DNA of 64,000 nucleotides from Actinomycetes bacterium. GTDB lineage: Bacteria > Actinomycetota > Acidimicrobiia > Acidimicrobiales > Acidimicrobilacustridaceae. The notes under the pieces were generated by a model. That model had not been told where the DNA came from, made no database searches, and saw only the letters and a list, made by a program, of their open reading frames with translations. Of the stretch, positions 1 to 64,000 are shown piece after piece. The translations under genes and the position numbers were made by a program. The stretch's first letter is position 1. Each line of letters starts with the position of its first letter. Where the stretch lies: contig JAKOVR010000167.1 of assembly GCA_029782025.1 (NCBI GenBank), forward strand, positions 1 to 64,000, in the 5' to 3' direction.

Positions 1-174
1 GACGACGCGCCGCTGTGGGGCCGGCCGGGAGGCCCGGTCGAGGGCGGCACCCGGGCCGAGCAACGCCAGTGGCTGTGGTCGCAGGCCGCCTCCATCGCCG
101 GGGGGACGAGCGAGGTGCAGCGCACCATCATCGGCGAGCGCATCCTCGGCCTGCCCCGGGCCTTGGGTGCGTAA
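1..174 (+). CDS. Acyl-CoA dehydrogenase, C-terminal fragment (cut by window edge)
   Basis: The first 57 codons are open from base 1 and end in TAA at 172-174. They encode the characteristic C-terminal helix of acyl-CoA dehydrogenases, with [20 protein letters not shown] near the end. This flavoenzyme family introduces the alpha-beta double bond in acyl-CoAs during beta-oxidation-like catabolism. At the place where medium-chain enzymes carry the catalytic Glu (YEGT), this protein has AGGT, so its base, if any, must lie elsewhere, as in many actinobacterial FadE proteins. The rest of the gene lies left of the window. The stop codon lies inside a perfect inverted repeat. Confidence 0.9.
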
Positions 175-207
175 GGGCGCGCATAGCGCACCCTTACGCA
201 CCCAAGG
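161..207. repeat. GGGTGCG palindrome, copy E1 (17-bp arms)
   Basis: The left arm CCTTGGGTGCGTAAGGG (161-177) is perfectly complementary to the right arm (191-207), with a 13-nt centre. It overlaps the stop codon of the acyl-CoA dehydrogenase and ends 21 nt before the -10 of the CHAD gene. The whole 47 bp recurs as an exact reverse complement at 42964-43010. Related palindromes are at 20590, 36758 and 52071, with a degraded one at 18624. A terminator or REP-like role is inferred from position; there is no T-tract. Confidence 0.9.
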
Positions 208-228
208 GGGGAGGCGGGGAGCGGCCGG

Positions 229-234
229 TACGAT
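229..234 (+). promoter_or_regulatory. -10 TACGAT, leaderless start of CHAD gene
   Basis: TACGAT followed by 6 nt and GTG at 241. No ribosome-binding site is present. The spacing implies transcription begins at or next to the start codon. Confidence 0.55.
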
Positions 235-240
235 CGACCT

Positions 241-1164
241 GTGGGTTCCGCACCGACGCCGCGCCTGACCGTCGGCGGCCTGGTGGGTCGGGCCGTCGGC
301 CGGTCGACCGCCCAGTTGCGGAGCCACGAGCCCGGCGTGCGCGCCGGTGTCGATCCCGAGGCCGTGCACCGCTTCCGTGTCGCCACCCGCCGGTTGCGCT
401 CCGATCTGGCCACCTTCCGCCCGCTGCTGGACCCCGGCCCGGTCGCCGATCTCCGGGCCGATCTGGCCTGGCTGGGGGGTGTGGTCGGCGCCGTGCGGGA
501 CGCCGACGTCCTCGCCGCCCGGCTGGCAGCGTCGGCCGGCGTTCTCGGCGTCGACCCGCGCGCCCCGACGCTCGTCGCGCTGCTGGCCGTGCTCGACCAC
601 GAGCGCGACGCGGCGAGGGTCGAGCTGCTCGCCGCCCTCGACAGCGTTCGCTACGCGTCGCTGCTGGCCCGCCTCGACGCCCTGGCCGCGTCGCCCCCGG
701 CCCGGCCCCGCCACCGTGGGCGCCTCCGCCGGCCCGCCCGCTCGTCGGCCCGGTTGCGCCGCATCGTGGGCCGCCGGTGGGACGACCTGGCGGCGGCGGC
801 CGAGGCCCTCCCCCCGGACCTCGCCTCCGCCGCCGATGCCGACCTGCACCGGGTGCGGATCCGCGCCAAGCGCGTCCGCTACGCCGCCGACGCCGTGGCG
901 GACGCCGTCCCCGCCGCCGCGCCCTTCGCCGCCGCCCTCACCGGGTTGCAGGACGTGCTGGGCGAGCACCACGACGCCGTGGTCGCTACGGCGCGGCTGC
1001 GCGACCTGCGGGACCGCGCCGCGGCCGGAGGACCCGACGGGGCGGTCGAGCTCGTCGACGGGCTGCTGGCGGCCGAGGACCGGGCCCGGCGCGCCGCGCT
1101 CGACGCCTGGGCGGCAGCGTGGACCGCGGCGTCGCGCCGCCGGCTGCGCCGCTGGCTCGGGTGA
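241..1164 (+). CDS. CHAD domain protein
   Basis: This 307-residue protein is one CHAD domain, an all-helical, His-rich fold of two similar four-helix halves that binds polyphosphate or other polyanions. The first signature is HRFRVATRRLRSD from about residue 43. The second is HRVRIRAKRVRY from about residue 203, followed by GLQDVLGEHHDAVV. The basic residues of these helices line the anion-binding groove. CHAD domains are often fused to a CYTH phosphatase domain; here the domain stands alone. No signal peptide is visible, so a cytoplasmic location is likely. The GTG start is chosen because a TACGAT hexamer lies 6 nt upstream. The gene converges on ppnP with a 7-bp gap. The exact physiological role is unknown. 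Confidence 0.85.
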   Translation: MGSAPTPRLTVGGLVGRAVGRSTAQLRSHEPGVRAGVDPEAVHRFRVATRRLRSDLATFRPLLDPGPVADLRADLAWLGGVVGAVRDADVLAARLAASAGVLGVDPRAPTLVALLAVLDHERDAARVELLAALDSVRYASLLARLDALAASPPARPRHRGRLRRPARSSARLRRIVGRRWDDLAAAAEALPPDLASAADADLHRVRIRAKRVRYAADAVADAVPAAAPFAAALTGLQDVLGEHHDAVVATARLRDLRDRAAAGGPDGAVELVDGLLAAEDRARRAALDAWAAAWTAASRRRLRRWLG

Positions 1165-1171
1165 CGCCCGG

Positions 1172-1459
1172 CTACAGGTACTCGCAGAGGTAGGCCGAAG
1201 GGAGCTCGGCCCGCACGTCGAAGCCGCTCGACCCCGGGACCTCGAACGCGGTGCCGGCCGGGAAGGCTCGCCACCCGTCCTCGCCCGGGAGCTGGGCCCA
1301 CAGCTCGCCGCTCACGACGGTCATCCGCTCGGGCGCGTCGGTGCCGAAGTGGTAGTCGCCCGGTGCGATGACCCCCGTGGACTGACGCCGGCCGTTGCGC
1401 TCGAACGCGATGCTCTGGACGGCGCCGTCGAAGTACGTGTTGTGGGTGAGCTCGGTCAT
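1172..1459 (-). CDS. ppnP: Pyrimidine/purine nucleoside phosphorylase PpnP (DUF1255)
   Basis: The 95-residue protein matches the small cupin family PpnP/YaiE, whose members are about 94 residues long and phosphorolyse diverse nucleosides to free base and ribose-1-phosphate. Visible family features are the N-terminal HNTYFDGAVQSIAF, then GVIAPGDYHFGTDAPERMTV, and the C-terminal cupin strand ending in AYLCEYL. The longer open frame upstream encodes an unrelated Arg-rich stretch, so the internal ATG at 1459 is preferred; it gives the normal family length. The gene is divergent from the membrane protein at 1497 with a 37-bp spacer and convergent with the CHAD gene. A cytoplasmic nucleoside-salvage role is inferred from the family. 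Confidence 0.85.
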   Translation of the reverse strand: MTELTHNTYFDGAVQSIAFERNGRRQSTGVIAPGDYHFGTDAPERMTVVSGELWAQLPGEDGWRAFPAGTAFEVPGSSGFDVRAELPSAYLCEYL

Positions 1460-1496
1460 GGCCGCGACCCTTGCACACCTGCGAACATGGCACCGC

Positions 1497-3440
1497 ATGG
1501 GGGACCGCACGCCGCGCCGGGGGGAGGCCGCGGGCGTCCTGGCGGTGCCGGTGGCCGTGATGGCGGCGCTCGGGTGGCGCCTCCTGCGCACGGTCGCGGT
1601 GCCGGGTGCGGTCGATCACCCCAGCCAGTTCGCCCGGATGGAGTGGTTCCGCTCGGCCATGGCCACGGGCCGGGATCCGCTCGGGTTCACCCCTGCCCTC
1701 GGGGGCGGGTGGCCCGACCTGCAGCTCTACCCACCGGGCGTGGCCTCGCTCGGGTGGTTCTTCGCCGACGTGGTCCGCACGGGGCCCACCACCGGCTACT
1801 GGCTGGTCGTCGTCGTGGCGTGGTTCCTCCCCGCTCTCGCCGGGGCGGCCACGCTGCGCTGGGTCGGCGCCCGACCGTCGACGGCCGCCCTCGGCGGGAT
1901 CGTCGTCGGCGCGCTCTCCTTCGGCTACAGCGGGACGCGCGGCGGAGCGGCGATCGGTGTCCTCGGGGCCCGCATCTCCCTTGCCGCGTCGGTGCTGCTG
2001 ATCGGCCTGGTCGTCCGGGCGCGGCGCCGATGGTCGGACCGGTCACCCGGCCCGTGGGACCTCCTGGCCATCGGGACGAGCGCCTTCGCCACCGCGTGGT
2101 TCCATGCCTTCTTCCTCCCCGGCACGGTGCTCGCCGTGGTCGTGCTCCTCGCCCTCCCCGGTCCCCGGCCCCGGGCCCGCCTCGCCCTCGGTCTGGCCGC
2201 GTCCGCTGGCTTCCTCCTGGCCGGCTGGTGGTGGCTCGGCGCGGTCGGGCTCCACGATCTCGCCGTCCCCATCGACCGCGCGCCGGGTGAGACCGTCGTC
2301 GATCACCTCCTGCACCCGGCCTTCGACACCTTCGGCGGGATCGACTGGCTGGTCCTCGCCGTCGCCGCCGCGCTGACCGTGGCCCGCTCGGTCCGTCGCC
2401 GTCCCGGCCCGGCGCCGGGCGAGGCGGCCGGGTCGACGCCACGGTTCGCCCTCGACGGGCCGATGGTCCTCGTCGTGCCGCTCGCCGCGGCTGCGGTCGC
2501 CCTGTTGGTCGCCGCGCTGGACACCGCGCTCGGGTCCGGGCAGCTCGACGCCTCCCGGGTGGTCGACGGCGGCTACGTGTGGGCCGGGCTGGTCGCCTCC
2601 ATGGGGGTGGAGACGATCGGGCCGACGAGGCGGTCGTCGGCCCGCACCCTGGTCACGGTGGCCTGCGGCGTGCTGTGGGTCGGCCTGCAGTGGCGCGGCC
2701 TGCCGCCCTCGGCCTTCGCCGACTCGATCGACGCGGTCGAGCAGCGCGGTCCGGCGGCGGTCTGGCCGCTGTTGCGGGGCGGGGAGGGCCGCGTCGCGTT
2801 CACGGCGGGATCGTTCGAGGACGAGAGCAGCATCTGGACGTTGACCCATGCCCGCACGGGCCGGGAGCCGGCCATCGGTGGTCTCCTCCAGGCCCAGCTG
2901 CAGCACGGTCCGGGGGCCTCCCGGTTGGTGGGACACGGCAACGACCTCGACGACCGGTCGATCTTCGGCATCGCCTGGGCCGACCTCGCCGCCGACCCCG
3001 GTCGCCTCCGGACCGTGCACGACTGGCTGGTGGAGCTGCGGATCACCACCGTGGTGAGCGAACGCCGGGCCGGGGTGACCCCGCAGCCCGCCGACGTCCT
3101 CGCCGCGGCGCCGGCGCTGTTCCGTCGGGCGGGCGGGAGCGGCGCCCTCGACGTGTGGGACGTCCTCGGTGCCGACCCGGCAGTCGTGGTGCCGGACCGG
3201 GTCCGGCTGATCGAGGGCGCCGGCTGGATCGCCACCGACCCCGAGGCCCGCGACGGCCTGGTCGCCACCGCCGGCCTCGACCGGTGGCGCCAGCCGGTGG
3301 TGGTCGTCCCGCCTTCGCGCCGGGCCGCCATCGAGCCCGTCGAGCCGACCGGGGCCCGGTGGCGCCTGGTCGGGCCGGCCGCAGCGCTGCCGGCGGGGGT
3401 GGGGGCCGTCGTCGCCGCCCGTCGGGCCAGGCGCCCCTAG
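1497..3440 (+). CDS. Polytopic membrane protein, 6-pyruvoyl-tetrahydropterin synthase-related type
   Basis: This integral membrane protein of 647 residues has many hydrophobic helices in its first 400 residues (for example around YWLVVVVAWFLPALAG) and a more polar C-terminal part. The early motif HPSQFARMEWFRSAMATG followed by GGGWPDLQLYPPGVASL resembles the PTPS-related/GT-C-like membrane family, in which such loops follow the first helix. By analogy it could be a lipid-linked glycosyltransferase or have another envelope role; no substrate can be assigned. Start choice: ATG 1497 follows the divergent ppnP start and gives a short cytoplasmic N-terminus before the first helix; an in-frame ATG at 1458 is possible. 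Its TAG stop is part of the TAGTGT -10 of the next gene. Confidence 0.6.
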   Translation: MGDRTPRRGEAAGVLAVPVAVMAALGWRLLRTVAVPGAVDHPSQFARMEWFRSAMATGRDPLGFTPALGGGWPDLQLYPPGVASLGWFFADVVRTGPTTGYWLVVVVAWFLPALAGAATLRWVGARPSTAALGGIVVGALSFGYSGTRGGAAIGVLGARISLAASVLLIGLVVRARRRWSDRSPGPWDLLAIGTSAFATAWFHAFFLPGTVLAVVVLLALPGPRPRARLALGLAASAGFLLAGWWWLGAVGLHDLAVPIDRAPGETVVDHLLHPAFDTFGGIDWLVLAVAAALTVARSVRRRPGPAPGEAAGSTPRFALDGPMVLVVPLAAAAVALLVAALDTALGSGQLDASRVVDGGYVWAGLVASMGVETIGPTRRSSARTLVTVACGVLWVGLQWRGLPPSAFADSIDAVEQRGPAAVWPLLRGGEGRVAFTAGSFEDESSIWTLTHARTGREPAIGGLLQAQLQHGPGASRLVGHGNDLDDRSIFGIAWADLAADPGRLRTVHDWLVELRITTVVSERRAGVTPQPADVLAAAPALFRRAGGSGALDVWDVLGADPAVVVPDRVRLIEGAGWIATDPEARDGLVATAGLDRWRQPVVVVPPSRRAAIEPVEPTGARWRLVGPAAALPAGVGAVVAARRARRP

Positions 3441-3443
3441 TGT
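3438..3443 (+). promoter_or_regulatory. -10 TAGTGT, leaderless start of channel gene
   Basis: TAGTGT, 6 nt, then ATG 3450. The first three bases are also the stop codon of the upstream gene, so the channel gene can be transcribed separately. Confidence 0.5.
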
Positions 3444-3449
3444 GGGCGG

Positions 3450-5702
3450 ATGGTGCGATCCCACGCGGGGCGCACGCCGGGGATGGCGACCCGGCGCGGC
3501 CTCCTCCACTGGATGGACAACTGGGTCGACCTGCTCCTGACCACGCTGGCGGCGGCGGCGATCCCGCTGCTCATCGTCGAGACCGGTGATCCCGACCCGG
3601 GCGACGCCAGCCTGGTGGTGGGCTTCAGCTGGGTGATCTGGGGTGCCTTCACCGCCAACCTCCTCCTCCGGCTGGCGTTGAGCGAGGATCGGATCGCCGC
3701 CTTCCGGTGGCTGATCCCGGACGCGGTGCTGGTGGTGGGCCAACCGCTGCTGTCGATCGGGGAGCGCAAGGCCTCGCCCCTGTTGGCGCTCGTGCCGCTG
3801 ACCGCGGTGGGCCTCCGAGCCGTGTTCAAGGGCCGCGTGCTGCGCCGCACCGGGCACCAGCTCCGCACCCACCCGCTGCGGGTGGTGGGCACGGTGGTCC
3901 CGTTGACGTGGGTCCTCAGCGCCGCGCTCATCTTCCGCCACGAGCGCGACTCGGGGGCCATCGGGTCGTTCGGCGACGGGCTGTGGTGGAGCGCGGTCAC
4001 CCTGGCCACCGTCGGCTACGGGGACATCTCCCCGAAGACCACCGTCGGCCGCTACATCGGCGTGGGCACGATGGTGGTGGGCATCGGCATGTTCTCCGTC
4101 GTCACGGCCCAGTTGGCCGAGCGTCTCGTGGCCCACCGCCGGGCCGTGGGTCGCACCGACGTGCTCGAGACCGGCCACACCCTCGTCCTCGGCTGGTCGC
4201 CCATGGTCGCCACCATCCTCGGGGAGCTGCTGCTCGCCAACCGCAGCCGGCGTGACGCCGCCGTGGTCGTCATGGCCGACCAGGAGACCGAGGACATGTA
4301 CGCCTACCTCGCCGCCCACGTCGACGGCCTGGACCGCACCAGCACCACGGTGGTGTGCCGCACCGGCCGGCCGTCCGACCCGGCCGACCTGCGCCGCTGC
4401 CATCCCGAGCGGGCCCGTTCGATCGTGGTGGTCGACGCCGATCACGACGACGCCGTCGTGGCCCGCACCCTGCTCGCCCTGCTCCACCTCGATGCGCCGC
4501 CGGGTGACGTGCCCATCGTGGCCGAGATCGACGACCGGGCCATCGCCGCGTCGATCCTGCACGCCATGCCCGGCCGGGTCATGGTCGTCGACCCGGTCGC
4601 CTTCGTCGCCCGCACCGCGGCCCAGGCCTGCCTCTCCGCCGGGGTGGCCCTCACCTACGAGGAGCTCCTCGGGGTGGAGGGCTCCGAGCTGTACGTCCAG
4701 GCGGTGGAGGGGTCGGTCGGATCGACCGTGGCCGACTTCGCTCGCTGCCTCCCCGACGCCTGCCTCGTCGGGCTCCAGTTCGCCTCCGGGAAGGTCGATC
4801 TCGCCCCGCCGCCCGGCACCGTGATCGCCCCCGGCGATCAGCTGGTGCTGCTGGCCCTCGACGATGCCGCCGTCACCGTGGCGCCGCCGGGGACGTGGGC
4901 AGCGCCCGGTCCGGTGGTGCCGCGCGGGTCGGACCCGCTCCGGCCGGTGCGGGTCCTGGTGCTCGGCTGGAACGAGCTCGCCCCGTTCGCGCTCGACGAG
5001 CTCGGCGACATGGTGGCGCCGGGGTCGACCGTCGTCGTCACCGTGGATCCCGAGGTGCACTCGGCCGGCGAGGGCGCGGTGCCGACCCGGGCCGGCAACG
5101 CCACGGTGGAGGTGCGGCGGGCCTCGGGTGACGCCTGGGCCGCGGCCCTGGAGGCCGTCGCCGCCGACGGGGCCGACCACGTGATGATCCTGTGCCCCCA
5201 CGAAGGGGTGGACGCCAGCGAGGCCGACACCCGCGCCCTGCTCACCACCCTGCAGGTGCGACGCCTCCTCGCCGACCGGGGGCACGACCCGTCGGTGGTC
5301 ACCGAGCTGCGCGACCAGCACGACGTCGCCCTCGCCCCCCGGGCCACCGCCGGCGACTTCATCGTGAGCGAGAAGCTGGTGAGCCTGCTGCTGGCCCAGC
5401 TCAGCGAGGACCGCGACCTCGAGGCGGTGTTCACCGACCTGCTCGACCCCGAGGGCGCCGAGCTGTACTGCAAGCCGGCGCGCTGGTTCGGCGTCACCGA
5501 TCCGGACGGCGTCACCGTGCCGTTCGGTGCCCTGGTCACGGCCGGCATCGAGCGGGGGGACTGGCCCATCGGCGTGCGGCGCTTGGACCAGGCGGGTGAC
5601 GAGGCGGCGGCGTTCGGCGTGCGCTTCAACCCGGGCAAGGACGAGCCGGTGCGGCTCCGACCCGACGACCAGGTCATCGTCGTCAGCGACGACGCCGGCT
5701 GA
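3450..5702 (+). CDS. CASTOR/POLLUX-like cation channel with paired RCK-type domains
   Basis: This 750-residue protein begins with membrane helices. A pore helix and the potassium-type selectivity filter TVGYGD follow at about residues 187-192. The large soluble part holds two Rossmann-like regulatory domains. The first begins after ETGHTLVLGWSPMVATIL (about residue 235); the second starts at VRVLVLGWNELAPFALDEL. The GW replacing the usual GxGxxG is typical of the CASTOR/POLLUX (DMI1) family of ligand-gated cation channels. A role in potassium or calcium flux at the plasma membrane is inferred. ATG 3450 fits the leaderless pattern; ATG 3483 is an alternative. The gene converges on the GMC oxidoreductase gene. 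Confidence 0.8.
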   Translation: MVRSHAGRTPGMATRRGLLHWMDNWVDLLLTTLAAAAIPLLIVETGDPDPGDASLVVGFSWVIWGAFTANLLLRLALSEDRIAAFRWLIPDAVLVVGQPLLSIGERKASPLLALVPLTAVGLRAVFKGRVLRRTGHQLRTHPLRVVGTVVPLTWVLSAALIFRHERDSGAIGSFGDGLWWSAVTLATVGYGDISPKTTVGRYIGVGTMVVGIGMFSVVTAQLAERLVAHRRAVGRTDVLETGHTLVLGWSPMVATILGELLLANRSRRDAAVVVMADQETEDMYAYLAAHVDGLDRTSTTVVCRTGRPSDPADLRRCHPERARSIVVVDADHDDAVVARTLLALLHLDAPPGDVPIVAEIDDRAIAASILHAMPGRVMVVDPVAFVARTAAQACLSAGVALTYEELLGVEGSELYVQAVEGSVGSTVADFARCLPDACLVGLQFASGKVDLAPPPGTVIAPGDQLVLLALDDAAVTVAPPGTWAAPGPVVPRGSDPLRPVRVLVLGWNELAPFALDELGDMVAPGSTVVVTVDPEVHSAGEGAVPTRAGNATVEVRRASGDAWAAALEAVAADGADHVMILCPHEGVDASEADTRALLTTLQVRRLLADRGHDPSVVTELRDQHDVALAPRATAGDFIVSEKLVSLLLAQLSEDRDLEAVFTDLLDPEGAELYCKPARWFGVTDPDGVTVPFGALVTAGIERGDWPIGVRRLDQAGDEAAAFGVRFNPGKDEPVRLRPDDQVIVVSDDAG

Positions 5703-5704
5703 CG

Positions 5705-5731
5705 GCGGTCGCCGGCCGACGACCCGACCGC
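5705..5731. terminator. Hairpin between convergent genes
   Basis: A 7-bp stem, GCGGTCG (5705-5711) with CGACCGC (5725-5731), and a 13-nt loop lie in the 33-bp gap between the channel and GMC genes. There is no T-tract. A bidirectional terminator role is inferred. Confidence 0.35.
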
Positions 5732-5735
5732 GGGC

Positions 5736-7487
5736 TCAGGCCGGGGCGGTGGGCGGCCGCGGGGTGCCGGTGAGGAGGTGGGCGGCCCGGGCGGCGAGCG
5801 CGGCCAGCGTGAGGGTGGGGCCGTAGCCGGTGGAGGTGACGAACACCGACGAGTCGGCGCAGAGCAGGTTCTCGACGTCGTGGAAGCGCTGCTCCGGTCC
5901 CACGACGGAGGCGGCGGGATCGGTGCCCATGCGGCAGGTGCCCATCCAGTGCTTCGAGGCCGGGGCCACGCCGAGCGGGTTGGCCAGCTCCAGCGGCCCG
6001 AGCGCGCCGATGGGCGGCGAGGTGGTGGAGAAGGCCCACGTGGCGCCGGCGTCACGGAGGACCTGCTCGAGGATGGGGGCGACGTGGTCGGATGCCGCCA
6101 CCTCGTGGCGGTGCGGTGCGTAGGTGACCCGGCCGGCGGCGAGGCCCCATACGTCGCGGACGGACGGGTCGAGGTCGACGGCGTTGGTGACCTGGGGGAG
6201 GTCCTCGCCTTGCATCGTGAAGACCCACAGCTTGTCGCGCAGCTCCGATGCCACCATCGACGGGTTGTGGCCCGGGCCCCGCGGGTAGGTGCTCGCTTCC
6301 ATCACCGGGCCGGCGGCCGATCCGTGCTCGACGATGCCGCCCCGCAGCCACGGCAGCCCGGCGGCGCGGGCCGCGGCCTGCTGGGCCTCGTCGCCGATGA
6401 TGTGGTCGTCGTGGAGGTGGGTGACGGCCCGCCCGGTGTGGCCCCGCATCGAGAACGGGAACGAGCCCACGGTGAGGGTCTGGACGTGGAACATGAGGTA
6501 CCGCCCGACCAGCCCGCTCGAGTTGCCCACCCCGGAGCGCAGGAGGAGCCGCGGGGTCTCGAACGCCCCGCAGGCCAGGACCACGAAGCGGGCCCGGACC
6601 TCACGCACCGGGGCGTCGGCCGATCCGATGGCCTGCGTGGTGTCGAGGTAGCGCACACCGGTGGCCCGCCGCCCGGTGCCGTCGGTCAGCACCTCGGTGA
6701 CGACGCATTCGGGGCGGATCTCGCAGCGGCCGGTCTGCAGCGCCCGCTGGAGCATCGCCACCGGGTCGCCCTTGGCATGGATGGGGCACCCGTAGTAGCC
6801 GCAGAAGCCGCAGTTGTTGCAGGCCGGGCGGCCGTCGTAGGGCACGGAGTTGGCGCCGGTGGGGGCACGGTAGGGGTGCAGGCCCAACCGCTCGGCCGCC
6901 GGGACCGACAGCGTGGTGCCGAACATGTCGGCGCCGGGCGGCATCGGGTAGGGGCCGCTGCGCCACTCGGCGAACGGGTTGCCGCCCTTGGCCGGGTCGG
7001 CCTCGCCGGCCACCCCGATGGACCGCTCCACCTCGGCGTAGTAGGGCTCCACGTCGTCGTAGGTGATGGGCCAGTCGTCGACGGCCGCCCCCTCCACCGG
7101 GCCGAGCTCGCTGCGGAGATGGAAGTCGATGGCGCGGAACCGCGGCAGCTTGCCGTCGGCGTGCACGCCGGCCCCGCCCACGGTGGTGGGCATGTTGTTG
7201 ACGTCGCCGACGAAGAGCCGGTCGCCGTCGTCGGCGAGGTGGTCGGCCCGGCGGTAGCTGCGGGGTTCGAGCAGCGGGTCGGGGCCGAGGAAGTGGCGGC
7301 GCATGAAGCGCAGCTCGTCGTTGGCGAAGTCTCCCTTCAGGTCGTAGGGCGCGCTGAGTTCGAGGAGGTGGTTGCGTCCCTTCTCGAGCACGATGCACGA
7401 CCAACCGGCGGCGGTGACGACCTCGGCGAAGGTGGCGCCGCCGGGCCCCGACCCCACGATCACCACGTCGGCGTCGACGTCGCTCAC
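5736..7487 (-). CDS. GMC family oxidoreductase (gluconate/glucose dehydrogenase type)
   Basis: This 583-residue FAD enzyme begins with the dinucleotide-binding motif VVIVGSGPGGATFAEVV at residues 8-24. The cysteine cluster CNNCGFCGYYGC near residue 222 resembles the iron-sulfur-cluster region of membrane-linked bacterial FAD-glucose dehydrogenase alpha subunits. The C-terminal GMC motif HWMGTCRMGTD near residue 510 carries the catalytic His. The position usually Asn or His before PTLT is Gly here (GYGPTLT). These enzymes oxidise an alcohol group of a sugar, sterol or other substrate and pass electrons to a haem partner; none is encoded nearby. The GTG start overlaps the stop of the upstream subunit gene by 4 bp, indicating translational coupling and a complex. 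Confidence 0.85.
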   Translation of the reverse strand: MSDVDADVVIVGSGPGGATFAEVVTAAGWSCIVLEKGRNHLLELSAPYDLKGDFANDELRFMRRHFLGPDPLLEPRSYRRADHLADDGDRLFVGDVNNMPTTVGGAGVHADGKLPRFRAIDFHLRSELGPVEGAAVDDWPITYDDVEPYYAEVERSIGVAGEADPAKGGNPFAEWRSGPYPMPPGADMFGTTLSVPAAERLGLHPYRAPTGANSVPYDGRPACNNCGFCGYYGCPIHAKGDPVAMLQRALQTGRCEIRPECVVTEVLTDGTGRRATGVRYLDTTQAIGSADAPVREVRARFVVLACGAFETPRLLLRSGVGNSSGLVGRYLMFHVQTLTVGSFPFSMRGHTGRAVTHLHDDHIIGDEAQQAAARAAGLPWLRGGIVEHGSAAGPVMEASTYPRGPGHNPSMVASELRDKLWVFTMQGEDLPQVTNAVDLDPSVRDVWGLAAGRVTYAPHRHEVAASDHVAPILEQVLRDAGATWAFSTTSPPIGALGPLELANPLGVAPASKHWMGTCRMGTDPAASVVGPEQRFHDVENLLCADSSVFVTSTGYGPTLTLAALAARAAHLLTGTPRPPTAPA

Positions 7488-8080
7488 CGGGCCCCCTCCG
7501 TCGATCGGCCGGACACCTCGTCGTCGGTGTAGCCGCGGGGCTGGGCGTCGCCGGGGAAGCCGATGAACGTCCATCCGCGTCCGCCCCGGTTCCCGCCGTA
7601 GACGGGATCCCCGTAGGCGGCCTCGCAGGCGTGCTCGTGGAGCAGGGCGGCGAAGTCGGGCACGGCGTCGAGGCGCCGGGCCCGCTCGTCGGCGTCCTGC
7701 TCGGCGAAGTCGGCTCCCAGGGCGGCGAGGCCGTCGCGGTAGCGCTCCTGCCATCCGACCACCGGCCCCGCGAACTCCCGCTCGGGTCGACCCAGGGACC
7801 CCTCGATGCGGGTGCGCCAGGCCAGCTCGTCGACCGGCCGCAGCGGGAACCACTGCTCGAACGAGGCTTCGCCCCCTTTGCGTCCAGAGAACGGCCCGCC
7901 GGCCCAGATGCGGGGCGGGTCGAAGGTGAAGGCGCCGAGGAGCTGGTCGACGTAGTCGGCCACGCCCAGGGCGGCGCCGCCGGGGGCGCCGAGGTCGGGG
8001 TCGGGGGGGAGCACCACGTCGGCGGCGGCGGCGAGCACGGCCAGCTCGGCGTCGGTGAAGTGGGCGTGCACGCCCGCCAT
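7484..8080 (-). CDS. Gluconate 2-dehydrogenase subunit 3-like protein
   Basis: The 198-residue protein has the pattern of the subunit 3 family. It starts with FTDAELAVLAAAADVVLPP and continues with VADYVDQLLGAF, and it ends in a conserved GDPVYGGNRGGRGWTFIGFP block. Family members form the small subunit of membrane-bound gluconate or glucose dehydrogenases and help assemble or export the GMC catalytic subunit, often carrying a Tat signal. No Tat signal is visible here, so the complex may act on the cytoplasmic face or be exported another way. The gene lies first in a two-gene operon with the GMC gene, with which it shares GTGA. It diverges from the membrane protein at 8128 across 47 bp. Confidence 0.8.
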   Translation of the reverse strand: MAGVHAHFTDAELAVLAAAADVVLPPDPDLGAPGGAALGVADYVDQLLGAFTFDPPRIWAGGPFSGRKGGEASFEQWFPLRPVDELAWRTRIEGSLGRPEREFAGPVVGWQERYRDGLAALGADFAEQDADERARRLDAVPDFAALLHEHACEAAYGDPVYGGNRGGRGWTFIGFPGDAQPRGYTDDEVSGRSTEGAR

Positions 8081-8114
8081 CCTGCCCCATCGCGGGCGGG
8101 CCCGCCGTCGCTTG

Positions 8115-8120
8115 TAGCGT
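8115..8120 (+). promoter_or_regulatory. -10 TAGCGT, leaderless start at 8128
   Basis: TAGCGT, 7 nt, then GTG 8128; no ribosome-binding site. Confidence 0.5.
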
Positions 8121-8127
8121 CCCCGCT

Positions 8128-9600
8128 GTGACGCCCGCCTCGCCGCCGCTCCCGCTGCGCCGCGCCGCGGCGTGGGGCCTGGTGGTCCTGATGGCGTTCT
8201 CGATCGTGGTGCGCTCGGCCCGCCACGACGTCTACACGCAGGACACCACGGCGGTGATCGACGGGGTGCACCGCAGCGTGACGTGCCTGCGCGACGGCGT
8301 GGTCCGCGCCTGCCGGTTCCATCCCGAGACGCAGTCCTCCGACGTGAACCCCTATCCCTTGCTCCAGTACCTCCCGGCGGCCGCGCTGGCCGCGGCCGGC
8401 CTCGGCGACGACGGCATCCGCTCGGGCCTGATCTGGGCCAACACCCTGGCCGTGGCCGCCACCGCCGTGCTCGTGGTCGGCCGGGCCCGGGTGGCCGGCG
8501 GCGCCGGCCATGCCGTGGTGGCCGGCGTGGCGGTCGGCTCGGGCATGTTGCTCCCCTACGCCGGCCACAGCTTCGGGGAGCCGCTGGCCGTCCTGGCCGA
8601 GGCCGTGCTGATCGTCCAGCTGTTGGTGCCGGACCGCCCGGACGCCCGCGCCACTCGGCTCGTCACCGCCGCACCGGCCCTCGCCGCCAGCGCCTTCCTC
8701 GCCGCTGTGGCCAAGGAGACCCTCGTCCTGTCGCTGGCCTGCTTCGCCGCCGCCGCCCTCGTCGTCGCGCGCCACGATCGGGCCGTCATCCGCCGCCGCG
8801 CCGCCGCCGTGGCGGTGGGGTCCGTCGTCGGCGTGGTCGCCAACATGGCCTTCAACGTCTTCCGTTTCGGGGGCCTGCGCAACGTGCAGTACTTCCGGGA
8901 GACCCGCCCCGGGCCGGCCCGCGCCGTCGTCAACGCCGTGAGCCTGCTCGTGGCCCCCAACGGCGGTCTGGTCTGGTTCTGGCTCGCGGCCGCTGCGGCC
9001 CTGGCGGTGCTCGGCGCCATGGTGTGCTGGCCCGGCCGCCTCGCCGGCCGTGAGCGCCTCGCCGCCGGCGCCGCGCTGGCCGGCTTCGGCATCGGCCTGG
9101 TCAGCCTCGGGCTCTGGTGGGGCCCGTTCGGGTGGTACTCGTGGGGTCCCCGCCTCCTCCTCCCCTTCCTGGTGCCGCCCCTCGTGGTGGCGCTCGAGCT
9201 CGCCGCCCCCGGTCGGTGGCTCGCCGGGCCGGTGCTCCGGCGCCGGGGCCTCGTGCTGCTGGCCGTGCCGGTGCTGGCCCTGGCCGTGCCTGCGCTCGGC
9301 GACATCTGGAACCGGGAGGCGTGGAACTCGATGCAGCTGGCCACGGCGGCCGACCATCCCGAGTGCGCGACCGTCGCCATCGACCGCGGTCAGCCGTACG
9401 CGCCGTTCCACCGGTGCCTGATGGACGCGGCCTGGCGGCTCGACCACGGGCCGCTGCTCGACACGCTCACCACCATGCCCGGGTCCGAGGCCCCGTGGTT
9501 CTGGGCCACGGTCGCCGCCGGTCTCGCCGCCGCGGTGCTGTGGCTCATGGACACCCGACCGGCGCCCCGGCCTCCGCCAAGCGCTGCTGCAGACGGTTGA
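8128..9600 (+). CDS. Polytopic membrane protein, GT-C-like
   Basis: This protein of 490 residues has about ten hydrophobic helices. A long extracytoplasmic first loop (after about residue 30) contains HDVYTQDTTAVIDGVHRS and two cysteines, followed by NPYPLLQYLPAAAL. An acidic residue pair after the first helix and a P-rich second loop are seen in the GT-C superfamily of polyprenyl-phosphate-dependent glycosyltransferases, such as mannosyltransferases and ArnT-like enzymes, but no diagnostic domain can be named. A role in cell-envelope glycan or lipid decoration is inferred. The GTG start is supported by the upstream TAGCGT. Its last 56 bp overlap the opposite-strand small gene at 9545-9700. 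Confidence 0.55.
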   Translation: MTPASPPLPLRRAAAWGLVVLMAFSIVVRSARHDVYTQDTTAVIDGVHRSVTCLRDGVVRACRFHPETQSSDVNPYPLLQYLPAAALAAAGLGDDGIRSGLIWANTLAVAATAVLVVGRARVAGGAGHAVVAGVAVGSGMLLPYAGHSFGEPLAVLAEAVLIVQLLVPDRPDARATRLVTAAPALAASAFLAAVAKETLVLSLACFAAAALVVARHDRAVIRRRAAAVAVGSVVGVVANMAFNVFRFGGLRNVQYFRETRPGPARAVVNAVSLLVAPNGGLVWFWLAAAAALAVLGAMVCWPGRLAGRERLAAGAALAGFGIGLVSLGLWWGPFGWYSWGPRLLLPFLVPPLVVALELAAPGRWLAGPVLRRRGLVLLAVPVLALAVPALGDIWNREAWNSMQLATAADHPECATVAIDRGQPYAPFHRCLMDAAWRLDHGPLLDTLTTMPGSEAPWFWATVAAGLAAAVLWLMDTRPAPRPPPSAAADG

Positions 9601-9700
9601 CCTCGGCCTCGAGCTCGACGATGCGGGAGATCAGCTGATCGACGATGGCCAGGTCCCGCCAGGCATGGTGCGGCGTGGGGGTGGGGGCGCTGCTTCTCAT
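9545..9700 (-). CDS. Small coiled-coil protein (51 aa), possible
   Basis: A 51-codon frame from ATG 9700 encodes a short His/Pro-containing head followed by an amphipathic helix ISRIVELEAEVNRLQQRLAE, which has leucine/isoleucine heptad spacing. No family is recognised. Its final 56 bp overlap the 3' end of the membrane-protein gene on the other strand, while the first 100 bp lie in the otherwise empty gap before the P450. No clear ribosome-binding site precedes it. The heptad pattern in a gap region argues for a real gene, but a chance frame in high-GC DNA remains possible. Confidence 0.4.
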   Translation of the reverse strand: MRSSAPTPTPHHAWRDLAIVDQLISRIVELEAEVNRLQQRLAEAGAPVGCP

Positions 9701-9771
9701 GGTCCGATCATCCGGCCCGGCGCATGAAGTTCGCGTGAGCGGGCGACGCGCTGGCTCTCCGTCCGGCCCCG

Positions 9772-9777
9772 TAGCAT
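9772..9777 (+). promoter_or_regulatory. -10 TAGCAT, leaderless start of P450
   Basis: TAGCAT, 7 nt, then ATG 9785. The alternative ATG at 9776 lies inside this hexamer, so 9785 is the better start. Confidence 0.5.
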
Positions 9778-9784
9778 GCCCACG

Positions 9785-10987
9785 ATGAGCACCGCCGCCG
9801 CCCGGCCCGGGGCCGACCTCACCGGCCCGCTGACCGACCCGCGCTTCTACGCCGGCGACCCCCACCCGCGCTTCGCCCGACTGCGGGCCGAGGCCCCGGT
9901 GGCCTGGAACGACGAGCTCGGCTTCTGGGCCGTCACCCGCCACGCCGACCTGCTGGCGGTGTCGAGGGATCCGGTCACGTTCTGCTCGGGTCAGGGCATC
10001 CTCCTCCGCGACATCGGGGCGGAGCTGCCCGAGACACCCGGCGCCCTGCTCTACGTCGACCCGCCCGACCACACCCGCTACCGGAAGCTGGTGCAGCCGG
10101 CCTTCAGCCCGTCGCGCACCCGGGCCATGGAGGCGCCGATCCGGCAGCGGTTCCGTGATCGGCTCGACCAGCTGCCGGTGGGGGAGCCGATCGACATCGT
10201 CCCCGAGCTGGCCGTGCCGGTGCCGCTGTTCGTGATCGCCGACCTCCTCGGCGTCCCCGAGTCGGATTGGCCGAGCTTCCAGCGCTGGACCGACGCGCTC
10301 ATCGCCCTCGCCACCGAGGAGTCCGAGGAGTACTTCGCGATCGCCGGCGAGATGGCGGTCTACTTCCTCGACGTGATCGCCCAGCGGCGGGAGGACCCGC
10401 AGGACGACCTCGTGTCGTTCCTCGCCACCGTGGAGGTCGACGGCGACCGGCTCGACGACGGCGAGCTGATGATGTTCTGCGGCCAACTCCTGGTGGCGGG
10501 CAACGAGACCACCCGCAACCTCCTGTCGGGCACGGTCACGGCCCTGGCCGAGCACGCCGACCAGTGGGAGCGGCTGGTGGCCGATCCGGACATCCACGCC
10601 ACGGCGGTGGAGGAGTTGCTGCGGTGGACGACGCCGGTCACCGGCTTCTGCCGCACGGCCACCGTCGACGCCGAGGTGGGTGGACAGGCGGTGGCCGCCG
10701 GCGAGGCGCTGCTGCTGCTCTACGCCGCCGCCAACCGCGACGAGACGGTCTTCGGTCCCACCGCCGGCGTCCTCGACCTCACCCGCGACCCGAACCCGCA
10801 GGTGGCCTTCGGCTTCGGCACCCACTTCTGCATCGGGGCCGCGCTGGCCCGCCTCGAGGGCCGCATCGCGCTGGAGGAGCTCACCGCCCGCTATCGCCGC
10901 ATCGAGTTGGCCGGGCCGGTCCAGCGCCTCGAATCGACGGTCATCTCGGGCACCACGTCCGCGCCGGTCGTGCTCCACGGTCGATGA
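9785..10987 (+). CDS. Cytochrome P450
   Basis: This soluble bacterial-type P450 of 400 residues has the I-helix oxygen-activation motif AGNETTR near residue 240, the K-helix ExxR motif EELLR near residue 277, and the haem loop FGFGTHFCIGAALAR with the ligand Cys near residue 349. It inserts one oxygen atom into an organic substrate using electrons from a ferredoxin and reductase, neither of which is nearby. The early DPPDHTRYRKLVQPAFSP block is typical of actinobacterial P450s acting on steroids, terpenes or fatty acids, but the substrate cannot be told. Its TGA overlaps the ATG of tsaC by 4 bp, so the two are probably co-translated despite unrelated functions. Confidence 0.9.
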   Translation: MSTAAARPGADLTGPLTDPRFYAGDPHPRFARLRAEAPVAWNDELGFWAVTRHADLLAVSRDPVTFCSGQGILLRDIGAELPETPGALLYVDPPDHTRYRKLVQPAFSPSRTRAMEAPIRQRFRDRLDQLPVGEPIDIVPELAVPVPLFVIADLLGVPESDWPSFQRWTDALIALATEESEEYFAIAGEMAVYFLDVIAQRREDPQDDLVSFLATVEVDGDRLDDGELMMFCGQLLVAGNETTRNLLSGTVTALAEHADQWERLVADPDIHATAVEELLRWTTPVTGFCRTATVDAEVGGQAVAAGEALLLLYAAANRDETVFGPTAGVLDLTRDPNPQVAFGFGTHFCIGAALARLEGRIALEELTARYRRIELAGPVQRLESTVISGTTSAPVVLHGR

Positions 10988-11985
10988 CCGCCGAGGACGT
11001 GGCGGCCGCGGTCGACGACGCCGCCCTCGACGCGGCGGTGGCCGAGCTGCGCCGCGGTGGCCTCGTGGCGTTCCCCACCGAGACCGTGTACGGGCTCGGG
11101 GCCGACGCGTCGGACCCGGCGGCGGTGGCCAAGGTGTTCGCGGTGAAGGGCCGGCCGGCCGACCATCCGCTCATCGTCCACATCGCCGCGGCGGCCGAGC
11201 TCGACCGCTGGGCCGTCGACGTGCCCGACGCCGCCCGCGCCCTCGCCCGCACCTTCTGGCCGGGCCCGCTCACGCTGGTGCTACGGCGGTCCGAGGCCGT
11301 GTCGGCGGCGGCCACCGGGAACCGAGCCACCGTCGGCCTGCGGGTGCCCGCCCACCCGGTGGCGCTCGAGCTGCTGCGTCGGTTCGGCGGCGCCATCGCC
11401 GCCCCGTCGGCCAACCGGTTCGGCCGGGTGAGCCCCACCACCGCGGCCCACGTGCGGGCCGACCTCGGCGCTGACGTGGGCGTGGTGCTCGACGGAGGGC
11501 CGAGCGACGTTGGCATCGAGTCGACCATCGTGGACCTCACCGACGACACGATCGAGGTGCTCCGGCTCGGCGCGGTCACGGTGGCCGACCTCGAAGCCGC
11601 CCTCGGTCGGCCCGTGGCCGTGGCCGGCGCCGACGTGGCCCCCCGGGCGTCGGGGATGCTCGAGGCCCACTACGCCCCGCGGGCCCGGGTGGTGCTGGCC
11701 GACGACGGGGCCGAGGCCGCCGCCGCGGTCCGCGCCGCGCTGACGGCCGGCGCCGCGCGGGTGGCGGTCCTGGCGCCGGCCGTGCTCGACGGCCTGCCGC
11801 CCGCCGCCGTCGAGCTCGAACCGGCGGGCGGGGCCGAGCACTTCGCCGCCGTGCTCTACGACCGGCTCCGCCAGGCCGACCGCCTCGACTGCACCACCCT
11901 CGTGGTGGTGCCGCCGCCCGAGGACGGGGGCATCGGCTCCGCCGTCCGCGATCGCCTGCGCCGCGCCGCCGCCGACGCTCGCTAG
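10984..11985 (+). CDS. tsaC: L-threonylcarbamoyladenylate synthase (Sua5/YrdC family)
   Basis: The 333-residue protein has the YrdC fold over the first 200 residues: GLVAFPTETVYGLGADA, then VKGRPADHPLIVHI, then APSANRFGRVSPTTA. It also has the extra C-terminal Sua5 domain (about residues 220-333). The enzyme makes threonylcarbamoyl-AMP from threonine, bicarbonate and ATP, the first step of t6A37 modification in ANN-decoding tRNAs. It is normally essential and cytoplasmic. The start ATG 10984 overlaps the P450 stop by 4 bp and no separate promoter is evident, which is an odd pairing for an essential gene. Downstream, a remnant of another gene abuts the stop codon. Confidence 0.92.
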   Translation: MTAEDVAAAVDDAALDAAVAELRRGGLVAFPTETVYGLGADASDPAAVAKVFAVKGRPADHPLIVHIAAAAELDRWAVDVPDAARALARTFWPGPLTLVLRRSEAVSAAATGNRATVGLRVPAHPVALELLRRFGGAIAAPSANRFGRVSPTTAAHVRADLGADVGVVLDGGPSDVGIESTIVDLTDDTIEVLRLGAVTVADLEAALGRPVAVAGADVAPRASGMLEAHYAPRARVVLADDGAEAAAAVRAALTAGAARVAVLAPAVLDGLPPAAVELEPAGGAEHFAAVLYDRLRQADRLDCTTLVVVPPPEDGGIGSAVRDRLRRAAADAR

Positions 11986-12061
11986 AACCGGGGCGTTCGA
12001 CCTGCGGGGCAACGCCGGCACGGTCGACGTCGTGGTCGACACGTTCGGCTCCTTCGGCTGA
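11984..12061 (+). pseudogene. C-terminal remnant of a secreted protein
   Basis: Immediately at the tsaC stop, a 25-codon frame in another phase reads LRGNAGTVDVVVDTFGSFG and ends in TGA at 12059-12061. This strongly resembles the recurrent C-terminal strand pattern (NAGxVDVVVDVxGYF) of many actinobacterial extracellular proteins. The frame has no start and its upstream phase lies within tsaC. It is therefore read as the broken tail of a deleted gene, left when the neighbouring orphan gene arrived or a deletion occurred. The identification rests on motif memory and a short sequence. Confidence 0.45.
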
Positions 12062-12093
12062 CGCTCCGCTCGCGAACCTGCCACCATGACCAC

Positions 12094-13083
12094 ATGGGTG
12101 ACGCGGGATCCGGATCGCCGGCAGCCCGCCGATCCGGCCGCTGGGCGGTGGTCGCGGTGGTACTCGTGTGGCTGGTCGTGGGCCTGCTCGGCGCCGTGGC
12201 GCTCGTCCGCAGCCGATCGGGAGCAGATGCCGCCCCCCGGCCGAGGCATACCGACGCGGTGCGGGACCTGGAGATCGAAGTGATCGCCGTGCCGACACTG
12301 TTGACCCCGACAGACCGCGCCGTGGAGGTGACCGTGACGGTGCACAACCAGAGCGACCACCAGACCTACGGGCTCGACCGGTGGTGCGGCGCTCCGATCA
12401 TCGGCCGTATCGGCACGTCCGAGAACGGCCACCTCGGGGACGTCCCGGGTGTGGTGGATGCGTTCCCGGCCGATGGCTACGTTCCCGGCGTCGGCTCCCT
12501 GCGAAGCGACCTCGTGGATCACGAGATCACCACGGCGTCGCTGGTGGCCGACGGCGATAGTGACTGCACCTACCCCGAAGCCGAGGCGGAACAGCTCGGG
12601 CCGGGTGAGACTCGAACGGCAACCCTCCGGGGGACGCTTCACGTGGCGCCGACCTGGTCCGGGGATCGGCTGATCGTCACCGCGGCCATCCACGCTGGCG
12701 ACGCGTTCGATGACGGGATCCGTTCGACCGCAGTGGTTCTCTTCCGCGACGACCCCGGGAGGATGACGAGCTTCGAGCGAGCGGTCGCAGCTGTGGAGAC
12801 CGACCGGAGGATCAGCGCCTGGGCTCTTGCCCACGCGGGGACCGGCTCCGTGACGGAGACCACCATCCCGATCGTCAAGAGTCCGGTCGGCGTGTACCCC
12901 CGGTCAGCGTGGGAAGGGGGGCGATGGCGTTTCCGCCTGTACTCGGGGTACGCCTCCTCGCCGCCCGCGATTCTCGAGGTCGACACCGCGCCGGAGACGG
13001 GAGCCGTGACGGAGGTTCGTGAGGAGCCGTGGGAGCCGGGCCGCAGATGCCTCCCGGCGATCGGGATCCTGACGGGCTGCTGA
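12094..13083 (+). CDS. Membrane-anchored extracytoplasmic protein of unknown function
   Basis: The 329-residue protein has one N-terminal hydrophobic segment (WAVVAVVLVWLVVGLLGAVA, about residues 21-40) and a large polar exported domain with no recognised family. The domain has beta-rich character: the block AVEVTVTVHNQSDHQTYGL resembles an intracellular-proteinase-inhibitor/CARDB-like beta-sandwich with conserved cysteines further on. The codon use is visibly less GC-biased than that of its neighbours, and a gene remnant sits directly upstream, both hinting at acquired DNA. A CACCAT hexamer 6 nt before the ATG could be a weak leaderless -10. It converges on the VWA lipoprotein with a 19-bp gap. 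Confidence 0.55.
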   Translation: MGDAGSGSPAARRSGRWAVVAVVLVWLVVGLLGAVALVRSRSGADAAPRPRHTDAVRDLEIEVIAVPTLLTPTDRAVEVTVTVHNQSDHQTYGLDRWCGAPIIGRIGTSENGHLGDVPGVVDAFPADGYVPGVGSLRSDLVDHEITTASLVADGDSDCTYPEAEAEQLGPGETRTATLRGTLHVAPTWSGDRLIVTAAIHAGDAFDDGIRSTAVVLFRDDPGRMTSFERAVAAVETDRRISAWALAHAGTGSVTETTIPIVKSPVGVYPRSAWEGGRWRFRLYSGYASSPPAILEVDTAPETGAVTEVREEPWEPGRRCLPAIGILTGC

Positions 13084-13102
13084 ACCAACCGGAGCGGTCG
13101 GC

Positions 13103-14575
13103 TCAGCGCCGGAGCTTGCCGACCTCGTCGGTGACGAGCTTCACCACGAGCTGGTCGAGGGAGAGCACGCTGTAGGCGTCCTTGTCGACGTGCATCGGGG
13201 TGCTGTCGCCGGGCGAGCGGCCGTCGGCGCCGTAGGTGAGGAACACGAAGCGGCCCATGGTGATCTGGGCCAGCTGACGGAAGACGTACTCGGCCGGGTC
13301 GTCGGCGCCGCTCGACGCGATCGGGAAGACCTTCACGCCCTTGCCGGCCGCGGCGATCACGTCGTCGGCGTACCGGGGGCCGTCGTAGTCGAGGTGGGGA
13401 CTGGCGTCGGCGATGAGGAACACCAGCTTGACGGTGTCCTCGCCTCGCCACGACGGCTTGGTGAGGGCGTCGTGGAAGCCGGCGTTGAGGTCCTCGGGGG
13501 TGTCGCCGCCGCCGTCGGCCTGCACGTCGGCGAGGGCCTTGGTGAAGGTCGCGGCGTCGCCGGTGAAGTCGAAGGTGCGGGTGACGAAGAGGTCACCGCG
13601 ATCGCGGTACACCGTCATGGCGAAGCGGGCGTCGACGCCGCCCCCGAGCTTGGCCACCTGCTCGGCCACGGCGGTCATGTTGGCCTTCAGCCGGTCGATC
13701 TCGTCGCCCATGCTGCCGGTGGTGTCGATGAGGAACAGCACGTCGAGCTTCGGGGGCGTGGCGGCCGGGGCACCGGCCAGCTCGAGGCGGTACTCGCGCT
13801 GCTCGGCCGTGATGGTGGCCGACGCCGACACGCCGCCCTTGGTGGCCGTGGCCTTGTAGGTGGGGCGCTGCTGGGTGCGGGGATCGGCGGCTGACGACGG
13901 CGGGTGGAACAGGGCCCGGCCGTCGGCGTAGGTCAGGAGGGTGGCCACCGGCGCACCGGCGCCGTCGGTCACGGTGATGGTGGCCCCGAGGATCGGTTGG
14001 CCGGCGCCGTCGACCACGGTGAGCACGTCGCGGCCCTCCACCGCCACCTTCTGGTACGAGCCGGCGGGGTGCCGGGCGTCGTAGTCCTGGCGGTAGCGGA
14101 GGTAGTCGTCCCACTGGGCGTTGTCGTCGACCGACCCGGCGGTCATGGCCGCCGACCGTTCCCCCGGCGAGCCCGGCGCGGCACCAGCCATGGTGGAGGT
14201 GGGAGCGGCGCCGGACCCGGTCATCGGGAGCGCACCGCCGCCGCCGGCGGTCACGGCCTTGTCGGCGGCGGCACCGGACTCGGCGCGGCCGGCGTTGCCC
14301 TTCCAGTCGCAGGTGCCGCCGGCGCAGTCCCAGGTGCCGGGCGATGCCACGTTGCGGTCGGCCGGGGCGCCGCCGGCCGTGGTGGCCCCCGGGCGGCCCG
14401 TGCCCGACGAGGACGAGTCCTTGGTGGCGACGGAACAGCCGCTGGCGGCCACCAGCGCGGCGATCCCGAGGGCGGCGGCGGGCCGCCAGCGCCCGGGCCG
14501 GGCTCGGCCCGCCGCCGGGCGGGCGTCGGGGTGGCCGGCCGTGGCCGGGGGCGGGGGCGGGGTGGAGGCGTTCAC
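13103..14575 (-). CDS. VWA-domain lipoprotein
   Basis: This 490-residue exported protein has a signal peptide ending in the lipobox LVAASGC (Cys47). A low-complexity Ser/Gly/Ala linker follows, then a beta-sandwich stretch (VVDGAGQPILGATITVTDGA, about residue 215) that looks like a carboxypeptidase-regulatory/CNA-B-type fold. The von Willebrand factor A domain follows. The domain opens with DVLFLIDTTGSMGDEIDRLK near residue 277, where DTTGS is the MIDAS metal motif. It later has TPEDLNAGFHDALT and VKLVFLIADASPH. A surface-exposed metal-dependent protein-binding role is inferred. The GTG start gives a 36-residue basic, Pro-rich tail before the hydrophobic core, longer than usual, so a later start is possible. 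Confidence 0.75.
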   Translation of the reverse strand: MNASTPPPPPATAGHPDARPAAGRARPGRWRPAAALGIAALVAASGCSVATKDSSSSGTGRPGATTAGGAPADRNVASPGTWDCAGGTCDWKGNAGRAESGAAADKAVTAGGGGALPMTGSGAAPTSTMAGAAPGSPGERSAAMTAGSVDDNAQWDDYLRYRQDYDARHPAGSYQKVAVEGRDVLTVVDGAGQPILGATITVTDGAGAPVATLLTYADGRALFHPPSSAADPRTQQRPTYKATATKGGVSASATITAEQREYRLELAGAPAATPPKLDVLFLIDTTGSMGDEIDRLKANMTAVAEQVAKLGGGVDARFAMTVYRDRGDLFVTRTFDFTGDAATFTKALADVQADGGGDTPEDLNAGFHDALTKPSWRGEDTVKLVFLIADASPHLDYDGPRYADDVIAAAGKGVKVFPIASSGADDPAEYVFRQLAQITMGRFVFLTYGADGRSPGDSTPMHVDKDAYSVLSLDQLVVKLVTDEVGKLRR

Positions 14576-14633
14576 GGTCGGTGCGACGAGCGGGCGGCGT
14601 CGCTGGTTCCCGGTCTCCCCGAATTCCGTCGAC

Positions 14634-15470
14634 CTACCAGCCCTTGAAGGCTGGATCGCGGCGCTCCACGAAGGCGGCCACGCCCTCGTTGGCGTCGACC
14701 GTGGTCATGTTGATCTCCTGGGCCACGGCCTCGTCGGCGAAGGCCCCGGCCCGGTCGGTGTCGAGGGAACGGTTGAGCAGCCACTTGCTGAGGGCAAGGG
14801 CACGGGTGGGGCCGGCGGCCAGACGGGCGGCCCACGCCTCGGCCTCGTCCGCCAGGTCGTCGTCGGGCACCACCTTGTTGACCAGGCCCAGCCGCTCGGC
14901 GTCGGCGGCCGTGAGCTTGTCGCCGAAGAACAGCAGCTCCTTGGCCTTCTGCATCCCGATCATGCGGGGCAGGAGATAGGCCCCGCCCCCGTCGGGGACG
15001 AGGCCGCGGCGCACGAACACCTCGGTGAACGTGGCCCGCTCCGCCGCCAGCACCAGGTCGGCGGCAAACGCCAGGTGGGCCCCGATGCCGGCCGCGGTGC
15101 CGTTGACGGCGGCCAGCACGGGCTTCTCGCAGTCGAGCACGGCGGCGACGAGGCGCTGGGCGCCCTCCCGCAGCATGCGGCTGACCTCGCCGGCGGCGCG
15201 GTCCGGCGCGCCCTCGGGGCGGGGAAGGACGTCGCGCCGGGCCCGGAGATCAGCGCCGGTGCAGAAGCCCTTGCCTGTGGCCGTGATGACGACCGCCCGC
15301 ACGTGGAGGTCGGCGCTGGCCGACTCGAGCAGGGCGATGATCCGGTTGCGCTGGTCGGGGGTGATGGCGTTGTGGGCCTCGGGCCGGTTGAGGGTGATCC
15401 ACGCCACGCCGTCACGGAGCTCGTGGCGGACCTGGTCGTCGAGGGGCTGCTCGGCTGGGGTGTCGGTCAT
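14634..15470 (-). CDS. Enoyl-CoA hydratase/isomerase family protein (PaaG-like)
   Basis: The protein has 278 residues and the crotonase fold. The first oxyanion-hole segment is GKGFCTGADLRAR. The second is AAVNGTAAGIGAHLAFAADL, followed by ATFTEVFVRRGLVPDGGGA. One catalytic acid, the Glu in FTEVF, is present, while the second position reads PDGG rather than the ExG of true hydratases. This matches PaaG-type isomerases and other crotonase subfamilies. It may hydrate or isomerise an unsaturated acyl-CoA made by the many acyl-CoA dehydrogenases here. ATG 15470 is chosen because it sets the start 8 nt from a TAGACT hexamer; an upstream ATG at 15497 is in frame. Confidence 0.85.
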   Translation of the reverse strand: MTDTPAEQPLDDQVRHELRDGVAWITLNRPEAHNAITPDQRNRIIALLESASADLHVRAVVITATGKGFCTGADLRARRDVLPRPEGAPDRAAGEVSRMLREGAQRLVAAVLDCEKPVLAAVNGTAAGIGAHLAFAADLVLAAERATFTEVFVRRGLVPDGGGAYLLPRMIGMQKAKELLFFGDKLTAADAERLGLVNKVVPDDDLADEAEAWAARLAAGPTRALALSKWLLNRSLDTDRAGAFADEAVAQEINMTTVDANEGVAAFVERRDPAFKGW

Positions 15471-15478
15471 GGGCGGCG

Positions 15479-15484
15479 AGTCTA
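15479..15484 (-). promoter_or_regulatory. -10 TAGACT for the enoyl-CoA hydratase gene
   Basis: On the minus strand TAGACT stands 8 nt before ATG 15470, and no ribosome-binding site follows it. Confidence 0.4.
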
Positions 15485-15538
15485 GGAAGGCGTCCACCGC
15501 TCGGTAACCTCTGGCACCCCCTGCCGGAGGACCGTCCG

Positions 15539-17056
15539 ATGCGTCACCGCCCCCGTTCCCGCTCCCTCGCCGCCGTGCTGGTCGGCCTCGCGCTCACCGC
15601 CGGCAGCGCCTGCTCGTCCTCCTCGCCCGTCACGGCGACGACGCCGAGCACCACGGCGGCGCCCGCCACCTCGACCACCGCGGCCAAGGCCAAGGACGCG
15701 CCCAACCCCGAGAGCGAGAGCAAGGACACCCGGTCCACGCCCCAGAACACGCCCGAGAAGCAGAAGGACCAGGGCAAGGAGCTCACCCCCAACGAGGTGG
15801 TCGAGCTGTCCATCGCGGACATCCAGGCCTTCTGGACCGAGGAGATGCCGGCCGTCTACGGCGTGCCCTACGAGCCGATCACCGGGGGCCTGCACCCCTA
15901 CAGCTCCACCACCGACCCGCCCAAGTGCGGCAACATCCGGCCGTCCTGGCAGGAGGTCGCCGGCAACGCCTTCTACTGCGACAAGAGCGACCTGGTGGCC
16001 TGGGACGAGGAAGGCCTCATCCCCAACCTCAACAACCAGTTCGGCTCCTTCGCCGTGGCCCTGGTCTTCGCCCACGAGTTCGGCCACGCCATCCAGGGCC
16101 GCAACCGCGACCTCGGGAAGCACAAGACCATCATCACCGAGCAGCAGGCCGACTGCTTCGCTGGCGCGTGGACCAAGCACGTGGCCGACGGCAAGAGCCA
16201 GAAGCTCGAGCTCCAGCCCGGGGCCCTCGAGGGCGGCATGGCCGCGCTGATCGACCTGCGCGACCCGCCGGGCGAGATCACCGCGGTGGAGGCCGGCGCC
16301 CACGGCACCGCCTTCGACCGCATCAACGCCTTCCAGACCGGGTTCGACGGCGGCGCGAAGGCGTGCCAGCCCCTCATCGAGACCCCGCTCCCGGTGTCGG
16401 AGGTGCGGTTCTCCGATCCCGAGGAGCGCAGCTCCGGAGGCAACCTCGAGCCCTCGCAGCTGCTCGAGCTCATGCCCCAGCTCCTCAACGACTACTGGAA
16501 GGCCGGGGCGGAGGCCACCGGCCTGAAGTTCGAGCCCATTTCCGACCTGAAGCCCTACGACCGCGGCGACTCGGTCACCTGCAACAACAAGAAGTTGAGC
16601 CCGGAGGCGATCGCCAACGAGATGTTCGTGTGCGTCCCCGACTCCTACGTGGCCTTCGACAAGGCGCTGGCCACCGCCGTCTACAAGAAGATCGGCGACT
16701 GGGGGTTGGCCACGTTGCTGGCCAAGCAGTGGGTGGCCGCCGTCCAGGCCCAGAACGGCGTCGACGACAGCACCCGGGTCGCCCTCCTCGAGGGGGCGTG
16801 CTTCACCGGCTCCTTCAGTCGCGCCGTGGTCGACGGGGTCAACGCCAAGGTCGACGGGCAGGAGGGCACGTTCCACCTCTCGCCCGGCGACCTCGACGAA
16901 GCCGTGATCACCTTCCTCACCTTCAGCGACGTGGGGCAGCCCGGCGACAAGAACGCGGTCACGGCCTTCGAGAAGGTCAAGGTGTTCCGGGGCGGGTTCT
17001 TCGACGGCGAGAAGTCGTGCCTCGCCATCAGCGCCAACGAGACCGGCGGGAAGTAG
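15539..17056 (+). CDS. Lipoprotein with neutral zinc metallopeptidase domain
   Basis: This 505-residue exported lipoprotein has a signal peptide ending in LTAGSAC (Cys25), a Thr/Ala-rich linker to about residue 85, and a peptidase-like domain of the YpfJ/Zn_peptidase family. The metal motif HEFGHAIQGR begins at His179. The sequence EQQADCFAGAW at about residues 201-211 supplies the third-ligand region. A second, similar half starts near LLELMPQLLNDYWKAGAEA (about residue 310) but lacks an HExxH, so the protein looks like a duplicated domain with one active copy. The start is set by GGAGG at 15526-15530, 8 nt before ATG, with a possible -10 TAACCT at 15505. The natural substrate is unknown. 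Confidence 0.8.
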   Translation: MRHRPRSRSLAAVLVGLALTAGSACSSSSPVTATTPSTTAAPATSTTAAKAKDAPNPESESKDTRSTPQNTPEKQKDQGKELTPNEVVELSIADIQAFWTEEMPAVYGVPYEPITGGLHPYSSTTDPPKCGNIRPSWQEVAGNAFYCDKSDLVAWDEEGLIPNLNNQFGSFAVALVFAHEFGHAIQGRNRDLGKHKTIITEQQADCFAGAWTKHVADGKSQKLELQPGALEGGMAALIDLRDPPGEITAVEAGAHGTAFDRINAFQTGFDGGAKACQPLIETPLPVSEVRFSDPEERSSGGNLEPSQLLELMPQLLNDYWKAGAEATGLKFEPISDLKPYDRGDSVTCNNKKLSPEAIANEMFVCVPDSYVAFDKALATAVYKKIGDWGLATLLAKQWVAAVQAQNGVDDSTRVALLEGACFTGSFSRAVVDGVNAKVDGQEGTFHLSPGDLDEAVITFLTFSDVGQPGDKNAVTAFEKVKVFRGGFFDGEKSCLAISANETGGK

Positions 17057-17107
17057 GCGGGGGCCCGGCGGGCCCGGCGGGTCGGGCGGCGCACCCACCC
17101 CCACCGC

Positions 17108-17113
17108 TATCCT
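17108..17113 (+). promoter_or_regulatory. -10 TATCCT, leaderless start of DUF35 gene
   Basis: TATCCT, 7 nt, then ATG 17121; no ribosome-binding site. Confidence 0.55.
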
Positions 17114-17120
17114 GACGTCC

Positions 17121-17546
17121 ATGTCAGCAAACGCCCAGGATCTCCCGCGCTTCGACCTGCCGGAGATCGATGACGAGACGCGACCGTTCTGGGACGCCCT
17201 CCGGGAGGAGCGGCTGCTGCTGCGCCACTGCACGGCGTGCGGGGCGGTGCACCACTACCCGCGGCCGTTCTGCCCCGAGTGCTGGAGTGACGACGTGGAC
17301 TGGGTCGAGGCGTCGGGTCGGGCCACCCTCTACACCCACAGCACCGTCTACATGAACGACCTGCCGCCCTTCGGCGGGCAGGTGCCCTACGTGGCGGCCG
17401 TCGTGGAGCTCGAGGAGGGGCCGCGGATGATGACCCAGGTCGTCGACTGCGCCACCGAGGATCTCTCCCTCGGGATGGCCCTCACCGCGGTGTTCCGACC
17501 CCTGAACGACGACGTGTCGATCGTGGTCTTCCGGCCCGCGGGCTGA
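17121..17546 (+). CDS. DUF35: zinc-ribbon plus OB-fold acyl-CoA-associated protein
   Basis: The 141-residue protein has the N-terminal helix EIDDETRPFWDALREERLLL, a rubredoxin-like zinc ribbon with Cys37, Cys40, Cys51 and Cys54, and an OB-fold ending in DVSIVVFRP. Such proteins partner thiolases, acyl-CoA hydratases or the steroid aldolase Ltp2, and bind the CoA thioester substrate. Normally the partner gene is adjacent; here the neighbours are a zinc-peptidase lipoprotein and an epimerase, so the partner must be elsewhere. It is cytoplasmic. The leaderless-type promoter and the separate downstream promoter-like hexamer suggest it is transcribed alone. Confidence 0.85.
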   Translation: MSANAQDLPRFDLPEIDDETRPFWDALREERLLLRHCTACGAVHHYPRPFCPECWSDDVDWVEASGRATLYTHSTVYMNDLPPFGGQVPYVAAVVELEEGPRMMTQVVDCATEDLSLGMALTAVFRPLNDDVSIVVFRPAG

Positions 17547-17605
17547 GCGTCCGGCCGGCCCCGGGATGCGCCGCCGCGGCGGGCGCGACCGCGCTGCCGG
17601 TGGGG

Positions 17606-17611
17606 CATGAT
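17606..17611 (+). promoter_or_regulatory. -10-like CATGAT before epimerase
   Basis: CATGAT, 6 nt, then ATG 17618. It is a weaker match to TANNNT than most sites here. Confidence 0.3.
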
Positions 17612-17617
17612 GGGCGG

Positions 17618-18604
17618 ATGCTCGTCCTCGTCACCGGCGCCACCGGGTTCCTCGGCAGCCATGTCGCCCGGCACCTCACCGCCCGGGGCGACGACGTGCG
17701 GGTGCTGGTGCGCACCACGAGCGACCGGTCCCGCCTCGACGGTCTCGACCTCCACGAGGCCATCGGCGACGTCACCGACGCCGCCAGCGTGCGCGAAGCC
17801 GTGATCGGCGTCGACGCCGTGGTCCACTGCGCCGCCCTCGTCGAGTTCGGCCCCCGCGACCCGTCCAAGATGGAGGAGGTCAACTTCGGCGGGGCCCGCA
17901 ACGTGCTCGACGCCGCGGCCGAGGCCGGGGCCCGGGCCGTGCACGTGAGCTCGCTGTCGGCCTACGGCCCCACCGAGGCCGGCAAGCCGCCCAAGGACGA
18001 GACATGGTGGCACGCCGACCCGCTGGAGGTGGCCTACGAGCGCACCAAGCGGGCCGGGCACCGCCACGCCCGCGAGCTCGCCGCCGACGGGGCCTCGATC
18101 CGGATCGCCGCGCCCGGTGGGATCTACGGCTTCGGCGACAGCAGCACCATGTCGCAGCTCATCGAGGTCTTCACGAAGTACCCGGTGCCGGTCGGCTACC
18201 TGCCGGAGGTGCGCCAGACCACGGTCAACGTCGACGACTGCGCCGACGCCATCCTCCGGATCCTCGACGCCGACGCGGAGGCCGACGGCGAGGAGTACGT
18301 GGTGGGAGCCGAGGTGGTCACGATCGCCGAGTGGCTCTCGGTCATCTGCCGCGCCGCCGGGCGCCGCCCGCCGTTGGTCAACATGCCGGCGAGCTGGGTG
18401 CGGGCCCTCGGCAAGCCGGGCGGGAAGGTGGCGGGGTGGCTGGGCCAGCCGCCCGAGATGGTGGCCGAGACCGTGGCGGTCGCCACCCACGACTCGGCCT
18501 ACACCGGCCAGAAGCTGCGGGACGAGCTCGAGTGGGAGCCCCGTTCCCTCGAGGAGGGCATGCAGGAGATGGTCGACGCCGTCAAGCACGCCCTCGGCCG
18601 CTGA
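17618..18604 (+). CDS. NAD-dependent epimerase/dehydratase (extended SDR)
   Basis: The 328-residue protein opens with the nucleotide-binding motif VTGATGFLGSHVA (Gly-rich loop at about residues 7-13) and has the catalytic pair Tyr140 and Lys144 in YERTK. VVHCAALVEFG and HVSSLSAYGP are the usual extended-SDR landmarks. It is closest in feel to the dihydroflavonol reductase/3-beta-hydroxysteroid dehydrogenase branch, which oxidises or reduces a hydroxyl on a sugar, steroid or polyketide-like substrate using NAD(P). The substrate cannot be assigned. ATG 17618 is preferred over 17600 because the Rossmann strand begins directly after it. It converges on the nucleotidyltransferase gene across a degraded palindrome. 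Confidence 0.85.
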   Translation: MLVLVTGATGFLGSHVARHLTARGDDVRVLVRTTSDRSRLDGLDLHEAIGDVTDAASVREAVIGVDAVVHCAALVEFGPRDPSKMEEVNFGGARNVLDAAAEAGARAVHVSSLSAYGPTEAGKPPKDETWWHADPLEVAYERTKRAGHRHARELAADGASIRIAAPGGIYGFGDSSTMSQLIEVFTKYPVPVGYLPEVRQTTVNVDDCADAILRILDADAEADGEEYVVGAEVVTIAEWLSVICRAAGRRPPLVNMPASWVRALGKPGGKVAGWLGQPPEMVAETVAVATHDSAYTGQKLRDELEWEPRSLEEGMQEMVDAVKHALGR

Positions 18605-18623
18605 CCGCCCCACCGTCGCTGTT

Positions 18624-18660
18624 CCCGTGGGTGCGAATGGTTCGCGTTCGCGCACTGTGA
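18624..18660. repeat. Degraded GGGTGCG palindrome, copy E6
   Basis: CCCGTGGGTGCGAATGGTTC begins at 18624 and matches the left arm of the 20590 copy with one difference. The right arm is eroded: TTCGCGCACTGTG appears where TTCGCACCCACGG would be expected. It lies 19 bp past the epimerase stop, in the gap between convergent genes. Confidence 0.6.
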
Positions 18661-18693
18661 GGCCGGGGGACATCGGCACGGGCTGAACCTGCG

Positions 18694-19161
18694 TCAGGTG
18701 GTTCCGCTCCTGTCGTCTGTCGCAGCGTCAGCCGATGCCGCCAGAAGCTCGGCCAAGATCGCGTCGGGGTCGTGTACCAACACGCAGCCATCCTGGACGA
18801 CACCAGCCGTGCCGGGGTCGACAGGGTCGGTCGAGGCCCACGACAAGGGAGCGAACCCGAACTCGATCTCGAAACCGGAAGCGAGACGTACCCTCCGCTC
18901 CGTCAGGAAGGGCCCCCATTCCATCCGGCGTACGACGGCGGCTGGCTCCCCGACCGCCTCCTCGATCCAACGATCCGAGCTGAGGTAGTCCACGTTGCAG
19001 TCGGTGAGCACAACGAGGTCGAGGTCGCTGTCCATTGTGGGTTCGTTCCGCGCCCAGGAGCCCACGATCGCGACGGCACGGACGTCGGGACATGACGCGA
19101 CCCAGCGAACGATCGAGTGCTGGACACGGACGCACTCGGCCCGGCGTTCGTCGGTGATCAT
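18694..19161 (-). CDS. Nucleotidyltransferase-domain protein
   Basis: The 155-residue protein carries the minimal nucleotidyltransferase signature: AIVGSWARNEPTMDSDLDLV, with Gly34-Ser35 and Asp46/Asp48 as metal ligands. Proteins of this size occur as MNT toxin-antitoxin components, as antibiotic nucleotidyltransferase-like proteins or as tRNA-modifying-like enzymes. No HEPN partner is adjacent, so a toxin-antitoxin role is not supported. The DNA is visibly less GC-rich than its surroundings and lies beside a DUF222/HNH gene, which points to acquisition. A CAACAT hexamer 7 nt before the start may be the -10. Confidence 0.75.
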   Translation of the reverse strand: MITDERRAECVRVQHSIVRWVASCPDVRAVAIVGSWARNEPTMDSDLDLVVLTDCNVDYLSSDRWIEEAVGEPAAVVRRMEWGPFLTERRVRLASGFEIEFGFAPLSWASTDPVDPGTAGVVQDGCVLVHDPDAILAELLAASADAATDDRSGTT

Positions 19162-19210
19162 GGTCCCGATGTTGCCGGATGGTCAGCGCGGCGTGTCGAC
19201 CTGGCCCCGT

Positions 19211-19232
19211 ACCGGCCCGCGCGCGGGCCGGT
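19211..19232. terminator. 22-bp perfect palindrome downstream of DUF222/HNH gene
   Basis: ACCGGCCCGCG and CGCGGGCCGGT form a perfect, loopless inverted repeat 25 bp beyond the stop of the DUF222/HNH gene. A hairpin terminator is inferred; no T-tract follows. Confidence 0.4.
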
Positions 19233-19257
19233 GCATGCGCAGTGGCGACGACCGGTC

Positions 19258-20514
19258 TCAGGGTGGGGCGGGGCCGGCTCGGGTGCCGGGGGGTGGGTGG
19301 GTGCCGTGGTGTTGGGAGTGGCGTTGGGTGCCGGTGGGGCTGGTGAAGATGAATCGGCCGTTTCCGGTGGGGGTGAGGGTCCAGCCGGGGGCGTGGGCGA
19401 CGCGGCGGTGGTGGTGCCGGCAGAGCAGCGCCATGTTGTTCTCGTCGGTGGTGCCGCCGTGTTCCCAGTGTTCGATGTGGTGCGCATCGCACCATGAAGG
19501 TGGGGCGGTGCAGCCGGGGAAGATGCAGCCGCCGTCGCGGATGGCGAGAGCGATGCGCAGGGTGCGGGTGGCGTAGCGGCGGCTGCGGCCGTAGGCGAGG
19601 GGGACACCGTTCTTGTTGAGGGTGACGCGGGCCCAGGCGGCATCGCAGGCCAGCAGGGAAGCGGAGCGGTCGTCGACTCGTGAGCGGTCGAGGGTGGTGA
19701 CGCTCAGGTCGGTGTCGTGGATGAGGAGGATGGCTTCGCTGCGGGGTTGTTCGTTCGTGTGGCCGTCGCTGGGGGTGTGGGCGGCGCCGTGGCGGATCAG
19801 GTCGATGAGTGCTTCGGCCATGATCACCGAGCGGCTGGGGATGGGGAGGTCGGAGAATTCGGCGTTGTCGCGGGTGTAGGTGTGGAAGAGGGTGTTGGCG
19901 CGGTCGTTGAGGAGGGTGGTGAGGGTGACGGCGTGGTCGCCGGTGAGGGTGCCGTGGATCTGGACGACCCCGTCGAGGAGCGGATCGACGGTGAGCCGGT
20001 TCCGGTCGCTGTCGCGGGCCGGGTCGTGGCCGCCGTCTTGGTCGAGGAGTTCGGCGGCGCCGTGGACGTCGCGGCGCCACACGTCGAACACGGTGCCTTC
20101 CGCGGCGTCGACCAACTGGGGGACGATCTCAGCGAAGTCCTCGGCGATCCGGGGGTTGGCGGCGATGGCCAGGACCGCAGCGTGGTGTTCGCTGATCCGG
20201 CCGTCGATCATGGCGTCGGCGACGCCGGGAAGGCAGCGGCGGAGCTTGACCGCGGTGCGGACCTTGCCCCGGGCGATCTTGGGGGGCAGGTGGGCTTCGC
20301 GGGCGAGCCAGGTGCCGGTGGGCAGGGCGTGTTCGATCTCGGTGGTGCCCCGGGCCTCGAGCTCGGCCAGCAGCGCCGCTTCGGCGGCGGCGAGCGCGGT
20401 CTGGGCGGCTTCGAGGGCGAGGACCCCGGTCTCGAGATGGGCGTCGGTGCACAGCGCGGGATCGACGGCGGCGGCCTTGCGGCACCGCTCGAGCAGATCC
20501 ACCAGATCGTCCAT
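19258..20514 (-). CDS. DUF222 domain HNH endonuclease (13E12 repeat family)
   Basis: The 418-residue protein has an N-terminal DUF222 region, with the helix AAQTALAAAEAALLAELEAR and ARGKVRTAVKLRRCLPGVAD. The C-terminal HNH nuclease domain follows. The HNH core reads CIFPGCTAPPSWCDAHHIEH, followed by W, a Gly-rich loop, ENNMALLCRHHHRRVH-like ligands and a GWTLT strand. It is a member of the actinobacterial 13E12/REP13E12 family, which is present in many copies per genome and is thought to be mobile. The biological role is unsettled. ATG 20514 is supported by TATCCT 7 nt upstream. An in-frame ATG at 20562 would run back through that promoter. The codon bias is weaker than that of the flanking genes. 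Confidence 0.85.
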   Translation of the reverse strand: MDDLVDLLERCRKAAAVDPALCTDAHLETGVLALEAAQTALAAAEAALLAELEARGTTEIEHALPTGTWLAREAHLPPKIARGKVRTAVKLRRCLPGVADAMIDGRISEHHAAVLAIAANPRIAEDFAEIVPQLVDAAEGTVFDVWRRDVHGAAELLDQDGGHDPARDSDRNRLTVDPLLDGVVQIHGTLTGDHAVTLTTLLNDRANTLFHTYTRDNAEFSDLPIPSRSVIMAEALIDLIRHGAAHTPSDGHTNEQPRSEAILLIHDTDLSVTTLDRSRVDDRSASLLACDAAWARVTLNKNGVPLAYGRSRRYATRTLRIALAIRDGGCIFPGCTAPPSWCDAHHIEHWEHGGTTDENNMALLCRHHHRRVAHAPGWTLTPTGNGRFIFTSPTGTQRHSQHHGTHPPPGTRAGPAPP

Positions 20515-20521
20515 ACCCGAC

Positions 20522-20527
20522 AGGATA
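20522..20527 (-). promoter_or_regulatory. -10 TATCCT, leaderless start of DUF222/HNH gene
   Basis: On the minus strand TATCCT stands 7 nt before ATG 20514. Confidence 0.5.
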
Positions 20528-20589
20528 CGAACCCCTTGTGACAGGAAAGCACCTACGAACAAAAGATCGTAGTCCTATCTCCGGAAATG

Positions 20590-20637
20590 CCCGTGGGTGC
20601 GAATTGTTCGCATGCGCGAACAATTCGCACCCACGGG
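20590..20637. repeat. GGGTGCG palindrome, copy E2 (22-bp arms)
   Basis: Arms of 22 bp (20590-20611 and 20616-20637), beginning CCCGTGGGTGCGAATTGTTC, pair perfectly around a 4-nt centre. It lies 23 bp downstream of the molybdopterin oxidoreductase stop and about 60 bp upstream of the DUF222/HNH promoter. The degraded copy at 18624 belongs to the same sequence class. Confidence 0.9.
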
Positions 20638-20660
20638 GAAAGGGGATGGGGGCGGGAGGG

Positions 20661-22346
20661 TCAGGCTTCGACGTTGACGGCGATGGTGTGCCACCCGGTG
20701 GCGCCGTCGGGAGCGGGGGGCGTCTCCTGGCTGGTCTGGGTGGCGCCGGTGCCGTCGGTGGCCCGGACGCGGATCACGTGCTGGCCCGGGGTGGCGTCCC
20801 AGGGGACGAGCCACTGGCGCCAGGTGTTGCCCGACACCACCTCGCCCAACGTCGCCTCCTGCCAGGCGCCCTCGTCGACCTGCACCTCGACCTTGGCGAT
20901 GCCGCGGGTCGGAGCCCACGCCACCCCGGCGATCGGCACCTTCCCGGCCCGCACGGCGGTGCCGGAGCGTGGGACGTCGATGCGGGACTGGGTCTTGATG
21001 GGGCCGAGCTTCGACCAGCCCCGCGGCATCCAGTACCCGTCGAACCCTTCCCACGTGGTGAGCCGGATCTCCTTCAGCCACTTGGTGGCCGACACGTAGC
21101 CGTAGAGCCCGGCGATGATCAGCCGGGCCGGGAACCCGTGGGCGACGGGCAGCGGCTCGCCGTTCATGCCGAGGGCCACGAGGGCGACCCGGTCGCCGTC
21201 GAGGGCCCCGACCGGGAAGCCGGCCGTGAACCCGTCGACCGACACCCCCACGATCTGGCCCGCCTCCTTCTGGACGCCGGCCCGTTCGAGGAGCGACCGG
21301 AGCGGCACCCCCTGCCAGCGGGCGTTGCCGACGAGCGTGTCGCCGATCTCGTTCGACACACAGGCGATCGTGACCGCCTCCTCCGTCTTGGCCATCGAGA
21401 GGAGCTCGTCGTAGCCGATGGTGAAGGGCCGGTCGACGAGGCCGGTGATCGAGAGCGACCAGCCGGCCACGTCGACGTTCGGGGTGAGGATGGCGGTGTC
21501 GATCTTGTAGAAGCGGTCGTTGGGCGTGAAGTACGGACTCAGGCCGTTGACCATCTCGCCGCCCGGGCCCCGCACCGGCTCGAGCGTGGTGGTGGTGCCG
21601 GCCCCGGCGCCTCCGCCCGGGCCGACGTTGGTGGGTCGGGGCAGGGTGATCGACGAGCGGGCGATCTCGACCTCGGACTGGGCGTTGAACCGGCGGCTTC
21701 CGGCCGCGGCCGCGGCGGCGAACGCGGTCGCGGCGCCGGCCCAGCCGAAGAAGGCCCGGCGGGAAGCGGCCGGGCGCCGCGGGTCCTCGAGGGGCGGGGC
21801 CGGCCCGTCCCCCGGCACGGGCGTGCCGGACGAGCGGGCCGGGGCCGGGGCCGGGGTCGATGCCGGTGGGGAGACGGCGGCCAGCCGGGTGAGCGACCGG
21901 AGGCAGGCGAGGCCGGCAGCTGCAGCCGCCGCGGCGGCGACGATGGTGAAGGTGGGGGAGGCGAGGGGATCGGTGGCGCCGCTGGCCCCGCCGATCACGG
22001 CGAATCCGACGAAGAGCGCCACCGGGAGCCACGGCTGGCGGGCCTGGCGCCGGCCGGCCACCGCCCCGAGGGCGAGGCTGATCACCACGATGCCGACGAT
22101 CAGCGCGGCCTTGTCGTTGGTGCCGAACAGGCTGACGGCGAGGTCCTTCAGCACCCCGGCGAAGCGATCGATGAACGACGTGGCCACGCTGGTGACGAGG
22201 GTGTGGTCGGCGCCCCCCATGGCGCTGACCAGCTCGCCCACCCCGAGGGCCAACGCCGCGCTGGCGGCCCCGGCGACCGCCCCGCCGGGCGGGGCGCCGG
22301 CCCGGGGTGCCGTTGCGGGCCGTTCGTCGTCGGGGAGCTCCACCAT
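20661..22346 (-). CDS. Membrane-anchored molybdopterin oxidoreductase (sulfite oxidase/YedY type)
   Basis: The 561-residue protein starts with about four hydrophobic helices (residues 15-140). An RR-containing segment and another hydrophobic stretch follow (SRRAFFGWAGAATAF, about residue 190) that together look like an internal Tat-type anchor. After a Gly/Thr linker comes the molybdopterin fold, where Cys in EEAVTIACVSNEIGD is the likely molybdenum ligand. The C-terminal immunoglobulin-like dimerisation domain (KVPIAGVAWAPTRGIAKVEV) follows. Sulfite oxidase-type enzymes oxidise sulfite or reduce sulfoxides outside the membrane. The fusion to a four-helix membrane module may replace a separate haem partner. 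ATG 22346 is chosen because the preceding in-frame sequence is Arg/Pro-rich and crosses the inverted repeat. Confidence 0.82.
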   Translation of the reverse strand: MVELPDDERPATAPRAGAPPGGAVAGAASAALALGVGELVSAMGGADHTLVTSVATSFIDRFAGVLKDLAVSLFGTNDKAALIVGIVVISLALGAVAGRRQARQPWLPVALFVGFAVIGGASGATDPLASPTFTIVAAAAAAAAGLACLRSLTRLAAVSPPASTPAPAPARSSGTPVPGDGPAPPLEDPRRPAASRRAFFGWAGAATAFAAAAAAGSRRFNAQSEVEIARSSITLPRPTNVGPGGGAGAGTTTTLEPVRGPGGEMVNGLSPYFTPNDRFYKIDTAILTPNVDVAGWSLSITGLVDRPFTIGYDELLSMAKTEEAVTIACVSNEIGDTLVGNARWQGVPLRSLLERAGVQKEAGQIVGVSVDGFTAGFPVGALDGDRVALVALGMNGEPLPVAHGFPARLIIAGLYGYVSATKWLKEIRLTTWEGFDGYWMPRGWSKLGPIKTQSRIDVPRSGTAVRAGKVPIAGVAWAPTRGIAKVEVQVDEGAWQEATLGEVVSGNTWRQWLVPWDATPGQHVIRVRATDGTGATQTSQETPPAPDGATGWHTIAVNVEA

Positions 22347-22424
22347 CGATGTCCCCAACGTCGCCCGCCACCCGAATCGTTCCCGCCGCCGGACCTTCCC
22401 CCGCTCCCGCGGCCCGAACCCCCG

Positions 22425-22473
22425 CGTCTGGATGCGAAAAGGGGGCACATCTGTCGCTCGCTGCATCCAGACG
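22425..22473. repeat. Interrupted inverted repeat CGTCTGGATGC
   Basis: CGTCTGGATGC (22425-22435) pairs with GCATCCAGACG (22463-22473) across a 27-nt spacer that includes GAAAAGGGGG. The TGGATGCGAA core is faintly like the GGGTGCG palindromes, but the copy sits at 5' ends: between the divergent oxidoreductase and desaturase genes. Its role is unknown; a regulator-binding site is possible. Confidence 0.5.
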
Positions 22474-22501
22474 GCGGGAAGGGGCGGGAAGGGGCGGGAA
22501 G
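22473..22501. repeat. Three tandem GGCGGGAAGG units
   Basis: Three consecutive 10-bp units of GGCGGGAAGG lie in the divergent promoter region 70-100 bp upstream of the desaturase start, directly after the interrupted inverted repeat. Confidence 0.7.
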
Positions 22502-22544
22502 TCAGTGGGAGGGTCGGGGACGGGTGACCCACGGCCTATGGTCT

Positions 22545-22558
22545 ACCGACCGGTCGGT
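22545..22558. promoter_or_regulatory. Perfect 14-bp palindrome ACCGACCGGTCGGT (operator candidate)
   Basis: The palindrome lies just upstream of the desaturase -10 (TAGGAT at 22563) and would block polymerase if occupied. Its form resembles TetR-family operators. TetR regulators such as DesT are known to control acyl-CoA desaturases elsewhere; the regulator here is not in the window. Confidence 0.5.
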
Positions 22559-22562
22559 CGGG

Positions 22563-22568
22563 TAGGAT
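22563..22568 (+). promoter_or_regulatory. -10 TAGGAT, leaderless start of desaturase
   Basis: TAGGAT, 6 nt, then GTG 22575; no ribosome-binding site. Confidence 0.55.
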
Positions 22569-22574
22569 CGACGA

Positions 22575-23738
22575 GTGGAAACCGTCGCCTCGCCGCCCCC
22601 GTCGACCGATCACCCGCTGGAGATCGCCGGCATGCCGCCGGACGGGGCCTACGCCGAGGACGAGAAGTTCCACTGGCTGGCGTCGGCACCGTTCTTCCTC
22701 GTCCACCTGAGCCCGCTCCTCTTGTTCTTCACGGGCTGGTCGTGGAAGGCCGTCGCCCTCGGGGTGGCCACCTTCTGGATGCGGATGTTCTTCATCACCG
22801 CCGGCTACCACCGCTACTTCTCGCACCGCAGCTACAAGCTGGCCCGCGTGCCGCAGTTCCTGATGGCGTTCGGCGGTACGACGGCGGCCCAGAAGGGCCC
22901 GCTGTGGTGGGCCGCCCACCATCGCGACCACCACCGCTTCTCCGACACCGACCGCGACCTGCACTCGCCCCAGCGCGGCTTCTGGTGGAGCCACGTCGGC
23001 TGGATCCTCTGCGAGCGCAACTCCGAGACCAAGCTCGACCGCATCAAGGACTTCGCCAAGTACCCCGAGCTGCGGTTCCTCAACAAGTTCGACTGGCTGG
23101 GCCCCTGGACCCTCGGCGTCGTCTGCTTCCTCATCGCCGGCTGGCAGGGCGTGGTGATCGGTCTCCTGATCTCGACCGTCGTCACCTGGCACGCCACGTT
23201 CTGCATCAACTCGATGGCCCACGTCTTCGGCCGCCGCCGGTACGTCACCGAGGACACCAGCCGGAACTCGGCCCTGCTCGCCATCATCACGATGGGCGAG
23301 GGCTGGCACAACAACCACCACTACTACCCCGTGTCGGCCCGGCAGGGCTTCTACTGGTGGGAGTGGGACCCGTCCTTCTACATCCTCAAGGCGCTGAGCT
23401 GGGTCGGGATCGTCAAGGACCTCAAGCGTCCGCCGGAGTGGGCGTTGACCTCGAGCCGGGTGCGCGACGGCAACTTCGACATCGGCATGTTCCGGGCCCA
23501 TTGGAACAAGGCCACCCGCGCCGTCGCGGCGGCATCGGAGCAGCTGACCGACCGCGTGAGCGAGCGCAAGGCGGCGGCGGGCGAGTCGCTGGCCGAGAAG
23601 CGAGCAACGGTCGAGGCCGGCTTGGCCGCCAAGAAGCTCGCCCTCGAGTCCTTCGTGCGGGGGTCGCTCGAGTCGGCCGAGGAGCTGGCGTCGTTCACCA
23701 AGCGCACCCAGCGGGACCTCGCCGCCCGGCCCGACTGA
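22575..23738 (+). CDS. Acyl-CoA/fatty-acid desaturase (delta-9 type) with C-terminal helical extension
   Basis: The 387-residue membrane di-iron enzyme carries all three histidine boxes: HRYFSH at residues 79-84, HHRDHH at 115-120 and HNNHH near residue 243. Hydrophobic helices lie at about 36-52, 58-76 and 175-205. It introduces a cis double bond into saturated acyl chains with O2 and an electron carrier. After the desaturase core ends, roughly 80 residues form a charged, Ala-rich helical tail (for example KAAAGESLAEKRATVEAGLA), which is not part of the usual family length. The gene is preceded by a TetR-like palindrome and a leaderless-type promoter. A P450 gene follows after 48 bp with its own promoter. 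Confidence 0.9.
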   Translation: METVASPPPSTDHPLEIAGMPPDGAYAEDEKFHWLASAPFFLVHLSPLLLFFTGWSWKAVALGVATFWMRMFFITAGYHRYFSHRSYKLARVPQFLMAFGGTTAAQKGPLWWAAHHRDHHRFSDTDRDLHSPQRGFWWSHVGWILCERNSETKLDRIKDFAKYPELRFLNKFDWLGPWTLGVVCFLIAGWQGVVIGLLISTVVTWHATFCINSMAHVFGRRRYVTEDTSRNSALLAIITMGEGWHNNHHYYPVSARQGFYWWEWDPSFYILKALSWVGIVKDLKRPPEWALTSSRVRDGNFDIGMFRAHWNKATRAVAAASEQLTDRVSERKAAAGESLAEKRATVEAGLAAKKLALESFVRGSLESAEELASFTKRTQRDLAARPD

Positions 23739-23774
23739 TCCGGCCACCCGACCGCAGCCACACGCCCTCGGGGG

Positions 23775-23780
23775 TAGGGT
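23775..23780 (+). promoter_or_regulatory. -10 TAGGGT, leaderless start of P450
   Basis: TAGGGT, 6 nt, then ATG 23787; no ribosome-binding site. Confidence 0.5.
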
Positions 23781-23786
23781 CGGTCC

Positions 23787-25019
23787 ATGGCTGCTGAGGG
23801 CGAACTGGAGCTGCTCGACGTCTTCGCCAACTTCGACGACGACACGAGGACCGATCCCCACCCGCTGTACCACCGGTTGCGGGCCACCGCCCCCGTGGCC
23901 CACTCGCCCACCTTCGACGACAGCTACCTGCTCACCCGCTTCGCCGACTGCGAGGCCGTGCTCCGGGACACGCGGTGGAGCAGCAACCCCGTCCACCGGC
24001 GGGCGCCGCGGGGCGACGAGGCCCCCGACTTCCGGGAGTCGGCGGCCAGCAGCGGGGCCAACGTGCTGCTGTTCCTCGACCCGCCCGACCACACCCGCCT
24101 CCGCAAGCTGGTCAACAAGGCGTTCACGCCCCGCACCGTCGAGCGGCTCCGGCCCCGGGTCCAGGAGATCGTCGACGTGCTCCTCGACGAGGCCGAGGAG
24201 CGGGGCGAACTCGACATCGTGGCCGACTTCGGGTTCATGGTGCCGGTCACGGTGATCTGCGAGCTGATGGGCGTCCCGGTGGAGGACCACCACCTCTTCG
24301 GCCCGTGGTCGTCGGCGGCCAGCCGGCTGCTCGACGGGATGGTCGACGAGGAGACGATGATGGCCGGGGTCGGGGCCTTCATGCAGATCATCAACTACTT
24401 CAACGACATCTACGAGGAGCGCCGACGCCACCCGGGCGACGACCTCATCACCGCGCTGGTGCAGGCCGAGGAGGAGGGCGACCGGCTCACGGAGGAGGAG
24501 CTGCGGTCGATGACCGTGCTGCTCTTCATCGCCGGCCACGAGACCACCACCAACCTGATCGGCAACGGCATGAAGGCTCTGCTCGAGCACCGCGACCAGT
24601 TCGAGCGTCTCCACGCCGACCCGTCGCTCGCCCCGTCGGCGGTGGAGGAGCTGCTGCGCTACGACGGCCCGGTGCACATCACCGCCCGCATCGCCACCAC
24701 CGATCTCGAGGTCGGCGGCCACCGGTTCGAGCAGGGGCAGTCGGCCGCGCTGCTCCTCGCCGCCGCCAACCGCGATCCCGCCCATTTCCCCGACCCGGAC
24801 CGGCTCGACATCGGCCGCGACGACGGGCCCCACCTCGCCTTCAGCTACGGGATCCACTACTGCCTCGGCGCCTCGCTGGCCCGGCTCGAAGGGCAGATCG
24901 CCATCGGCACCCTCGTGCGTCGCTTCCCCGACATGGAGCTGCTCACCGATCCGGTCCGCTACCGCGACCACTTCGTGCTGCGGGGTCTGCGCGAGCTGCG
25001 CGTCTCGGTCCGGCCGTAG
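23787..25019 (+). CDS. Cytochrome P450
   Basis: The 410-residue P450 has AGHETTTNLIGNGM in the I-helix (near residue 250), EELLRYDGPVH with the ExxR pair (near residue 288) and the haem loop FSYGIHYCLGASLAR with Cys near residue 356. A His replaces the more common Asn/Gly before ETT. It lies between the fatty-acid desaturase and a small membrane protein whose start follows its stop by 2 bp, so the latter pair is probably an operon. A lipid or terpenoid hydroxylase role is plausible from context, but the substrate is unknown. Redox partners are not encoded in the window. Confidence 0.9.
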   Translation: MAAEGELELLDVFANFDDDTRTDPHPLYHRLRATAPVAHSPTFDDSYLLTRFADCEAVLRDTRWSSNPVHRRAPRGDEAPDFRESAASSGANVLLFLDPPDHTRLRKLVNKAFTPRTVERLRPRVQEIVDVLLDEAEERGELDIVADFGFMVPVTVICELMGVPVEDHHLFGPWSSAASRLLDGMVDEETMMAGVGAFMQIINYFNDIYEERRRHPGDDLITALVQAEEEGDRLTEEELRSMTVLLFIAGHETTTNLIGNGMKALLEHRDQFERLHADPSLAPSAVEELLRYDGPVHITARIATTDLEVGGHRFEQGQSAALLLAAANRDPAHFPDPDRLDIGRDDGPHLAFSYGIHYCLGASLARLEGQIAIGTLVRRFPDMELLTDPVRYRDHFVLRGLRELRVSVRP

Positions 25020-25021
25020 CC

Positions 25022-25639
25022 GTGGCCGCCCGGCCGGACCGCACCGGCCCCCGCTGGGCCGACGCGCGGGCCCGGGCGTCGGAGCTGGCCCCGAAGATGG
25101 TGGCCTACCTCCAGCGGATCGGCCCGGCCCTCGCCGCCCTGGCCCGGTCGGTGCGGGCCGTCGGCGTGGTCGGCCTCGTGGCGGCGACGCTCCTGTGGGT
25201 GGCGGTGCTGAGCGTGGTGCGGCCGTCGGGCCTCCCCGGGATCCTCGTGGTCGTCATCGCCCTCGTCGCCCTCGGCGCGCCCGGTGCGCTGCTGCTCTGG
25301 ACGGCGTGGGCCATCGGCCAGCTGGCCCAGCTCCCCGACGTCCTGCGCCGGTCGCCCGACCTCGTGCGCGACAACGGCGACGCCCTGGCCAAGCTCTACC
25401 TCGACACGGCGGCGGAGTGGGGCGAGGCCAGCCGGTTCCGCCTCCTCGGCGGCGGCCTGGTGCGGGCCACCAAGCTGGCCTGGGCCGTGGTGTCGGACCT
25501 GCCCGACGTCAGGGGCGCGCTCGTGCTGGCCAGCCCCTGGTACCTGGCCGCGTCCGGCGTGGCCCTCGCCCTGGTGGTGGGCGAGGTGGTGGCGGTGCCG
25601 ATCGGGGTGGCGGTGGCGGTCGTGCTCAGGCTTGGTTGA
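25022..25639 (+). CDS. Small membrane protein of unknown function
   Basis: The 205-residue protein starts at a GTG 2 bp after the P450 stop and is probably co-translated with it. It has two adjacent hydrophobic helices (about residues 45-62 and 65-90, within VGLVAATLLWVAVL and GILVVVIALVALGAPGALLL), an amphipathic middle and a final hydrophobic segment (about 178-205). No family is recognised. Its last 14 bp overlap the 3' end of the convergent VOC gene. The translational link suggests a function connected with the P450, such as membrane tethering; this is speculative. Confidence 0.6.
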   Translation: MAARPDRTGPRWADARARASELAPKMVAYLQRIGPALAALARSVRAVGVVGLVAATLLWVAVLSVVRPSGLPGILVVVIALVALGAPGALLLWTAWAIGQLAQLPDVLRRSPDLVRDNGDALAKLYLDTAAEWGEASRFRLLGGGLVRATKLAWAVVSDLPDVRGALVLASPWYLAASGVALALVVGEVVAVPIGVAVAVVLRLG

Positions 25640-26366
25640 GCTCCACGATGTTCCCGCTCGGGTCGCGGAGGAACACCTGGCGGCCGGTCCCGATGTCGTT
25701 CCAGTTGCCGGCCTCGATCCCGGCCTCCCGCACGGCGGCGATGGCGGCGTCGATGTCGACCACGTCGAGGGCGAAGTGGTTGTTGGGGTTGCCGCCGCCC
25801 GGGAGCTCGATGAGGTGGACCTGCACGCCGTTGGGGGCGATCAGCCAGGCGCCGGCGATGCCGATGTCGGGCCGGGGGATCGGGGTGAGCCCGAGCCCCT
25901 CGACGTAGAACGCCAGGGCCGCTTCGGTGTCGTCGACGTTGATCGACACGTGCTGCACCCCGGTGATGCCGATCCGGTTGGCGACCGGGCCGGCGCCGCC
26001 GCCCTCGCCGGCGCGCCGCTCGGCCTCGATCTGGCGGGCACTGGCCCGGGCCAGGCCGGCCGGGTCGAGGATGCGCCGCTCCACCACGACGGTGGTGTCG
26101 AGCCGGTCGTCGCCGTCGAGGTCGCCGACGACGGTGGTCTCGCGCTCGAGGATGTCGGGGGTGCCGTCGCCGTCGAGGTCGGTGATGCGGGTGCTGCGGA
26201 TCACGGCGATGTCGTTGCGGCCGTCGCCGTCGAGGTCGACGCCCTGGGCCGAGGTCTGGATGATGGTGTCGGGCCGGCCGTCGCCGTCGGTGTCGATGGC
26301 GGCGATCTCGAAGGTCGAGCCGGGCTCGGGCCGGTCGTCGGCGGTGCTGCTCTCGGGATCGGGCAT
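25626..26366 (-). CDS. VOC (glyoxalase/dioxygenase) protein with four N-terminal Asp-rich repeats
   Basis: The 246-residue protein has two parts. Residues 25-90 hold four copies of a DxDGDGxxD motif (DTDGDGRPD at 25, DLDGDGRND at 44, DLDGDGTPD at 63, DLDGDDRLD at 82), spaced exactly 19 residues apart, like calcium-binding EF-hand, dockerin or thrombospondin type-3 loops. Residues 135-246 form a vicinal-oxygen-chelate domain with putative metal ligands His139, His184 and Glu242 (HVSINV, VHLIEL, NIVELNQA). There is no signal peptide, although such repeats usually occur in exported proteins. VOC enzymes act on small electrophiles, catechols or antibiotics; the substrate is unknown. A leaderless-type TACCCT supports the ATG. 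Confidence 0.8.
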   Translation of the reverse strand: MPDPESSTADDRPEPGSTFEIAAIDTDGDGRPDTIIQTSAQGVDLDGDGRNDIAVIRSTRITDLDGDGTPDILERETTVVGDLDGDDRLDTTVVVERRILDPAGLARASARQIEAERRAGEGGGAGPVANRIGITGVQHVSINVDDTEAALAFYVEGLGLTPIPRPDIGIAGAWLIAPNGVQVHLIELPGGGNPNNHFALDVVDIDAAIAAVREAGIEAGNWNDIGTGRQVFLRDPSGNIVELNQA

Positions 26367-26372
26367 GCCGCG

Positions 26373-26378
26373 AGGGTA
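26373..26378 (-). promoter_or_regulatory. -10 TACCCT, leaderless start of VOC gene
   Basis: On the minus strand TACCCT stands 6 nt before ATG 26366. Confidence 0.5.
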
Positions 26379-26379
26379 C

Positions 26380-27120
26380 TCAGCGCCGGGCGGTCACGAC
26401 CCGGGCCGGGGGGAACGTCAGCCACCGCCGCCCCGACCGCGTGACGTCGTGGCACCCGGCGGCGCGGAGCCCGTCGGCGACGGTGGCCGTACCCCGCCAG
26501 TCGACGATCAGCGCCGTGCCCCCGGGGGCGAGGACCCGGCCCAGCTCGGCCACCGCCGCGGCCCGCCGCTGCGGGTCGGCGATGCGGTGGAAGGCGAGGT
26601 TGGCCGTGACGAGGTCGACCGACCCGTCGGGGAGGGGGAGGGCCCAGAGGTCGGCGTCGTGGAGGACTACGCGGTCGGCCACGCCGGCGATGCCCACGTT
26701 GGCCTCGGCCACCGACCGGTGGTTGCCCGACACGTCACGCGACCGCCAGCGGTCCACGCCGTGCACGGTCCCGTCCGGGCCGAGCCGCCGGGCCACCTGG
26801 ACGAGGACCGGGCCCCGCCCGCATCCGGCGTCGAGCGCCGCGGTCGCGCCGTCGAGGGCGGCGCCGTCGAGCAGGCGGGACCAGAGCCGGCGGATCCCCA
26901 CCTTGGAGCTGGCCACCATGGCGGCGGCGGCCAGGCCGAGCCCGATCGAGACGGCGGCGAAGGGGATGACGACGCGGGCGTCGGCCACCCCCGATCCGAT
27001 GAAGATGCCGAGCATGATCGAGGCGAAGCACCCGGCCACGAGCCGGAACACCGTGCCGGGCGCATCGATGCCGTAGTCGGCCACCGCCGGTTGGTTGGGG
27101 ATGACGCGGCCGCCGGCCAT
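26380..27120 (-). CDS. SAM-dependent methyltransferase with N-terminal membrane hairpin
   Basis: The 246-residue protein begins with two hydrophobic helices (about residues 25-68, including LVAGCFASIMLGIFIGSGVA). A class I methyltransferase follows, with motif I AALDAGCGRGPVLVQVA near residue 92, an acidic post-I strand GTVHGVDRW, and LVTANLAFHRI as motif IV. The membrane hairpin suggests it methylates a lipid or membrane-bound metabolite. It starts 3 bp after the stop of the SDR gene upstream and is therefore probably in one operon with it. The substrate cannot be named. Confidence 0.75.
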   Translation of the reverse strand: MAGGRVIPNQPAVADYGIDAPGTVFRLVAGCFASIMLGIFIGSGVADARVVIPFAAVSIGLGLAAAAMVASSKVGIRRLWSRLLDGAALDGATAALDAGCGRGPVLVQVARRLGPDGTVHGVDRWRSRDVSGNHRSVAEANVGIAGVADRVVLHDADLWALPLPDGSVDLVTANLAFHRIADPQRRAAAVAELGRVLAPGGTALIVDWRGTATVADGLRAAGCHDVTRSGRRWLTFPPARVVTARR

Positions 27121-27123
27121 GGG

Positions 27124-27870
27124 TCAGGTGGCGTAGCCGCCGTTGACCGGGAGCACCTGGCCGGTGACCCACTCGGCTTCGGTGGAGGCGAGGTAGAGCA
27201 CGGCGGGGGCGATGTCCTCGGGGCGGCCCACCCGTCCGACCGGGTAGGAGCGGGCGAGCTTGGCGACGAGGTCGGCCGGCGTCGACGGCGGGCTGACGTT
27301 GCCGAGGGCGACGCAGTTGACGGTGACGCCGTGGGGGGCCGCCTCCTTGGCCAGCGCCTTGCTGAAGCCGATGGCCCCGGCCTTGGCCGCCGAGTACACG
27401 CTCAGGAACGGCTCGCCGTAGCGACCGGCGTCGCTGACGATGGTGACGATCCGGCCGAAGCCCCGCTCGACCATGCCGCCCACCACGGCGTGGCAGCAGT
27501 TGAGGACCCCGTAGAGGTTGAGGTCGACCCATGGCTGCCAGCGGTCGGGCGGCACCTCGTGGAAGGGCTGCAGGTCCCACGACGGGTTCGGCGGCACGCC
27601 GGCGTTGTTGACCAGGATGTCGATCGGACCGAGCGCCTCGACCCCCGCGACCATCGCCCGCACGGCGTCGCCGTCGGTGACGTCGCCGGCGATGCCGATG
27701 GCCCGGCCACCGCCGGCGACGATCTCCGCCGCCACGGCCTCGGCCCGGTCGGCGAAGAGGTCGTTGACGGCCACGGCGGCGCCCTGCTGGGCCAGGGTGC
27801 GGGCGATCGCCGCTCCCACGTTCTGCCCCGCGCCCGTCACGAGGGCGACGCGCCCGGTGAGGTCGAACAT
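27124..27870 (-). CDS. Short-chain dehydrogenase/reductase
   Basis: The 248-residue classical SDR has the cofactor motif VALVTGAGQNVGAAIA at residues 8-23, NNAG in DILVNNAGVPPNPS, and the catalytic Ser and YSAAK tetrad in IVSDAGRYGEPFLSVYSAAK. It ends with the conserved VTGQVLPVNGGYAT. It oxidises or reduces a hydroxyl or keto group with NAD(P). It resembles 3-oxoacyl reductase/3-hydroxyacyl-CoA dehydrogenase homologues found in acyl-CoA catabolic loci. The downstream methyltransferase gene is separated by only 3 bp. A 17-bp operator-like sequence shared with two other genes lies 19 bp upstream of the start. Confidence 0.88.
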   Translation of the reverse strand: MFDLTGRVALVTGAGQNVGAAIARTLAQQGAAVAVNDLFADRAEAVAAEIVAGGGRAIGIAGDVTDGDAVRAMVAGVEALGPIDILVNNAGVPPNPSWDLQPFHEVPPDRWQPWVDLNLYGVLNCCHAVVGGMVERGFGRIVTIVSDAGRYGEPFLSVYSAAKAGAIGFSKALAKEAAPHGVTVNCVALGNVSPPSTPADLVAKLARSYPVGRVGRPEDIAPAVLYLASTEAEWVTGQVLPVNGGYAT

Positions 27871-27889
27871 GCGCGCAGTCTCCCCGTGA

Positions 27890-27906
27890 TCTGATGACCC
27901 GTCAAA
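27890..27906. promoter_or_regulatory. Operator candidate TCTGATGACCCGTCAAA
   Basis: This 17-bp site is one of three matches to TCTRAYRNNCCRTCARA (others at 30929 and 34530). It lies upstream of the SDR gene start on the minus strand. Its dyad (TCTGA/TCARA) suggests a dimeric repressor. Confidence 0.4.
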
Positions 27907-27907
27907 T

Positions 27908-27932
27908 ACCGGCCGGCCAGTCGCCGGCCGGT
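27908..27932. terminator. Strong hairpin downstream of Nudix gene
   Basis: ACCGGCCGGC (27908-27917) pairs with GCCGGCCGGT (27923-27932) across the 5-nt loop CAGTC. It lies 10 bp beyond the Nudix stop on the minus strand. There is no long T-tract, but AAATA stands at its distal side, which reads as U-rich in the minus-strand transcript. Confidence 0.55.
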
Positions 27933-27942
27933 CGGGCGGGGG

Positions 27943-28455
27943 TCAGTCGGGCCAGCCGCCGGTGTGGGTGAGGTCCAGCGGCTCGGGCGGGGTGGCGCCA
28001 CCGCGCAGGTGGACGAGCAGCTCCCGGAGGCGGTGGGGGAGGAGGCGCAGGCCGGGGTCCCCGAGCACCTCGTCGAGGTGCCACCACCGGTGGCCCTGGA
28101 AGGCGATGGCCTCGAGGGCCTCCAGGCCGGCGGCGGTGGTGGTGGTGTGCCGGTCGTCGGCCCACGCCACGTGGATGTGCTCGAACTGCTCGAAGTGCAG
28201 GCCGGAGAAGGTGAACTCGGCCTCCTGGGTGGCGACGAGCGGGCCCAGCTCGACGGCCCGCAGCCCGGTCTCCTCGTGGATCTCCCGGCGGGCGGCGTCG
28301 GCGCTGGACTCGAACGGGTCCATGCCTCCGCCGGGGATCTCCCACCACTCGCCCTTGCGCGGATCGGCGGGGTCCCGGGCGCGGAGCAGCAGGATGTGGT
28401 CGTCCCTGCTCATCACCACCGCGCGGGCGGCCTGTCGCCGGAGGGTGAAGCTCAT
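27943..28455 (-). CDS. Nudix hydrolase
   Basis: The 170-residue protein has the complete Nudix box, from GGMDPFESSADAAR to REIHEETGL, at about residues 43-65. The box binds Mg2+ and cleaves a nucleoside-diphosphate linkage. The sequence LLRARDPADPRKGEWWEIPG before it is typical of MutT-like housecleaning or NUDIX-general proteins. Substrate specificity is not readable. ATG 28455 is preferred to the in-frame ATG at 28551 because the latter adds a Pro/Arg-rich tail that overlaps the small gene upstream. The small gene at 28475-28657 lies 19 bp upstream in the same direction, so the two may share a transcript. Confidence 0.85.
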   Translation of the reverse strand: MSFTLRRQAARAVVMSRDDHILLLRARDPADPRKGEWWEIPGGGMDPFESSADAARREIHEETGLRAVELGPLVATQEAEFTFSGLHFEQFEHIHVAWADDRHTTTTAAGLEALEAIAFQGHRWWHLDEVLGDPGLRLLPHRLRELLVHLRGGATPPEPLDLTHTGGWPD

Positions 28456-28474
28456 GCGGCGGCAGGCGGGGGGA

Positions 28475-28657
28475 TCACGTGGGGGCGGCGTCCTCGTGGT
28501 CGGGAGCGTCGGCGGTGGGGCACAGGCCCTCGTAGCCGGGCACCGGCCCACTCAACCAGTTGGGTGAGTAGGCGCACAGGAGGCGGCGAGGCTGCGTGCC
28601 GTGGTGTTCGCTCCGCAGCTCGACGTCGGCATCGTTGGCAACGTCGGTGGTGGACAT
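28475..28657 (-). CDS. Small protein of unknown function (60 aa)
   Basis: The 60-codon frame begins at ATG 28657 with a strong ribosome-binding site (AGGAGAAGG about 7 nt upstream) and a possible -10 TAGACT at 28702-28707. The protein has an acidic N-terminus (MSTTDVANDADVELR), a basic QPRR, then a segment between two cysteines, CAYSPNWLSGPVPGYEGLC, and an acidic, Pro/Ala-rich tail. No family is recognised. The clear translation signals in a genome rich in leaderless genes support it as real. It lies upstream of the Nudix gene and may be co-transcribed. Confidence 0.6.
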   Translation of the reverse strand: MSTTDVANDADVELRSEHHGTQPRRLLCAYSPNWLSGPVPGYEGLCPTADAPDHEDAAPT

Positions 28658-28701
28658 GGCGATCCTTCTCCTCGTTGAGCGGGATCATGGGTTGGATGGC
28701 G

Positions 28702-28707
28702 AGTCTA
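28702..28707 (-). promoter_or_regulatory. -10 TAGACT with leader for small gene
   Basis: On the minus strand TAGACT stands about 44 nt before ATG 28657, leaving room for a leader with the AGGAGAAGG site. Confidence 0.4.
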
Positions 28708-28804
28708 CCCTCGCACAGTGCCGGTCTGACCGCATGCCGCGGTGCCGCGTTACATCGTGGTCACACCGGACCGGTTCCTGCGGTGGCGGTGGGCGCGGGA
28801 CCGG

Positions 28805-29956
28805 TCAGAGCCAGTCGATCCACCGGCCGTGGGCCTGGACCCAGGCAAGCGGCACGGCCACCGTCGGCTCGGGCCGCCCGCCGGTCCAGACGGCCAACCC
28901 GAGCAGGCTGGCGCCCCGGGGATCCTCGATGGCGGCGGGCCGTGGCGGCTCGGGGATCCAGGGAGCGATCGACGGGTACTCGGCCGTGATCGCCGCCAGC
29001 GGCCGCCCGGCCGCGGCGTGGGCCCGGAGGTGGGCGTGCACCTCCTCGCGCTCGTCGGGGGTGAGGTAGGCGAGGGCCCACGTGGCCAGCACCACCGGGA
29101 GGGCGCCGTCGGGCACCTCCTCGAGGGCGACGGGGAGGAGGCCGGTGGCGTTGCCGGCCCGCAGGTCGAGGCGATGCTCCCGGGCCGTGGCCACGGCGGC
29201 GCGGAAGCGGTCCAGCCGGTCGGTCAGCCCCGGCCACAGGCAGGCCTCGAGCCAGCGCACGTGGTCGTCGTCGGCGACGTCGAGAGGGTGCAGGTCGAGG
29301 CCCACCCGTCCGGTGATGGCAGGGATGGCGTCGGGCAGCGGGCGCGGGGTGGGACCGAGGATGTCGCAGTCGAGCTGGACCGGGCTCCCGTCGGGGCCGA
29401 GCGATCCCGCCGGCCGGCCGTCTCGCCGGTAGGTGATCCGGTAGCGGTCGGGCACGAGGTTGAGCCCGGCGCTCGGGCCGACCTCGACGAGGTGGACCGA
29501 CGGTGCCGGCGCCCCGTCGGACCCCGCCGACGCGGTGGCGGACGCGGTGGCCGTCGCGGCGGCGATGGCCAGGGCCGGCGCCGTGGTGGCGGTGCGGCCC
29601 ACCTCGTTGGTCTGGATCGAGCGCGACCGCATGAGGTCGGCCACCTCGGCGAAGCGCTCGACGAGGACGGCGCGGAAGGCCGGCCAGGGATCGGCCTCGA
29701 CCTCGCCGCGGTAGATGGCGTCGAGCGGGGTGCCGACGGCGAGGTACTTGACGGCGGCGAGGCACAGCACCGGTTCCACCTTGCGCTCGGCGGTGATCCC
29801 GACGAGCCGGGCGATGAGGTCCCGGTCGTCTGAGACGGCGGTGGCGATGCGCTCGTAGATCGGGCAGTAGCCGCCGAACTCGGCTTCGGCGAGGAAGCGC
29901 CAGAAGCGGGCGAGCCGGGTGGCCGGGTCGTCGTCGGAGGGGGAGATGTCGCTCAT
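28805..29956 (-). CDS. DUF2332 family protein
   Basis: The 383-residue protein matches the DUF2332 family. It begins with RLARFWRFLAEAEFGGYCPI and has the middle block VHLVEVGPSAGLNLVPDRY, followed by RVGLDLHPLDVADDDHVRWL. The C-terminal stretch LPVVLATWALAYLTPDERE looks like the end of a Rossmann-type methyltransferase core. A SAM-binding function is possible from the VEVGPSAGLN loop but is not established for the family. An Ala/Thr low-complexity insert (about residues 120-140) interrupts the middle. It is cytoplasmic. The promoter region faces the SDR gene at 30116, and no leaderless hexamer is evident. Confidence 0.75.
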   Translation of the reverse strand: MSDISPSDDDPATRLARFWRFLAEAEFGGYCPIYERIATAVSDDRDLIARLVGITAERKVEPVLCLAAVKYLAVGTPLDAIYRGEVEADPWPAFRAVLVERFAEVADLMRSRSIQTNEVGRTATTAPALAIAAATATASATASAGSDGAPAPSVHLVEVGPSAGLNLVPDRYRITYRRDGRPAGSLGPDGSPVQLDCDILGPTPRPLPDAIPAITGRVGLDLHPLDVADDDHVRWLEACLWPGLTDRLDRFRAAVATAREHRLDLRAGNATGLLPVALEEVPDGALPVVLATWALAYLTPDEREEVHAHLRAHAAAGRPLAAITAEYPSIAPWIPEPPRPAAIEDPRGASLLGLAVWTGGRPEPTVAVPLAWVQAHGRWIDWL

Positions 29957-30054
29957 CGTGCACCGGGGGCAGCCGGGGCCACGGGACGGGTCATCGGTCT
30001 CGACACTACCGGGGCCGGCCGCGCCCGTTCGCGGCGCGGCGAGAAAGTGGCAGT

Positions 30055-30060
30055 TAGCAT
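30055..30060 (+). promoter_or_regulatory. -10 TAGCAT with leader for SDR
   Basis: TAGCAT lies 55 nt before ATG 30116, and the leader ends in the ribosome-binding site AGGAGGAACGCC. This is an example of the leadered class. Confidence 0.45.
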
Positions 30061-30115
30061 GCCGGTTCTGGGGGACCCGGCCCGGGTCGTCCGGCGCGAT
30101 CGCAGGAGGAACGCC

Positions 30116-30862
30116 ATGGCAGCAACCGAACGGCGCGTGGCCCTGGTGGCCGACGCCGGCATCTACGCCGGCCCCGAGCTGGCCCGTCACCTGGCGGGGC
30201 GCGGGCACGACCTGGTGCTCGGCGACCCCGACCCCGACCTCCTCGAGGAGCTCGGTGCCGCCGGCGTCGAGGTCGAGGTGGTGACCGGGGTGCGCAACCT
30301 CGCCGATCCGGCCGCGGCCGACGCCCTCGTCGCCGCCACGCTCTCGCGCTTCGGTCGGATCGACGCCGCGGTCGCGTTCTCCGGCCAGATCGTGACCGGC
30401 CGCTTCGTCAACTCGACCATCGACGACTTCCGCAAGGTCATCAGCGGCTGCATGGAAGGCCCCTACCACTTCCTCCGGGCCGTCGTGCCGGTGATGGTCG
30501 ACCAGGGGGACGGCCAGGTGCTGCTCATCACCAGTGCCGCCGCCGCCCGGCCCACCCCGGGGGCGCCGCTGTACTCCGCGGCCCGGGCCGGGGCCACGAT
30601 GCTGGCCCGCAACGTGGCCGGCGAGGTGGCCCGCAACGGCGTGCAGGTCAACGCCGTCGGCACCAACTTCATGGACTTCCCCGGCTTCCTGATCGCCAAC
30701 GGCGCCACCGATCCCGAGGTGCGCAAGAAGCTCGAAGCGCAGGTGCCGCTCCGGCGGCTCGGCACGCTGGCCGAGTTCGCGGCGTTCTGCATGGCCTTCC
30801 TCGACGGCACCAGCCGGTTCACCACCGGTCAGTTCGTGGCCTACGCCGGCGGGTGGGCCTGA
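30116..30862 (+). CDS. Atypical short-chain dehydrogenase/reductase
   Basis: The 248-residue protein has the SDR fold and length, the Ser140 of ITSAAAA and the Tyr153 of YSAAR. However, the catalytic Lys of YxxxK is Arg157 and the N-terminal glycine motif TGxxxGIG is replaced by VADAGIYAGPELA. The NNAG landmark is AVAFSGQ. These changes suggest altered cofactor use or a non-catalytic role, as seen in some divergent SDRs of fatty-acid and steroid metabolism. The start is set by a strong AGGAGG site. The next gene, an acyl-CoA ligase, lies 114 bp downstream with a hairpin and its own promoter between. Confidence 0.75.
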   Translation: MAATERRVALVADAGIYAGPELARHLAGRGHDLVLGDPDPDLLEELGAAGVEVEVVTGVRNLADPAAADALVAATLSRFGRIDAAVAFSGQIVTGRFVNSTIDDFRKVISGCMEGPYHFLRAVVPVMVDQGDGQVLLITSAAAARPTPGAPLYSAARAGATMLARNVAGEVARNGVQVNAVGTNFMDFPGFLIANGATDPEVRKKLEAQVPLRRLGTLAEFAAFCMAFLDGTSRFTTGQFVAYAGGWA

Positions 30863-30896
30863 TCGTCGGGCCGCGGTCCGGCCCCGGTCGCGCCCC

Positions 30897-30929
30897 GGTC
30901 CGGGCCCCTCGGACCCCGGCCCCGGTTTT
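30897..30929 (+). terminator. Hairpin followed by TTTT
   Basis: GGTCCG (30897-30902) pairs with CGGACC (30910-30915) across a 7-nt loop. A GC-rich stretch and TTTT at 30926-30929 follow. It lies between the SDR stop and the ligase promoter. Confidence 0.35.
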
Positions 30930-30945
30930 CTGACGCTCCATCAGA
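30929..30945. promoter_or_regulatory. Operator candidate TCTGACGCTCCATCAGA
   Basis: A 17-bp site with perfect outer half-sites TCTGA/TCAGA lies over the expected -35 region of the ligase promoter (-10 at 30965). It matches TCTRAYRNNCCRTCARA, as do 27890 and 34530. Confidence 0.5.
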
Positions 30946-30964
30946 ACGGATCGCCGGCCCCGGC

Positions 30965-30970
30965 TAGTGT
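30965..30970 (+). promoter_or_regulatory. -10 TAGTGT, leaderless start of acyl-CoA ligase
   Basis: TAGTGT, 6 nt, then ATG 30977; no ribosome-binding site. Confidence 0.55.
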
Positions 30971-30976
30971 CGGGCC

Positions 30977-32590
30977 ATGACCTCCGGTAGCGACGACGAA
31001 CCCCGCGGCGATCTGCGCTGGGGGACGACCCCCCGCCTGGTCCTCGACCAGGCCGCGGCGCTGGGCGACCACCCCGCCATCATCGACGGCGACGTCGTCC
31101 TGTCCTACGCCGACCTGGCCTCCCGGGTGGAGCACGCGGCTCGGGCCTTCATCGCCGCCGGCCTCCAGCCCGGCGACCGGGCGTCGGTGTGGGCGCCGAA
31201 CATGTGGGAGTGGGCCGTGGTGGCCCTCGGGCTCCACGCTGCCGGCGGCGTCCTCGTGCCCCTCAACACCCGCTTCAAGGGGGCGGAGGCGGCCTGGGTG
31301 CTGGGCAAGAGCCGGGCTCGCCTGCTCTTCACCGTGACCGACTTCCTCGACACCGACTACGTCGCCCTGCTGCGGGCCGAGGAGGTGCCCGACACGCTCG
31401 AGCAGATCGTGGTGCTGCGGGGCGCCGCGCCCGAGGGCACGGTCGGCATCGGGGAGTGGCTGGAGGAAGGGGGTTCGGTCGATCCGGCGGAGGCCCACGC
31501 CCGCATGGCTGCGGTCAGCCCCGACGACCTCTCCGACATCCTCTTCACCTCCGGCACCACGGGGAAGCCCAAGGGCGTGATGACCGCCCACGGCCAGAAC
31601 CTGCGGTCCTTCTCGGCCTGGGCCCACGTGGTGGGGCTGCGTCACGGTGACCGCTACCTCATCGTCAACCCGTTCTTCCACGCCTTCGGCTACAAGGCCG
31701 GCATCCTGGCCACCCTGATGACCGGGGCCACCGCCTACCCCCAGCCGGTGTTCGACGTGCCCACGGTGATGGAGCGGGTGGCGCGCGACCGGATCACGAT
31801 GCTGCCCGGGCCGCCCACCCTCTACCAGACGATCCTGCATCACCCGGACCTCGCCACCTTCGACATGAGCTCGCTGCGCCTGGCCGTCACCGGCGCCGCC
31901 GCCATCCCGGTGGAGCTCATCCTGCAGATGCGGGCCGAGCTCAGCTTCGAGACGATCATCACCGGCTACGGCCTCACCGAGGCGTGCGGCATCGCCACGA
32001 TGTGCCGGTTCGACGACGACCCCGAGACCATCGCCACCACGTCGGGTCGGGCCATCCCCGGGGTGGAGGTGCTGTGCATCGACGACGAGGGCGTCGAGGT
32101 GCCCCGCGGTGAGCCCGGCGAGGTCGTGGTGCGGGGCTACAACGTGATGTCGGGCTACTTCGAGGAGGCCGACGAGACGGCGGACACGATCGACGGCGGG
32201 GGCTGGCTCCACACCGGCGACATCGGGGTGATGGACGACCGCGGCTACATCAAGATCACCGACCGCAAGAAGGACATGTTCATCGTCGGCGGTTTCAACG
32301 CCTACCCGGCCGAGATCGAGAACCTGATGCTGGCCAACGAGGCCATCGCCCAGGTGGCGGTGGTCGGCATCCCCGACGAGCGCATGGGAGAGGTGGGGAT
32401 GGCCTTCGTCGTGCCCCGACCGGGCGCGGCGGTCGACGAAGCCGGCCTCATCGCCTGGTGCCGCGAGCACATGGCCAACTACAAGGTGCCCCGCCGGGTG
32501 GCGGTGGTCGACGCCCTGCCGCTCAACGCCACGGGCAAGGTGCTGAAGTACGAGCTGCGGGCCCGGGCCACCTCGGGTGCCGATGGCTGA
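30977..32590 (+). CDS. Acyl-CoA synthetase (AMP-forming, FadD-like)
   Basis: The 537-residue ANL-superfamily ligase has the phosphate-binding loop LFTSGTTGKPKGVMTAHGQ near residue 192, GYGLTEACG near residue 331, the hinge HTGDIGVMDDRGYIKITDRK near residue 413 and the catalytic lysine in LNATGKVLKYELR near residue 525. It activates a carboxylic acid to its CoA thioester through an acyl-adenylate. The substrate class cannot be told. The gene is preceded by an operator-like dyad. Its end overlaps the start of the YchJ-like gene by 8 bp, so the two are coupled. It probably feeds the acyl-CoA dehydrogenases further right. Confidence 0.92.
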   Translation: MTSGSDDEPRGDLRWGTTPRLVLDQAAALGDHPAIIDGDVVLSYADLASRVEHAARAFIAAGLQPGDRASVWAPNMWEWAVVALGLHAAGGVLVPLNTRFKGAEAAWVLGKSRARLLFTVTDFLDTDYVALLRAEEVPDTLEQIVVLRGAAPEGTVGIGEWLEEGGSVDPAEAHARMAAVSPDDLSDILFTSGTTGKPKGVMTAHGQNLRSFSAWAHVVGLRHGDRYLIVNPFFHAFGYKAGILATLMTGATAYPQPVFDVPTVMERVARDRITMLPGPPTLYQTILHHPDLATFDMSSLRLAVTGAAAIPVELILQMRAELSFETIITGYGLTEACGIATMCRFDDDPETIATTSGRAIPGVEVLCIDDEGVEVPRGEPGEVVVRGYNVMSGYFEEADETADTIDGGGWLHTGDIGVMDDRGYIKITDRKKDMFIVGGFNAYPAEIENLMLANEAIAQVAVVGIPDERMGEVGMAFVVPRPGAAVDEAGLIAWCREHMANYKVPRRVAVVDALPLNATGKVLKYELRARATSGADG

Positions 32591-33020
32591 GCCGGCCGGG
32601 CCGCACGATCCCGACGGTGGCCCGCCCTGCCCGTGCGGTTCGGGCCGGCCCGGCCAGCGGTGTTGCCTCCGGTACCTGCACGGCGGGGCCGATCCGGCCA
32701 CGGCCGAACAGCTCATGCGGTCCCGGTACACCGCGTTCGCCGTCGGCGCTCCCGCCTACCTCCTCGCCACCTGGCACCCCTCGACCCGCCCGGCCACCCT
32801 CACGCTCGATCCCGCCACCCGATGGGTGGGCCTCACGGTGGAGACCGTCGAGGCCGGGGACCTGTTCGACGACACCGGCACGGTGGCTTTCCGGGCCCGG
32901 TTCGAGCGGCGCGGCCAGACGGGGGAACAGGCCGAGACGTCACGCTTCGTGCGGGAGGGCGGGCGCTGGTGCTACGTCGGACCGGTCGTGGCGCGGCAGG
33001 GGAGCGGTCGAGCGGATTAA
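32583..33020 (+). CDS. YchJ-like (UPF0225) protein with SEC-C-type zinc motif
   Basis: The 145-residue protein begins with a cysteine-rich SEC-C-like motif CPCGSGRPGQRCC at about residues 16-28. It continues with the YchJ signature AEQLMRSRYTAFAVGAPAYL followed by WHPSTRP, and ends with an NTF2-like domain (FRARFERRG, SRFVREGGRWCYV). YchJ proteins are small cytoplasmic proteins of unknown function. The ATG at 32583 overlaps the ligase stop; a GTG at 32577 in the same frame is also possible. Its function in relation to the ligase is unclear. Confidence 0.85.
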   Translation: MAEPAGPHDPDGGPPCPCGSGRPGQRCCLRYLHGGADPATAEQLMRSRYTAFAVGAPAYLLATWHPSTRPATLTLDPATRWVGLTVETVEAGDLFDDTGTVAFRARFERRGQTGEQAETSRFVREGGRWCYVGPVVARQGSGRAD

Positions 33021-33076
33021 ATGGAGGCGCTCGGATGCGGCTGCATCCCGCGCCCCGTGACCCAGGGGGTTCCCTC

Positions 33077-33796
33077 ATGGCTGCCAAGATCAAGTGCCCG
33101 GCCTGTGGCGCCAAGAACGACGCCACCGCCACCCGCTGTCGGATCTGTGCCGCGATGATCGTGGCCAAGCCGGCGGCGCCGCCCGCGGCGGCGCCGCCCC
33201 AGGCGCCACCGCCGCCGATGGCCCCGGCCCCCATGGCGGCGGCGCCACCCCCACCCCCGGCCGGCGGGCCCGCCGCGCCAGCCCCGCCCATGGCCGCTCC
33301 GCCCGTGGCCGCTCCGCCTGTCGCCGCCCCCGGCGGTGCCGTCCCCGGCGGTGCCGTCCCCGACCCGGCGGCCGCCGGTGTGGCAGGGCCCCGGCGCACC
33401 CTGCCCCCGGGCTACCCGGGGGCGCCGCCCGCCTACTCGGCGTCCCAGGGCGGGCTCCCCGACAGCGCCATCCAGATCAACGTCCAGTCGCGCCACCCCG
33501 GCAACGTGCCGCCCCCGCCCGACACCGGCGAGCGCATCGACAGCATCCCGGACTTCTCGGCATCGGTGCAGCCCCGCCACCTGCCGCCCCCGCCGCCGGC
33601 CGAGCAGTCGCTCGACGAGGCGGCCATCGCCCACGCCGCCCGGTCGATCACCATCGACGAGAGCCTGGCCCGGCGGGGCGGGGCACCCACGCTCCAGGCC
33701 GACGACGAGGTCGAGGCCTTCAAGCGTGGCGGCGGCGGGATCGTGATCGAGGCGCAGCCGCGGCACCCGGGCGATCCGGCGCCGCCCTCCCGCTGA
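33077..33796 (+). CDS. Zinc-ribbon, Pro/Ala-rich protein with QxRHPG repeats
   Basis: The 239-residue protein has an N-terminal zinc ribbon (Cys7, Cys10, Cys22, Cys25 in KCPACG and RCRIC) and then about 100 residues of Ala/Pro/Gly low complexity. The C-terminal part contains three copies of a QxRHPG/L element (NVQSRHPGNVPPPP, SVQPRHLPPPPP, EAQPRHPGDPAPP), two of which end predicted strands. The remainder is acidic with IDESLARRGG. No enzymatic family is recognised. It resembles FHA-partner or secretion-linked zinc-ribbon proteins in actinobacteria only in architecture. The DUF2889 gene starts at the base after its stop, so co-translation is likely. Confidence 0.6.
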   Translation: MAAKIKCPACGAKNDATATRCRICAAMIVAKPAAPPAAAPPQAPPPPMAPAPMAAAPPPPPAGGPAAPAPPMAAPPVAAPPVAAPGGAVPGGAVPDPAAAGVAGPRRTLPPGYPGAPPAYSASQGGLPDSAIQINVQSRHPGNVPPPPDTGERIDSIPDFSASVQPRHLPPPPPAEQSLDEAAIAHAARSITIDESLARRGGAPTLQADDEVEAFKRGGGGIVIEAQPRHPGDPAPPSR

Positions 33797-34498
33797 ATGC
33801 CGGCGTTCCACCGCCTCGTCAGCACCCGCACCGAGGGGGCACGGCGGGGCACCGTCCGCACCGTGGCGAGGGTCGACGACTTCCTCCACGGCTTCGAGGT
33901 CACCCTCGACGTGCGCGACGGGGCGATCCACCGCGCCTCGGCCACCGCCCACCGTCACCCGTGGACCACCTGCCCGGGGGCGCTGGCCAGCGTCGCCGCG
34001 GCCCGGGGCCCCCTGGCCGACGCCGCCGCCACCATCGCGGACGCGCCGCGCGACACCACCTGCGTCCACGTCAACGACCTCGTCTGGCTGGCCGCCCGCC
34101 AGCACCCCGATCGCCGCTACGAGATGGAGATCGACCCGTTCCAGGCCACGCTCGAGCGCGACGGCCGGGAGGTGATGCGGTGGCCGCTGCACCGGTGGCA
34201 GATCTCGGGCACGGGCCCGTTCGCCGGGCTGTCGCTGGCGGGCACCGGGTGGGCCGAGGCCCTCGCCGCGGTGGATCCCGACGGCGCCGACGGTGACGGC
34301 CGGGAGGCGGTGCGGGTGCTGCGCCGCGGCCTGCTCGTGGCCGTCGGCTACTACACCCTCGACTGGCGCACCATCACCCGCGGCACCGACGTGCCCCGCG
34401 ACGTGATGGCCGACACCTGCCACACCTTCTCGGGAGAGCGCACCGAGCAGGCGGTGTGCCTGGCCGAGGCGCCGGACCGGCGCAGCCGTCCCCGCTGA
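33797..34498 (+). CDS. DUF2889 family protein
   Basis: The 233-residue protein shows the DUF2889 landmarks: an N-terminal TRTEGARRGTVRTVARVDDF, the central cysteine segment HPWTTCPGALASVA and TTCVHVNDLVWLAARQ. The C-terminal half has many Asp/Arg residues and ends with CHTFSGERTEQAVCLAE. Homologues are cytoplasmic proteins of unknown function often found near acyl-CoA dehydrogenase and amidohydrolase genes in actinobacteria and proteobacteria. The ATG at 33797 immediately follows the TGA of the zinc-ribbon gene. The acyl-CoA dehydrogenase pair downstream has its own operator and ribosome-binding site. Confidence 0.75.
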   Translation: MPAFHRLVSTRTEGARRGTVRTVARVDDFLHGFEVTLDVRDGAIHRASATAHRHPWTTCPGALASVAAARGPLADAAATIADAPRDTTCVHVNDLVWLAARQHPDRRYEMEIDPFQATLERDGREVMRWPLHRWQISGTGPFAGLSLAGTGWAEALAAVDPDGADGDGREAVRVLRRGLLVAVGYYTLDWRTITRGTDVPRDVMADTCHTFSGERTEQAVCLAEAPDRRSRPR

Positions 34499-34529
34499 GC
34501 GGCCGAATGGAGCGGCGGCGCCGCGAGTT

Positions 34530-34546
34530 TCTAACATGCCGTCAGA
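34530..34546. promoter_or_regulatory. Operator candidate TCTAACATGCCGTCAGA
   Basis: The 17-bp site contains the TAACAT hexamer (34532-34537) that would serve as the -10 of the acyl-CoA dehydrogenase operon. It matches TCTRAYRNNCCRTCARA (others at 27890 and 30929). Confidence 0.45.
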
Positions 34547-34572
34547 TTCTCTCCCCCGGTCGAGGAGCCCCC

Positions 34573-35760
34573 GTGGACCTGCGCTACTCCGAATCCGATC
34601 TGGCGTTCCGCGCGGAGCTGCGGTCATGGCTGGCCGACGTGCTGCCGACCCTGCCGCCCAAGCCGGCCCCCGACGACTGGCCCGCCCGCCGCGACTGGGA
34701 CACGGGCTGGCAGCGCCAGCTCTTCGAGGCGGGCTACGCCGGGATCAACTGGCCGAAGGAGTACGGCGGGCGGGGGGCCACCCTCACCGAGCAGCTGATC
34801 TACCTGGAGGAGACGACCCGGGCGGGCGCGCCGTACATCGGCGTGAACTTCGTCGGGATGCTCCATGCCGGCCCCACCGTGATGGCCGAGGCGAGCGAGG
34901 AGCAGAAGGCCTTCCACCTGCCGCGGATCCTCCGGGGCGAGGAGGTGTGGTGCCAGGGGTTCAGCGAGCCCGGCGCCGGCAGCGACCTGGCCTCGCTGTC
35001 GTGCAAGGCCTTCCGTGACGGCGACCACTACGTGGTGACGGGCCAGAAGATCTGGACGTCCTTCGCCCAGGTCGCCGACTGGTGCGAGCTGCTCGTGCGC
35101 ACCGACGCCTCGTCGAAGCACAAGGGCATCACCTGGTTGATCTGCCCGATGGACCTCCCCGGGATCGAGATCCGCCCGCTGCGCACCATCGTCGGGTCCT
35201 CGGAGTTCAGCGAGGTGTTCTTCGACGAGGTCCGGGTGCCCGTGTCCCAGCGGGTCGGCGACGAGAACGACGGCTGGCGCATCGCCATGGTGACCTTCTC
35301 CTTCGAGCGGGGCACCGGTTTCATCTCCGATCTGGTCGAGACCGACAAGATGATCTCCGAGCTCGTCGAGTTGGCCAAGCGGGTCACCCGCAAGGGCGCC
35401 ACCGCCTGGGACGACGTGGCCCTGCGGCGGGAGATCGGCCAGATGCAGGCCCAGATGGACGCCCTGTGGGCGATGACCAAGCGCAACCTGGCCCAGGCCG
35501 AGCGCAACGGCGTGCCCGGCGTCGGGGGCAGCGTCGTGAAGCTCTACTACTCCGAGCTGTTCCAGCGGCTCACCGACGTGGCCATGCGGCTGCTCGAACG
35601 GGCGTCGCTCAGCCGGGACGACGTGGGCCAGCTGGTCGGTTCGGGCTCGTTCGTGGAGGAGCGGTTGCGCTCCACCTCCTTCACCATCGCCGCCGGCACG
35701 AGCCAGATCCAGCGCAACATCGTGGCCGAGCGGATCCTCGGTCTCCCCAAGGACCGCTGA
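34573..35760 (+). CDS. Acyl-CoA dehydrogenase (large subunit of a pair)
   Basis: The 395-residue flavoprotein has the N-terminal helices YSESDLAFRAELRSWLADVL, the active-site segment WCQGFSEPGAGSDLASLSCK and the beta-domain GQKIWTSFAQVADWCELLV. The C-terminal helix is AAGTSQIQRNIVAERILGLP. The usual Glu before GT in the C-terminal helix is Ala. Adjacent unequal acyl-CoA dehydrogenases (395 and 323 residues) are typical of actinobacterial alpha2-beta2 enzymes such as those acting on steroid side chains, where only one subunit type supplies the catalytic base. The GTG start is set by CGAGGAG 5-6 nt upstream. The small subunit begins 10 bp downstream. Confidence 0.9.
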   Translation: MDLRYSESDLAFRAELRSWLADVLPTLPPKPAPDDWPARRDWDTGWQRQLFEAGYAGINWPKEYGGRGATLTEQLIYLEETTRAGAPYIGVNFVGMLHAGPTVMAEASEEQKAFHLPRILRGEEVWCQGFSEPGAGSDLASLSCKAFRDGDHYVVTGQKIWTSFAQVADWCELLVRTDASSKHKGITWLICPMDLPGIEIRPLRTIVGSSEFSEVFFDEVRVPVSQRVGDENDGWRIAMVTFSFERGTGFISDLVETDKMISELVELAKRVTRKGATAWDDVALRREIGQMQAQMDALWAMTKRNLAQAERNGVPGVGGSVVKLYYSELFQRLTDVAMRLLERASLSRDDVGQLVGSGSFVEERLRSTSFTIAAGTSQIQRNIVAERILGLPKDR

Positions 35761-35770
35761 GAGGAACCCC

Positions 35771-36742
35771 ATGGACTTCGAGCTCACCGACGACCAGATC
35801 GCCCTCCAGGAGGGCCTTCGCTCCTTCTGCTCCGGGCGGTTCCCCATCGAGGTGGTGCGGGCGGTCGAGGCCACCGGCGGCATCGACCGTGACCGCTGGC
35901 GCGAGCTGGCCGACATGGGCACCTTCGCCCTGCGGCTGGCCGAGGACGCCGGCGGCGTGGGCCTCGGCACCGCCGACGCCGTCCTCGCCTTCGAGGAGCT
36001 CGGGCGGGCCCTGGTGCCCGGGCCGCTGGTGTGGACCCACCTCGCCGCCGGCCTCGTCGACGGGGCCGCCACCGGCGAGGTGGTGGTGACCGGCATCGAG
36101 CGTGACGATGCCAGCGGCGTGATCGAGTTCCCCGCCACAGCCGACGTGCTGCTGATCCTCGACACCGACGGGGCCTGGCGGGTGGACGTGGCCGACCTCG
36201 CCCTGGCGCCCCTCGACCCGCCCCTCGACCCGCTCACCCCGGTGGCCCGCCTCACCGCCCCGCTGCCCCAGGGCGCGAAGGTGCTCGACGCCGGCCCGGC
36301 CGCCGAGCTCCGCCTCACGGGTGCGGCCCTCACCGCGGGCCAGCTCCTCGGCATCTCCACCGCCACCACCGACCTCGCCGTCGCCTTCGCCAAGGAGCGG
36401 GTGCAGTTCGACCGGCCCATCGGGCAGTTCCAGGCGCTGAAGCACCTGATGGCCGACATGCTGACCCGGTCCGAGGTCGCCCGCGGTGCCGTCTACGCCG
36501 CCGGCGTCACGGTCGACGACCCCGAGGTCGGCCCGGTGGCCCGGGCCGTGGCCGCGGCCAAGCTCACCGCCGGCGAGGCCGCGGTCGAGAACACCAAGAC
36601 CTGCGTCCAGGTGCACGGCGGCATGGGCTACACGTGGGAGGTCGACGCCCACCTGCAGCTCAAGCGGGCCTACGTCCTCGACGCCGCCTTCGGCGGCCGC
36701 GAGCACTGGGCCGAGGCCATGGCCGACCTCGCCTTCACCTGA
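35771..36742 (+). CDS. Acyl-CoA dehydrogenase, short (small subunit of a pair)
   Basis: The 323-residue protein has an acyl-CoA dehydrogenase fold, starting with ELTDDQIALQEGLRSFCSG, but is shorter than the usual 380-400 residues. The middle beta-domain is reduced, with no clear FSEPxAGSD segment. The C-terminal helices with AVAFAKERVQFDRPIGQFQA and VHGGMGYTWEVDAHLQLKR are intact. This shape fits the small subunit of heteromeric acyl-CoA dehydrogenases. A GAGAGGA ribosome-binding site lies before the ATG and only 10 bp separate it from the large subunit gene. The gene ends just before a GGGTGCG palindrome. Confidence 0.88.
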   Translation: MDFELTDDQIALQEGLRSFCSGRFPIEVVRAVEATGGIDRDRWRELADMGTFALRLAEDAGGVGLGTADAVLAFEELGRALVPGPLVWTHLAAGLVDGAATGEVVVTGIERDDASGVIEFPATADVLLILDTDGAWRVDVADLALAPLDPPLDPLTPVARLTAPLPQGAKVLDAGPAAELRLTGAALTAGQLLGISTATTDLAVAFAKERVQFDRPIGQFQALKHLMADMLTRSEVARGAVYAAGVTVDDPEVGPVARAVAAAKLTAGEAAVENTKTCVQVHGGMGYTWEVDAHLQLKRAYVLDAAFGGREHWAEAMADLAFT

Positions 36743-36757
36743 TCCATCCCTGCGTCT

Positions 36758-36806
36758 CCTGTGGGTGCGCAATGTCACGGTGTCCGGTGCATTGCGCACC
36801 CACAGG
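36758..36806. repeat. GGGTGCG palindrome, copy E3 (17-bp arms)
   Basis: CCTGTGGGTGCGCAATG (36758-36774) pairs perfectly with 36790-36806 across a 15-nt centre. It fills the gap between the convergent acyl-CoA dehydrogenase and lipoprotein genes, 15 bp past one stop and 9 bp from the other. It shares its arm sequence with the 52071 copy. Confidence 0.9.
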
Positions 36807-36815
36807 GGAAGGGCG

Positions 36816-37424
36816 TCAGCAGTTGGTGTCGGTCCAGGCGATGGTGTCGCGCTGGGCCTGGATCCAGGTGGCGAGGCCGGGCCCGAGGGCGTTGATGGCG
36901 GCCTGCAGGTCGGGGACCGTGGTGATCTTGCCGTCGAGGACCTGTTGGGTGAGCTGCTGGACGGGTCCGTCGAGGGCCTTGGTGGTGGCGACGAGGTCCG
37001 GCGGCGAGTTCTTCTCGATCCGGGCGAACAGGTCCTGGAACTGCTTGGCCTTGGCCTTGTCGACGGTGGCGAAGCCGGTGATGTCCTTGATCGGTGCCGC
37101 CTTCACGTCGGCGCAGAAGGCCGCCTTGTCGAAGGCTGCGGCCTTGGTGGTGCTGGTGGTCGGTGCCGCGGTCGTGGTGGTGGGCTTGGCCGTGGTGGTG
37201 GGAGCCGCCGTCGTGGTGGCGGTGGTGGCCGTCGAGGCCGGCGCCGAAGTGCCGGCCGGGGCGCTGGTCGCCGCGCCGCCCGGCTTGGCCGTGGTCGGGG
37301 CCGGCGCGGCCGAGGCCTGGCGCTCGGGGACGTCGACCCGCAGCCCGCAGCCCGCAGCCCCACCCGCGACGACGACGAGGGGCAGGACGCCCCGGATCCC
37401 GAGCCCCAGCAGTCCCTTGCGCAT
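36816..37424 (-). CDS. Thr/Ala-rich lipoprotein of unknown function
   Basis: The 202-residue protein has a signal peptide ending in the lipobox GGAAGC (Cys26). A long Thr/Ala/Pro linker follows (about residues 38-97, TTTAAPTTTAKPTTTTAAPT) and would hold the C-terminal domain away from the membrane. The C-terminal 100 residues are helical, with two Cys (FDKAAFCADVK and the final DTNC) likely to form a disulfide, and have no recognised family. Small lipoproteins of this design are common in Acidimicrobiia and related actinobacteria. TAGGTT 6 nt before ATG 37424 supports the start and leaderless expression. Confidence 0.75.
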   Translation of the reverse strand: MRKGLLGLGIRGVLPLVVVAGGAAGCGLRVDVPERQASAAPAPTTAKPGGAATSAPAGTSAPASTATTATTTAAPTTTAKPTTTTAAPTTSTTKAAAFDKAAFCADVKAAPIKDITGFATVDKAKAKQFQDLFARIEKNSPPDLVATTKALDGPVQQLTQQVLDGKITTVPDLQAAINALGPGLATWIQAQRDTIAWTDTNC

Positions 37425-37430
37425 GGCAGC

Positions 37431-37436
37431 AACCTA
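37431..37436 (-). promoter_or_regulatory. -10 TAGGTT, leaderless start of lipoprotein
   Basis: On the minus strand TAGGTT stands 6 nt before ATG 37424. Confidence 0.5.
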
Positions 37437-37457
37437 GTCCCCGGGGCAGAATGGGGC

Positions 37458-37907
37458 ATGGCGTTGGCGCCGGGCACCGTGCTCAAACGGGGGTTCACCC
37501 GCCGGTGTCCCGTCTGCGGCCGGGGCAAGCTCTTCCGGCAGTGGGTGCGCATGCTGCCGCACTGTCCGAGCTGCGGCTACCGCTTCCGCCGGGCCCCCGG
37601 GCAGTGGCTCGGCTCCTGGTTCCTCAACCTGTGTCTGGTGCAGCTGGCCGTGATCTTCGTGGTGATCGTGATCGGCGTGGTGACCTGGCCCGACACGCCG
37701 ACGGCGCTCCTGATCACCGCCACCGTGGCCACCGCGGTCGGCGTGCCGCTCGCCTTCTTCCCCTTCTCGCGCACGATCTGGGTCGCCATCGATCTGGTCA
37801 TGCGCCCGCTCGACTTCGACGACGACGTGGCCCCCGGCTTCGAGCTCGAGGCCGAGCTGGCCGCCCTCCGGGCCGAGCGTCCCGCCCCGCCCGGCGACGG
37901 CGACTGA
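37458..37907 (+). CDS. DUF983 membrane protein
   Basis: The 149-residue protein has an N-terminal zinc-ribbon (Cys17, Cys20 in RCPVCGRGKLF and Cys36, Cys39 in HCPSCGYRF). Two hydrophobic helices follow (about residues 48-72 and 78-103), with the polar tail facing the cytoplasm. This matches the DUF983 family of small membrane proteins, whose function is unknown; some members occur near cytochrome oxidase or sterol genes. ATG 37458 is preceded by CAGAAT at 5 nt, a weak leaderless-like site. It diverges from the lipoprotein gene with 33 bp between starts. Confidence 0.8.
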   Translation: MALAPGTVLKRGFTRRCPVCGRGKLFRQWVRMLPHCPSCGYRFRRAPGQWLGSWFLNLCLVQLAVIFVVIVIGVVTWPDTPTALLITATVATAVGVPLAFFPFSRTIWVAIDLVMRPLDFDDDVAPGFELEAELAALRAERPAPPGDGD

Positions 37908-37912
37908 GCCTC

Positions 37913-37926
37913 TGAACCGTCGTTCA
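37913..37926. promoter_or_regulatory. Operator candidate TGAACCGTCGTTCA
   Basis: TGAAC-N4-GTTCA upstream of the ligase promoter (-35-like TTGCAC and -10 TACATT). The same motif occurs at 55202 and 60395. The flanks extend the dyad to CTGAAC...GTTCAG. Confidence 0.55.
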
Positions 37927-37966
37927 GTTCAGAGGTACGACGTTGCACTGTCGGGGGTGCGCGCCC

Positions 37967-37972
37967 TACATT
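37967..37972 (+). promoter_or_regulatory. -10 TACATT with -35-like TTGCAC, leaderless ligase start
   Basis: TTGCAC at 37943-37948, 18 nt, TACATT, 6 nt, ATG 37979. It is one of the few sites here where both hexamers are evident. Confidence 0.5.
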
Positions 37973-37978
37973 CGGGCG

Positions 37979-39598
37979 ATGACGAGCTGGAGCACCGGGG
38001 AGCAGCACACGATCGAGGGGGTGCTGGCCGGTCGCCTCGAGGCCGATCCCGACGGGCCGTTCCTCGACGTCGTGGGCACGACCCTCACCGCCCGGGAGGT
38101 CGACACCGCCGCCGCCCGTCTGGCCGCCGGCCTCCGGGAGCTCGGCGTGCAGCCCGGCGATCGCGTCGCCTCGCTGCTCGACAACGGTGCCGCCGCCGTG
38201 ATCACCCTCTTCGCCGCCGGGAAGCTCGGGGCCGTGTCGGTGCCGATCAACACCGCCTACAAGGGCGACTTCCTCCACCACCAGCTGGCCGACTCCGGCG
38301 CGTCGGCGATGATCGTGCAGCAGGACCTCGCTGACCGGGTGGCGGCCGTCTCAGGCACGCTCGACGCCCTCCGTGCGGTCGTCGTCGAGGCCGACCCCGC
38401 GGCGGGACCGGCGCCCGCCTTCCCCGCCACCGTCTCGGCCGACTGGGCCACGATCCTGCGGGAGGCCGACCCGATCGCCGGGCCCGCCCCGGTCCGGCCC
38501 GCCGACCTGGCCACCTTCATCTACACCGCCGGCACCACCGGACCGTCCAAGGGCTGCATGCTCAGCCACAACTACGTCGTGAGCCTGGCCGATCAGATCG
38601 CCCGCACGTGGGGTCGCCGTTCCGAGGACGTGCTGTGGACCCCGCTGCCGATGTTCCATCTCAACGCCGTGGCCTGCGCCGTGGTGGGTACGTTGCTGCT
38701 CGGCGGGAGAGCGGCCATCAGCCGCAAGTTCTCGGTATCGCAGTTCTGGCCCGAGATCGCCCGCACCGGGGCCACCATCGCCTCGCTGCTCGGCACCCTC
38801 ACCGCGCTGATCGCCCAGGACGAACGCGACCACCCCGATGCCGCCGGCACCACGCTGCGCCTCGTCGCCGCCGCCCCGATGCCCCTCGACATCGCCGCCG
38901 CCTTCAAGGAGCGGTGGAACGTCGACACCTTCTCTGCCGGCTACGGCGTGACCGAGGCGTCGCTCATCTCCTCGCTCCCCGCCGGCGCCGTCAACCCCCC
39001 GGGCGCGGCGGGCCAGCCCAACGACGTCGAGTTCGACGTGCGCATCTTCGACGACGACGACAACGAGGTGGCCAAGGGCACGGTGGGGGAGATCGTGTGC
39101 CGGCCCAGGCGCCCCCACGTGATGTTCGAGGGCTACTGGGGTCGACCCGAGGCCACCCTCGCCGTGAGCCGCAACTGGTGGTTCCACACCGGCGACTTCG
39201 GCCGGATCGACGACGGCTTCCTCTACTTCGTCGACCGCAAGAAGGACTACCTCCGTCGCCGCGGTGAGAACATCTCCAGCTTCGAGATGGAGAAGATCTT
39301 CTTCGGTCACCCCGACGTGGTCGACGTCGCCGTGCACGCCGTGCCGAGCCCGATCGGCGAGGACGACCTCAAGGTCACCGCCGTGCTCCAGCCCGGCGCC
39401 ACGCTCACGGAGGAAGCCCTGTGCCGGTGGGCGGCCGAGCGGGTGCCGTACTTCGCCATCCCCCGCTACGTCGAGTTCCGCTCGGAGCTGCCCCGCAACC
39501 CCGTGGGCCGGGTGCTGAAGTACCAGCTCCGTGACGAGGGGGCCACGCCGGCCACCTGGGACGCCGAGGCCGCCGACGTCAGATTCGAGAAACGCTGA
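37979..39598 (+). CDS. AMP-dependent acyl-CoA ligase (crotonobetaine/carnitine ligase-like)
   Basis: The 539-residue ANL ligase has the P-loop-like FIYTAGTTGPSKGCMLSHNY near residue 182, GYGVTEASL near residue 321, the hinge WFHTGDFGRIDDGFLYFVDR near residue 401 and RGENISSFEMEKIFF near residue 428. At the C-terminal catalytic position the family Gly-Lys is Gly-Arg (NPVGRVLKYQLR), a substitution also seen in CaiC-like relatives. It should form an acyl-AMP and then an acyl-CoA, but the Arg could alter the adenylation step. The gene is controlled by a TGAAC-type dyad shared with the P450/amidohydrolase and ligase/dehydrogenase loci. ATG 37979 is set by TACATT. Confidence 0.9.
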   Translation: MTSWSTGEQHTIEGVLAGRLEADPDGPFLDVVGTTLTAREVDTAAARLAAGLRELGVQPGDRVASLLDNGAAAVITLFAAGKLGAVSVPINTAYKGDFLHHQLADSGASAMIVQQDLADRVAAVSGTLDALRAVVVEADPAAGPAPAFPATVSADWATILREADPIAGPAPVRPADLATFIYTAGTTGPSKGCMLSHNYVVSLADQIARTWGRRSEDVLWTPLPMFHLNAVACAVVGTLLLGGRAAISRKFSVSQFWPEIARTGATIASLLGTLTALIAQDERDHPDAAGTTLRLVAAAPMPLDIAAAFKERWNVDTFSAGYGVTEASLISSLPAGAVNPPGAAGQPNDVEFDVRIFDDDDNEVAKGTVGEIVCRPRRPHVMFEGYWGRPEATLAVSRNWWFHTGDFGRIDDGFLYFVDRKKDYLRRRGENISSFEMEKIFFGHPDVVDVAVHAVPSPIGEDDLKVTAVLQPGATLTEEALCRWAAERVPYFAIPRYVEFRSELPRNPVGRVLKYQLRDEGATPATWDAEAADVRFEKR

Positions 39599-39864
39599 GC
39601 GGCACGACGGCGGGCGTGCTGAAGGTCGTTCGGAAGGTTGTCAAACAGCGTCGGCGCTTCACCCTCCGTCGGGGCTGAACAACACGACGCAGACCAGTGT
39701 CGATGTCGCCCTCGGAGCCAACGAGGGGCTGCCGACGCGGCCGGGCCCGCCGCGACGGGTCGCGCTTCCGCCGACGCCGACACCGAAACCGACACCGGGA
39801 GGCGCGTCGCCTGTGCGGTCGCGAGGGTCGATCTCGTGCCGCCCGGTGCAGCGGGGCGGCACGG
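39599..39864. other. 266-bp gap between convergent genes
   Basis: This is the largest gene-free gap in the window. No credible coding frame, promoter or tRNA is visible. The only structure is the hairpin at 39836-39862, and the rest is GC-rich with a GACACCGAAACCGACACC near-repeat at about 39778. Confidence 0.5.
39836..39862. terminator. 9-bp hairpin after the repeat-protein gene
   Basis: GTGCCGCCC (39836-39844) pairs with GGGCGGCAC (39854-39862) across a 9-nt loop. It lies 2 bp beyond the stop of the seven-repeat protein on the minus strand. No T-tract is seen. Confidence 0.5.
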
Positions 39865-40941
39865 TCAGGGCAGCAGGCGGGCAGCGGCGAGGTCGAACGA
39901 TCCACCGTTCGGTGCCGTAGTGGCAGCGGTCCAGGTCACGCCGTTGTCGGCTGAACGCCAGGCGAGGGACCCGGTGGTGCCGACGGCGACCCAGTTGCCG
40001 GCGCCGTCGGTGGCGACGCCGTTCCCGGTGCCGTTCGGTGGCGTGGTCGCGCCGGTCCAGTTTGCTCCGTTGTCCGTCGATCGCCAGGCCGTGGTCCCCG
40101 AGTCGCTGACGGCCACCCAGTTGCCGAGGCCGTCGGTCGCAACGCCATAAGCCGGATTGTTCGGAGCGGTGGCGGCGGATGTCCACGTGTCACCGTTGTC
40201 GGTCGAGGTCCAAGCGAACGCACCCGCCTCGCCGACGGCGACCCAGTTGCCGAGGCCGTCGGTGGCGACGTCGTATGGTCTCCCATTGGGGCCGGCGTGG
40301 GCGGGGAACCACGTGTCGCCGTTGTCGATGGACTGCCAGGCCAACGAGCCGCCGTTTCCGACGGCGACCCAATTGCCGAGGCCGTCGGTGGCGACGTCGA
40401 ACGCAGTGCCGTTCGGACCGATGGTCGAGGCGGTCCAGTTCACGCCGTTGTCCGTAGACCGCCACGCGAACGCGCCCGCGTCGCCGACGGCGACCCAGTT
40501 GCCGGCGCCGTCGGTGGCGACGCCGTACCCAACGCCGTTCGGGGGCGTGGTCGCGGCGGTCCACGTGGCGCCGTTGTCGATCGATCGCCAGGCCGTCGCG
40601 CCCGTGTCGCCGACGGCGACCCAGTTGCCGGCGCCGTCGGTGGCGACCGCTTGGACCGATCCGTTCGGCGAGGTGGTCGCGCCGGTCCAGGTCGTGCCGT
40701 TGTCAGCGGATCCCCACGCGCGAGCACCAGGGTCACCGACCGCGACGAAGGCGCCGGGCTGCGGTGGTGCCGTCTGCGCGGCGGCCGCCGACATCGAGAT
40801 CACCTGAGGGGCGACCCAAGCGCCCGCCCCGAGCATCCCGCCGACGACGAGCACTCGCCGACGACTGGGGTCTCGGGGGCGATCTTCGCCCAACTGCGTC
40901 TCGAATGTGGGAGCGTCAGAGGATCGACGAATGCGGTCCAT
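39865..40941 (-). CDS. Tat-exported seven-repeat protein (predicted beta-propeller)
   Basis: The 358-residue protein has a twin-arginine signal (SRRRVLVVGGMLGAGAWVAP, about residues 26-45) and then seven consecutive repeats of exactly 42 residues from residue 63 to near the end. Each repeat reads approximately GNWVAVGxxGxxAWRSxDNG followed by xTWTxATTxPNGxxxxVATDG. This is the pattern of sialidase/BNR or photosystem II stability factor-like propeller blades, so a seven-bladed propeller is predicted. The most divergent repeats are the first and last. A secreted or surface-bound binding role is inferred; no catalytic motif is visible. TAGCCT 8 nt before the start suggests a leaderless promoter. 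Confidence 0.8.
   Translation of the reverse strand: MDRIRRSSDAPTFETQLGEDRPRDPSRRRVLVVGGMLGAGAWVAPQVISMSAAAAQTAPPQPGAFVAVGDPGARAWGSADNGTTWTGATTSPNGSVQAVATDGAGNWVAVGDTGATAWRSIDNGATWTAATTPPNGVGYGVATDGAGNWVAVGDAGAFAWRSTDNGVNWTASTIGPNGTAFDVATDGLGNWVAVGNGGSLAWQSIDNGDTWFPAHAGPNGRPYDVATDGLGNWVAVGEAGAFAWTSTDNGDTWTSAATAPNNPAYGVATDGLGNWVAVSDSGTTAWRSTDNGANWTGATTPPNGTGNGVATDGAGNWVAVGTTGSLAWRSADNGVTWTAATTAPNGGSFDLAAARLLP
39868..40755 (-). repeat. Seven tandem 126-bp coding repeats
   Basis: The seven 42-codon units of the propeller gene form a DNA tandem array of 126-bp period with high conservation in the GGCAACTGGGTCGCCGTCGG region of each unit. Such an array can expand or contract by recombination. Confidence 0.8.
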
Positions 40942-40949
40942 GGTGCCCC

Positions 40950-40955
40950 AGGCTA
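40950..40955 (-). promoter_or_regulatory. -10 TAGCCT for the seven-repeat protein
   Basis: On the minus strand TAGCCT stands 8 nt before ATG 40941. Confidence 0.4.
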
Positions 40956-41044
40956 GACCATTCGGCGCTGTCGACGGCGGGTACAGACGGCGTTGGACGG
41001 CAGGAGAGCGAGGCTAAGCGGATGACGCGCACACCGGTCCCCCT

Positions 41045-41200
41045 TCACCGCCACGCCCGCCGGGCGGCCCGGAGAGCCCGCAGGTCGGCATCGGAGGTCG
41101 GGGCGACGGAGGTCGGGTCGTGGGGTGCGGCCGGCGACGAGGCGGGGCCGGGTCGGTCGGTCACGATCACCGCGTGCTGGTCCTCGTCGTGGGTGCCCAT
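41045..41200 (-). CDS. Small protein (51 aa), possible
   Basis: A 51-codon frame starts at ATG 41200 and is preceded by GGAGGACAGGC, a good ribosome-binding site. Upstream on the same strand is TTGACC (about 41265), a -35-like hexamer. The protein has an acidic/His-rich head (MGTHDEDQHAVIVTD), a Pro/Ala/Ser-rich middle and a basic tail (ALRAARRAWR). No family is recognised. The DNA upstream (41210-41290) has lower GC and looks like a promoter region rather than coding sequence, which supports a real gene start here. Confidence 0.45.
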   Translation of the reverse strand: MGTHDEDQHAVIVTDRPGPASSPAAPHDPTSVAPTSDADLRALRAARRAWR

Positions 41201-41300
41201 GCCTGTCCTCCGCGTCCGCCGGGGTCGCCGTCGACCCCTCATGTGACGAGATTGTTGCGAACTGAGGTCAAGCCACCGGCACAGGTTCGTCAGGCTCTCG

Positions 41301-42053
41301 TCAAGAAGCAGGCGGGACCAGGCCATGGTCCCCGGGCCGGGGCGCCCGGTAGAGCTCGTCGGCCACCAGCCCGGCGAACGCCTCCGACCCGACCATCCCC
41401 ACGAGCGGATCGACCTGGCTGGCCTGGTGGCGCAGCGCCGCCACCTTGCGCTCGAGCAGCTCGCCGGTGGCGACGAACCGGACCGCGAGCTCCTCTGCCG
41501 GCACGATGGGCGGATCGGCGCCGGGGACCATGCTCACGACATCGAACGGCACGAACGCGCCGAAGGCATCGGCCCACTGCGAGGTCATCGCCGCGTACAG
41601 CAGCGTCGGCTCGTGGTCGGCCCGGGTCGCGGCGAGCGTGCACCAGCGGGAGACGGCGATGTGATCGTCGTGGTACGTCTGCCCGTCGGGCCCGAACGTC
41701 AGCAGGGTGTCGGGGCGGACGTCGTCGATCAGCGCGGCGATCCGGGCGGCCGCCTCGGCGTCGTCGACCGCCGCGCAGCCTGCGTCCGGGTAGTCGAGCC
41801 AGTGGTGCTCCGTGACCCCGAGGATCTCGAGGCACCCGGCCAGCTCGGCCGTGCGGACGGCCTTGCGCTCTTCGAGGCTCCGACCGTCGTCGTCGGGGAA
41901 GCCGAGCTCCCCTCGCGTGGCCGTCACGCACACCACCCGGCGGCCGGCATCAACCGCGGCCGCCATCAGCGCACCGGCGAGGTAGGCCTCGTCGTCGGGG
42001 TGGGCGAAGACGGCGAGGATGGTGCCGAGGTCGGGGTCCCGCTGGGTGGGCAC
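41301..42053 (-). CDS. PIG-L family deacetylase (MshB/Mca-like)
   Basis: The 250-residue protein has the family metal motif AHPDDE at residues 17-22, plus a second ligand region YHDDH near residue 133. It also has CVTATRGELGFPDDDG and LLTFGPDGQTYHDDH. Members remove an N-acetyl group from GlcNAc-inositol (mycothiol synthesis), from mycothiol conjugates or from lipid-linked sugars, using zinc. Which substrate applies here is unclear; it resembles the actinobacterial MshB/Mca branch in length. GTG 42053 is set by TACTCT 6 nt upstream. It is divergent from the methyltransferase gene across 51 bp. Confidence 0.85.
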   Translation of the reverse strand: MPTQRDPDLGTILAVFAHPDDEAYLAGALMAAAVDAGRRVVCVTATRGELGFPDDDGRSLEERKAVRTAELAGCLEILGVTEHHWLDYPDAGCAAVDDAEAAARIAALIDDVRPDTLLTFGPDGQTYHDDHIAVSRWCTLAATRADHEPTLLYAAMTSQWADAFGAFVPFDVVSMVPGADPPIVPAEELAVRFVATGELLERKVAALRHQASQVDPLVGMVGSEAFAGLVADELYRAPRPGDHGLVPPAS

Positions 42054-42059
42054 GGGTCG

Positions 42060-42065
42060 AGAGTA
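42060..42065 (-). promoter_or_regulatory. -10 TACTCT, leaderless start of PIG-L gene
   Basis: On the minus strand TACTCT stands 6 nt before GTG 42053. Confidence 0.55.
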
Positions 42066-42092
42066 CCCCGCTCGCGGCCCTTGTCCGATGGC

Positions 42093-42098
42093 TACCGT
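42093..42098 (+). promoter_or_regulatory. -10 TACCGT, leaderless start of methyltransferase
   Basis: TACCGT, 6 nt, then ATG 42105. With 42060 it forms a compact divergent promoter pair. Confidence 0.55.
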
Positions 42099-42104
42099 GG
42101 CCCC

Positions 42105-42959
42105 ATGGACGATGACCGCGGCCTCGACCCGCACGCCGACAAGGGCTACACCCAGGTCGACGACCAGCCCGACCCGTCGTTCCTCGTGCAAGGGATGGAG
42201 GCCACGGCTCGGTGGCCGGCCGTGGTCCAGCTCCGGGCTTGGGAGCGCGACCGCGTCGACCTCCAGCCGGGCGAGTCGCTGCTCGACGTGGGGTGCGGCA
42301 TCGCCGATGTCGCCCGCTCGCTGGCCCCGCTGGTGGCGCCCGACGGCCGGGTGGTGGGCATCGACATGAGCGAAGCGATGCTGGCCGTCGCCCGCGAACG
42401 GGCGTCGGCCGACGGCGTCGCCGCGACCTTCCGGGTCGGCGACGCCATGCACCTCGACGAGGTCGACGGCACCTTCGATGCCTGCCGGTCCGAGCGGATG
42501 TTGCAGTGGGTGCCCGACGTCGACGCCGCTGTGGCCGAGATGGCCCGGGTGCTGCGACCGGGCGGCCGGCTGTGCGTGACCGACACGGATTGGCGCACGT
42601 TCGCCCTCGATCTGGACGACGTGGCGTTGAGCGCCGACCTGTCCGCCGCCCTCATCGCCATGCGGGGTGCGCCGGCGCTGGCGGGCGGCCGTCTGCTCAA
42701 CGCCTGCCGGGAGGCGGGCCTCGTCGACCTCGAGATCACCGGTGCCGTGCACATCTGGGACGCCTGGGACCCCGACCGCGACCCGGCCCCCTCGGGCTTC
42801 TTCCCGCTCGACGCCGTGGTGAGGGACATGGCGGCGGCCGGGCACCTGGCCGCCGACCGGGCCGAGGAGCTCACGGCCGCGGTCTACGACGGGGCGCGAC
42901 GCGGCCGCTTCTGCATGCACGTCACCATGCTCTCGGTCTTCGGGCGTCGTCCCGCCTGA
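42105..42959 (+). CDS. SAM-dependent methyltransferase (UbiE-like)
   Basis: The 284-residue class I methyltransferase has motif I SLLDVGCGIADVARSLAPLV near residue 60, GRVVGIDMSEAMLAVARERA as motif II, and RSERMLQWVPDVDAAVAEM with the GG-RLCVTDTDW strand further on. It is of the small-molecule UbiE/COQ5 type that methylates quinones, tocopherols, polyketides or related metabolites. The acidic residue after motif I (VGID) binds the SAM ribose. The substrate cannot be assigned. The gene stands alone with its own promoter, and a GGGTGCG palindrome follows its stop by 4 bp. Confidence 0.85.
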   Translation: MDDDRGLDPHADKGYTQVDDQPDPSFLVQGMEATARWPAVVQLRAWERDRVDLQPGESLLDVGCGIADVARSLAPLVAPDGRVVGIDMSEAMLAVARERASADGVAATFRVGDAMHLDEVDGTFDACRSERMLQWVPDVDAAVAEMARVLRPGGRLCVTDTDWRTFALDLDDVALSADLSAALIAMRGAPALAGGRLLNACREAGLVDLEITGAVHIWDAWDPDRDPAPSGFFPLDAVVRDMAAAGHLAADRAEELTAAVYDGARRGRFCMHVTMLSVFGRRPA

Positions 42960-42963
42960 GAAT

Positions 42964-43010
42964 CCTTGGGTGCGTAAGGGTGCGCTATGCGCGCCCTTAC
43001 GCACCCAAGG
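42964..43010. repeat. GGGTGCG palindrome, copy E4 (identical to E1, reverse complement)
   Basis: A 47-bp inverted repeat with 17-bp perfect arms (42964-42980 and 42994-43010). Base for base it is the reverse complement of the 161-207 copy, including the asymmetric centre. It lies 4 bp past the methyltransferase stop and 22 nt before the recC -10, an arrangement almost the same as at E1. Confidence 0.95.
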
Positions 43011-43032
43011 CGAAGCTGTCACGGGGCTTCGG

Positions 43033-43038
43033 TACAGT
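43033..43038 (+). promoter_or_regulatory. -10 TACAGT, leaderless start of recC
   Basis: TACAGT, 6 nt, then GTG 43045; no ribosome-binding site. It would drive the whole recCBD operon. Confidence 0.55.
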
Positions 43039-43044
43039 CCGGGC

Positions 43045-46000
43045 GTGTTGACGGTGCATGCGCGGGACGGGTTGGAGCCGCTGGTCGCGGCGTTGGCCGG
43101 CGTGCTCGCCGAGCCCCTCGACGATCCGATGGTGCCGGAGTGGATCGCCGTGCCGTCGGCCGGTACCGAACGCTGGATGCGCCTCGCGCTGGCGCGACGG
43201 CTCGGCACCGCCGCCGGCGACGGCACTGGCGCCGGCGACGGGGTGGCCGCCAACATCACCTCCGTCTTCCCGGCGCGCCTCCGCGACGTCGTGCTCGCGG
43301 CCGACCCCGACGGCGTCGACGGCGATCCGTGGTCGGTCACCGGGCTCACGTGGGCGCTCCTCGACGTGCTCGACCGCGCCGCGGGGGCGGCGCTGGCGGG
43401 GCCGGCCGGCACCCTCGCTCCGGGCGCCACCCGGTACGGCCGCGCCCGCCGCATCGCCGACCTGTTCGACCGCTACGGCGTCCACCGGCCCGAGATGGTG
43501 CGCAACTGGGCGCGCCAGCGCGACGTCGACGCCGCCGGCGACCCGTTGCCGGCGGGCGCCACCTGGCAGCCCCACCTGTGGCGGCAGGTGCGCGAGCACA
43601 TCGGTGTCCCGAGCCCGGCGGAGCGGCTCCCGGAGCTCCTCCGGCGGGTGGCGACCGGCGAGCTCGAGCTCGACCTGCCACCGCGGCTCTCGCTCTTCGG
43701 CGTGTCGTCGATCCCCGGCGGCACCGGGTACCTCGACGTCCTCCTCGCCGTCGCCGGCAGCCGGGACGTGCACCTGTTCCTCCTCTGTCCGAGCCCGGCC
43801 CTCGTCGCCGACGCCGTCCGGGATGTCGAGGCGGCGCGGCCCGAGAGCGCCTGGATCCCCCGGGGGGAGGACCCGGTGCGCGGCGACGCCCACGCGCTGC
43901 TGCGTTCGTGGGCCCGCCCGTCGCGTGACGCCGCGGTGCTGCTGGCCGCCGCCGGGCTCCGGCTCGACGGGCTGCCGCCAGCCGCGGCCGCTGCCGGTCC
44001 CGAGCCGCCAGCCGCCGCTGCTGCCGGTCCCGAGCCGTCGGCCGACCCTGCCGGTCCCGAGCCGTCGGTCGGTGCCTCCGGCGCGCCCGCCGGCCTGCCC
44101 CTGTTGGCGCGCCTGCAGGCCGACCTCCGGTCCGGCCGCCCGTCGGGGGTTGGCGAGGCGCCCGGGGTCGACGACCGCTCGATCCAGGTCCACGCCTGCC
44201 ACGGCCCCGGTCGTCAGGTCGAGGTGCTCCGTGACGCCATCCTCCACCTGCTGGCCGACGATCCGACGCTGTCGGAGGACGACATCGTCGTCCTCACACC
44301 CGACATCGACACCTTCGGTCCGCTCGTCGAAGCCACCTTCGGAGCGCCCGCCACCCCGTGGGGCGACCACCCGGCGCCCGTCGCGCCCGCCGCCGCAGCG
44401 AGCCCACCACCACGTCTGCGCTACGTCGTCACCGACCGGTCCCTGCGGGCCACGTACCCGACCTTCGCCGCCCTCGCCGTGCTCGTCGACCTCCTCGGGA
44501 GCCGCTTCCGGGCCTCGGCCACGGCCGACTTCCTGGCCCTCGCCCCGGTCCGTCAGCGGTTCGGCTTCGACGACGACGCGCTCTCGACCATCAACGGGTG
44601 GATCGAGTCGTGCGCGGTCCGGTGGGGCCTCGACGGCGACCACCGGGCCGGCTGGGCGCTCGATCCGACGTTCGTGGCGGGCACGTGGCGCACCGTCCTC
44701 GACCGGCTCCTCGTCGGCGTCGCCGCCACCACCGACGACCTCGCCCTCGCCGTCGGCGGCATCCTCCCGGAGGCGGTCGAGGGTACCGACATCGCGCTCG
44801 CCGGGCGGCTGGCCGATGTGATCGGTCGGCTGGCCTCGCTCGCCGCCGACGCCTCGGAACCCCGTCCGGCCGCGGCGTGGTGCGCCTTGCTCGGCGCCGC
44901 GGCCGACGACCTCTTCGCCGCGCCGTTCGACGCGCCATGGCAGATGGAACGCCTCCACGAGGTGCTCGACGGGATCGCCGCTGCGGCCGGTGTCCCGGGC
45001 CGGCCGTCCGAGGTCGACCTCACCCTCGCCGATGTGCGCCGACTCCTCGTCGACCACCTCTCGGGCGTGCCTCGCCGGCCCGACTTCTTCCGCTGCGGCG
45101 TCACCGTCAGCTCGCTCACCCCACTGCGCGGCGTCCCCTTCCGGGTGGTGTGCCTCCTCGGCATGGACGACACGGCGTTCGGTGGGGGTGCCGTCAACGG
45201 CGACGATCTCGTCGCGGCGGCGCCCCACGTGGGCGACCGCGACGAGCGGGCCGACCGACGTCAGGCCCTCCTCGAGGCCGTGTTGGCGGCCGGCGAGCAC
45301 CTCGTGATCACCCGCACCGGGCACAACGTCGTCACCAACCTCGAGGTCCCGCCCTGCACCCCGTTGGCCGAACTGCTCGACGCCGTCGCCGCCACCGTCA
45401 CGGCCGAGGCGCGAAAGGCCACCTCCGCCCACATCACCGTCGTCCACCCGCGCCAGGCCTTCGACCCGCGCGCCTTCATCCCGGGCCACTTCGTGCCGGG
45501 CACCCCGTGGGGGTTCGACGGTCGGGCTCTCGCCGGCGCGGTCGCTGTCCGCGGGCCTCGTCGTGCCGTCACGTCGTTCGTCACCGCCCCGCTCGCCGTC
45601 GGCGAGACCCCGCTGGTGGAGCTGGCCGATCTCCGGGCCGTGCTGCGCCACCCCGTCCGGGAGTTCCTGCGTCGCACCCTCGCCGTGCGGCTCCCGGATG
45701 GCGGTCCGATCGGCGAACCGGTCGACGACCTCCCCGTCAGTCTGATCGGGCTCGACAAGTGGCTGCCGGCCGAACGCCTCCTGGCGTTGCGGGCGGCCGG
45801 GGCCGGTGTCGAGCTGTGGTCCGCACGCGAGTGGGCCAGGGGATCGCTCCCGGCCGGCGGCATCGGCGACGGCCTCGTGACCGAGATCAGCAGCACCGTC
45901 GAGGAGCTGCTCGCGGTCGTCGACCGGCTCGGCGGGCACGGGGCCGTTTCGACGCCGATCGCCGTCGACGTCACCCTGCCCGACGGCACACGGGTGGTGG

Positions 46001-46569
46001 GTTCCGTCACCGATCACGGCGGGGCGCGTCGCGGCCCCCTCGTCGTCAGCTTCAGCCAACTGAAGGCCAAGCAGCGTCTCGATGCGTGGATCGACCTCAT
46101 CGCCGCCGTCGCCACCGACCCGGAGCGACCCTGGCAGGCGGCGGCCGTGGGACGCCGTCAGCATCCCACCAAGAAGGACGGCGCCACGAAGACGGCCCAC
46201 CTGCTGCCGTCCGGCGCCGACCCGGAGGAGCGCCGGCAGCGCGCGGTCGACGCGCTCGTGGTGGTCGTCGATCTGTACCGCCGGGCGCTCCGGGAGCCCC
46301 TCCCGTTCTTCCCCGACGTGTCGGCGCTGGTCCACCAGGGGAAGGCGGCGGTCGGCGCGTGGGCGCAAGATCCGAACCGGTTCGACGACAGCAACGACGC
46401 CTACAACGACCTCGTGTACGGCCACCTCGATGCGTCGGCGCTCGTGTCCCTGCCCTCCCTCGACCACGACCCGCCCGGCCCCTCGCCGTTCCGGGTGCAG
46501 CGGTACGCCGACACCGTCTGGGGCGCCTACGACGCATCCGTCGAGCCGGGGGAGGCCGACCAGCCGTGA
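43045..46569 (+). CDS. recC: Exonuclease V subunit RecC
   Basis: The 1174-residue protein is the RecC subunit of RecBCD, which recognises Chi and directs helicase-nuclease processing of double-strand breaks. The N-terminal LEPLVAALAGVLAEPLDDPM followed by VPSAGTERWM is characteristic, as is the inactive helicase-like region around SSLTPLRGVPFRVVCLLGMD near residue 690. RecC is a catalytically inactive relative of helicases. An extra Pro/Ala-rich insert near residues 312-345 contains three copies of AGPEP encoded by a 27-30 bp tandem repeat (43991-44064). The GTG start fits the leaderless pattern. Gene order C-B-D with 4-bp overlaps matches the mycobacterial recCBD operon. Confidence 0.92.
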   Translation: MLTVHARDGLEPLVAALAGVLAEPLDDPMVPEWIAVPSAGTERWMRLALARRLGTAAGDGTGAGDGVAANITSVFPARLRDVVLAADPDGVDGDPWSVTGLTWALLDVLDRAAGAALAGPAGTLAPGATRYGRARRIADLFDRYGVHRPEMVRNWARQRDVDAAGDPLPAGATWQPHLWRQVREHIGVPSPAERLPELLRRVATGELELDLPPRLSLFGVSSIPGGTGYLDVLLAVAGSRDVHLFLLCPSPALVADAVRDVEAARPESAWIPRGEDPVRGDAHALLRSWARPSRDAAVLLAAAGLRLDGLPPAAAAAGPEPPAAAAAGPEPSADPAGPEPSVGASGAPAGLPLLARLQADLRSGRPSGVGEAPGVDDRSIQVHACHGPGRQVEVLRDAILHLLADDPTLSEDDIVVLTPDIDTFGPLVEATFGAPATPWGDHPAPVAPAAAASPPPRLRYVVTDRSLRATYPTFAALAVLVDLLGSRFRASATADFLALAPVRQRFGFDDDALSTINGWIESCAVRWGLDGDHRAGWALDPTFVAGTWRTVLDRLLVGVAATTDDLALAVGGILPEAVEGTDIALAGRLADVIGRLASLAADASEPRPAAAWCALLGAAADDLFAAPFDAPWQMERLHEVLDGIAAAAGVPGRPSEVDLTLADVRRLLVDHLSGVPRRPDFFRCGVTVSSLTPLRGVPFRVVCLLGMDDTAFGGGAVNGDDLVAAAPHVGDRDERADRRQALLEAVLAAGEHLVITRTGHNVVTNLEVPPCTPLAELLDAVAATVTAEARKATSAHITVVHPRQAFDPRAFIPGHFVPGTPWGFDGRALAGAVAVRGPRRAVTSFVTAPLAVGETPLVELADLRAVLRHPVREFLRRTLAVRLPDGGPIGEPVDDLPVSLIGLDKWLPAERLLALRAAGAGVELWSAREWARGSLPAGGIGDGLVTEISSTVEELLAVVDRLGGHGAVSTPIAVDVTLPDGTRVVGSVTDHGGARRGPLVVSFSQLKAKQRLDAWIDLIAAVATDPERPWQAAAVGRRQHPTKKDGATKTAHLLPSGADPEERRQRAVDALVVVVDLYRRALREPLPFFPDVSALVHQGKAAVGAWAQDPNRFDDSNDAYNDLVYGHLDASALVSLPSLDHDPPGPSPFRVQRYADTVWGAYDASVEPGEADQP

Positions 46570-49500
46570 GCACCATCCCTCGCTTCGAGCTCCTCGGCGA
46601 CCTGCCCGAAGGGCGCCATGCCCTGCAGGCCAGCGCCGGCACCGGGAAGACCTACGCCCTGGCCGGGCTGGCCACCCGCTTCGTGGTGGAACAGGGCTGC
46701 CCGATCGCGCAGGTGCTCGTCGTCACCTTCACCCGGGCCGCCGCGGCCGAGCTGCGCGACCGGATCCGAGTCCGCCTCCGTGAGGTGGTGGCCACCCTCG
46801 ACCGGCTCGAGGCCGATCCTGCCGCGTCACCCGACGGCGGCGACGAGCTGCTCGCCCACCTCTGCGCCACCGACCGCGAGGTTCGTCGGTCCCGCGCCGA
46901 GGCCGCGCTGGCCGACTTCGACGCCGCCACCATCACCACCATCCACGGCTTCGCCGCCCAGGTCCTCACCACGCTCGGGGCCAGCGCCGCCGTGGATCCC
47001 GACGCCGTGCTGGCCGACGACGCCGGGGCCGGGCTCCGGGAGGTCGCGGTCGACGTGTACCTCGCCGCTTCCCTCACCCACCGGTCGACCCCCGAGGTGC
47101 TCCCCAAGTTCGACGATGTCGTGGCCCGCGCCCGGCAGGTGGCCGGCAACCCGGGCATCCGCGTGGTCCCGCCGGCCGCCCCCGAGGTGGTGGGCCCGAA
47201 GGCGGCGCTGCACGCCCAGATCGTGGGCGAGGTCATCGCCGCGGCGGAAGGCCGCCGACGCGCCACTGGCGTGCTCTCGTTCGACGACGTCCTCTCTCGC
47301 TTGCGCGACGCCGTGGCCGACCCGGCCCACGGCCCGGCCGTCCGGGAGGTGCTGCGGAGTCGCTACACGGTGGCGCTCATCGACGAGTTCCAGGACACCG
47401 ATCCGGTGCAGTGGGAGATCTTTGCCGCCGTCTTCGGGGCCGCCGGCTCCGGCACCACCCTGGTGTTGGTCGGCGATCCCAAGCAGGCCATCTACGCCTT
47501 CCGAGGCGCCGACGTGCACACCTACCTCGACGCCACCCTCGAGCCGGGCACCACGCTGACCAGCCTCGGCTGCAACTGGCGCAGCGACGGCGCGCTGCTC
47601 GAGGCCCTCGAGGTGCTTCTCGACGACTGCACCTTCGGCGACGACCGCATCGCCTTCGATCCCGTCGAACCCGCCGAAGCGCACCGCCACCGTGCGCTGC
47701 TGTCGCGCGACGGCGAGCCGGTGCCGCCCCTGTCGCTGCGCCTTGCCCTCGGCGACATCGAGCGCAACACCAGGGCACCGCACGAGATTGCGTCCCGGGC
47801 CGCCGTCGGCGCCATCACCCACGACCTCGTCGACACGATCCGTGACCTCCTCGAACAGGCCGAGATCCCGACCGACGGCGGGCACCGCCCCGCCCGCCCC
47901 GACGACATCGCCGTCCTGATCCACGGCAACGCCGAGGGCCCCATCGTGCGCGACGCGCTCCGACACGCCGGCATCCCTGCCGTCATCGCCCGCGGCGACA
48001 ACGTGCTCCAGTCCCCGGCGGGGGCCCAATGGCGCTGGCTGCTCGAGGGGCTCGCCATGCCGTCGCACCCACCCCGGGCCCGCACCGCCGCGCTGTCCTG
48101 GTTCTTCGGGTGGACGCCCGAGCAGCTCGCCTCGGCCTCCGACGCCGAGGTCGGCGCCGTGCAGGAGCAGCTCGCCCGTTGGGGCGACACGCTGGTCAAC
48201 CGCGGGGTCAGCGAGCTGTTGGCCGAGGTGTGGGCCGCCGGGGTCGTGGCCCGGGTGCTGGGCACCGAGCACGGCGAGCGCGACATGACCGACCTCGACC
48301 ACATCGCCGAGCTCCTGGCCGGCATGGCGCCGCCCAAGGTCGGCCCGTCGGGGCTCCTCGCCGTGTTCGACCGGATCGGATCGGTCCGGTCCAATGACGC
48401 CGAGCTCGACCTCACCGCCCGACGGGTGGAGTCGGAGGCCGACGCGGTCCAGATCCTCACCGTCTACACGAGCAAGGGGCTCGAGTTCCCCATCGTGTGC
48501 TGCCCCTTCCTGTGGCGAGGCACCGGCGCCAAGCCGCAAGGGGTCGTGTTCCACGATCCGGACACCGGTCGTCGCACGATCGACGTCGCCTCGTCCGAAC
48601 CATGGCCCGACAAGGAGGCAGCGTCCGAGCGCAAACGCCGGGCCGACGAGGAGGCCGTCGGGCAGAACCTCCGGGTGCTCTACGTCGCCCTCACCCGGGC
48701 CCGGCACCACCTCGTGGTCTGGTGGACCCGTGCCCAGGACAGCGACCGCACCGCTCTGGCGCGGGTGCTGTTCGCCCGCGACGGCCGCGCCGTCGATCCC
48801 CAGCGTTTCGCCGCCCCGAAGGTCGACCTCCCGCCCGACGAGGCCGCCCTCGACCAGCTGGCGCCGCTGCTCGCGGCCGCGGGTGGCCGCATCGTCGGCA
48901 CCGTGATCGGGGCACCGGCCGGTCCCGTTCGGCCCTGGGAGCGGGGCGAGGCACCGGGCGAGCAGGCGCTCGAGCTCGCCACCCTCGGCCGCGTCCCGGA
49001 CCGCCACCGGTCTCGGTGGTCGTTCACCACGATCAGCAATCTGCCCGGGCGGGCGCCGCTCGACCCGGTCGACCACACCCTCGGCGATCAGGGCGCCGAC
49101 GACGAGTCGCCCGTCGGTCCCGACGCCGCGCTGGCCGCGGCCGAGATCGACCTGCCGCCGGCGGGGGTCGGGCCCGGCGTCGGGGGGGCCGGCACTGCGG
49201 ACCTCCGGTCGCCGTGGGACGGCATCCGGGGCGGCGCCGACGTCGGCACCTTCGTGCACGCCGTGCTCGAGTCGGTCGACTTCGCCGCGCCCGACCTCGA
49301 GGCCGAGGTGCGGGCCGCCGTGCTCGCGCCCCGGCGGGGCGCGGGCTTCGGGGGCGACCACGAGCAGCTCGTCAGCGCGCTGCTGGCGTCATTGGCCACG
49401 CCCGTCGGTCCCCTCGCCGAGGGGCGCTCCCTCGCCGGGTTGGCCCGGGCCGACCGGCTCGACGAGCTCACCTTCGACCTGCCCATCGGCGAGGCCGGCC

Positions 49501-50027
49501 GCCTGCCCTCCGTCACCGTGCTCGGCGCCCTCGTCGGCGCCCACCTTCCCGCCGGGGATCCGCTCCACCCCTGGACCGAGCGCCTCCGCACGGCCGGCTC
49601 ACCCCTGGCCCTCGGCGGCCACCTGACCGGCGCCGTCGATCTCGTATGGCGGGTCCGGTCGGGGTCGGGGCCCGCCCGCTTCCTCGTGGTCGACTACAAG
49701 ACCAACACCCTCGGCCCCTGGGATGTGCCCCAGACCCTCGACGCCTACGGCCCCGATGCGCTCGTCGGGGCGATGGTGCACAACAACTACCCGATGCAGG
49801 CGCTGCTCTACAGCGTCGCGCTCCACCGGTACCTCCGGTGGCGGGTGCCCGGCTACGACCCGGCCGTCCACCTCGGCGGGGTGCTCTACCTCTTCCTCCG
49901 CGGGATGGGCGGGCCGGCCACGCCGGCCGTCGGCGGCGTGGCCCACGGCGTGTTCTCGTGGCGGCCCCCGGCCGCGCTGGTGGTCGCCCTGAGTGACCTG
50001 TTGCACGGGGTGGGGGAGGCCCGATGA
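46566..50027 (+). CDS. recB: Exonuclease V subunit RecB (helicase-nuclease)
   Basis: The 1153-residue UvrD-family helicase starts with ALQASAGTGKTYALAGLATR (Walker A near residue 22). VLVVTFTRAAAAELRDRI, the DEFQDTDPVQWEIF motif and VLVGDPKQAIYAFRGAD follow, and VQILTVYTSKGLEFPIV and LRVLYVALTRARHHLVV lie later. The C-terminal nuclease domain has His898 (GTFVHAVLE), Asp1025 (GAVDLVW) and Asp1043-Tyr-Lys1045 (VVDYKTNTL), matching the active site of RecB nucleases. The 3'-to-5' helicase plus nuclease degrades or resects broken DNA ends. The start overlaps recC by 4 bp (GTGA) and the end overlaps recD by 4 bp (ATGA). Confidence 0.95.
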   Translation: MSTIPRFELLGDLPEGRHALQASAGTGKTYALAGLATRFVVEQGCPIAQVLVVTFTRAAAAELRDRIRVRLREVVATLDRLEADPAASPDGGDELLAHLCATDREVRRSRAEAALADFDAATITTIHGFAAQVLTTLGASAAVDPDAVLADDAGAGLREVAVDVYLAASLTHRSTPEVLPKFDDVVARARQVAGNPGIRVVPPAAPEVVGPKAALHAQIVGEVIAAAEGRRRATGVLSFDDVLSRLRDAVADPAHGPAVREVLRSRYTVALIDEFQDTDPVQWEIFAAVFGAAGSGTTLVLVGDPKQAIYAFRGADVHTYLDATLEPGTTLTSLGCNWRSDGALLEALEVLLDDCTFGDDRIAFDPVEPAEAHRHRALLSRDGEPVPPLSLRLALGDIERNTRAPHEIASRAAVGAITHDLVDTIRDLLEQAEIPTDGGHRPARPDDIAVLIHGNAEGPIVRDALRHAGIPAVIARGDNVLQSPAGAQWRWLLEGLAMPSHPPRARTAALSWFFGWTPEQLASASDAEVGAVQEQLARWGDTLVNRGVSELLAEVWAAGVVARVLGTEHGERDMTDLDHIAELLAGMAPPKVGPSGLLAVFDRIGSVRSNDAELDLTARRVESEADAVQILTVYTSKGLEFPIVCCPFLWRGTGAKPQGVVFHDPDTGRRTIDVASSEPWPDKEAASERKRRADEEAVGQNLRVLYVALTRARHHLVVWWTRAQDSDRTALARVLFARDGRAVDPQRFAAPKVDLPPDEAALDQLAPLLAAAGGRIVGTVIGAPAGPVRPWERGEAPGEQALELATLGRVPDRHRSRWSFTTISNLPGRAPLDPVDHTLGDQGADDESPVGPDAALAAAEIDLPPAGVGPGVGGAGTADLRSPWDGIRGGADVGTFVHAVLESVDFAAPDLEAEVRAAVLAPRRGAGFGGDHEQLVSALLASLATPVGPLAEGRSLAGLARADRLDELTFDLPIGEAGRLPSVTVLGALVGAHLPAGDPLHPWTERLRTAGSPLALGGHLTGAVDLVWRVRSGSGPARFLVVDYKTNTLGPWDVPQTLDAYGPDALVGAMVHNNYPMQALLYSVALHRYLRWRVPGYDPAVHLGGVLYLFLRGMGGPATPAVGGVAHGVFSWRPPAALVVALSDLLHGVGEAR

Positions 50028-52027
50028 GTGCATCCCCTCCGTTCGTGCCCGACCGTGTGGCCGGCCTCGCCCCCTTCGTGGCGGCGGGCGTGTTCGACGC
50101 CGCCGATGTCCACGTCGCCGCCGCCCTCGCCGGTGCTGTCCCCGGCCTCGCCGACGCTGTCGTGCTGGCCGCCGCCCTCGCCGTGCGGGCCACCCGCACC
50201 AGTCACGTGTGCGTCGTGTTGGCCGACGTGCCCCACGGTCTGGTGGTCGCCGACCGCACCGAGACCGTGGATGGCACCGACCGCGTGGATGGCGATGGCC
50301 CTGCCCCGGCGCTGGCCGATCCCGCCGCCGATCCGGCGGCTCGGCCCACGCTCGACGACCTGCCGTGGCCGGCGGCCGACGCGTGGGACGCCGCGCTGCG
50401 ATCGTCGCCGGCGGTCGCGGTGGTCGACCCGTCCTCGGGCGAGCCGAGGGCCGGCGTGATCGATGGCGTGGTGCGGCCCCTCGTCTACGACGGCGCCCGC
50501 GTCTACCTCGAGCGCTACTGGCGGTTCGAGCGGGCGGTCGGCGACGACCTCCTGCACCGGGCGGCCACCGTCGACCCGACGCCGGTCGACCCGACCGTCG
50601 TCGCCCTCCTCGACGCGCTGTTCCCGGCCGGCGGTGCCGGCAGATCGGGTCCCGACCGGCAGCGGCAGGCGGCCGAGGCGGCCCTGCGGCGGATGCTCGT
50701 CGTCGTGGCCGGCGGGCCGGGCACGGGCAAGACCCACACCGTGGCTCGGGTGCTCGCCGCCCTCCACGCCCAAGCCGAGGCCACCGGGCGCCCGCCCGCG
50801 ATCGCGCTCGCCGCGCCCACCGGCAAGGCCGCCGACCGCATGACCGAGGCCGTGCGCGACGCCATCGCCTCGGCCCCGCTGCCGCCCGACCTGGCCGACG
50901 CCATGCGCCAGGCCGAGGCCACCACACTGCACCGCCTGCTCGGCTGGCTGCCCGGCACCGAGTTCCGGCACCATCGGGGCAACCCGCTCAGCGCGGACGT
51001 CGTGGTGGTCGACGAGGCGTCGATGGTGCCCCTCGCCCTCATGGCCCGCCTCCTCGCCGCCGTGCGGCCCGACGCCCGGCTGGTGCTCGTGGGCGACCCG
51101 TTCCAGCTGGCCAGCATCGACGCCGGCACCGTCCTGGCCGACGTCGTCGGCGTGGGCCGGACCGCCCCTGCGGCCCCGCCCACGCCGACGAGCGGGGCGA
51201 GCCTGGCCGCGGCGGCCGACGCTCTCGACGCCACGTCCGAGCCCCTCGCCGGCTGTGTCACCCGGCTCGAGCGGGTCCACCGCTTCGGGGCCGATTCGGG
51301 CATCGCCCTCCTGGCCGACGCCGTCCGGTCGGGCGACGCCGACGCCGCCCTCGCCGTGCTGCGGTCGGGCCGCGGCGACGTGGGCTGGGTCGACCCGGCC
51401 GACGGCCCGGCGGTCGACGCCCTCGGCCGTGCGGTGGCCGCCGCCGCCACGGTGATGGTCCGGGCCGCCCTCGACGGCGACGCCGTGGCGGGCCTGGCCG
51501 CGGCGTCGGCGGTGAAGGTGCTGGCCGCCACCCACCGGCGGGCCTTCGGCACCGACGACTGGCGCCGACGCATCGAGGCCGGCGTGGCGGCGGCCGAGCC
51601 CCGGCTCCGCCTGGCCCGGCGCTGGTACCCCGGCCGGCCGGTGCTGGTCACCAGGAACGACTACAGCAACCGGCTCACCAACGGCACCACCGGTCTCGTC
51701 GTAGCCCTCCCGCAGGGCACCGCGGTGGCCTTCCCGGACGCCTCGTCCGAGGGTGGCGTGCGGCTGCTGCAGCCGTCGCAGATCGCCGACGTCGAGACGT
51801 GGTGGGCGATGACCATCCACAAGAGCCAGGGGTCGGAGTTCGACCACGCCGTGGTGTCCCTGCCGGTGCACCAGTCGCCGCTCCTCACGCGGGAGCTGCT
51901 CTACACCGGGGTGACACGCGCCCGGCACCGCATCACGCTGGTCGGCTCCGAGGCCGCCGTCCGCGCCGCGATCGCCCGCCCGGTCACCCGGGCCTCCGGC
52001 CTCGGCGCCCGCCTCTGGCCCGACTGA
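50024..52027 (+). CDS. recD: Exonuclease V subunit RecD (5'-3' helicase)
   Basis: The 667-residue superfamily 1B helicase has an N-terminal domain that contacts the RecBC core, Walker A in VVVAGGPGTGKTHTVARVLA near residue 229, and Walker B in VVVVDEASMVPLALMARLLA. The Chi/RecA-like motifs RLVLVGDPFQLASIDAG and AMTIHKSQGSEFDHAVVSLP follow. RecD moves 5'-to-3' on the opposite strand to RecB, making the complex bipolar. The ATG overlaps the recB stop by 4 bp. The gene ends 43 bp before a GGGTGCG palindrome, with a carotenoid oxygenase gene convergent beyond it. Confidence 0.95.
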   Translation: MSASPPFVPDRVAGLAPFVAAGVFDAADVHVAAALAGAVPGLADAVVLAAALAVRATRTSHVCVVLADVPHGLVVADRTETVDGTDRVDGDGPAPALADPAADPAARPTLDDLPWPAADAWDAALRSSPAVAVVDPSSGEPRAGVIDGVVRPLVYDGARVYLERYWRFERAVGDDLLHRAATVDPTPVDPTVVALLDALFPAGGAGRSGPDRQRQAAEAALRRMLVVVAGGPGTGKTHTVARVLAALHAQAEATGRPPAIALAAPTGKAADRMTEAVRDAIASAPLPPDLADAMRQAEATTLHRLLGWLPGTEFRHHRGNPLSADVVVVDEASMVPLALMARLLAAVRPDARLVLVGDPFQLASIDAGTVLADVVGVGRTAPAAPPTPTSGASLAAAADALDATSEPLAGCVTRLERVHRFGADSGIALLADAVRSGDADAALAVLRSGRGDVGWVDPADGPAVDALGRAVAAAATVMVRAALDGDAVAGLAAASAVKVLAATHRRAFGTDDWRRRIEAGVAAAEPRLRLARRWYPGRPVLVTRNDYSNRLTNGTTGLVVALPQGTAVAFPDASSEGGVRLLQPSQIADVETWWAMTIHKSQGSEFDHAVVSLPVHQSPLLTRELLYTGVTRARHRITLVGSEAAVRAAIARPVTRASGLGARLWPD

Positions 52028-52070
52028 CGGTCCTCGTTCCCTGGGGCTGCGTTCTTGTGGCGGCCGGTTC

Positions 52071-52117
52071 CTGTGGGTGCGCAATGCATCGCGACGCGAT
52101 GCATTGCGCACCCACAG
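52071..52117. repeat. GGGTGCG palindrome, copy E5 (22-bp arms)
   Basis: Arms of 22 bp (52071-52092 and 52096-52117), starting CTGTGGGTGCGCAATGCATC, pair perfectly around GAC. It lies between the convergent recD and carotenoid oxygenase genes, 43 and 14 bp from their stops. It has the same arm class as E3. Confidence 0.95.
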
Positions 52118-52131
52118 AGAAGGGGCTGGCG

Positions 52132-53868
52132 TCAGTGGGGGAGGGCGGCGGCCACGGTGCGGGCGACGTCGCGGAGGCGGTCGTCGCCGATCGCGTCGAG
52201 CGCCGCGTCGTCGAGCTCGTCGGCGAACGAGAGGCGCTCGCGCTCGGGGGCGGGGACGGCGGCGGGGGACCAGGCCGAGTGCAGCACCAGCGGCACGCAC
52301 TCGCGGCGGCTCCCCATGAGCGTCGCCACCGGACCGCGGCCGACGTCGGCGGCGTCGAAGCACTCGATGCGGATGCCGTCGTCGGAGAGCACCGGGCAGA
52401 TCACGTACCCGTCGTGGCCCCCGGGGTCGGTCCCGGCGTAGCGGCTGCGGGCGGGGTCGGTGCCGGCGTGGCGTGGCGCGAACGCCGGCGAGGTCGGCAT
52501 GTCGCCGAGCGACGGGAACTCGAAACGGGCGTGGAGGTCGAGGCCGTCGCGGCGCCACGACGCCAGTGAGGCCGGCGTCTCGGCTCCCGGCAGCAGCGAG
52601 CGGTCGACACGGTCGCCGTAGGCGGCGAGCATCCGCTGGGTCACGTTGTGGGGACGGAAGCCCTGGTAGGCGACGTGGTGCAGCGTGGGGGCGGTCATCC
52701 CCTCGGTCGACCAGTCCATGGCCGAGAGCTGCAGGTTCCAGGTCCACTCGTGGCGCCGGATCACCTCCCGGGTGGCGGTGCCGGTGCGGGGATCGAACGT
52801 GACCTCGGAGATGGAGCTCGGCCCCATGCCCCAGTTGTAGAGGCCGACGTGGGCTGGATCGACGGGCTGGCCGAACAGGTCCACGTCGTCGGCCCGCACG
52901 CTCCACCCGAGATCGAGGCGGTCCTGGTGCTCGAACACCGCCCGCACCCGTCCGTCGCTGTCGTCGTACACGGCGTAGTAGTGGCCGGTGGTCGGGGCGA
53001 GGGGGAAGGGGATGGGCGTGATCTCGGTGCCCGGCGCCGCGGCCTCGAGGTCGTCCTTGCGGACCAGGTAGAGCGTCACCTCGTCGTCGATGGTGACGGT
53101 GCGCACGCCCGTGGACATCTCACCCGGGTCGGCCTTGAAGTTGCCGCTGTCGGACAGGAGCAGCCAGTCACGGGTCTGGGAGATCGTGTGCATCGATCCC
53201 CGCACGACCGCGCCGCTGATCGGCCACACGTCGACGGTGGTGCCGTCGCCGCGGTAGCGGACCACCGAGGCGGTGAGCGCCAGCTCGCCACCGGCCGCCA
53301 TCGAGGCGAAGTCGGGGAGGAGCTTCACCGTCCACAGGCAGTCGCGGTCCGGATCGATGACGGGGTGGGCGCTCGAGAAGTAGAAGGGGAGCGGCGCGGC
53401 CGAGGGCAGGAACGGGTCGCCCCACGTCGATCGGCTGCCCACCTCGCCGAGGAAGCCCATCGTGACCGGGTCGAGCTCGGCCGGGCGGCCCACGTCCCAG
53501 GTGGCGAAGAGTCGGTCGCCCCACGGCAGCGGCGCCGTGTTGACCATGTTGGGGCTGCCGAAGGCCGAGCCGTAGCCGGTGGCCGTCATGTGGAACGCCT
53601 CGGGGGCGAGGGCGTGGAGGCGCTGGGCCGGGGCGTCGATGGTGGTGGCCCGCCACGCCCACCGGTCGGACGGCGCACCGAAGGTGCCGGGCTGGAGCGA
53701 CAGCCGGATCATCACGCCGAAGCCGAACAGGGCATAGGAGAGCTCGGGGCTGCCGGCCGGCGCGCTGATCCACACCTCGCCGGTGCAGTCCTCGGGCCAG
53801 GCGCCGGCCACCAGCTCGAAGTCGATGTCGCCGTGGGCGGCGGTGGTCAGGGTGCGCGGGAGCGGCAT
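52132..53868 (-). CDS. Carotenoid cleavage oxygenase family protein
   Basis: The 578-residue protein belongs to the RPE65/lignostilbene dioxygenase family, a seven-bladed propeller with a four-histidine iron centre. Candidate ligands include His168 (SSAHPVIDPD), His227 (GSMHTIS), a His of LHHVAYQGF and the C-terminal His in VLHSAWSP. These enzymes cleave a conjugated double bond of carotenoids, apocarotenoids or stilbenes with O2. The substrate is not readable, and no carotenoid biosynthesis genes are near. A duplicated RYAGTDP/RHAGTDP stretch near residue 480 is local. The start has GAGGAGG 4-5 nt upstream and a TAACAT -10 at 53897. A P450 gene lies 90 bp upstream in the same direction. Confidence 0.88.
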   Translation of the reverse strand: MPLPRTLTTAAHGDIDFELVAGAWPEDCTGEVWISAPAGSPELSYALFGFGVMIRLSLQPGTFGAPSDRWAWRATTIDAPAQRLHALAPEAFHMTATGYGSAFGSPNMVNTAPLPWGDRLFATWDVGRPAELDPVTMGFLGEVGSRSTWGDPFLPSAAPLPFYFSSAHPVIDPDRDCLWTVKLLPDFASMAAGGELALTASVVRYRGDGTTVDVWPISGAVVRGSMHTISQTRDWLLLSDSGNFKADPGEMSTGVRTVTIDDEVTLYLVRKDDLEAAAPGTEITPIPFPLAPTTGHYYAVYDDSDGRVRAVFEHQDRLDLGWSVRADDVDLFGQPVDPAHVGLYNWGMGPSSISEVTFDPRTGTATREVIRRHEWTWNLQLSAMDWSTEGMTAPTLHHVAYQGFRPHNVTQRMLAAYGDRVDRSLLPGAETPASLASWRRDGLDLHARFEFPSLGDMPTSPAFAPRHAGTDPARSRYAGTDPGGHDGYVICPVLSDDGIRIECFDAADVGRGPVATLMGSRRECVPLVLHSAWSPAAVPAPERERLSFADELDDAALDAIGDDRLRDVARTVAAALPH

Positions 53869-53896
53869 CGGGTCCTCCTCGTTCCGGTGGTGAACG

Positions 53897-53902
53897 ATGT
53901 TA
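53897..53902 (-). promoter_or_regulatory. -10 TAACAT with leader for carotenoid oxygenase
   Basis: On the minus strand TAACAT lies 28 nt before ATG 53868, and the leader contains GAGGAGG. Confidence 0.4.
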
Positions 53903-53958
53903 ACCCAATGGCGTCGTCGGTGGCGGAGGGGCCCGGAGCGCCGAGGGGCCGGAGGGCG

Positions 53959-55140
53959 CTAGCCCCAGGAGATGGGCAGGTGGTCGTAGCCCCGCACGTT
54001 GCCCGAGTGGATCCGGCTGATGCCGTCGGCGTCGACGTCGTAGGCGCCGAAGCGGTCGAGGATGTCCTCGAGGGCGATGCGGGTCTCGAGCCGGGCGAGG
54101 GCGGCGCCGAGGCACACGTGCACGCCGTGGCCGAACGACAGGTGCAGCTTCTTCTCCCGCCGGATGTCGAACTCGTCGGGGCGGTCCCAGAAGCGCTCGT
54201 CGCGGTTGCCCGAGCCGAGCAGCAGCAGCACCTTCTCGTCGGCCGGGATGGTGACGCCGTGGCGGGTGACGTCACGGGTGGTGGTGCGGGCCATCAACTG
54301 GGTCGAGCCCTCGTAGCGCAACACCTCCTCCACCGCGTCGGCGCAGAGCGAGGGGTCGTCGAGGAGGAGTTGGCGCTGGTCGGGATTGCGCCAGAGCCAG
54401 TAGGTGGCGTTGCCGATGAGCTTGGTGGTGGTCTCGTTGCCGGCGATCACGAGGAGGAAGCAGAAGGCGACGACGTCCTTGTCGGTCAACCGCTCGCCGT
54501 CGACCTCGGCCGTGACCAGGGCCGAGAGCAGGTCGTCGAGCGGCCGGGCCTGCTTCTCCACCACGATGGCGCTGAAGTACTCGAAGAGCTGGATGGCGGC
54601 ATCGATGCCGTCGGCGGTGACGTCGGGGCTGCCCTCCTCGCGGTGGATCATGGCGTCGGACCAGCCGCGGAGCATGTCCTGGTCGGGTTCGGGCACCCCC
54701 AGCATCGTGGAGATCACGTCCATGGGGAGCCGGGCCGAGTACTCGGCGATGATGTCGCCGCTCGTGCGTCCGTCGAAGGCGCTGAGGTAGCGGGCCGACA
54801 GCGCCCGGATGCTCGGTTCGAGATCGGCGATGCGGCGAGGGGTGAAGGTGCGGCTGATGAGCCGGCGCATGGCCGTGTGCTCGGGCGGATCCATGGTGAT
54901 CATCATCGGGAGCGGGCTGCGGGGCTCGAGGGTGATGCCGTGGCGGGAGCAGTAGGTGTCGTAGTCGTGGAGGGCGTCGAGCACGTCGTCGTAGCGGGAC
55001 AGCGCCCAGAAGCCGAGCTCCTCGTTGTGGTACACGGGCGCCTCGTCGCGGAGGCGCCGGTAGAAGGGGAACGGGTCGTCGTGCACCTCGTGGGCGTACG
55101 GGTTGAACACGAGCGGGTCGGTGTGCGTGGCGGTGGTCAT
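53959..55140 (-). CDS. Cytochrome P450
   Basis: The 393-residue P450 has ITMDPPEHTAMRRLISRTFT, the I-helix AGNETTTKLIGNA, the ExxR helix EEVLRYEGSTQL and the haem loop LSFGHGVHVCLGAALARLE with the Cys ligand near residue 342. It resembles actinobacterial P450s next to acyl-CoA catabolic genes. ATG 55140 is preferred over the in-frame ATG at 55209 because AGAGGAG lies 5 nt upstream and the longer form would cross the promoter and operator. It is divergent from the amidohydrolase and shares the TGAAC-type operator with it. It likely forms a unit with the carotenoid oxygenase downstream. Confidence 0.9.
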   Translation of the reverse strand: MTTATHTDPLVFNPYAHEVHDDPFPFYRRLRDEAPVYHNEELGFWALSRYDDVLDALHDYDTYCSRHGITLEPRSPLPMMITMDPPEHTAMRRLISRTFTPRRIADLEPSIRALSARYLSAFDGRTSGDIIAEYSARLPMDVISTMLGVPEPDQDMLRGWSDAMIHREEGSPDVTADGIDAAIQLFEYFSAIVVEKQARPLDDLLSALVTAEVDGERLTDKDVVAFCFLLVIAGNETTTKLIGNATYWLWRNPDQRQLLLDDPSLCADAVEEVLRYEGSTQLMARTTTRDVTRHGVTIPADEKVLLLLGSGNRDERFWDRPDEFDIRREKKLHLSFGHGVHVCLGAALARLETRIALEDILDRFGAYDVDADGISRIHSGNVRGYDHLPISWG

Positions 55141-55187
55141 GGCACTCCTCTGGGCTCCCGGGGCACGGCGGTCGGTCGACTGAGCCC

Positions 55188-55193
55188 ACTGTA
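55188..55193 (-). promoter_or_regulatory. -10 TACAGT for P450, leadered
   Basis: On the minus strand TACAGT lies 47 nt before ATG 55140, and the operator dyad (55202-55215) occupies its -35 region. Confidence 0.45.
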
Positions 55194-55201
55194 CACAGTT
55201 C

Positions 55202-55215
55202 TGAACCAAGGTTCA
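55202..55215. promoter_or_regulatory. Operator candidate TGAACCAAGGTTCA between divergent genes
   Basis: A perfect TGAAC-N4-GTTCA dyad lies upstream of both the P450 (minus) and the amidohydrolase (plus). Extra half-sites GTTCTGAAC and CTGAAC flank it. It is the second of three copies of the motif. Confidence 0.6.
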
Positions 55216-55256
55216 CTTCTCTGAACTATGACTCGACATCAGGGGCGCGGAGGTCC

Positions 55257-55262
55257 TACATT
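55257..55262 (+). promoter_or_regulatory. -10 TACATT with -35-like TCGACA for amidohydrolase
   Basis: TCGACA at 55233-55238, 18 nt, TACATT. A 32-nt leader with GAAGGAG precedes ATG 55295. Confidence 0.5.
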
Positions 55263-55294
55263 GGTCCCGACCGAGCCGCGCCGAAGGAGCCCGC

Positions 55295-56569
55295 ATGCAG
55301 CCCGAAGACATGATCCTCGTGAGCGTCGACGACCACGTGGTGGAGCCGCCGGACCTGTTCGAGGGTCGGCTCCCGGCCCAGTACGCCGACCGCGTCCCCT
55401 ATGTGCGGAGGAAGTCGAGCGGGGTCGACGTGTGGATGTACGAGGGGCAGCAGATCGCCAACCTCGCCATCAACGCCGTGGCCGGTCGTCCCAAGGAGGA
55501 GTACGGGATCGACCCCACCAGCTACGACGACATCCGCAAGGGCTGCTGGGACGTCCACGAGCGGGTGAAGGACATGAGCGCGGCCGGCGTGCTCGGCTCG
55601 ATGTGCTTCCCGTCCTTCCCCGGTTTCTGCGGCCGGCTCTTCGCCACCTCGGAGGACAAGGACTACGCCGCCGCCGTGCTGCGGGCCTACAACGACTGGC
55701 ACATCGACGAGTGGTGCGGCAGCTACCCCGACCGCTTCATGCCGCTGGCCCTGCCGGCGATGTGGAGCGCGGAGGAGACGGCGGCAGAGGTGCGGCGGGT
55801 GGCCGAGAAGGGCTGCCACGCCCTCACCTTCTCGGAGAACCCGGCCGTGCTCGGCTACCCGTCCCTCCACGACACCTACTGGGACCCGGTGTGGGCAGCC
55901 TGCGCCGACACCGGCACCGTGCCCTGCATGCACATCGGGTCGTCGTCCCAGCTGGTGGTCACCGCGCCCGACGCGCCGGCCGACGTGATGATCACCCTCC
56001 AGCCGCTCAACCTGGTGCAGTGCGCCACCGACCTGGTGTGGTCGGGCATCTTCCTGCGCTTCCCCTCGCTGAAGATCGCGCTCTCCGAGGGCGGCATCGG
56101 GTGGATCCCCTACTTCCTCGAGCGCATCGACCGGACCTACGACCGGCACCGGGCCTGGACGGGGCAGGACCTGAAGGGCCAGCTGCCCAGCCAGATCTTC
56201 AAGGACCATGTGATCACCTGCTTCATCTCCGACGGGGCCGGGATCCGCAACCGCCACGACATCGGCGTGGACATCATCACCTGGGAGATGGACTACCCCC
56301 ATTCGGATGCGGCGTGGCCCCGTGCCGCCGAGGAGGTCTGGGACGAGATCGGCGACCTGCCCGACGCCGAGATCGACGCCATCACCCACGGCAACGCCAT
56401 GCGGCTGTTCGACTTCGACCCCTTCGCCGTCCGGCCCCGCGAGCAGTGCACGGTCGGGGCCCTGCGGGCCGAGGCCGCCGACCACGACGTCACCATCCGC
56501 TCGTCGGGCCAGGTCATGCGCGAAGGCCCGCTGACCGCCGCCGCCATCCAGGCCAAGGCCACCGCCTGA
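55295..56569 (+). CDS. Amidohydrolase (PF04909/ACMSD-like)
   Basis: The 424-residue TIM-barrel protein has the N-terminal metal-binding start SVDDHVVEPPDLFEGR and a barrel signature with GSMCFPSFPGFCGR. The catalytic-site segments are HIGSSSQLV, GGIGWIPYFLERID and WEMDYPHSDAAWP near residue 330. Family members cleave or decarboxylate aromatic and heteroaromatic acids (for example aminocarboxymuconate semialdehyde and resorcylate decarboxylases) or hydrolyse cyclic amides. The DxH/D pattern is partly altered (DDH), so zinc content is uncertain. A role in a CoA-dependent aromatic or terpenoid pathway is inferred from the shared operator with the P450 and ligase genes. GAAGGAG supports the start. 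Confidence 0.85.
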   Translation: MQPEDMILVSVDDHVVEPPDLFEGRLPAQYADRVPYVRRKSSGVDVWMYEGQQIANLAINAVAGRPKEEYGIDPTSYDDIRKGCWDVHERVKDMSAAGVLGSMCFPSFPGFCGRLFATSEDKDYAAAVLRAYNDWHIDEWCGSYPDRFMPLALPAMWSAEETAAEVRRVAEKGCHALTFSENPAVLGYPSLHDTYWDPVWAACADTGTVPCMHIGSSSQLVVTAPDAPADVMITLQPLNLVQCATDLVWSGIFLRFPSLKIALSEGGIGWIPYFLERIDRTYDRHRAWTGQDLKGQLPSQIFKDHVITCFISDGAGIRNRHDIGVDIITWEMDYPHSDAAWPRAAEEVWDEIGDLPDAEIDAITHGNAMRLFDFDPFAVRPREQCTVGALRAEAADHDVTIRSSGQVMREGPLTAAAIQAKATA

Positions 56570-56572
56570 CCC

Positions 56573-56601
56573 GACACCCCCGCCCTCCCGGCCGGGGTGT
56601 C
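56573..56601. terminator. 8-bp hairpin between convergent genes
   Basis: GACACCCC (56573-56580) pairs with GGGGTGTC (56594-56601) across 13 nt. It fills the gap between the amidohydrolase and alpha/beta hydrolase stops, overlapping the latter. Confidence 0.45.
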
Positions 56602-57481
56602 ACCCCGCGCAGGTCGGGCCCAGGTGGGCGTCGAGGAAGGCCACGAGCTCGTCGGCGTAGGGGCCCGGGCCGCTCCACTGCGGGTCGAGGTGGTCCACGC
56701 CGTGGTGCAGGACCAGCGAGGTCGGGCCGGCCGAGGTCGCGGCGGCCAGCACGGCCCGGCTCTGCTCGACCGGCACGATGTCGTCGGCGTCGCCGGCCAC
56801 CACGAGGAGCGGGCCCCGCACCGTGCCGATGCGGTCGATGGTGCGGAACTGCTCGTGGACGAGGAGGCCGGTGGGGTAGATCCGCACCCGGACGGCGGCG
56901 GCGTCGGCCACGGAGGTGAACGGGGAGCGGAGGACGAGGGCCGCGGGCGGCCGCTCGGTGGCCAGCCGGGTGGCCACGCCGGTGCCGAGCGATTCCCCGA
57001 CGTAGGCCACCCGGGCCGGATCCACGTCCGGTCGGGCGGCGAGGTGCGCGACCGCCGCCCGGGCGTCGGCGGCCATGCCGTCGTCGGTGGGCCGGCCGGG
57101 GTTCCCGCCGTAGCCGCGGTAGTCGGTCAGGAGCACCACGTAGCCGCGGCCGGCGAGCACGGTGGCGAGGGCGGCCAGGTTCGACCGGTCGCCGGCGGCG
57201 CCGTGGAAGAGGGCCACGGCGGCGCGGCGGCAGGCCGGCACCGACCGGGGCCCGGTCGGGATCTCCCACACGCGGAGGACGAGGCCGTCGTCGGTGGTGA
57301 CCGTCACCTCCTCACCGCCCACCAGCACCGCGCCGACCGGCGGGGCCGGGCCGCCGGTCAGGAAGATGATCCGGTCCTGGGAGAGGGTCAACGTGGCGCC
57401 AGCGGCCAGGTAGGCGACGACGGCGACGACACCGATCCGGCCGAGCACTCGCTTCCATCGGCGGGTCGGGCGGCGTTCCAC
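56600..57481 (-). CDS. Alpha/beta hydrolase with N-terminal signal anchor
   Basis: The 293-residue protein has one N-terminal hydrophobic helix (IGVVAVVAYLAAGA, about residues 16-29) and an ABHD12/13-like hydrolase fold. The nucleophile motif GESLGTG (Ser near residue 162), AGDADDIVP with the acid Asp and HHGVDHLDP with the catalytic His form the triad. Homologues cleave esters, thioesters or lipids at the membrane. GTG 57481 gives a short basic head (ERRPTRRWKR) before the helix and is preferred to a longer GTG at 57547 in the same frame. It converges on the amidohydrolase gene. Confidence 0.78.
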   Translation of the reverse strand: MERRPTRRWKRVLGRIGVVAVVAYLAAGATLTLSQDRIIFLTGGPAPPVGAVLVGGEEVTVTTDDGLVLRVWEIPTGPRSVPACRRAAVALFHGAAGDRSNLAALATVLAGRGYVVLLTDYRGYGGNPGRPTDDGMAADARAAVAHLAARPDVDPARVAYVGESLGTGVATRLATERPPAALVLRSPFTSVADAAAVRVRIYPTGLLVHEQFRTIDRIGTVRGPLLVVAGDADDIVPVEQSRAVLAAATSAGPTSLVLHHGVDHLDPQWSGPGPYADELVAFLDAHLGPTCAG

Positions 57482-57599
57482 GGGCCCACCGTGGGGCCGG
57501 CCGGGGGCGAAGGCAAGCGATCTCCGCTGGGCCGCCGTGACCTGCACCGGATCTGCACGGGTCGGGCTGCCGGCGGCGGCGGTCGGGGCGGTGGTGGCG

Positions 57600-58901
57600 C
57601 TAGCTGCGGGGGATGTCGGCCCAGGCCGCGCCCCGCCATGGATCGGGTTCGCGGGGCAGGCCGAGCACCTGCTCGCCGATGGTGTTCTTCTGCACCTCGG
57701 TGGTGCCGCCCTCGATGGTGTTGGCCCGGCTGCGCAGGAACCCGAAGACCAGCCGGTGGCTGTCGTCGTCGCCGGGCTCGTGGGCGAGGGAGGTGAGGCC
57801 GGCCACGTCGACCCACGCCTCCTGCAGCGCGACGTTGTGGCGCGTCTGGAGCAGCTTGCCCACCGAGCTCTCCGGCCCGGGTGGCCGGCCGGCCTTGCGC
57901 TGCCCCCGCGCCCGCAGGTTCGTCCACGAGAGGGTCTGCTTCTGGGACCAGAGCTGCATCAGCCGCTGCCGGACGAGCGGATCGGCCCAGGCCGGGCTCG
58001 GGCCCTCCTTGGCCCGGGCGATGAGGCGTTCCACCGAGCGCCCCCCGAGGTTGTCGACCCCGGCGCCCGAGCCCGCGCCCGAGATCATCTGGCGCTCGCC
58101 CGAGAGGGTGGTGCGGGCCACCCGCCAGCCCTCGTCGACCGGGCCGATGCGGTCGGCGTCGGGGACGACGGCGTCGTCGAGGAACACCTCGTTGAACTCG
58201 GTGTCGCCGTTGATCTGGCGGAGCGAGCGCACGTCCACGCCGGGCTGGCGGAGGTCGATGGCGAAGTAGGTGATCCCCTCGCGCTTGGGTTTGGCCGGGT
58301 CGGTGCGGGCCAGCAGCATGCCCATCTCGGAGTGGTGGGCCCAGGTGCTCCACACCTTCTGGCCCGTCACCAGCCAGCGGTCGGGGTGGGCGGGGTCGCG
58401 CACGGCGCGGGTGGCCAGCGACGGCAGATCGCTGCCGGCGCCCGGTTCGCTGAACAGCTGGCACCACCGCTCCTCGTTGCGGACGATGCGGGGCAGGAAG
58501 CGGGCCTTCTGCTCGTCGGTGCCCCATTGCAGCAGGGTGGTCCCGGCCAGGTTGATGCCGAGGATGTTGAGCCGGCCCAGGTTGTAGGGCGCGAGGACCT
58601 CCTCGATGGCGCGGGCCAGCGGGGTGCCCACCCCGAGCCCGCCATACTCGCGGGGCCACATGGCCACGGCCAGGCCCGAATCGGCGAAGGCCGGATACCA
58701 GGCCTCGTAGGCGGCGCGGGGCCGCACCTCGCGCAGGGCGACCACGCCGCCGCGCTCGGCCGCGGCGCGCCATTCTTTCGGCATCGCGGCGCGGAGCCAG
58801 TCGCGCACGACGTCCTGGGCCACGGCTGGCTCGGTGCCGGCGTCGATGGGTACCCGGCGGGCCAGCCAGGAGGCGAGGTCGATCGGGGACGGGGTGCTCA
58901 C
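57600..58901 (-). CDS. Acyl-CoA dehydrogenase
   Basis: The 433-residue flavoprotein has the segments SGLAVAMWPREYGGLGVGT, WCQLFSEPGAGSDLPSLATR, TGQKVWSTWAHHSEMGMLLA and the C-terminal IEGGTTEVQKNTIGEQVLGL. The Glu in IEGGT occupies, with one residue shift, the position of the medium-chain-type catalytic Glu. The length of 433 is slightly long for the family. The GTG start overlaps the stop of the acyl-CoA synthetase by 4 bp (GTGA), so the ligase and dehydrogenase are coupled and likely act in sequence on one acid. Confidence 0.9.
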   Translation of the reverse strand: MSTPSPIDLASWLARRVPIDAGTEPAVAQDVVRDWLRAAMPKEWRAAAERGGVVALREVRPRAAYEAWYPAFADSGLAVAMWPREYGGLGVGTPLARAIEEVLAPYNLGRLNILGINLAGTTLLQWGTDEQKARFLPRIVRNEERWCQLFSEPGAGSDLPSLATRAVRDPAHPDRWLVTGQKVWSTWAHHSEMGMLLARTDPAKPKREGITYFAIDLRQPGVDVRSLRQINGDTEFNEVFLDDAVVPDADRIGPVDEGWRVARTTLSGERQMISGAGSGAGVDNLGGRSVERLIARAKEGPSPAWADPLVRQRLMQLWSQKQTLSWTNLRARGQRKAGRPPGPESSVGKLLQTRHNVALQEAWVDVAGLTSLAHEPGDDDSHRLVFGFLRSRANTIEGGTTEVQKNTIGEQVLGLPREPDPWRGAAWADIPRS

Positions 58902-60409
58902 GTCGGGGCTCCGGGGTCGGGCGGGCCGGCGGGGGCGGTCGGGAGCAGGTCCCGGCGGACCACCTTGCCGACGTCGTTGCGGGGGAGGGCGGCGATGGTC
59001 TCGTAGCGGACCGGCACCTTGTAGGCGGCCAGCGCGTCGCGGCAGTGCGCGTCGAGCACCTCGGGGGACGGGGGGCTCGACGGGTCGGCGGGGACGACGA
59101 AGGCCCACGGCACCTGACCGAGCCGCTCGTCGGGCGCGCCGACCACGGCCGCGTCGGCCACGGCGGGGTGCCGGCGCAGCACCTCCTCGACGTCGTCGGG
59201 CCACACCTTCATCCCGCCCCGGTTGATGAGATCGGACACCCGCCCCGTGATCCAGACGAACCCGTCGTCGTCGATGCGGGCGATGTCGCCGGTGCGGAGG
59301 TGGCCGTCGGGCCGGGTCCGGTCGGCCAGCGCCGGGTCGTGGTCGGGCGTGATCATCGACGGGGCCCGGACGCAGAGCTCGCCCTGGCCTCCTTCGTCGG
59401 GCTCGAGGATGTAGGCCGACACGCCGGGATGGGGCCGTCCGACGGCGCCGAGCTTGGTGGCCCCGAAGGCTCGGGTGTCGGCCGCCGTCCACCCGATCAC
59501 CTCGCCGCCGAGCTCGGTCTGCCCGTAGGCGTTGAGCACGGTGACGCCGAAGCGTTCGTGGAAGCGCCTCGCCTGATGGACCGACAGCGGGGCGGTGATC
59601 GACCGCACCATGCGGAGCGGCGCCAGGTCGGTGACGGTGGGATCGTCGTTCAGCGCCGTCATCATGGCCGGGGCGAGCACCGTGCTCTTGATGCCGTGGT
59701 CCCGCACCGCGGCGGCGAAGCCGGCGGTGGTGAACGGATCGAGGAGGACGACGGGGTTGCCGGCCCGGAAGGCGAACAGCACCTGGTAGATGCCGGCCCA
59801 CAGGCACAGCGGGACCGGCACGAGGTTCGGCACGGGTGGCCGATCCGGATCGGGGCCGGGCGCGGCGTCGGGTCCGCGGAGGGAACGAAGGACGGTGTCG
59901 ATGCCGTTGAGGACGTTGGCGTGCGACAGCTCCACGGGTTTGGGGGCGCCGGTCGTGCCCGAGGTGGTGAGCACCAGGGCGATGTCGCCGGCGGAGCGAT
60001 CCCGGTCCGCCGGCGACGACGCCGGGCTCGGGACGCGGCTCGCCGTCCATGTGCCCGCGGGGGTGGGCGTGAGGGCGAGGGTGGCGCCGGCCCGTTCGAC
60101 GTGGGCCCGACGCTCGCCCGGGGTGAGACGGGGATTGACGGGCACGGCGACCCGTCCCGCCTGCCACACCCCGAACAGCGCGGCGACGAACGCGGCGGAG
60201 CCGGGGGCCTCGATGGCGACCCGCTCGCAGTCGCCGCCCGGATCGGCGGTCGCGATCGTGGCGGCGGCTTCCGCGGCCGCGGCCACGACCTCGGTGAAGG
60301 TCCACGACACGCCCGTCAACGGGTCGAACACGGCGGGTCGATCGCCCGCCGGCGCGGCGGGCAGCGCGGCCAGGACCCCCAGAGGGCCTGGTTCTGAACC
60401 GTCGTTCAC
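58898..60409 (-). CDS. Acyl-CoA synthetase (AMP-forming)
   Basis: The 503-residue ANL ligase has the loop LVLTTSGTTGAPKPVELSHA near residue 143, AYGQTELGGEVIG near residue 294, the hinge RTGDIARIDDDGFVWITGRV near residue 373 and the C-terminal lysine in LPRNDVGKVVRRDL near residue 485. It likely activates an aromatic, fatty or terpenoid carboxylate. The GTG 60409 start is fixed by TAGATT 7 nt upstream; the TGAAC-type operator lies on the first codons (60395-60408), so a bound repressor would block elongation or initiation. It heads a two-gene operon with the dehydrogenase. Confidence 0.88.
   Translation of the reverse strand: MNDGSEPGPLGVLAALPAAPAGDRPAVFDPLTGVSWTFTEVVAAAAEAAATIATADPGGDCERVAIEAPGSAAFVAALFGVWQAGRVAVPVNPRLTPGERRAHVERAGATLALTPTPAGTWTASRVPSPASSPADRDRSAGDIALVLTTSGTTGAPKPVELSHANVLNGIDTVLRSLRGPDAAPGPDPDRPPVPNLVPVPLCLWAGIYQVLFAFRAGNPVVLLDPFTTAGFAAAVRDHGIKSTVLAPAMMTALNDDPTVTDLAPLRMVRSITAPLSVHQARRFHERFGVTVLNAYGQTELGGEVIGWTAADTRAFGATKLGAVGRPHPGVSAYILEPDEGGQGELCVRAPSMITPDHDPALADRTRPDGHLRTGDIARIDDDGFVWITGRVSDLINRGGMKVWPDDVEEVLRRHPAVADAAVVGAPDERLGQVPWAFVVPADPSSPPSPEVLDAHCRDALAAYKVPVRYETIAALPRNDVGKVVRRDLLPTAPAGPPDPGAPT
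60395..60408. promoter_or_regulatory. Operator candidate TGAACCGTCGTTCA within the 5' end of the ligase gene
   Basis: The 14-bp dyad is identical to that at 37913 and overlaps the start region of the acyl-CoA synthetase gene. A second, overlapping perfect palindrome, TTCACAATTGTGAA (60405-60418), covers the start codon and reaches into the -10. Confidence 0.6.
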
Positions 60410-60416
60410 AATTGTG

Positions 60417-60422
60417 AATCTA
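60417..60422 (-). promoter_or_regulatory. -10 TAGATT, leaderless start of acyl-CoA synthetase
   Basis: On the minus strand TAGATT stands 7 nt before GTG 60409. The palindrome TTCACAATTGTGAA overlaps both. Confidence 0.55.
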
Positions 60423-60480
60423 GTGTCGACCCGCGCCGGGCGCCATGCGGCGACGGCGAAGGGGCCTCGGCGGGCCGGTT

Positions 60481-60504
60481 GGCCGGTCGGCCGGTCGGCC
60501 GGTC
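60481..60504. repeat. Three tandem GGCCGGTC units
   Basis: Three exact 8-bp units GGCCGGTC end within the stop codon of the lipoprotein gene (60503-60505), which can fold as a small hairpin. It may act as a terminator or be slippage-prone. Confidence 0.6.
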
Positions 60505-61039
60505 AGATCACCCGGACGGTGACCTTGAACTGCTTGCCCGGCGACCCGTCCTTCTTGGCCGAGCTGAAGGTGACCGTGGCCGAGCCCGGCTGTCCGGCCT
60601 TGTACACGCCGACGAGCACGGTGGGCTTGCCCTCGGCCGGGGCCGGATCGGTGCGCAACCCGGTGGCCTGCACCTGCTCGCCGGTGATGTCGGCCTTCCA
60701 GGTGAACTCGCCGGCGAGGTCGTTCTCGACGTGGAGCTCGAAGGTGTCGCCGGCCACCACGTCGACGCTGACGTCGGTGGACACGTCGAACGCCTTCACC
60801 GTCCCGACCGGCCCGGTGATCGTGGTGCCCGGTGCGGCAGTGGCGGGCGGGGCGGTGGTGGGCGGCGGCTTGCGGGTGGTGGTCGTGCCGGCCCGCGTGG
60901 TGACGGTGCCGCCGGAGGGCGGCAGCGTGCCCTCGGCCACGGTGTCGGGTGTGACCGGTTGGCGAGCGCAGGCCACGGCGAGGGTGCCGGCGCCCACGAG
61001 GAGGGCGGCGACAGCGGCACGGGCACGGGCGGGGGGCAC
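60503..61039 (-). CDS. Lipoprotein, possible chagasin-like (I42) beta-sandwich
   Basis: The 178-residue protein has a signal peptide ending in the lipobox LAVAC (Cys24) and a Thr/Pro linker (about residues 40-75). Its C-terminal beta-rich domain shows VDVVAGDTFELHVEND, AGEFTWKADI and KAGQPGSATVTFSSA. This layout resembles the I42/chagasin peptidase inhibitor pattern, in which the NPTTG loop would be EFTW here, so an inhibitor role is only a suggestion. The GTG 61039 start is set by TATTGT 7 nt upstream. The gene diverges from the FkbM methyltransferase. Confidence 0.65.
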   Translation of the reverse strand: MPPARARAAVAALLVGAGTLAVACARQPVTPDTVAEGTLPPSGGTVTTRAGTTTTRKPPPTTAPPATAAPGTTITGPVGTVKAFDVSTDVSVDVVAGDTFELHVENDLAGEFTWKADITGEQVQATGLRTDPAPAEGKPTVLVGVYKAGQPGSATVTFSSAKKDGSPGKQFKVTVRVI

Positions 61040-61046
61040 GGCCGGC

Positions 61047-61052
61047 ACAATA
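61047..61052 (-). promoter_or_regulatory. -10 TATTGT, leaderless start of lipoprotein
   Basis: On the minus strand TATTGT stands 7 nt before GTG 61039. Confidence 0.5.
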
Positions 61053-61120
61053 CGACGGCGGGCCGTCCGGGGTCGGGCACCGGTCGGGGGCGCCTCGTCC
61101 GGGGGGAGGCGCTCGGGCAC

Positions 61121-61126
61121 TACGAT
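61121..61126 (+). promoter_or_regulatory. -10 TACGAT before FkbM gene, short leader
   Basis: TACGAT lies 33 nt before ATG 61160. No AGGAG-like site follows it, so the start could be earlier or translation weak. Confidence 0.35.
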
Positions 61127-61159
61127 GCGTCGCCCCCGACCCGTCGAACGCGAGTGCCG

Positions 61160-62011
61160 ATGCCGCTGCCCACCACCCGAGGGGTCACCACCGTCGTGGC
61201 CCACGTGTGGCGCCACCCGTCCAACCGGGGGCAGCGGGTGGCGCGCCTGGTGGGGGTGGTCCGGTTCCAGGTCCGAGCCCGCGTCCGCAAGGCGCCGACG
61301 ACGATCCGCTTCGGTACCCGGTCACGGCTCGTCGCCCGCCTCGACAACGCGTCGTCGAAGCGGGCGGTGTACTACGCCCGTCCCGATCACGCCGAGATGC
61401 GGGCGTGGGAACAGCGCCTCGGGCCGGGTGCGCTGTTCGTCGACGTCGGCGCGAACGTCGGCCTCTACTCGCTGCTGGCCCTCGACGCTGGCGCGGAGGT
61501 GATCGCCTGCGAACCGGTGGCGGCGTCCCGCGACCAGCTCGAGGCCAACCTGGCCCTGAACGACTATGCCGCGACCGTGCTCCCCGTCGCCGTCGGTGCG
61601 GCGCCCGGGCAGGCCACCATGGCTGGCCCGGACCTGAACCGGATGCACCTCGCCCCGGGGGGGGAGTCGGCTGGATCCCTGTCGGTCGATCGCACGGTGG
61701 AGGTGCGGACGCTCGACGACATCCTCGGGTCGCGGGTGGCCGATGGCGTGAAGATCGACGTCGAGGGCGCCGAGCGGCTGGTGCTCGAAGGAGGCCGCGA
61801 GGCCCTGGCCGAGCACCGCATCCGTCTCCTGCAGCTGGAGTGGAACCGGTGCTCGGAGTCGCTCCTCGGCGAGGACCGCGCCCCGGTCGTCGAGCTGCTC
61901 CGTGCTGCCGGGTACGAGCTGTGTCGGCCCACGGCCGACGGGGATCTGCGGCCCGTGACCGATCTCGACTACGGCCCCGACATGTTCGCCCGACCGGTGG
62001 GAGGCGACTGA
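61160..62011 (+). CDS. FkbM family methyltransferase
   Basis: The 283-residue protein has a basic N-terminal region and the FkbM-type methyltransferase core: GALFVDVGANVGLYSLLALD near residue 95, EVIACEPVAASRDQLEANLA, and VDGVKIDVEGAERLVLEGGR-like motif near residue 195. Such enzymes O-methylate sugars or other hydroxyls and are common in surface polysaccharide and lipopolysaccharide loci. The O-antigen ligase-like gene begins 13 bp after its stop, consistent with a polysaccharide operon. The N-terminal basic part may be a membrane-associating extension. Confidence 0.82.
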   Translation: MPLPTTRGVTTVVAHVWRHPSNRGQRVARLVGVVRFQVRARVRKAPTTIRFGTRSRLVARLDNASSKRAVYYARPDHAEMRAWEQRLGPGALFVDVGANVGLYSLLALDAGAEVIACEPVAASRDQLEANLALNDYAATVLPVAVGAAPGQATMAGPDLNRMHLAPGGESAGSLSVDRTVEVRTLDDILGSRVADGVKIDVEGAERLVLEGGREALAEHRIRLLQLEWNRCSESLLGEDRAPVVELLRAAGYELCRPTADGDLRPVTDLDYGPDMFARPVGGD

Positions 62012-62024
62012 GGGCTGTGCCAAG

Positions 62025-63248
62025 ATGGTCGGCGTGCGGCCGGCGGTGGTGCTCCTCGTCATGGCCCTGGCCGTCGCCTCGGCGTTCGGGTCGGCTGCGA
62101 TCAGCGCAGCCCTGCTGCTGCTCGTCGTCGCGCTCGTGGCCGAGGCGTTCCGGCACGAGCTGCGTGGATCCGACCTTCCGAAGGACGCGCTCCTCTTCCT
62201 GCCGGTGCTCGGCTGGAAGGCCGCCACCCGGGCCGTCACCACCTCGCCCGCCGAGGCCTTCCGCCTCCACGACGCGTGGTACCGCGCGCCGTACGTGGCC
62301 GTGGCCGCCGTGCGGCCCAGGGCGGCCGAGGTACGACGGATCCTCCACGCCCTGTTCGCCAGCCATGCCGCCGTCGCCTTGTGGGCGCTGGGTCAACGGT
62401 CGTTCGGGTTGCCGTCGTTCGCCGAGCCGCTCGTCGATGTAGAGTCGCAGCGGTTCCAGGGATTCGCCGGCCATCCGAACAGCTACGCCGGCTCGATCGC
62501 CGTCGTCCTGATGGTCGATCTGGCCGTGGGGCTCCTCGCCGACCGCCGCCTCCTCCTCTACATGCCGGCGCTGGGCCTCGGCTCGGTGTTCGCCGGGTCG
62601 AGGGGATGGTGGATCGGCGTGGCGGCCGCCTTCGCCCTCCTCCTCGTGTCGACCCGGTCGGCCCGGCTCACCGCCCGGGCGCTGGGGGTGGCGATCCTCG
62701 CCGTGCTCGTGACCGTCGCCATCGTCCCCGGCTTGGCGTCGAGGATCGACGCCGGCCTCGATCCCGACCAGAACCAGTACCGCATCCACTTCTGGGAGAT
62801 CTCGTGGCAGGTCTTCACCGAACACCCCGTGATCGGGGTGGGTGGCGGCATGCTCCCGGCCTACCTCGGCCCCCATGTCGAGCGGGGCGAGATCGACAAC
62901 GCCGCGCAGGGTCACAGCCTGTACCTGCACGAGCTGGCCGAGGGTGGCGTCCCGGGGCTCGTCCTCGTCGTCGGGCTGCTGGCGTGGTTCCTCGTCAAGC
63001 ACCTGCGCGCCGGCTGGCGGTCGCCGTCACCGTTGGCCCGGTCGCTGCACGTGGGCGCGGCCATGGTCATCGTGGCGCTGCTGGTGGAAGGCGTCTTCGA
63101 TCACAACTTCAGCAACGCCGTCGTGTCGGCGCACGTGAGCCTGGTGCTGGGCCTGGCTCAGGGTCACCAGCGCCGTGACGACGACGAGGCCGCTACCATC
63201 ACCGCCGGCCTCGAGGCGGCACAGGGCGGCCCGACCGATCGACCATGA
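62025..63248 (+). CDS. O-antigen ligase/polymerase-like membrane protein
   Basis: The roughly 407-residue polytopic protein has about ten hydrophobic helices, starting RPAVVLLVMALAVASAFGSA. The ligase signature is QYRIHFWEISWQVFTEHPVI followed by GVGGGMLPAYLG, with an extracytoplasmic loop before HSLYLHELAEGGVPG. This family includes O-antigen ligases and Wzy polymerases that use polyprenyl-linked glycans at the outer face. The GTG at 62034 is 7 nt after a CAAGAT hexamer and may be the true start; ATG 62025 overlaps it. It lies between the FkbM methyltransferase and the partial DegT-like gene, whose ATG overlaps its stop by 4 bp. Confidence 0.78.
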   Translation: MVGVRPAVVLLVMALAVASAFGSAAISAALLLLVVALVAEAFRHELRGSDLPKDALLFLPVLGWKAATRAVTTSPAEAFRLHDAWYRAPYVAVAAVRPRAAEVRRILHALFASHAAVALWALGQRSFGLPSFAEPLVDVESQRFQGFAGHPNSYAGSIAVVLMVDLAVGLLADRRLLLYMPALGLGSVFAGSRGWWIGVAAAFALLLVSTRSARLTARALGVAILAVLVTVAIVPGLASRIDAGLDPDQNQYRIHFWEISWQVFTEHPVIGVGGGMLPAYLGPHVERGEIDNAAQGHSLYLHELAEGGVPGLVLVVGLLAWFLVKHLRAGWRSPSPLARSLHVGAAMVIVALLVEGVFDHNFSNAVVSAHVSLVLGLAQGHQRRDDDEAATITAGLEAAQGGPTDRP

Positions 63249-64000
63249 TGACTGAGCGCGACCCCGATGCCCGTGGGCGGATCGAGCGACGGGCGGCCGA
63301 AGCGCTCGGGCGTCGCTTCGCCGTGTTCACGTGGTCGTTGGCCGATGCCGTGGCGGTGGTCCTGCAGAACCGGATCGCCACGAGGGGGGCCGTGGCCGTC
63401 CCCCTGTCGGCCCCGCCGGCCGTGCTGGAGGGCATCGAGGCCGCGGGCCATGTGGCCCTGCCGGTGTCGACGCACGCGGCGTCGCTGCAGTTCGACCCCG
63501 ATGCGCTCCGTCGTGCCCTCGACGGGTCGGGGGTGGCGGCGGTCGTGGCGTGGCGGCCGGCCGGGCAACCCCTCGAGCCGGCCCTCGCGGCGGTGCTCGG
63601 CGCCGCCTCCGTCCCGGTGTTCGATGCGCTGCCCCGCACGCCCGGTCCGGCCTCGTCGCCGGACGCGGCGATCGGGCCGTCGACCCGGCCGGCGGCGACC
63701 TGTCTCGTGGTGGGCGACGGACGGGCACCAGCGGCGGTGGTGGGCACCGATGACGTCGTGTTGGCCGATCTCGTGCGCACCGCTCGCTGCACCGGTCCGG
63801 CGCTCGATCGGTGGGCGGCCACCATGCTGGCCAGCCTCCACGAGCACGACGCCCTCGGCGCGGCGCGGTTGGCGGCCGGGCACCGCCTGCTGCTCGACCT
63901 CGTGGACGAGCTCCCGCTGGTGGCGTCGGCCCGGGCGGGCGTGACCGGGTGGGGCGGCGCGCCGGAGCTCGTGGTGGCGGGTCAGGACGGCGAGGCTTCG
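63245..64000 (+). CDS. Partial DegT-like protein (runs off the right edge)
   Basis: The frame is open from ATG 63245 (overlapping the ligase stop, ATGA) to the end, 252 codons without a stop. The sequence has the alternating pattern of DegT/DnrJ/EryC1 aminotransferases: AVAVPLSAPPAVLEGIEAAG near residue 50, VALPVSTHAASLQFDPDALR near residue 70, then VVAWRPAGQPLEPALAAVLG and VPVFDALPRTP. The catalytic lysine region, if present, would lie beyond the window. Several canonical residues of active DegT enzymes are absent, so it may be a degenerate homologue. A sugar-nucleotide or polysaccharide role is inferred from its neighbours. Confidence 0.6.
   Translation, partial: MMTERDPDARGRIERRAAEALGRRFAVFTWSLADAVAVVLQNRIATRGAVAVPLSAPPAVLEGIEAAGHVALPVSTHAASLQFDPDALRRALDGSGVAAVVAWRPAGQPLEPALAAVLGAASVPVFDALPRTPGPASSPDAAIGPSTRPAATCLVVGDGRAPAAVVGTDDVVLADLVRTARCTGPALDRWAATMLASLHEHDALGAARLAAGHRLLLDLVDELPLVASARAGVTGWGGAPELVVAGQDGEAS

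Follow-up and report, generated by a model that had tools for sequence, protein, structure and literature searches.

A VOC-domain protein joined to a period-19 DxDGDG repeat module, and small leaderless proteins with related repeats in Acidimicrobiia

Described systems closest to the locus

The role of calcium inside bacterial cells is a long-standing open question, and most known DxDGDG loops are extracellular. DxDxDG loops serve as Ca2+ binders in many folds that are not related to each other, and setting a single one between two beta-strands suffices to form a Ca2+ site (PMC3123361). The closest comparison for the locus analyzed here is with the Dx[DN]xDG loops found in strand-loop-strand contexts and with the calcium blades (Rigden et al. 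2011, PMC3123361). The nine-residue motif DxDGDGxxD is the same and is likely also placed between beta-strands; the repeat family considered here differs in carrying the motif at every turn, at a fixed step of 19 or 21 residues, in small leaderless proteins. In the window, i.e. the whole stretch of 64,000 nucleotides that was analyzed, the loop residues also resemble the first nine of an EF-hand loop (PF00036, PF13202), but the window protein has no helix-loop-helix and strands are predicted on both sides of its loops. A tandem period of 19 residues is shared with the RTX-like ice-binding region of MpAFP, a cell-surface adhesin of Marinomonas whose repeats bind Ca2+ (PMC3492233). The MpAFP loop motif is however RTX-type and not DxDGDGxxD, and the common period is probably a coincidence. 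On the enzyme side the reference is the VOC/Glyoxalase superfamily (PF00903): the domain match and the four ligand candidates are as in glyoxalase I-type members, whereas the second ligand position is a His in the subgroup of the window protein, and the additional N-terminal repeat module occurs in the window's genome only. Neither the literature searched nor Pfam/NCBIfam contained a described VOC/EF-hand family.

The fusion gene, its two halves and its neighbours

The fusion gene occupies positions 25626-26366 and is read on the minus strand, from an ATG at 26366 to a stop at 25626; its product of 246 aa joins a period-19 DxDGDG repeat module in frame to a VOC domain. The four loops, all on the minus strand, are DTDGDGRPD (residues 25-33, 26268-26294), DLDGDGRND (residues 44-52, 26211-26237), DLDGDGTPD (residues 63-71, 26154-26180) and DLDGDDRLD (residues 82-90, 26097-26123). 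They are followed by a putative helical linker (residues 102-119, 26010-26063, minus strand), suggested by a helix in two low-confidence single-sequence models, and by the VOC domain (residues 137-243, 25638-25958, minus strand). A preliminary description of the stretch had proposed a VOC metalloenzyme joined to Asp-rich loops, which is borne out by this reading frame and by the match to PF00903 (49.3 bits for a cut-off of 20.6, E=7.6e-13); related VOC models also match. It had placed DxDGDGxxD motifs at residues 25, 44, 63 and 82. The spacing of 19 holds throughout and the motif holds at the first three positions, while residue 82 opens a near-match, in which D1, D3, D5 and D9 are retained and the sole departure is Gly6 to Asp. 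The three metal ligands that it named, His139, His184 and Glu242, are right, but an equally invariant one had been overlooked: H139, H184, H198 and E242 (H11, H56, H69 and E114 of the alignment) are conserved in 13/13 homologues, and the VOC metal site is thus predicted to have four candidate ligands, not three. The reported lack of a signal peptide was confirmed, the repeat half having no hydrophobic N-terminus (maximal 15-residue Kyte-Doolittle mean of 0.47, compared to 2.35 in the leader of a secreted FG-GAP protein taken as control).

Many VOC matches were obtained from 60 relatives, and the nearest of them are 45-55% identical. VOC relatives from the same family and order are 39-55% identical to the window protein; their similarity to it starts where the VOC domain starts, and DxDGDG loops are present in none of the frames extracted for them. 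Within the window's own genome the next match to a sister VOC drops from 2.2e-29 to 2.4e-6, so that the fusion is the only close member of this VOC group there. Each half is single-copy in that genome and, by profile and sequence search, is present solely within the fusion. The VOC half gave no reaction-level match, every score against the NCBIfam equivalog models being far below its cut-off. Glyoxalase I, extradiol dioxygenase, Fos and methylmalonyl-CoA epimerase were considered as named reactions and set aside, since no curated reaction-level cut-off was reached.

The fusion gene probably closes an operon, as it is preceded by close co-directional genes. These encode a SAM methyltransferase-type protein with an N-terminal hydrophobic region (26380-27120, minus strand), which ends 13 bp before the fusion gene, a short-chain dehydrogenase (27124-27870, minus strand) located 3 bp before the methyltransferase gene, and a NUDIX hydrolase (27943-28551, minus strand) whose start codon is uncertain; the latter two are probable operon genes. 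The NUDIX-methyltransferase gene order is also found in the sister genome G004. At E 1e-20, the methyltransferase was found in two genomes of its own family only, G004 and G008.

The standalone repeat proteins

The relatives of the repeat half are small standalone proteins of about 95-190 aa, counted from the first plausible Met, with no added domain. Their Asp+Glu content is mostly 27-34%, and they have no Cys and no leader-like stretch. Within the order they contain three to seven loops at a step of 19, and in f64, a different family within the class, the loops follow each other at a step of 21. In 33 loci and the window protein, the loop steps are distributed as follows: 63 of 19 residues, 69 of 21, and 15 larger ones (37, 38, 41, 42, 63), nearly all of which are exact multiples that arise where the motif of one loop is changed. 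The segments between loops (10 or 12 residues) are rich in Thr, Val, Ile and Glu. In the window protein as in the standalone loci, the key Asp/Gly positions of the loops are fixed and the remainder is variable. The difference between the two steps would correspond to two residues in a beta-prone segment, which would keep the strand alternation, as a beta-strand tolerates.

The window protein belongs to this family by its constant spacing, its acidity, its lack of a leader and its profile match in its own genome (1.1e-39), a value to which the window sequence itself contributed through the profile; independent single-sequence matches within the order go down to 1.6e-11. The same profile, again including the window sequence, matches 26/395 genomes sampled from the class and, in a sample of 396 genomes from the phylum, the window's genome only. 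At the DNA level, the exact pattern of two DxDGDGxxD loops 19 codons apart is present in 10/397 genomes of the order. The reversed control pattern was found in none of them, which argues that the period-19 loops are not due to chance. The four 57-base units of the window gene are 56-68% identical as DNA. Outside the motif their residues are 7-36% identical, and all five Asp/Gly key positions are kept in spite of this divergence, which indicates that the loops are old and under selection rather than a fresh duplication.

Pfam recognizes in the repeat proteins a generic FG-GAP motif, with EF-hand, Excalibur and DUF6802 around or below their cut-offs, and no NCBIfam model matches at its cut-off. 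As judged from sequence, these small and highly acidic repeat proteins without leaders form a set that extends over the class and is described by no curated family. The FG-GAP matches cover the loops and could be taken to mean that these are part of a calcium-blade (FG-GAP/VCBS) beta-propeller. This is hardly credible: the match is confined to the short motif, about 17 positions in length, 19 residues are far too short for a four-stranded blade, and three to seven repeats are too few. The propeller was rejected on these dimensions, blades of about 40-60 residues being expected against a period of 19 or 21 in three to seven units. EF-hands were rejected as well, the window protein having no EF-hand match and no helix-loop-helix, with strands flanking the loops in weak models. 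Calmodulin was dropped as a homologue, the PDB matches of the repeat profile being judged motif-driven.

Genomic context gives no indication of function: around the standalone repeat genes, genes for an ammonium transporter, phosphofructokinase, GH4, a methyltransferase and SDR vary from locus to locus, and the sole widely conserved neighbour is a convergent M23 peptidase gene. Standalone repeats had no match in plasmids or phages. The f64 loci L139-L154 encode strict 21-residue standalone DxDGDG proteins in many genomes, and adjoin a convergent M23 peptidase gene, genes for MFS/EamA transporters or a gene for a Na/Pi cotransporter.

The preliminary description had taken such loops to be normal for exported proteins, an assumption that fails here, the nearest repeat relatives being small proteins without leaders. 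Type I-secreted RTX proteins also carry acidic Ca2+-type repeats and have no N-terminal leader. The fusion and the standalone proteins might then be exported without a classical signal peptide and fold outside at high Ca2+ in the RTX manner, a reading with which leaderless acidic repeats of the Ca2+ type are compatible (RTX adhesins, PMC3492233). It appears quite improbable: the motif is DxDGDGxxD and not GGxGxDxUx, there are no type I transporter genes among the annotated neighbours, the VOC domain occupies the C-terminal end, the expected site of a type I signal, and the neighbours in the window belong to cytosolic enzyme families.

Origin of the fusion and possible role of the repeat module

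In two sister genomes of the same family (G004, G009), the repeat gene and the VOC gene are each single-copy and lie on different contigs. The syntenic stretch of G004 (L165) contains a homologue of window positions 28805-29930, the NUDIX gene, the methyltransferase gene and then an unrelated convergent gene. The fusion gene is absent from this methyltransferase locus, so that the fusion looks like a lineage-specific joining of two normally separate genes, which would be the simplest history. Searches of the family, order, class and phylum samples gave no second fusion; viral contigs contained no relatives of it, and plasmids gave a single VOC match only.

This distribution, in one assembled genome and with a comparison set that includes no sister species of the genus, would also fit an assembly artefact or a recent functionless accident, the repeats being a passive, decaying remnant. 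The altered fourth loop and the lack of a clear ribosome-binding site ahead of the ATG go in the same direction. We nevertheless consider this unlikely. The frame is open across both halves with a uniform third-position GC (0.98-1.00), the gene follows a co-directional gene at 13 bp, and the loop ligands are all kept in 4/4 loops despite divergence elsewhere.

Within the order, the VOC gene is present in 9/11 other repeat-bearing genomes compared to 84/320 of the rest (Fisher p=2.6e-4), and in 8/10 compared to 43/108 when genomes of at least 3.5 Mb are considered (p=0.017), p-values which ignore shared ancestry. Outside the order this co-occurrence is gone: only 1/24 repeat-bearing genomes carry the VOC gene, hence the repeat family is independent of it. 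No enrichment of VOC genes is seen near repeat genes (3 in 300 kb). One standalone repeat gene (L083:6716-7693, in G088) immediately follows a co-directional VOC gene; this neighbour was dropped as a functional clue, as it belongs to another VOC subfamily and about one VOC gene per 100 kb was judged near background.

The tendency of the halves to co-occur within the order, together with four near-canonical loops that lack a leader and are joined to an enzyme, would suit a calcium sensor, in which loops filled upon Ca2+ influx refold and switch the VOC enzyme on or off. This seems to us rather improbable, as the VOC relatives retain all four predicted ligands and presumably work without the module, most repeat proteins are linked to no enzyme, and the helix pairs of EF-hands are not predicted in the weak models. 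The preliminary description had itself named orthologues lacking the repeats as evidence against its calcium-controlled or calcium-stabilised enzyme. Such repeat-free VOC relatives exist, and G004 and G009 have the halves as separate genes, from which it follows that the loops do not belong to the catalytic design. This weakens the case for calcium control of the enzyme: the comparative data lend no support to a control of catalysis by calcium, while calcium stabilisation appears plausible.

The reading that we favour, to which we give about even chances, is that of a Ca2+-stabilised structural or tethering repeat module added to an ordinary VOC metalloenzyme. The nine-residue loops would alternate with segments of 10 or 12 residues, most simply antiparallel beta-strands, and each loop would be expected to bind a single divalent ion, with Ca2+ as the likeliest candidate. 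The bound ions would let the strongly negative chain fold as a stiff meander with one ion per turn, as suggested by the strand-loop-strand alternation, the excess of negative charge and two weak models. These are single-sequence models (mean confidence 48 and 65); the repeat module appears in them, weakly (pLDDT 65 in one), as five strands followed by a helix, and a fold search with the models gave no match reaching E 0.001. Bacterial cytosolic free Ca2+ is low, so that weak loop sites may be empty or carry Mg2+/Mn2+. The module would then act as a metal-stabilised domain for solubility, partner binding or placement of the enzyme, and catalysis would reside in the VOC domain, at a His/His/His/Glu site of its own. 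We regard a role in structure or tethering as likelier than catalytic control because elsewhere the VOC domain presumably functions without the module. Metal binding, the strand fold, the cytoplasmic location and the structural role of the module are what we infer from these data.

The separate repeat family is a more interesting result than the fusion, and possibly a new repeat fold. It is conceivable, if somewhat doubtful, that in the leaderless period-19/21 DxDGDG proteins the DxDxDG calcium loop occupies yet another structural setting within the cell, next to the EF-hand and the calcium blade, namely a calcium-stacked beta-meander which buffers, senses or scaffolds with Ca2+, and is here wired to an enzyme. 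A compact, strictly periodic, leaderless family in one class, with one enzyme-fused member, offers a small system in which calcium binding inside the cell can be examined.

Two minor observations concern the surroundings of the locus and its VOC subgroup. On the plus strand of the window, positions 22575-25019 contain a fatty acid desaturase gene with a cytochrome P450 gene close behind it on the same strand. A protein of the same VOC subgroup (L007; G055:C8, ORF at about 1489-2265, minus strand) carries another domain at its N-terminus, about 130 residues long and of cupin-like reading (WELRLDPGQTSDLHRHDRDYV...); Pfam at 1e-3 matched its VOC part only.

Follow-up and report, generated by a model that had tools for sequence, protein, structure and literature searches.

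A putative TetR-controlled regulon linking a candidate dinuclear oxygenase of the amidohydrolase family to a P450 and acyl-CoA ligases in an uncultured actinobacterium

Genes and operator sites in the window

The window, the whole 64,000-nucleotide stretch of DNA analysed here, carries six neighbouring genes that the original prediction had grouped into one catabolic module, and all six are real open reading frames whose products score above their Pfam cut-offs. They encode a carotenoid-cleavage-type oxygenase (52132..53868, minus strand; RPE65/CCO, PF03055, 62.5 bits), a cytochrome P450 (53959..55140, minus strand; PF00067, 97.5 bits), an amidohydrolase-related protein, hereafter AH (55295..56569, plus strand; Amidohydro_2, PF04909, 97.3 bits), an alpha/beta hydrolase (56600..57448, minus strand; Hydrolase_4, 69.9 bits), an acyl-CoA dehydrogenase (57600..58901, minus strand; three Pfam domains above cut-off) and an acyl-CoA ligase (58898..60409, minus strand; AMP-ligase, 179.1 bits) that starts with a GTG at 60409 or 60331. 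The ligase stop and the dehydrogenase start overlap by four bases (58898-58901), confirming the predicted coupling of this pair. A second acyl-CoA ligase, the distant ligase (37979..39598, plus strand; PRK06155-like, 453 bits, cut-off 722), belongs to a conserved cluster that also holds a large acyl-CoA dehydrogenase partner (34573..35760, plus strand; TIGR03204-like, 236 bits, below cut-off) and a short, IpdE2-like partner (35771..36742, plus strand; NF050027, 131.5 bits, cut-off 450). For the ligases and dehydrogenases, no substrate-naming model reaches its cut-off.

The exact operator pattern TGAACNNNNGTTCA occurs three times in the window and five times in the genome, and all five sites precede, or stand at the start of, catabolic genes. 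The window sites, none of which has an assigned strand, are TGAACCGTCGTTCA upstream of the distant ligase (37913..37926), TGAACCAAGGTTCA between the divergent P450 and AH genes (55202..55215) and again TGAACCGTCGTTCA at the ligase start (60395..60408), where the ligase promoter has a TAGATT -10-like box immediately upstream of the site. The TGAAC operator that had been proposed for two promoters and for the distant ligase is exact at all three places. When the window was simulated 300 times with a first-order Markov model, no exact match arose, and the backwards-read pattern matches the genome once, versus five times for the operator itself. The pattern nevertheless has a background, as 61 genomes gave 36 control matches to set against 115 exact sites. 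When up to two mismatches are allowed, the operator is not enriched in the window (6 observed, 7.63 expected).

The same genes meet the exact operator in related genomes: orthologues of the P450 and AH in G004 and G005, of the distant ligase (downstream of the site) in G004 (locus L076) and G007 (L080), and of the ligase-dehydrogenase pair in G005 and G007. In G007, the ligase orthologue has an identical operator at identical spacing in front of it, and the dehydrogenase orthologues are operator-headed in both G005 (contig C12) and G007 (C307). The suggested check of synteny across genomes bears out three of the genes, as the distant-ligase orthologue in G005 (76%) adjoins those of the P450 (70%) and AH (77%), with the exact operator between the latter two at the same position as in the window. 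Orthologues of the P450 lie next to AH in G005 and G007 (70-71%) and in an operator-headed operon in G004 (57-58%), while those of the large (81-85%) and short (68-70%) dehydrogenase partners lie in the ligase clusters of G004, G005 and G007, the last of which was searched by tblastn because the window-trained gene caller had missed genes there. Upstream of AH in eight relatives, the operator is exact in two, has one mismatch in four and two mismatches in two. Thermomonospora echinospora (L124) is a cultured relative that bears the operator.

Other operator matches were also recorded. Those inside genes (G007:C274, G005:C11, G003:C122 and two in genes of a mirrored stretch of G003:C50) and one at a gene junction (G009:C165) are probably noise. 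Intergenic sites outside the assigned regulon are found in G004:C252, G003:C147 and as the second site of G005:C9. Five further matches include two in G002 and one each in G012:C15 and G008:C190.

Assignment of the amidohydrolase-related protein

AH had been labelled an ACMSD-type amidohydrolase, but this subtype is wrong, since the best sequence matches among solved structures are DitZ (8uyr, E 2.3e-109) and PtmU3 (6omp, 1.6e-37), compared with about 5e-5 for ACMSD structures. The AH model (pLDDT 90) matches PtmU3, SfbO and AibH. On VIA-align, which re-examined the families listed by Foldseek, it reaches Z scores of 49.4 with DitZ and 37.9 with PtmU3, versus about 29-30 with ACMSD and other decarboxylases and 33.5 with the uncharacterised 4dzi. 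DitZ, from Rhodococcus rhodochrous, has nearly the length and fold of AH (39% identity over 402 residues) and the same metal-site motifs; our literature search by its name found no paper on it. PtmU3, the diiron hydroxylase of diterpenoid (platensimycin) biosynthesis, also shares the fold and the D-x-H, H, E and DYPH motifs with an acid two residues on; it is only 28% identical, however, and is biosynthetic, whereas AH has TetR-linked partners of a degradation type. PtmU3 takes CoA-ligated substrates (PMC7782822).

Seven AH residues (D12, H14, H213, E265, D333, H336 and D338) show no variation across all 81 homologues. The first six occupy the six first-shell ligand positions of AibH2 (D25, H27, H211, E265, D337 and H340; PMC7782822), and D338 fills the acid position two residues past the DYPH histidine, where PtmU3 has Glu and the mononuclear AibH1 has His. 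In the same paper, this acid is described as conserved only in binuclear members. Judged from its sequence and modelled fold, AH looks like one of the amidohydrolase-related dinuclear oxygenases (ARO), the rare two-metal kind. Very few dinuclear oxygenases have been described in PF04909, which counts more than 100,000 mostly uncharacterised proteins and includes hydrolases, hydratases and (de)carboxylases (PMC10811679).

This breadth of chemistry favours a second reading, in which AH belongs to the same regulon but acts as an ordinary PF04909 hydrolase or decarboxylase on a ring-opened CoA intermediate. The considerable Z scores of the decarboxylases and 4dzi are in keeping with it, and so is the lack of a dedicated electron donor near AH, as a motif scan of 26 loci, some of them without AH and all subject to a gene caller that can miss small genes, showed no gene for a small ferredoxin or Rieske ferredoxin next to AH. 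All five Rieske genes that the scan returned are of oxygenase size (308-371 aa), and its single 4Fe ferredoxin is encoded on contig C177 of the window's own genome. Neighbouring small Rieske ferredoxin genes led to the discovery of other AROs, as a search aid and not as a definition (PMC10811679). The large lead of DitZ and PtmU3 among the solved proteins and the invariance of the seven dinuclear-site residues argue against a hydrolase or decarboxylase, and we regard this reading as rather unlikely.

The TetR regulator, regulon membership and substrate class

For 12 of the 17 TetR hits, an AH homologue is found no more than about 3.1 kb away, which makes this TetR-family protein the likely regulator; in the window's own genome its gene sits in a predicted SDR-TetR-SDR-LLM operon on contig C177. 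An operator with at most one mismatch occurs within 250 bp upstream of AH at six of eight loci with a TetR homologue versus none of 71 without (Fisher p 1e-7, kinship between genomes ignored; 79 of 80 named AH loci, L144 being left out for too little upstream sequence). The dehydrogenase (57600..58901) was found in 15 of 16 TetR-bearing genomes. AH homologues in the examined mycobacterial and Streptomyces loci have neither operator nor TetR, and the operator-linked AHs do not form one clade (five changes).

The KstR cholesterol regulon of mycobacteria likewise places a TetR-type regulator over a dispersed lipid-degradation set, which includes P450s, ligases and KshA. According to PMC1995591, KstR is a self-controlling TetR repressor that recognizes a short palindrome of AAC/GTT half-sites, and its site TnnAACnnGTTnnA has a two-base spacer, whereas the spacer here is of four bases, as fixed by our search pattern. 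The TetR protein is also not KstR-type (29.2 bits, cut-off 280), and a KstR regulon was ruled out by operator spacing and regulator score together. Our literature search for amidohydrolases in TetR/KstR regulons returned nothing informative in the text accessible to it.

Taken together, the P450, AH, the ligase-dehydrogenase pair and the distant ligase, that is, four of the six flagged genes and one scattered from them, appear to form a dispersed, jointly controlled regulon of this uncultured actinobacterium that recurs in other genera. The proposed co-regulated catabolic set thus stands for these genes, and its putative CoA activation and oxidation steps are supported with the distant ligase included, whereas membership of the carotenoid-type oxygenase and the alpha/beta hydrolase is not supported.

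Contig C177 carries a KshA_C Rieske gene, a KshA-like Rieske oxygenase is operator-headed in the sister genomes G004 and G008, and an Ltp2 gene with a ChsH2-DUF35 fusion adjoins the TetR operon; in the window's genome, however, neither the KshA-like Rieske gene nor the Ltp2-ChsH2-type fusion gene is itself preceded by an exact operator. Because KshA-like Rieske, Ltp2-ChsH2-type fusion, acyl-CoA dehydrogenase pair (with its IpdE2-like member) and hydratases are present in own and sister genomes, the set suggests that a polycyclic isoprenoid acid, steroid- or diterpenoid-like and probably a bulky fused-ring one, is broken down by a CoA-dependent route. A point against this is that no own-genome match to HsaD, the hydrolase of steroid ring degradation, rises above the cut-off; the best (87 of 400 bits) lies on C177 near the KshA-like gene and says little, since sub-cut-off matches to the family occur in 13 of 14 control genomes.

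A TetR-controlled set serving branched or long-chain fatty acids in general, instead of polycyclic isoprenoids, would agree with the best model match of the TetR, FadR (61 bits, below its cut-off of 200), and with ligases and dehydrogenases to which no model gives a substrate. It is harder to reconcile with the operator-headed Rieske gene of the sister genomes, the Ltp2/ChsH2 fusion that adjoins the TetR operon and the PtmU3-type enzyme, none of which is, to our knowledge, a fatty-acid enzyme; we consider a fatty-acid regulon unlikely.

The carotenoid-type oxygenase keeps its iron ligands intact: His168, 227, 296 and 530 stand in every one of the 15 rows of an alignment that comprises 14 distinct proteins, as a protein of the window's own genome appears twice; of 18 rows intended, three lacked a gene call and were dropped. 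Its promoter has no operator at two or fewer mismatches. Ahead of the gene, at 53891, TGAAC does occur as a half-site, paired with a different partner at another spacing (TGAACGATGTTAAC). Ten homologue loci (nine relatives and one own-genome paralogue, from 17 homologues of at least 47%) contain neither an exact operator nor a close homologue of the P450, AH, ligases or dehydrogenases, and presence of the oxygenase does not track TetR (5 of 16 TetR genomes, 15 of 61 overall, p 0.51, kinship ignored). The absence of any link in these ten loci ruled it out as a regulon member, and it is a probable bystander. So is the alpha/beta hydrolase, ruled out for having no orthologue in 60 genomes, where two relatives of 37-38% identity were all that was found at E <= 1e-25. 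That a conjugated phenylpropanoid or apocarotenoid is what this oxygenase cleaves, for its neighbours to activate with CoA and oxidize, is very improbable despite its iron site, the adjoining P450 and the half-site, given the operator-free promoter, the unlinked loci and the TetR-independent distribution. With this gene probably outside the regulon and the ACMSD label wrong, the predicted conjugated-substrate cleavage has lost its basis, and a better fit is an isoprenoid-type acid that is hydroxylated and beta-oxidized.

Proposed pathway and its meaning

In the isoprenoid pathway that we favour, the predicted TetR-family protein would bind TGAACNNNNGTTCA and thereby control the P450 and AH together with both ligases and the dehydrogenases that accompany them, and a pathway intermediate would most likely free it from the DNA. 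The P450 would convert a polycyclic isoprenoid into a carboxylate, which the ligases would turn into CoA esters. AH, as a two-metal TIM-barrel monooxygenase, would hydroxylate the CoA ester, after which dehydrogenases, hydratases, SDRs and an Ltp2/ChsH2-type aldolase may shorten the side chain or open a ring; the direction of control and this order of steps are part of what we infer, while the computation itself establishes the gene identities, the operator, the conserved association of TetR, operator and AH, the metal-site residues and the predicted fold. The likeness to the dit resin-acid cluster of Pseudomonas abietaniphila lies in the P450 that there opens the degradation of a tricyclic diterpenoid acid (PMC13063091). 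The whole explanation, joining a TetR regulon, a dinuclear oxygenase and polycyclic isoprenoid acid catabolism, seems to us somewhat more probable than its opposite.

More tentatively, the DitZ/PtmU3 branch might be chiefly catabolic, with dinuclear oxygenases acting as hydroxylases on polycyclic isoprenoid acids in CoA-ester form, partly under dedicated TetR regulons. In the uncultured Acidimicrobiia-type bacteria seen here, this may come with an undescribed isoprenoid route that combines a P450, a KshA-like Rieske oxygenase and a dinuclear oxygenase. Since it joins one PF04909 subgroup with P450s, acyl-CoA ligases and a TetR protein, the regulon points to testable substrates and provides a means of choosing the O2-activating members of that family, and its operator allows the pathway to be read out in uncultured genomes whose genes are scattered.

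Window genes and the operator ahead of them

The genome comprises 4.63 Mb in 219 contigs (95.7% complete), and the window (G+C 73.7%) lies on contig C45. The original prediction was a six-gene catabolic module with a TGAAC operator at two of the promoters and at a distant ligase. All six genes were located, and their Pfam families matched above cut-off: the carotenoid-type oxygenase (52132–53868, −), the P450 (53959–55140, −; ATG start at 55140), the amidohydrolase (AH; 55295–56569, +), the alpha/beta hydrolase (56600–57448, −), and the ligase-dehydrogenase pair (58898–60409 and 57600–58901, −), in which the end of the ligase gene shares 4 bases with the beginning of the dehydrogenase gene. 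The first prediction held up as to its operator and its central idea; membership, key enzyme and substrate class have all changed.

The exact operator, TGAACNNNNGTTCA, is present in the window at 37913, 55202 and 60395. Among 300 Markov simulations of the window it was never matched exactly; at two mismatches the window is not enriched. The whole genome holds five exact sites versus one for the reversed control, the fourth being ahead of a hydratase-type operon on C123 and the fifth ahead of an SDR-TetR-SDR-LLM operon on C177. Across the 61 genomes searched there are 115 exact sites versus 36 control matches, so about one third of the sites elsewhere are perhaps due to chance. At the TetR operon of this genome and of the relatives G005 and G007 the operator abuts a TAGGGT box, and at the window ligase of the pair it is preceded by a TAGATT box, arrangements that suit repression. 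At AH and the distant ligase (37979–39598, +) the presumed −35 box comes only after the operator; judged from promoter position in the sequence, control may therefore differ there.

In the 229 kb scanned of this genome there are eight scattered palindromes whose outer stem (GTGGGTGCG...CGCACCCAC) is constant and whose inner stem varies (window 20593, 36761 and 52073; fetched loci L048:9287, L185:13019, L005:710, L006:1289 and L023:1520); they are possibly terminators or REP-like elements.

The amidohydrolase and its putative TetR regulator

Homologues of the C177 TetR (E ≤ 1e-25) gave 17 matches in 16 of the 61 genomes. Twelve lie within ~3.1 kb of an AH homologue and a thirteenth, in G004, at 7 kb; the remaining four (this genome, G005, G007 and G008) belong to SDR-TetR operons, whose TetRs match our own at 71–73% and each of which carries the exact operator ahead of the SDR. 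In nine genomes of one genus the exact operator stands ~97–121 bp before the AH match. Upstream of AH in eight fetched loci, it has no mismatch in two, one in four and two in two. Counted over 79 of the 80 named AH loci, an operator with at most one mismatch within 250 bp upstream of AH was found in 6/8 loci with a TetR homologue versus 0/71 without. AHs linked to an operator (17 rows, of which two have 2-mismatch sites) group together in the tree more than in shuffles, with 5 changes versus 15.9, without forming one clade.

A periplasmic-binding-protein-like gene (PF13458; L091:7568-8926 and homologues) lies between AH and TetR at several loci, and a number of genomes have it between the operator and TetR; sensing of a ligand or a part in transport may be its role. 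Locus L086 (6583-8598) encodes two conserved regulon-associated proteins of ~246 and ~423 residues, neither with a Pfam match and the larger also without an NCBIfam match. In L088 (G003:C50) the same nine genes stand twice in mirror image, forming an inverted repeat centred near 7190 that may be an assembly artefact.

The nearest named AH relative comes from a MAG labelled "Acidimicrobiales bacterium" (80%), and the best solved one is DitZ of Rhodococcus rhodochrous (E 2.3e-109), followed by PtmU3 (1.6e-37). The ACMSD-type label was rejected (ACMSD E about 5e-5, far behind both). The predicted structure (pLDDT 90, built with 32 sequences) gave Z scores of 49.4 for DitZ, 37.9 for PtmU3, 33.5 for the uncharacterised 4dzi, and 30–32 for AibH, SfbO and ACMSD alike, so fold alone cannot separate the last three. 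Seven AibH2-type metal-site positions are invariant in all 81 AH homologues. They include the extra acid that, according to the paper listing the AibH2 ligands (PMC7782822), is kept only in binuclear members; mononuclear AibH1, unlike AH, has His there. The group name AROs is taken from PMC10811679. No electron donor was seen near AH in the loci scanned.

Members and bystanders across relatives

AH orthologues (77–81%) are present in G004, G005 and G007. In G005 the P450 (70%), AH (77%) and distant-ligase (76%) orthologues stand side by side, the operator separating the first two, and orthologues of window 34573-36742 (82% and 68%) come after them. The distant-ligase cluster bears an exact operator in both G004 and G007. 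The pair orthologue of G007 (54% and 73%) is headed by the operator, with TAGATT box and spacing identical to those of the window ligase; the P450-AH pair of G007 has inexact sites only. In G005 the pair orthologues (dehydrogenase 60%, ligase 56%) lie within an operator-headed operon with hydratases. The operator also heads AH2-Rieske-P450 in G004 (P450 57%) and Rieske-P450 (65%) in G008, broken off at a contig end. The dehydrogenase occurs in 15/16 TetR genomes and 25/61 overall (p 6e-7, kinship ignored); relatedness is uncorrected in these co-occurrence tests, ~25 of the 61 genomes being a single genus.

The carotenoid-type oxygenase, one of eight PF03055 matches in the genome, keeps its iron-binding H168, H227, H296 and H530 in 15/15 aligned rows (14 distinct proteins). 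Its homologues of 47% or more number 17, and ten loci (51–61%; nine relatives and one own paralogue) were fetched. The exact operator is absent from all ten. A distant P450 (35%) is present in one of them, and SDR-like matches (29–35%), which are common in these loci, in several. The oxygenase is not associated with the TetR (5/16 TetR genomes, 15/61 overall; p 0.51, kinship ignored). The alpha/beta hydrolase has just two relatives, at 37–38%. Both genes look like bystanders.

Clues to the substrate

A further KshA-like Rieske gene (C45:72627-73124, locus L186; 54% to the G004 gene) lies beyond the window and is cut off by the contig end. Nothing above cut-off was found for HsaD in this genome, so the evidence stops short of a complete steroid-ring route. 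On C177, ~19 kb from the TetR operon, a Rieske oxygenase with a KshA_C domain (118 bits) adjoins another PF04909 gene and has no exact operator of its own. A fusion gene, joining zf-ChsH2/OB_ChsH2 to a thiolase-like domain and matching both Ltp2 and ChsH2 of 6ok1, precedes the TetR operon by ~2.8 kb and a single intervening gene, and directly adjoins the operon in G005. The acyl-CoA dehydrogenase pair at window 34573-36742 is IpdE2-like. Taken together, the KshA-like Rieske protein, the Ltp2/ChsH2 fusion and the IpdE2-like pair would fit polycyclic isoprenoid acids as substrates.
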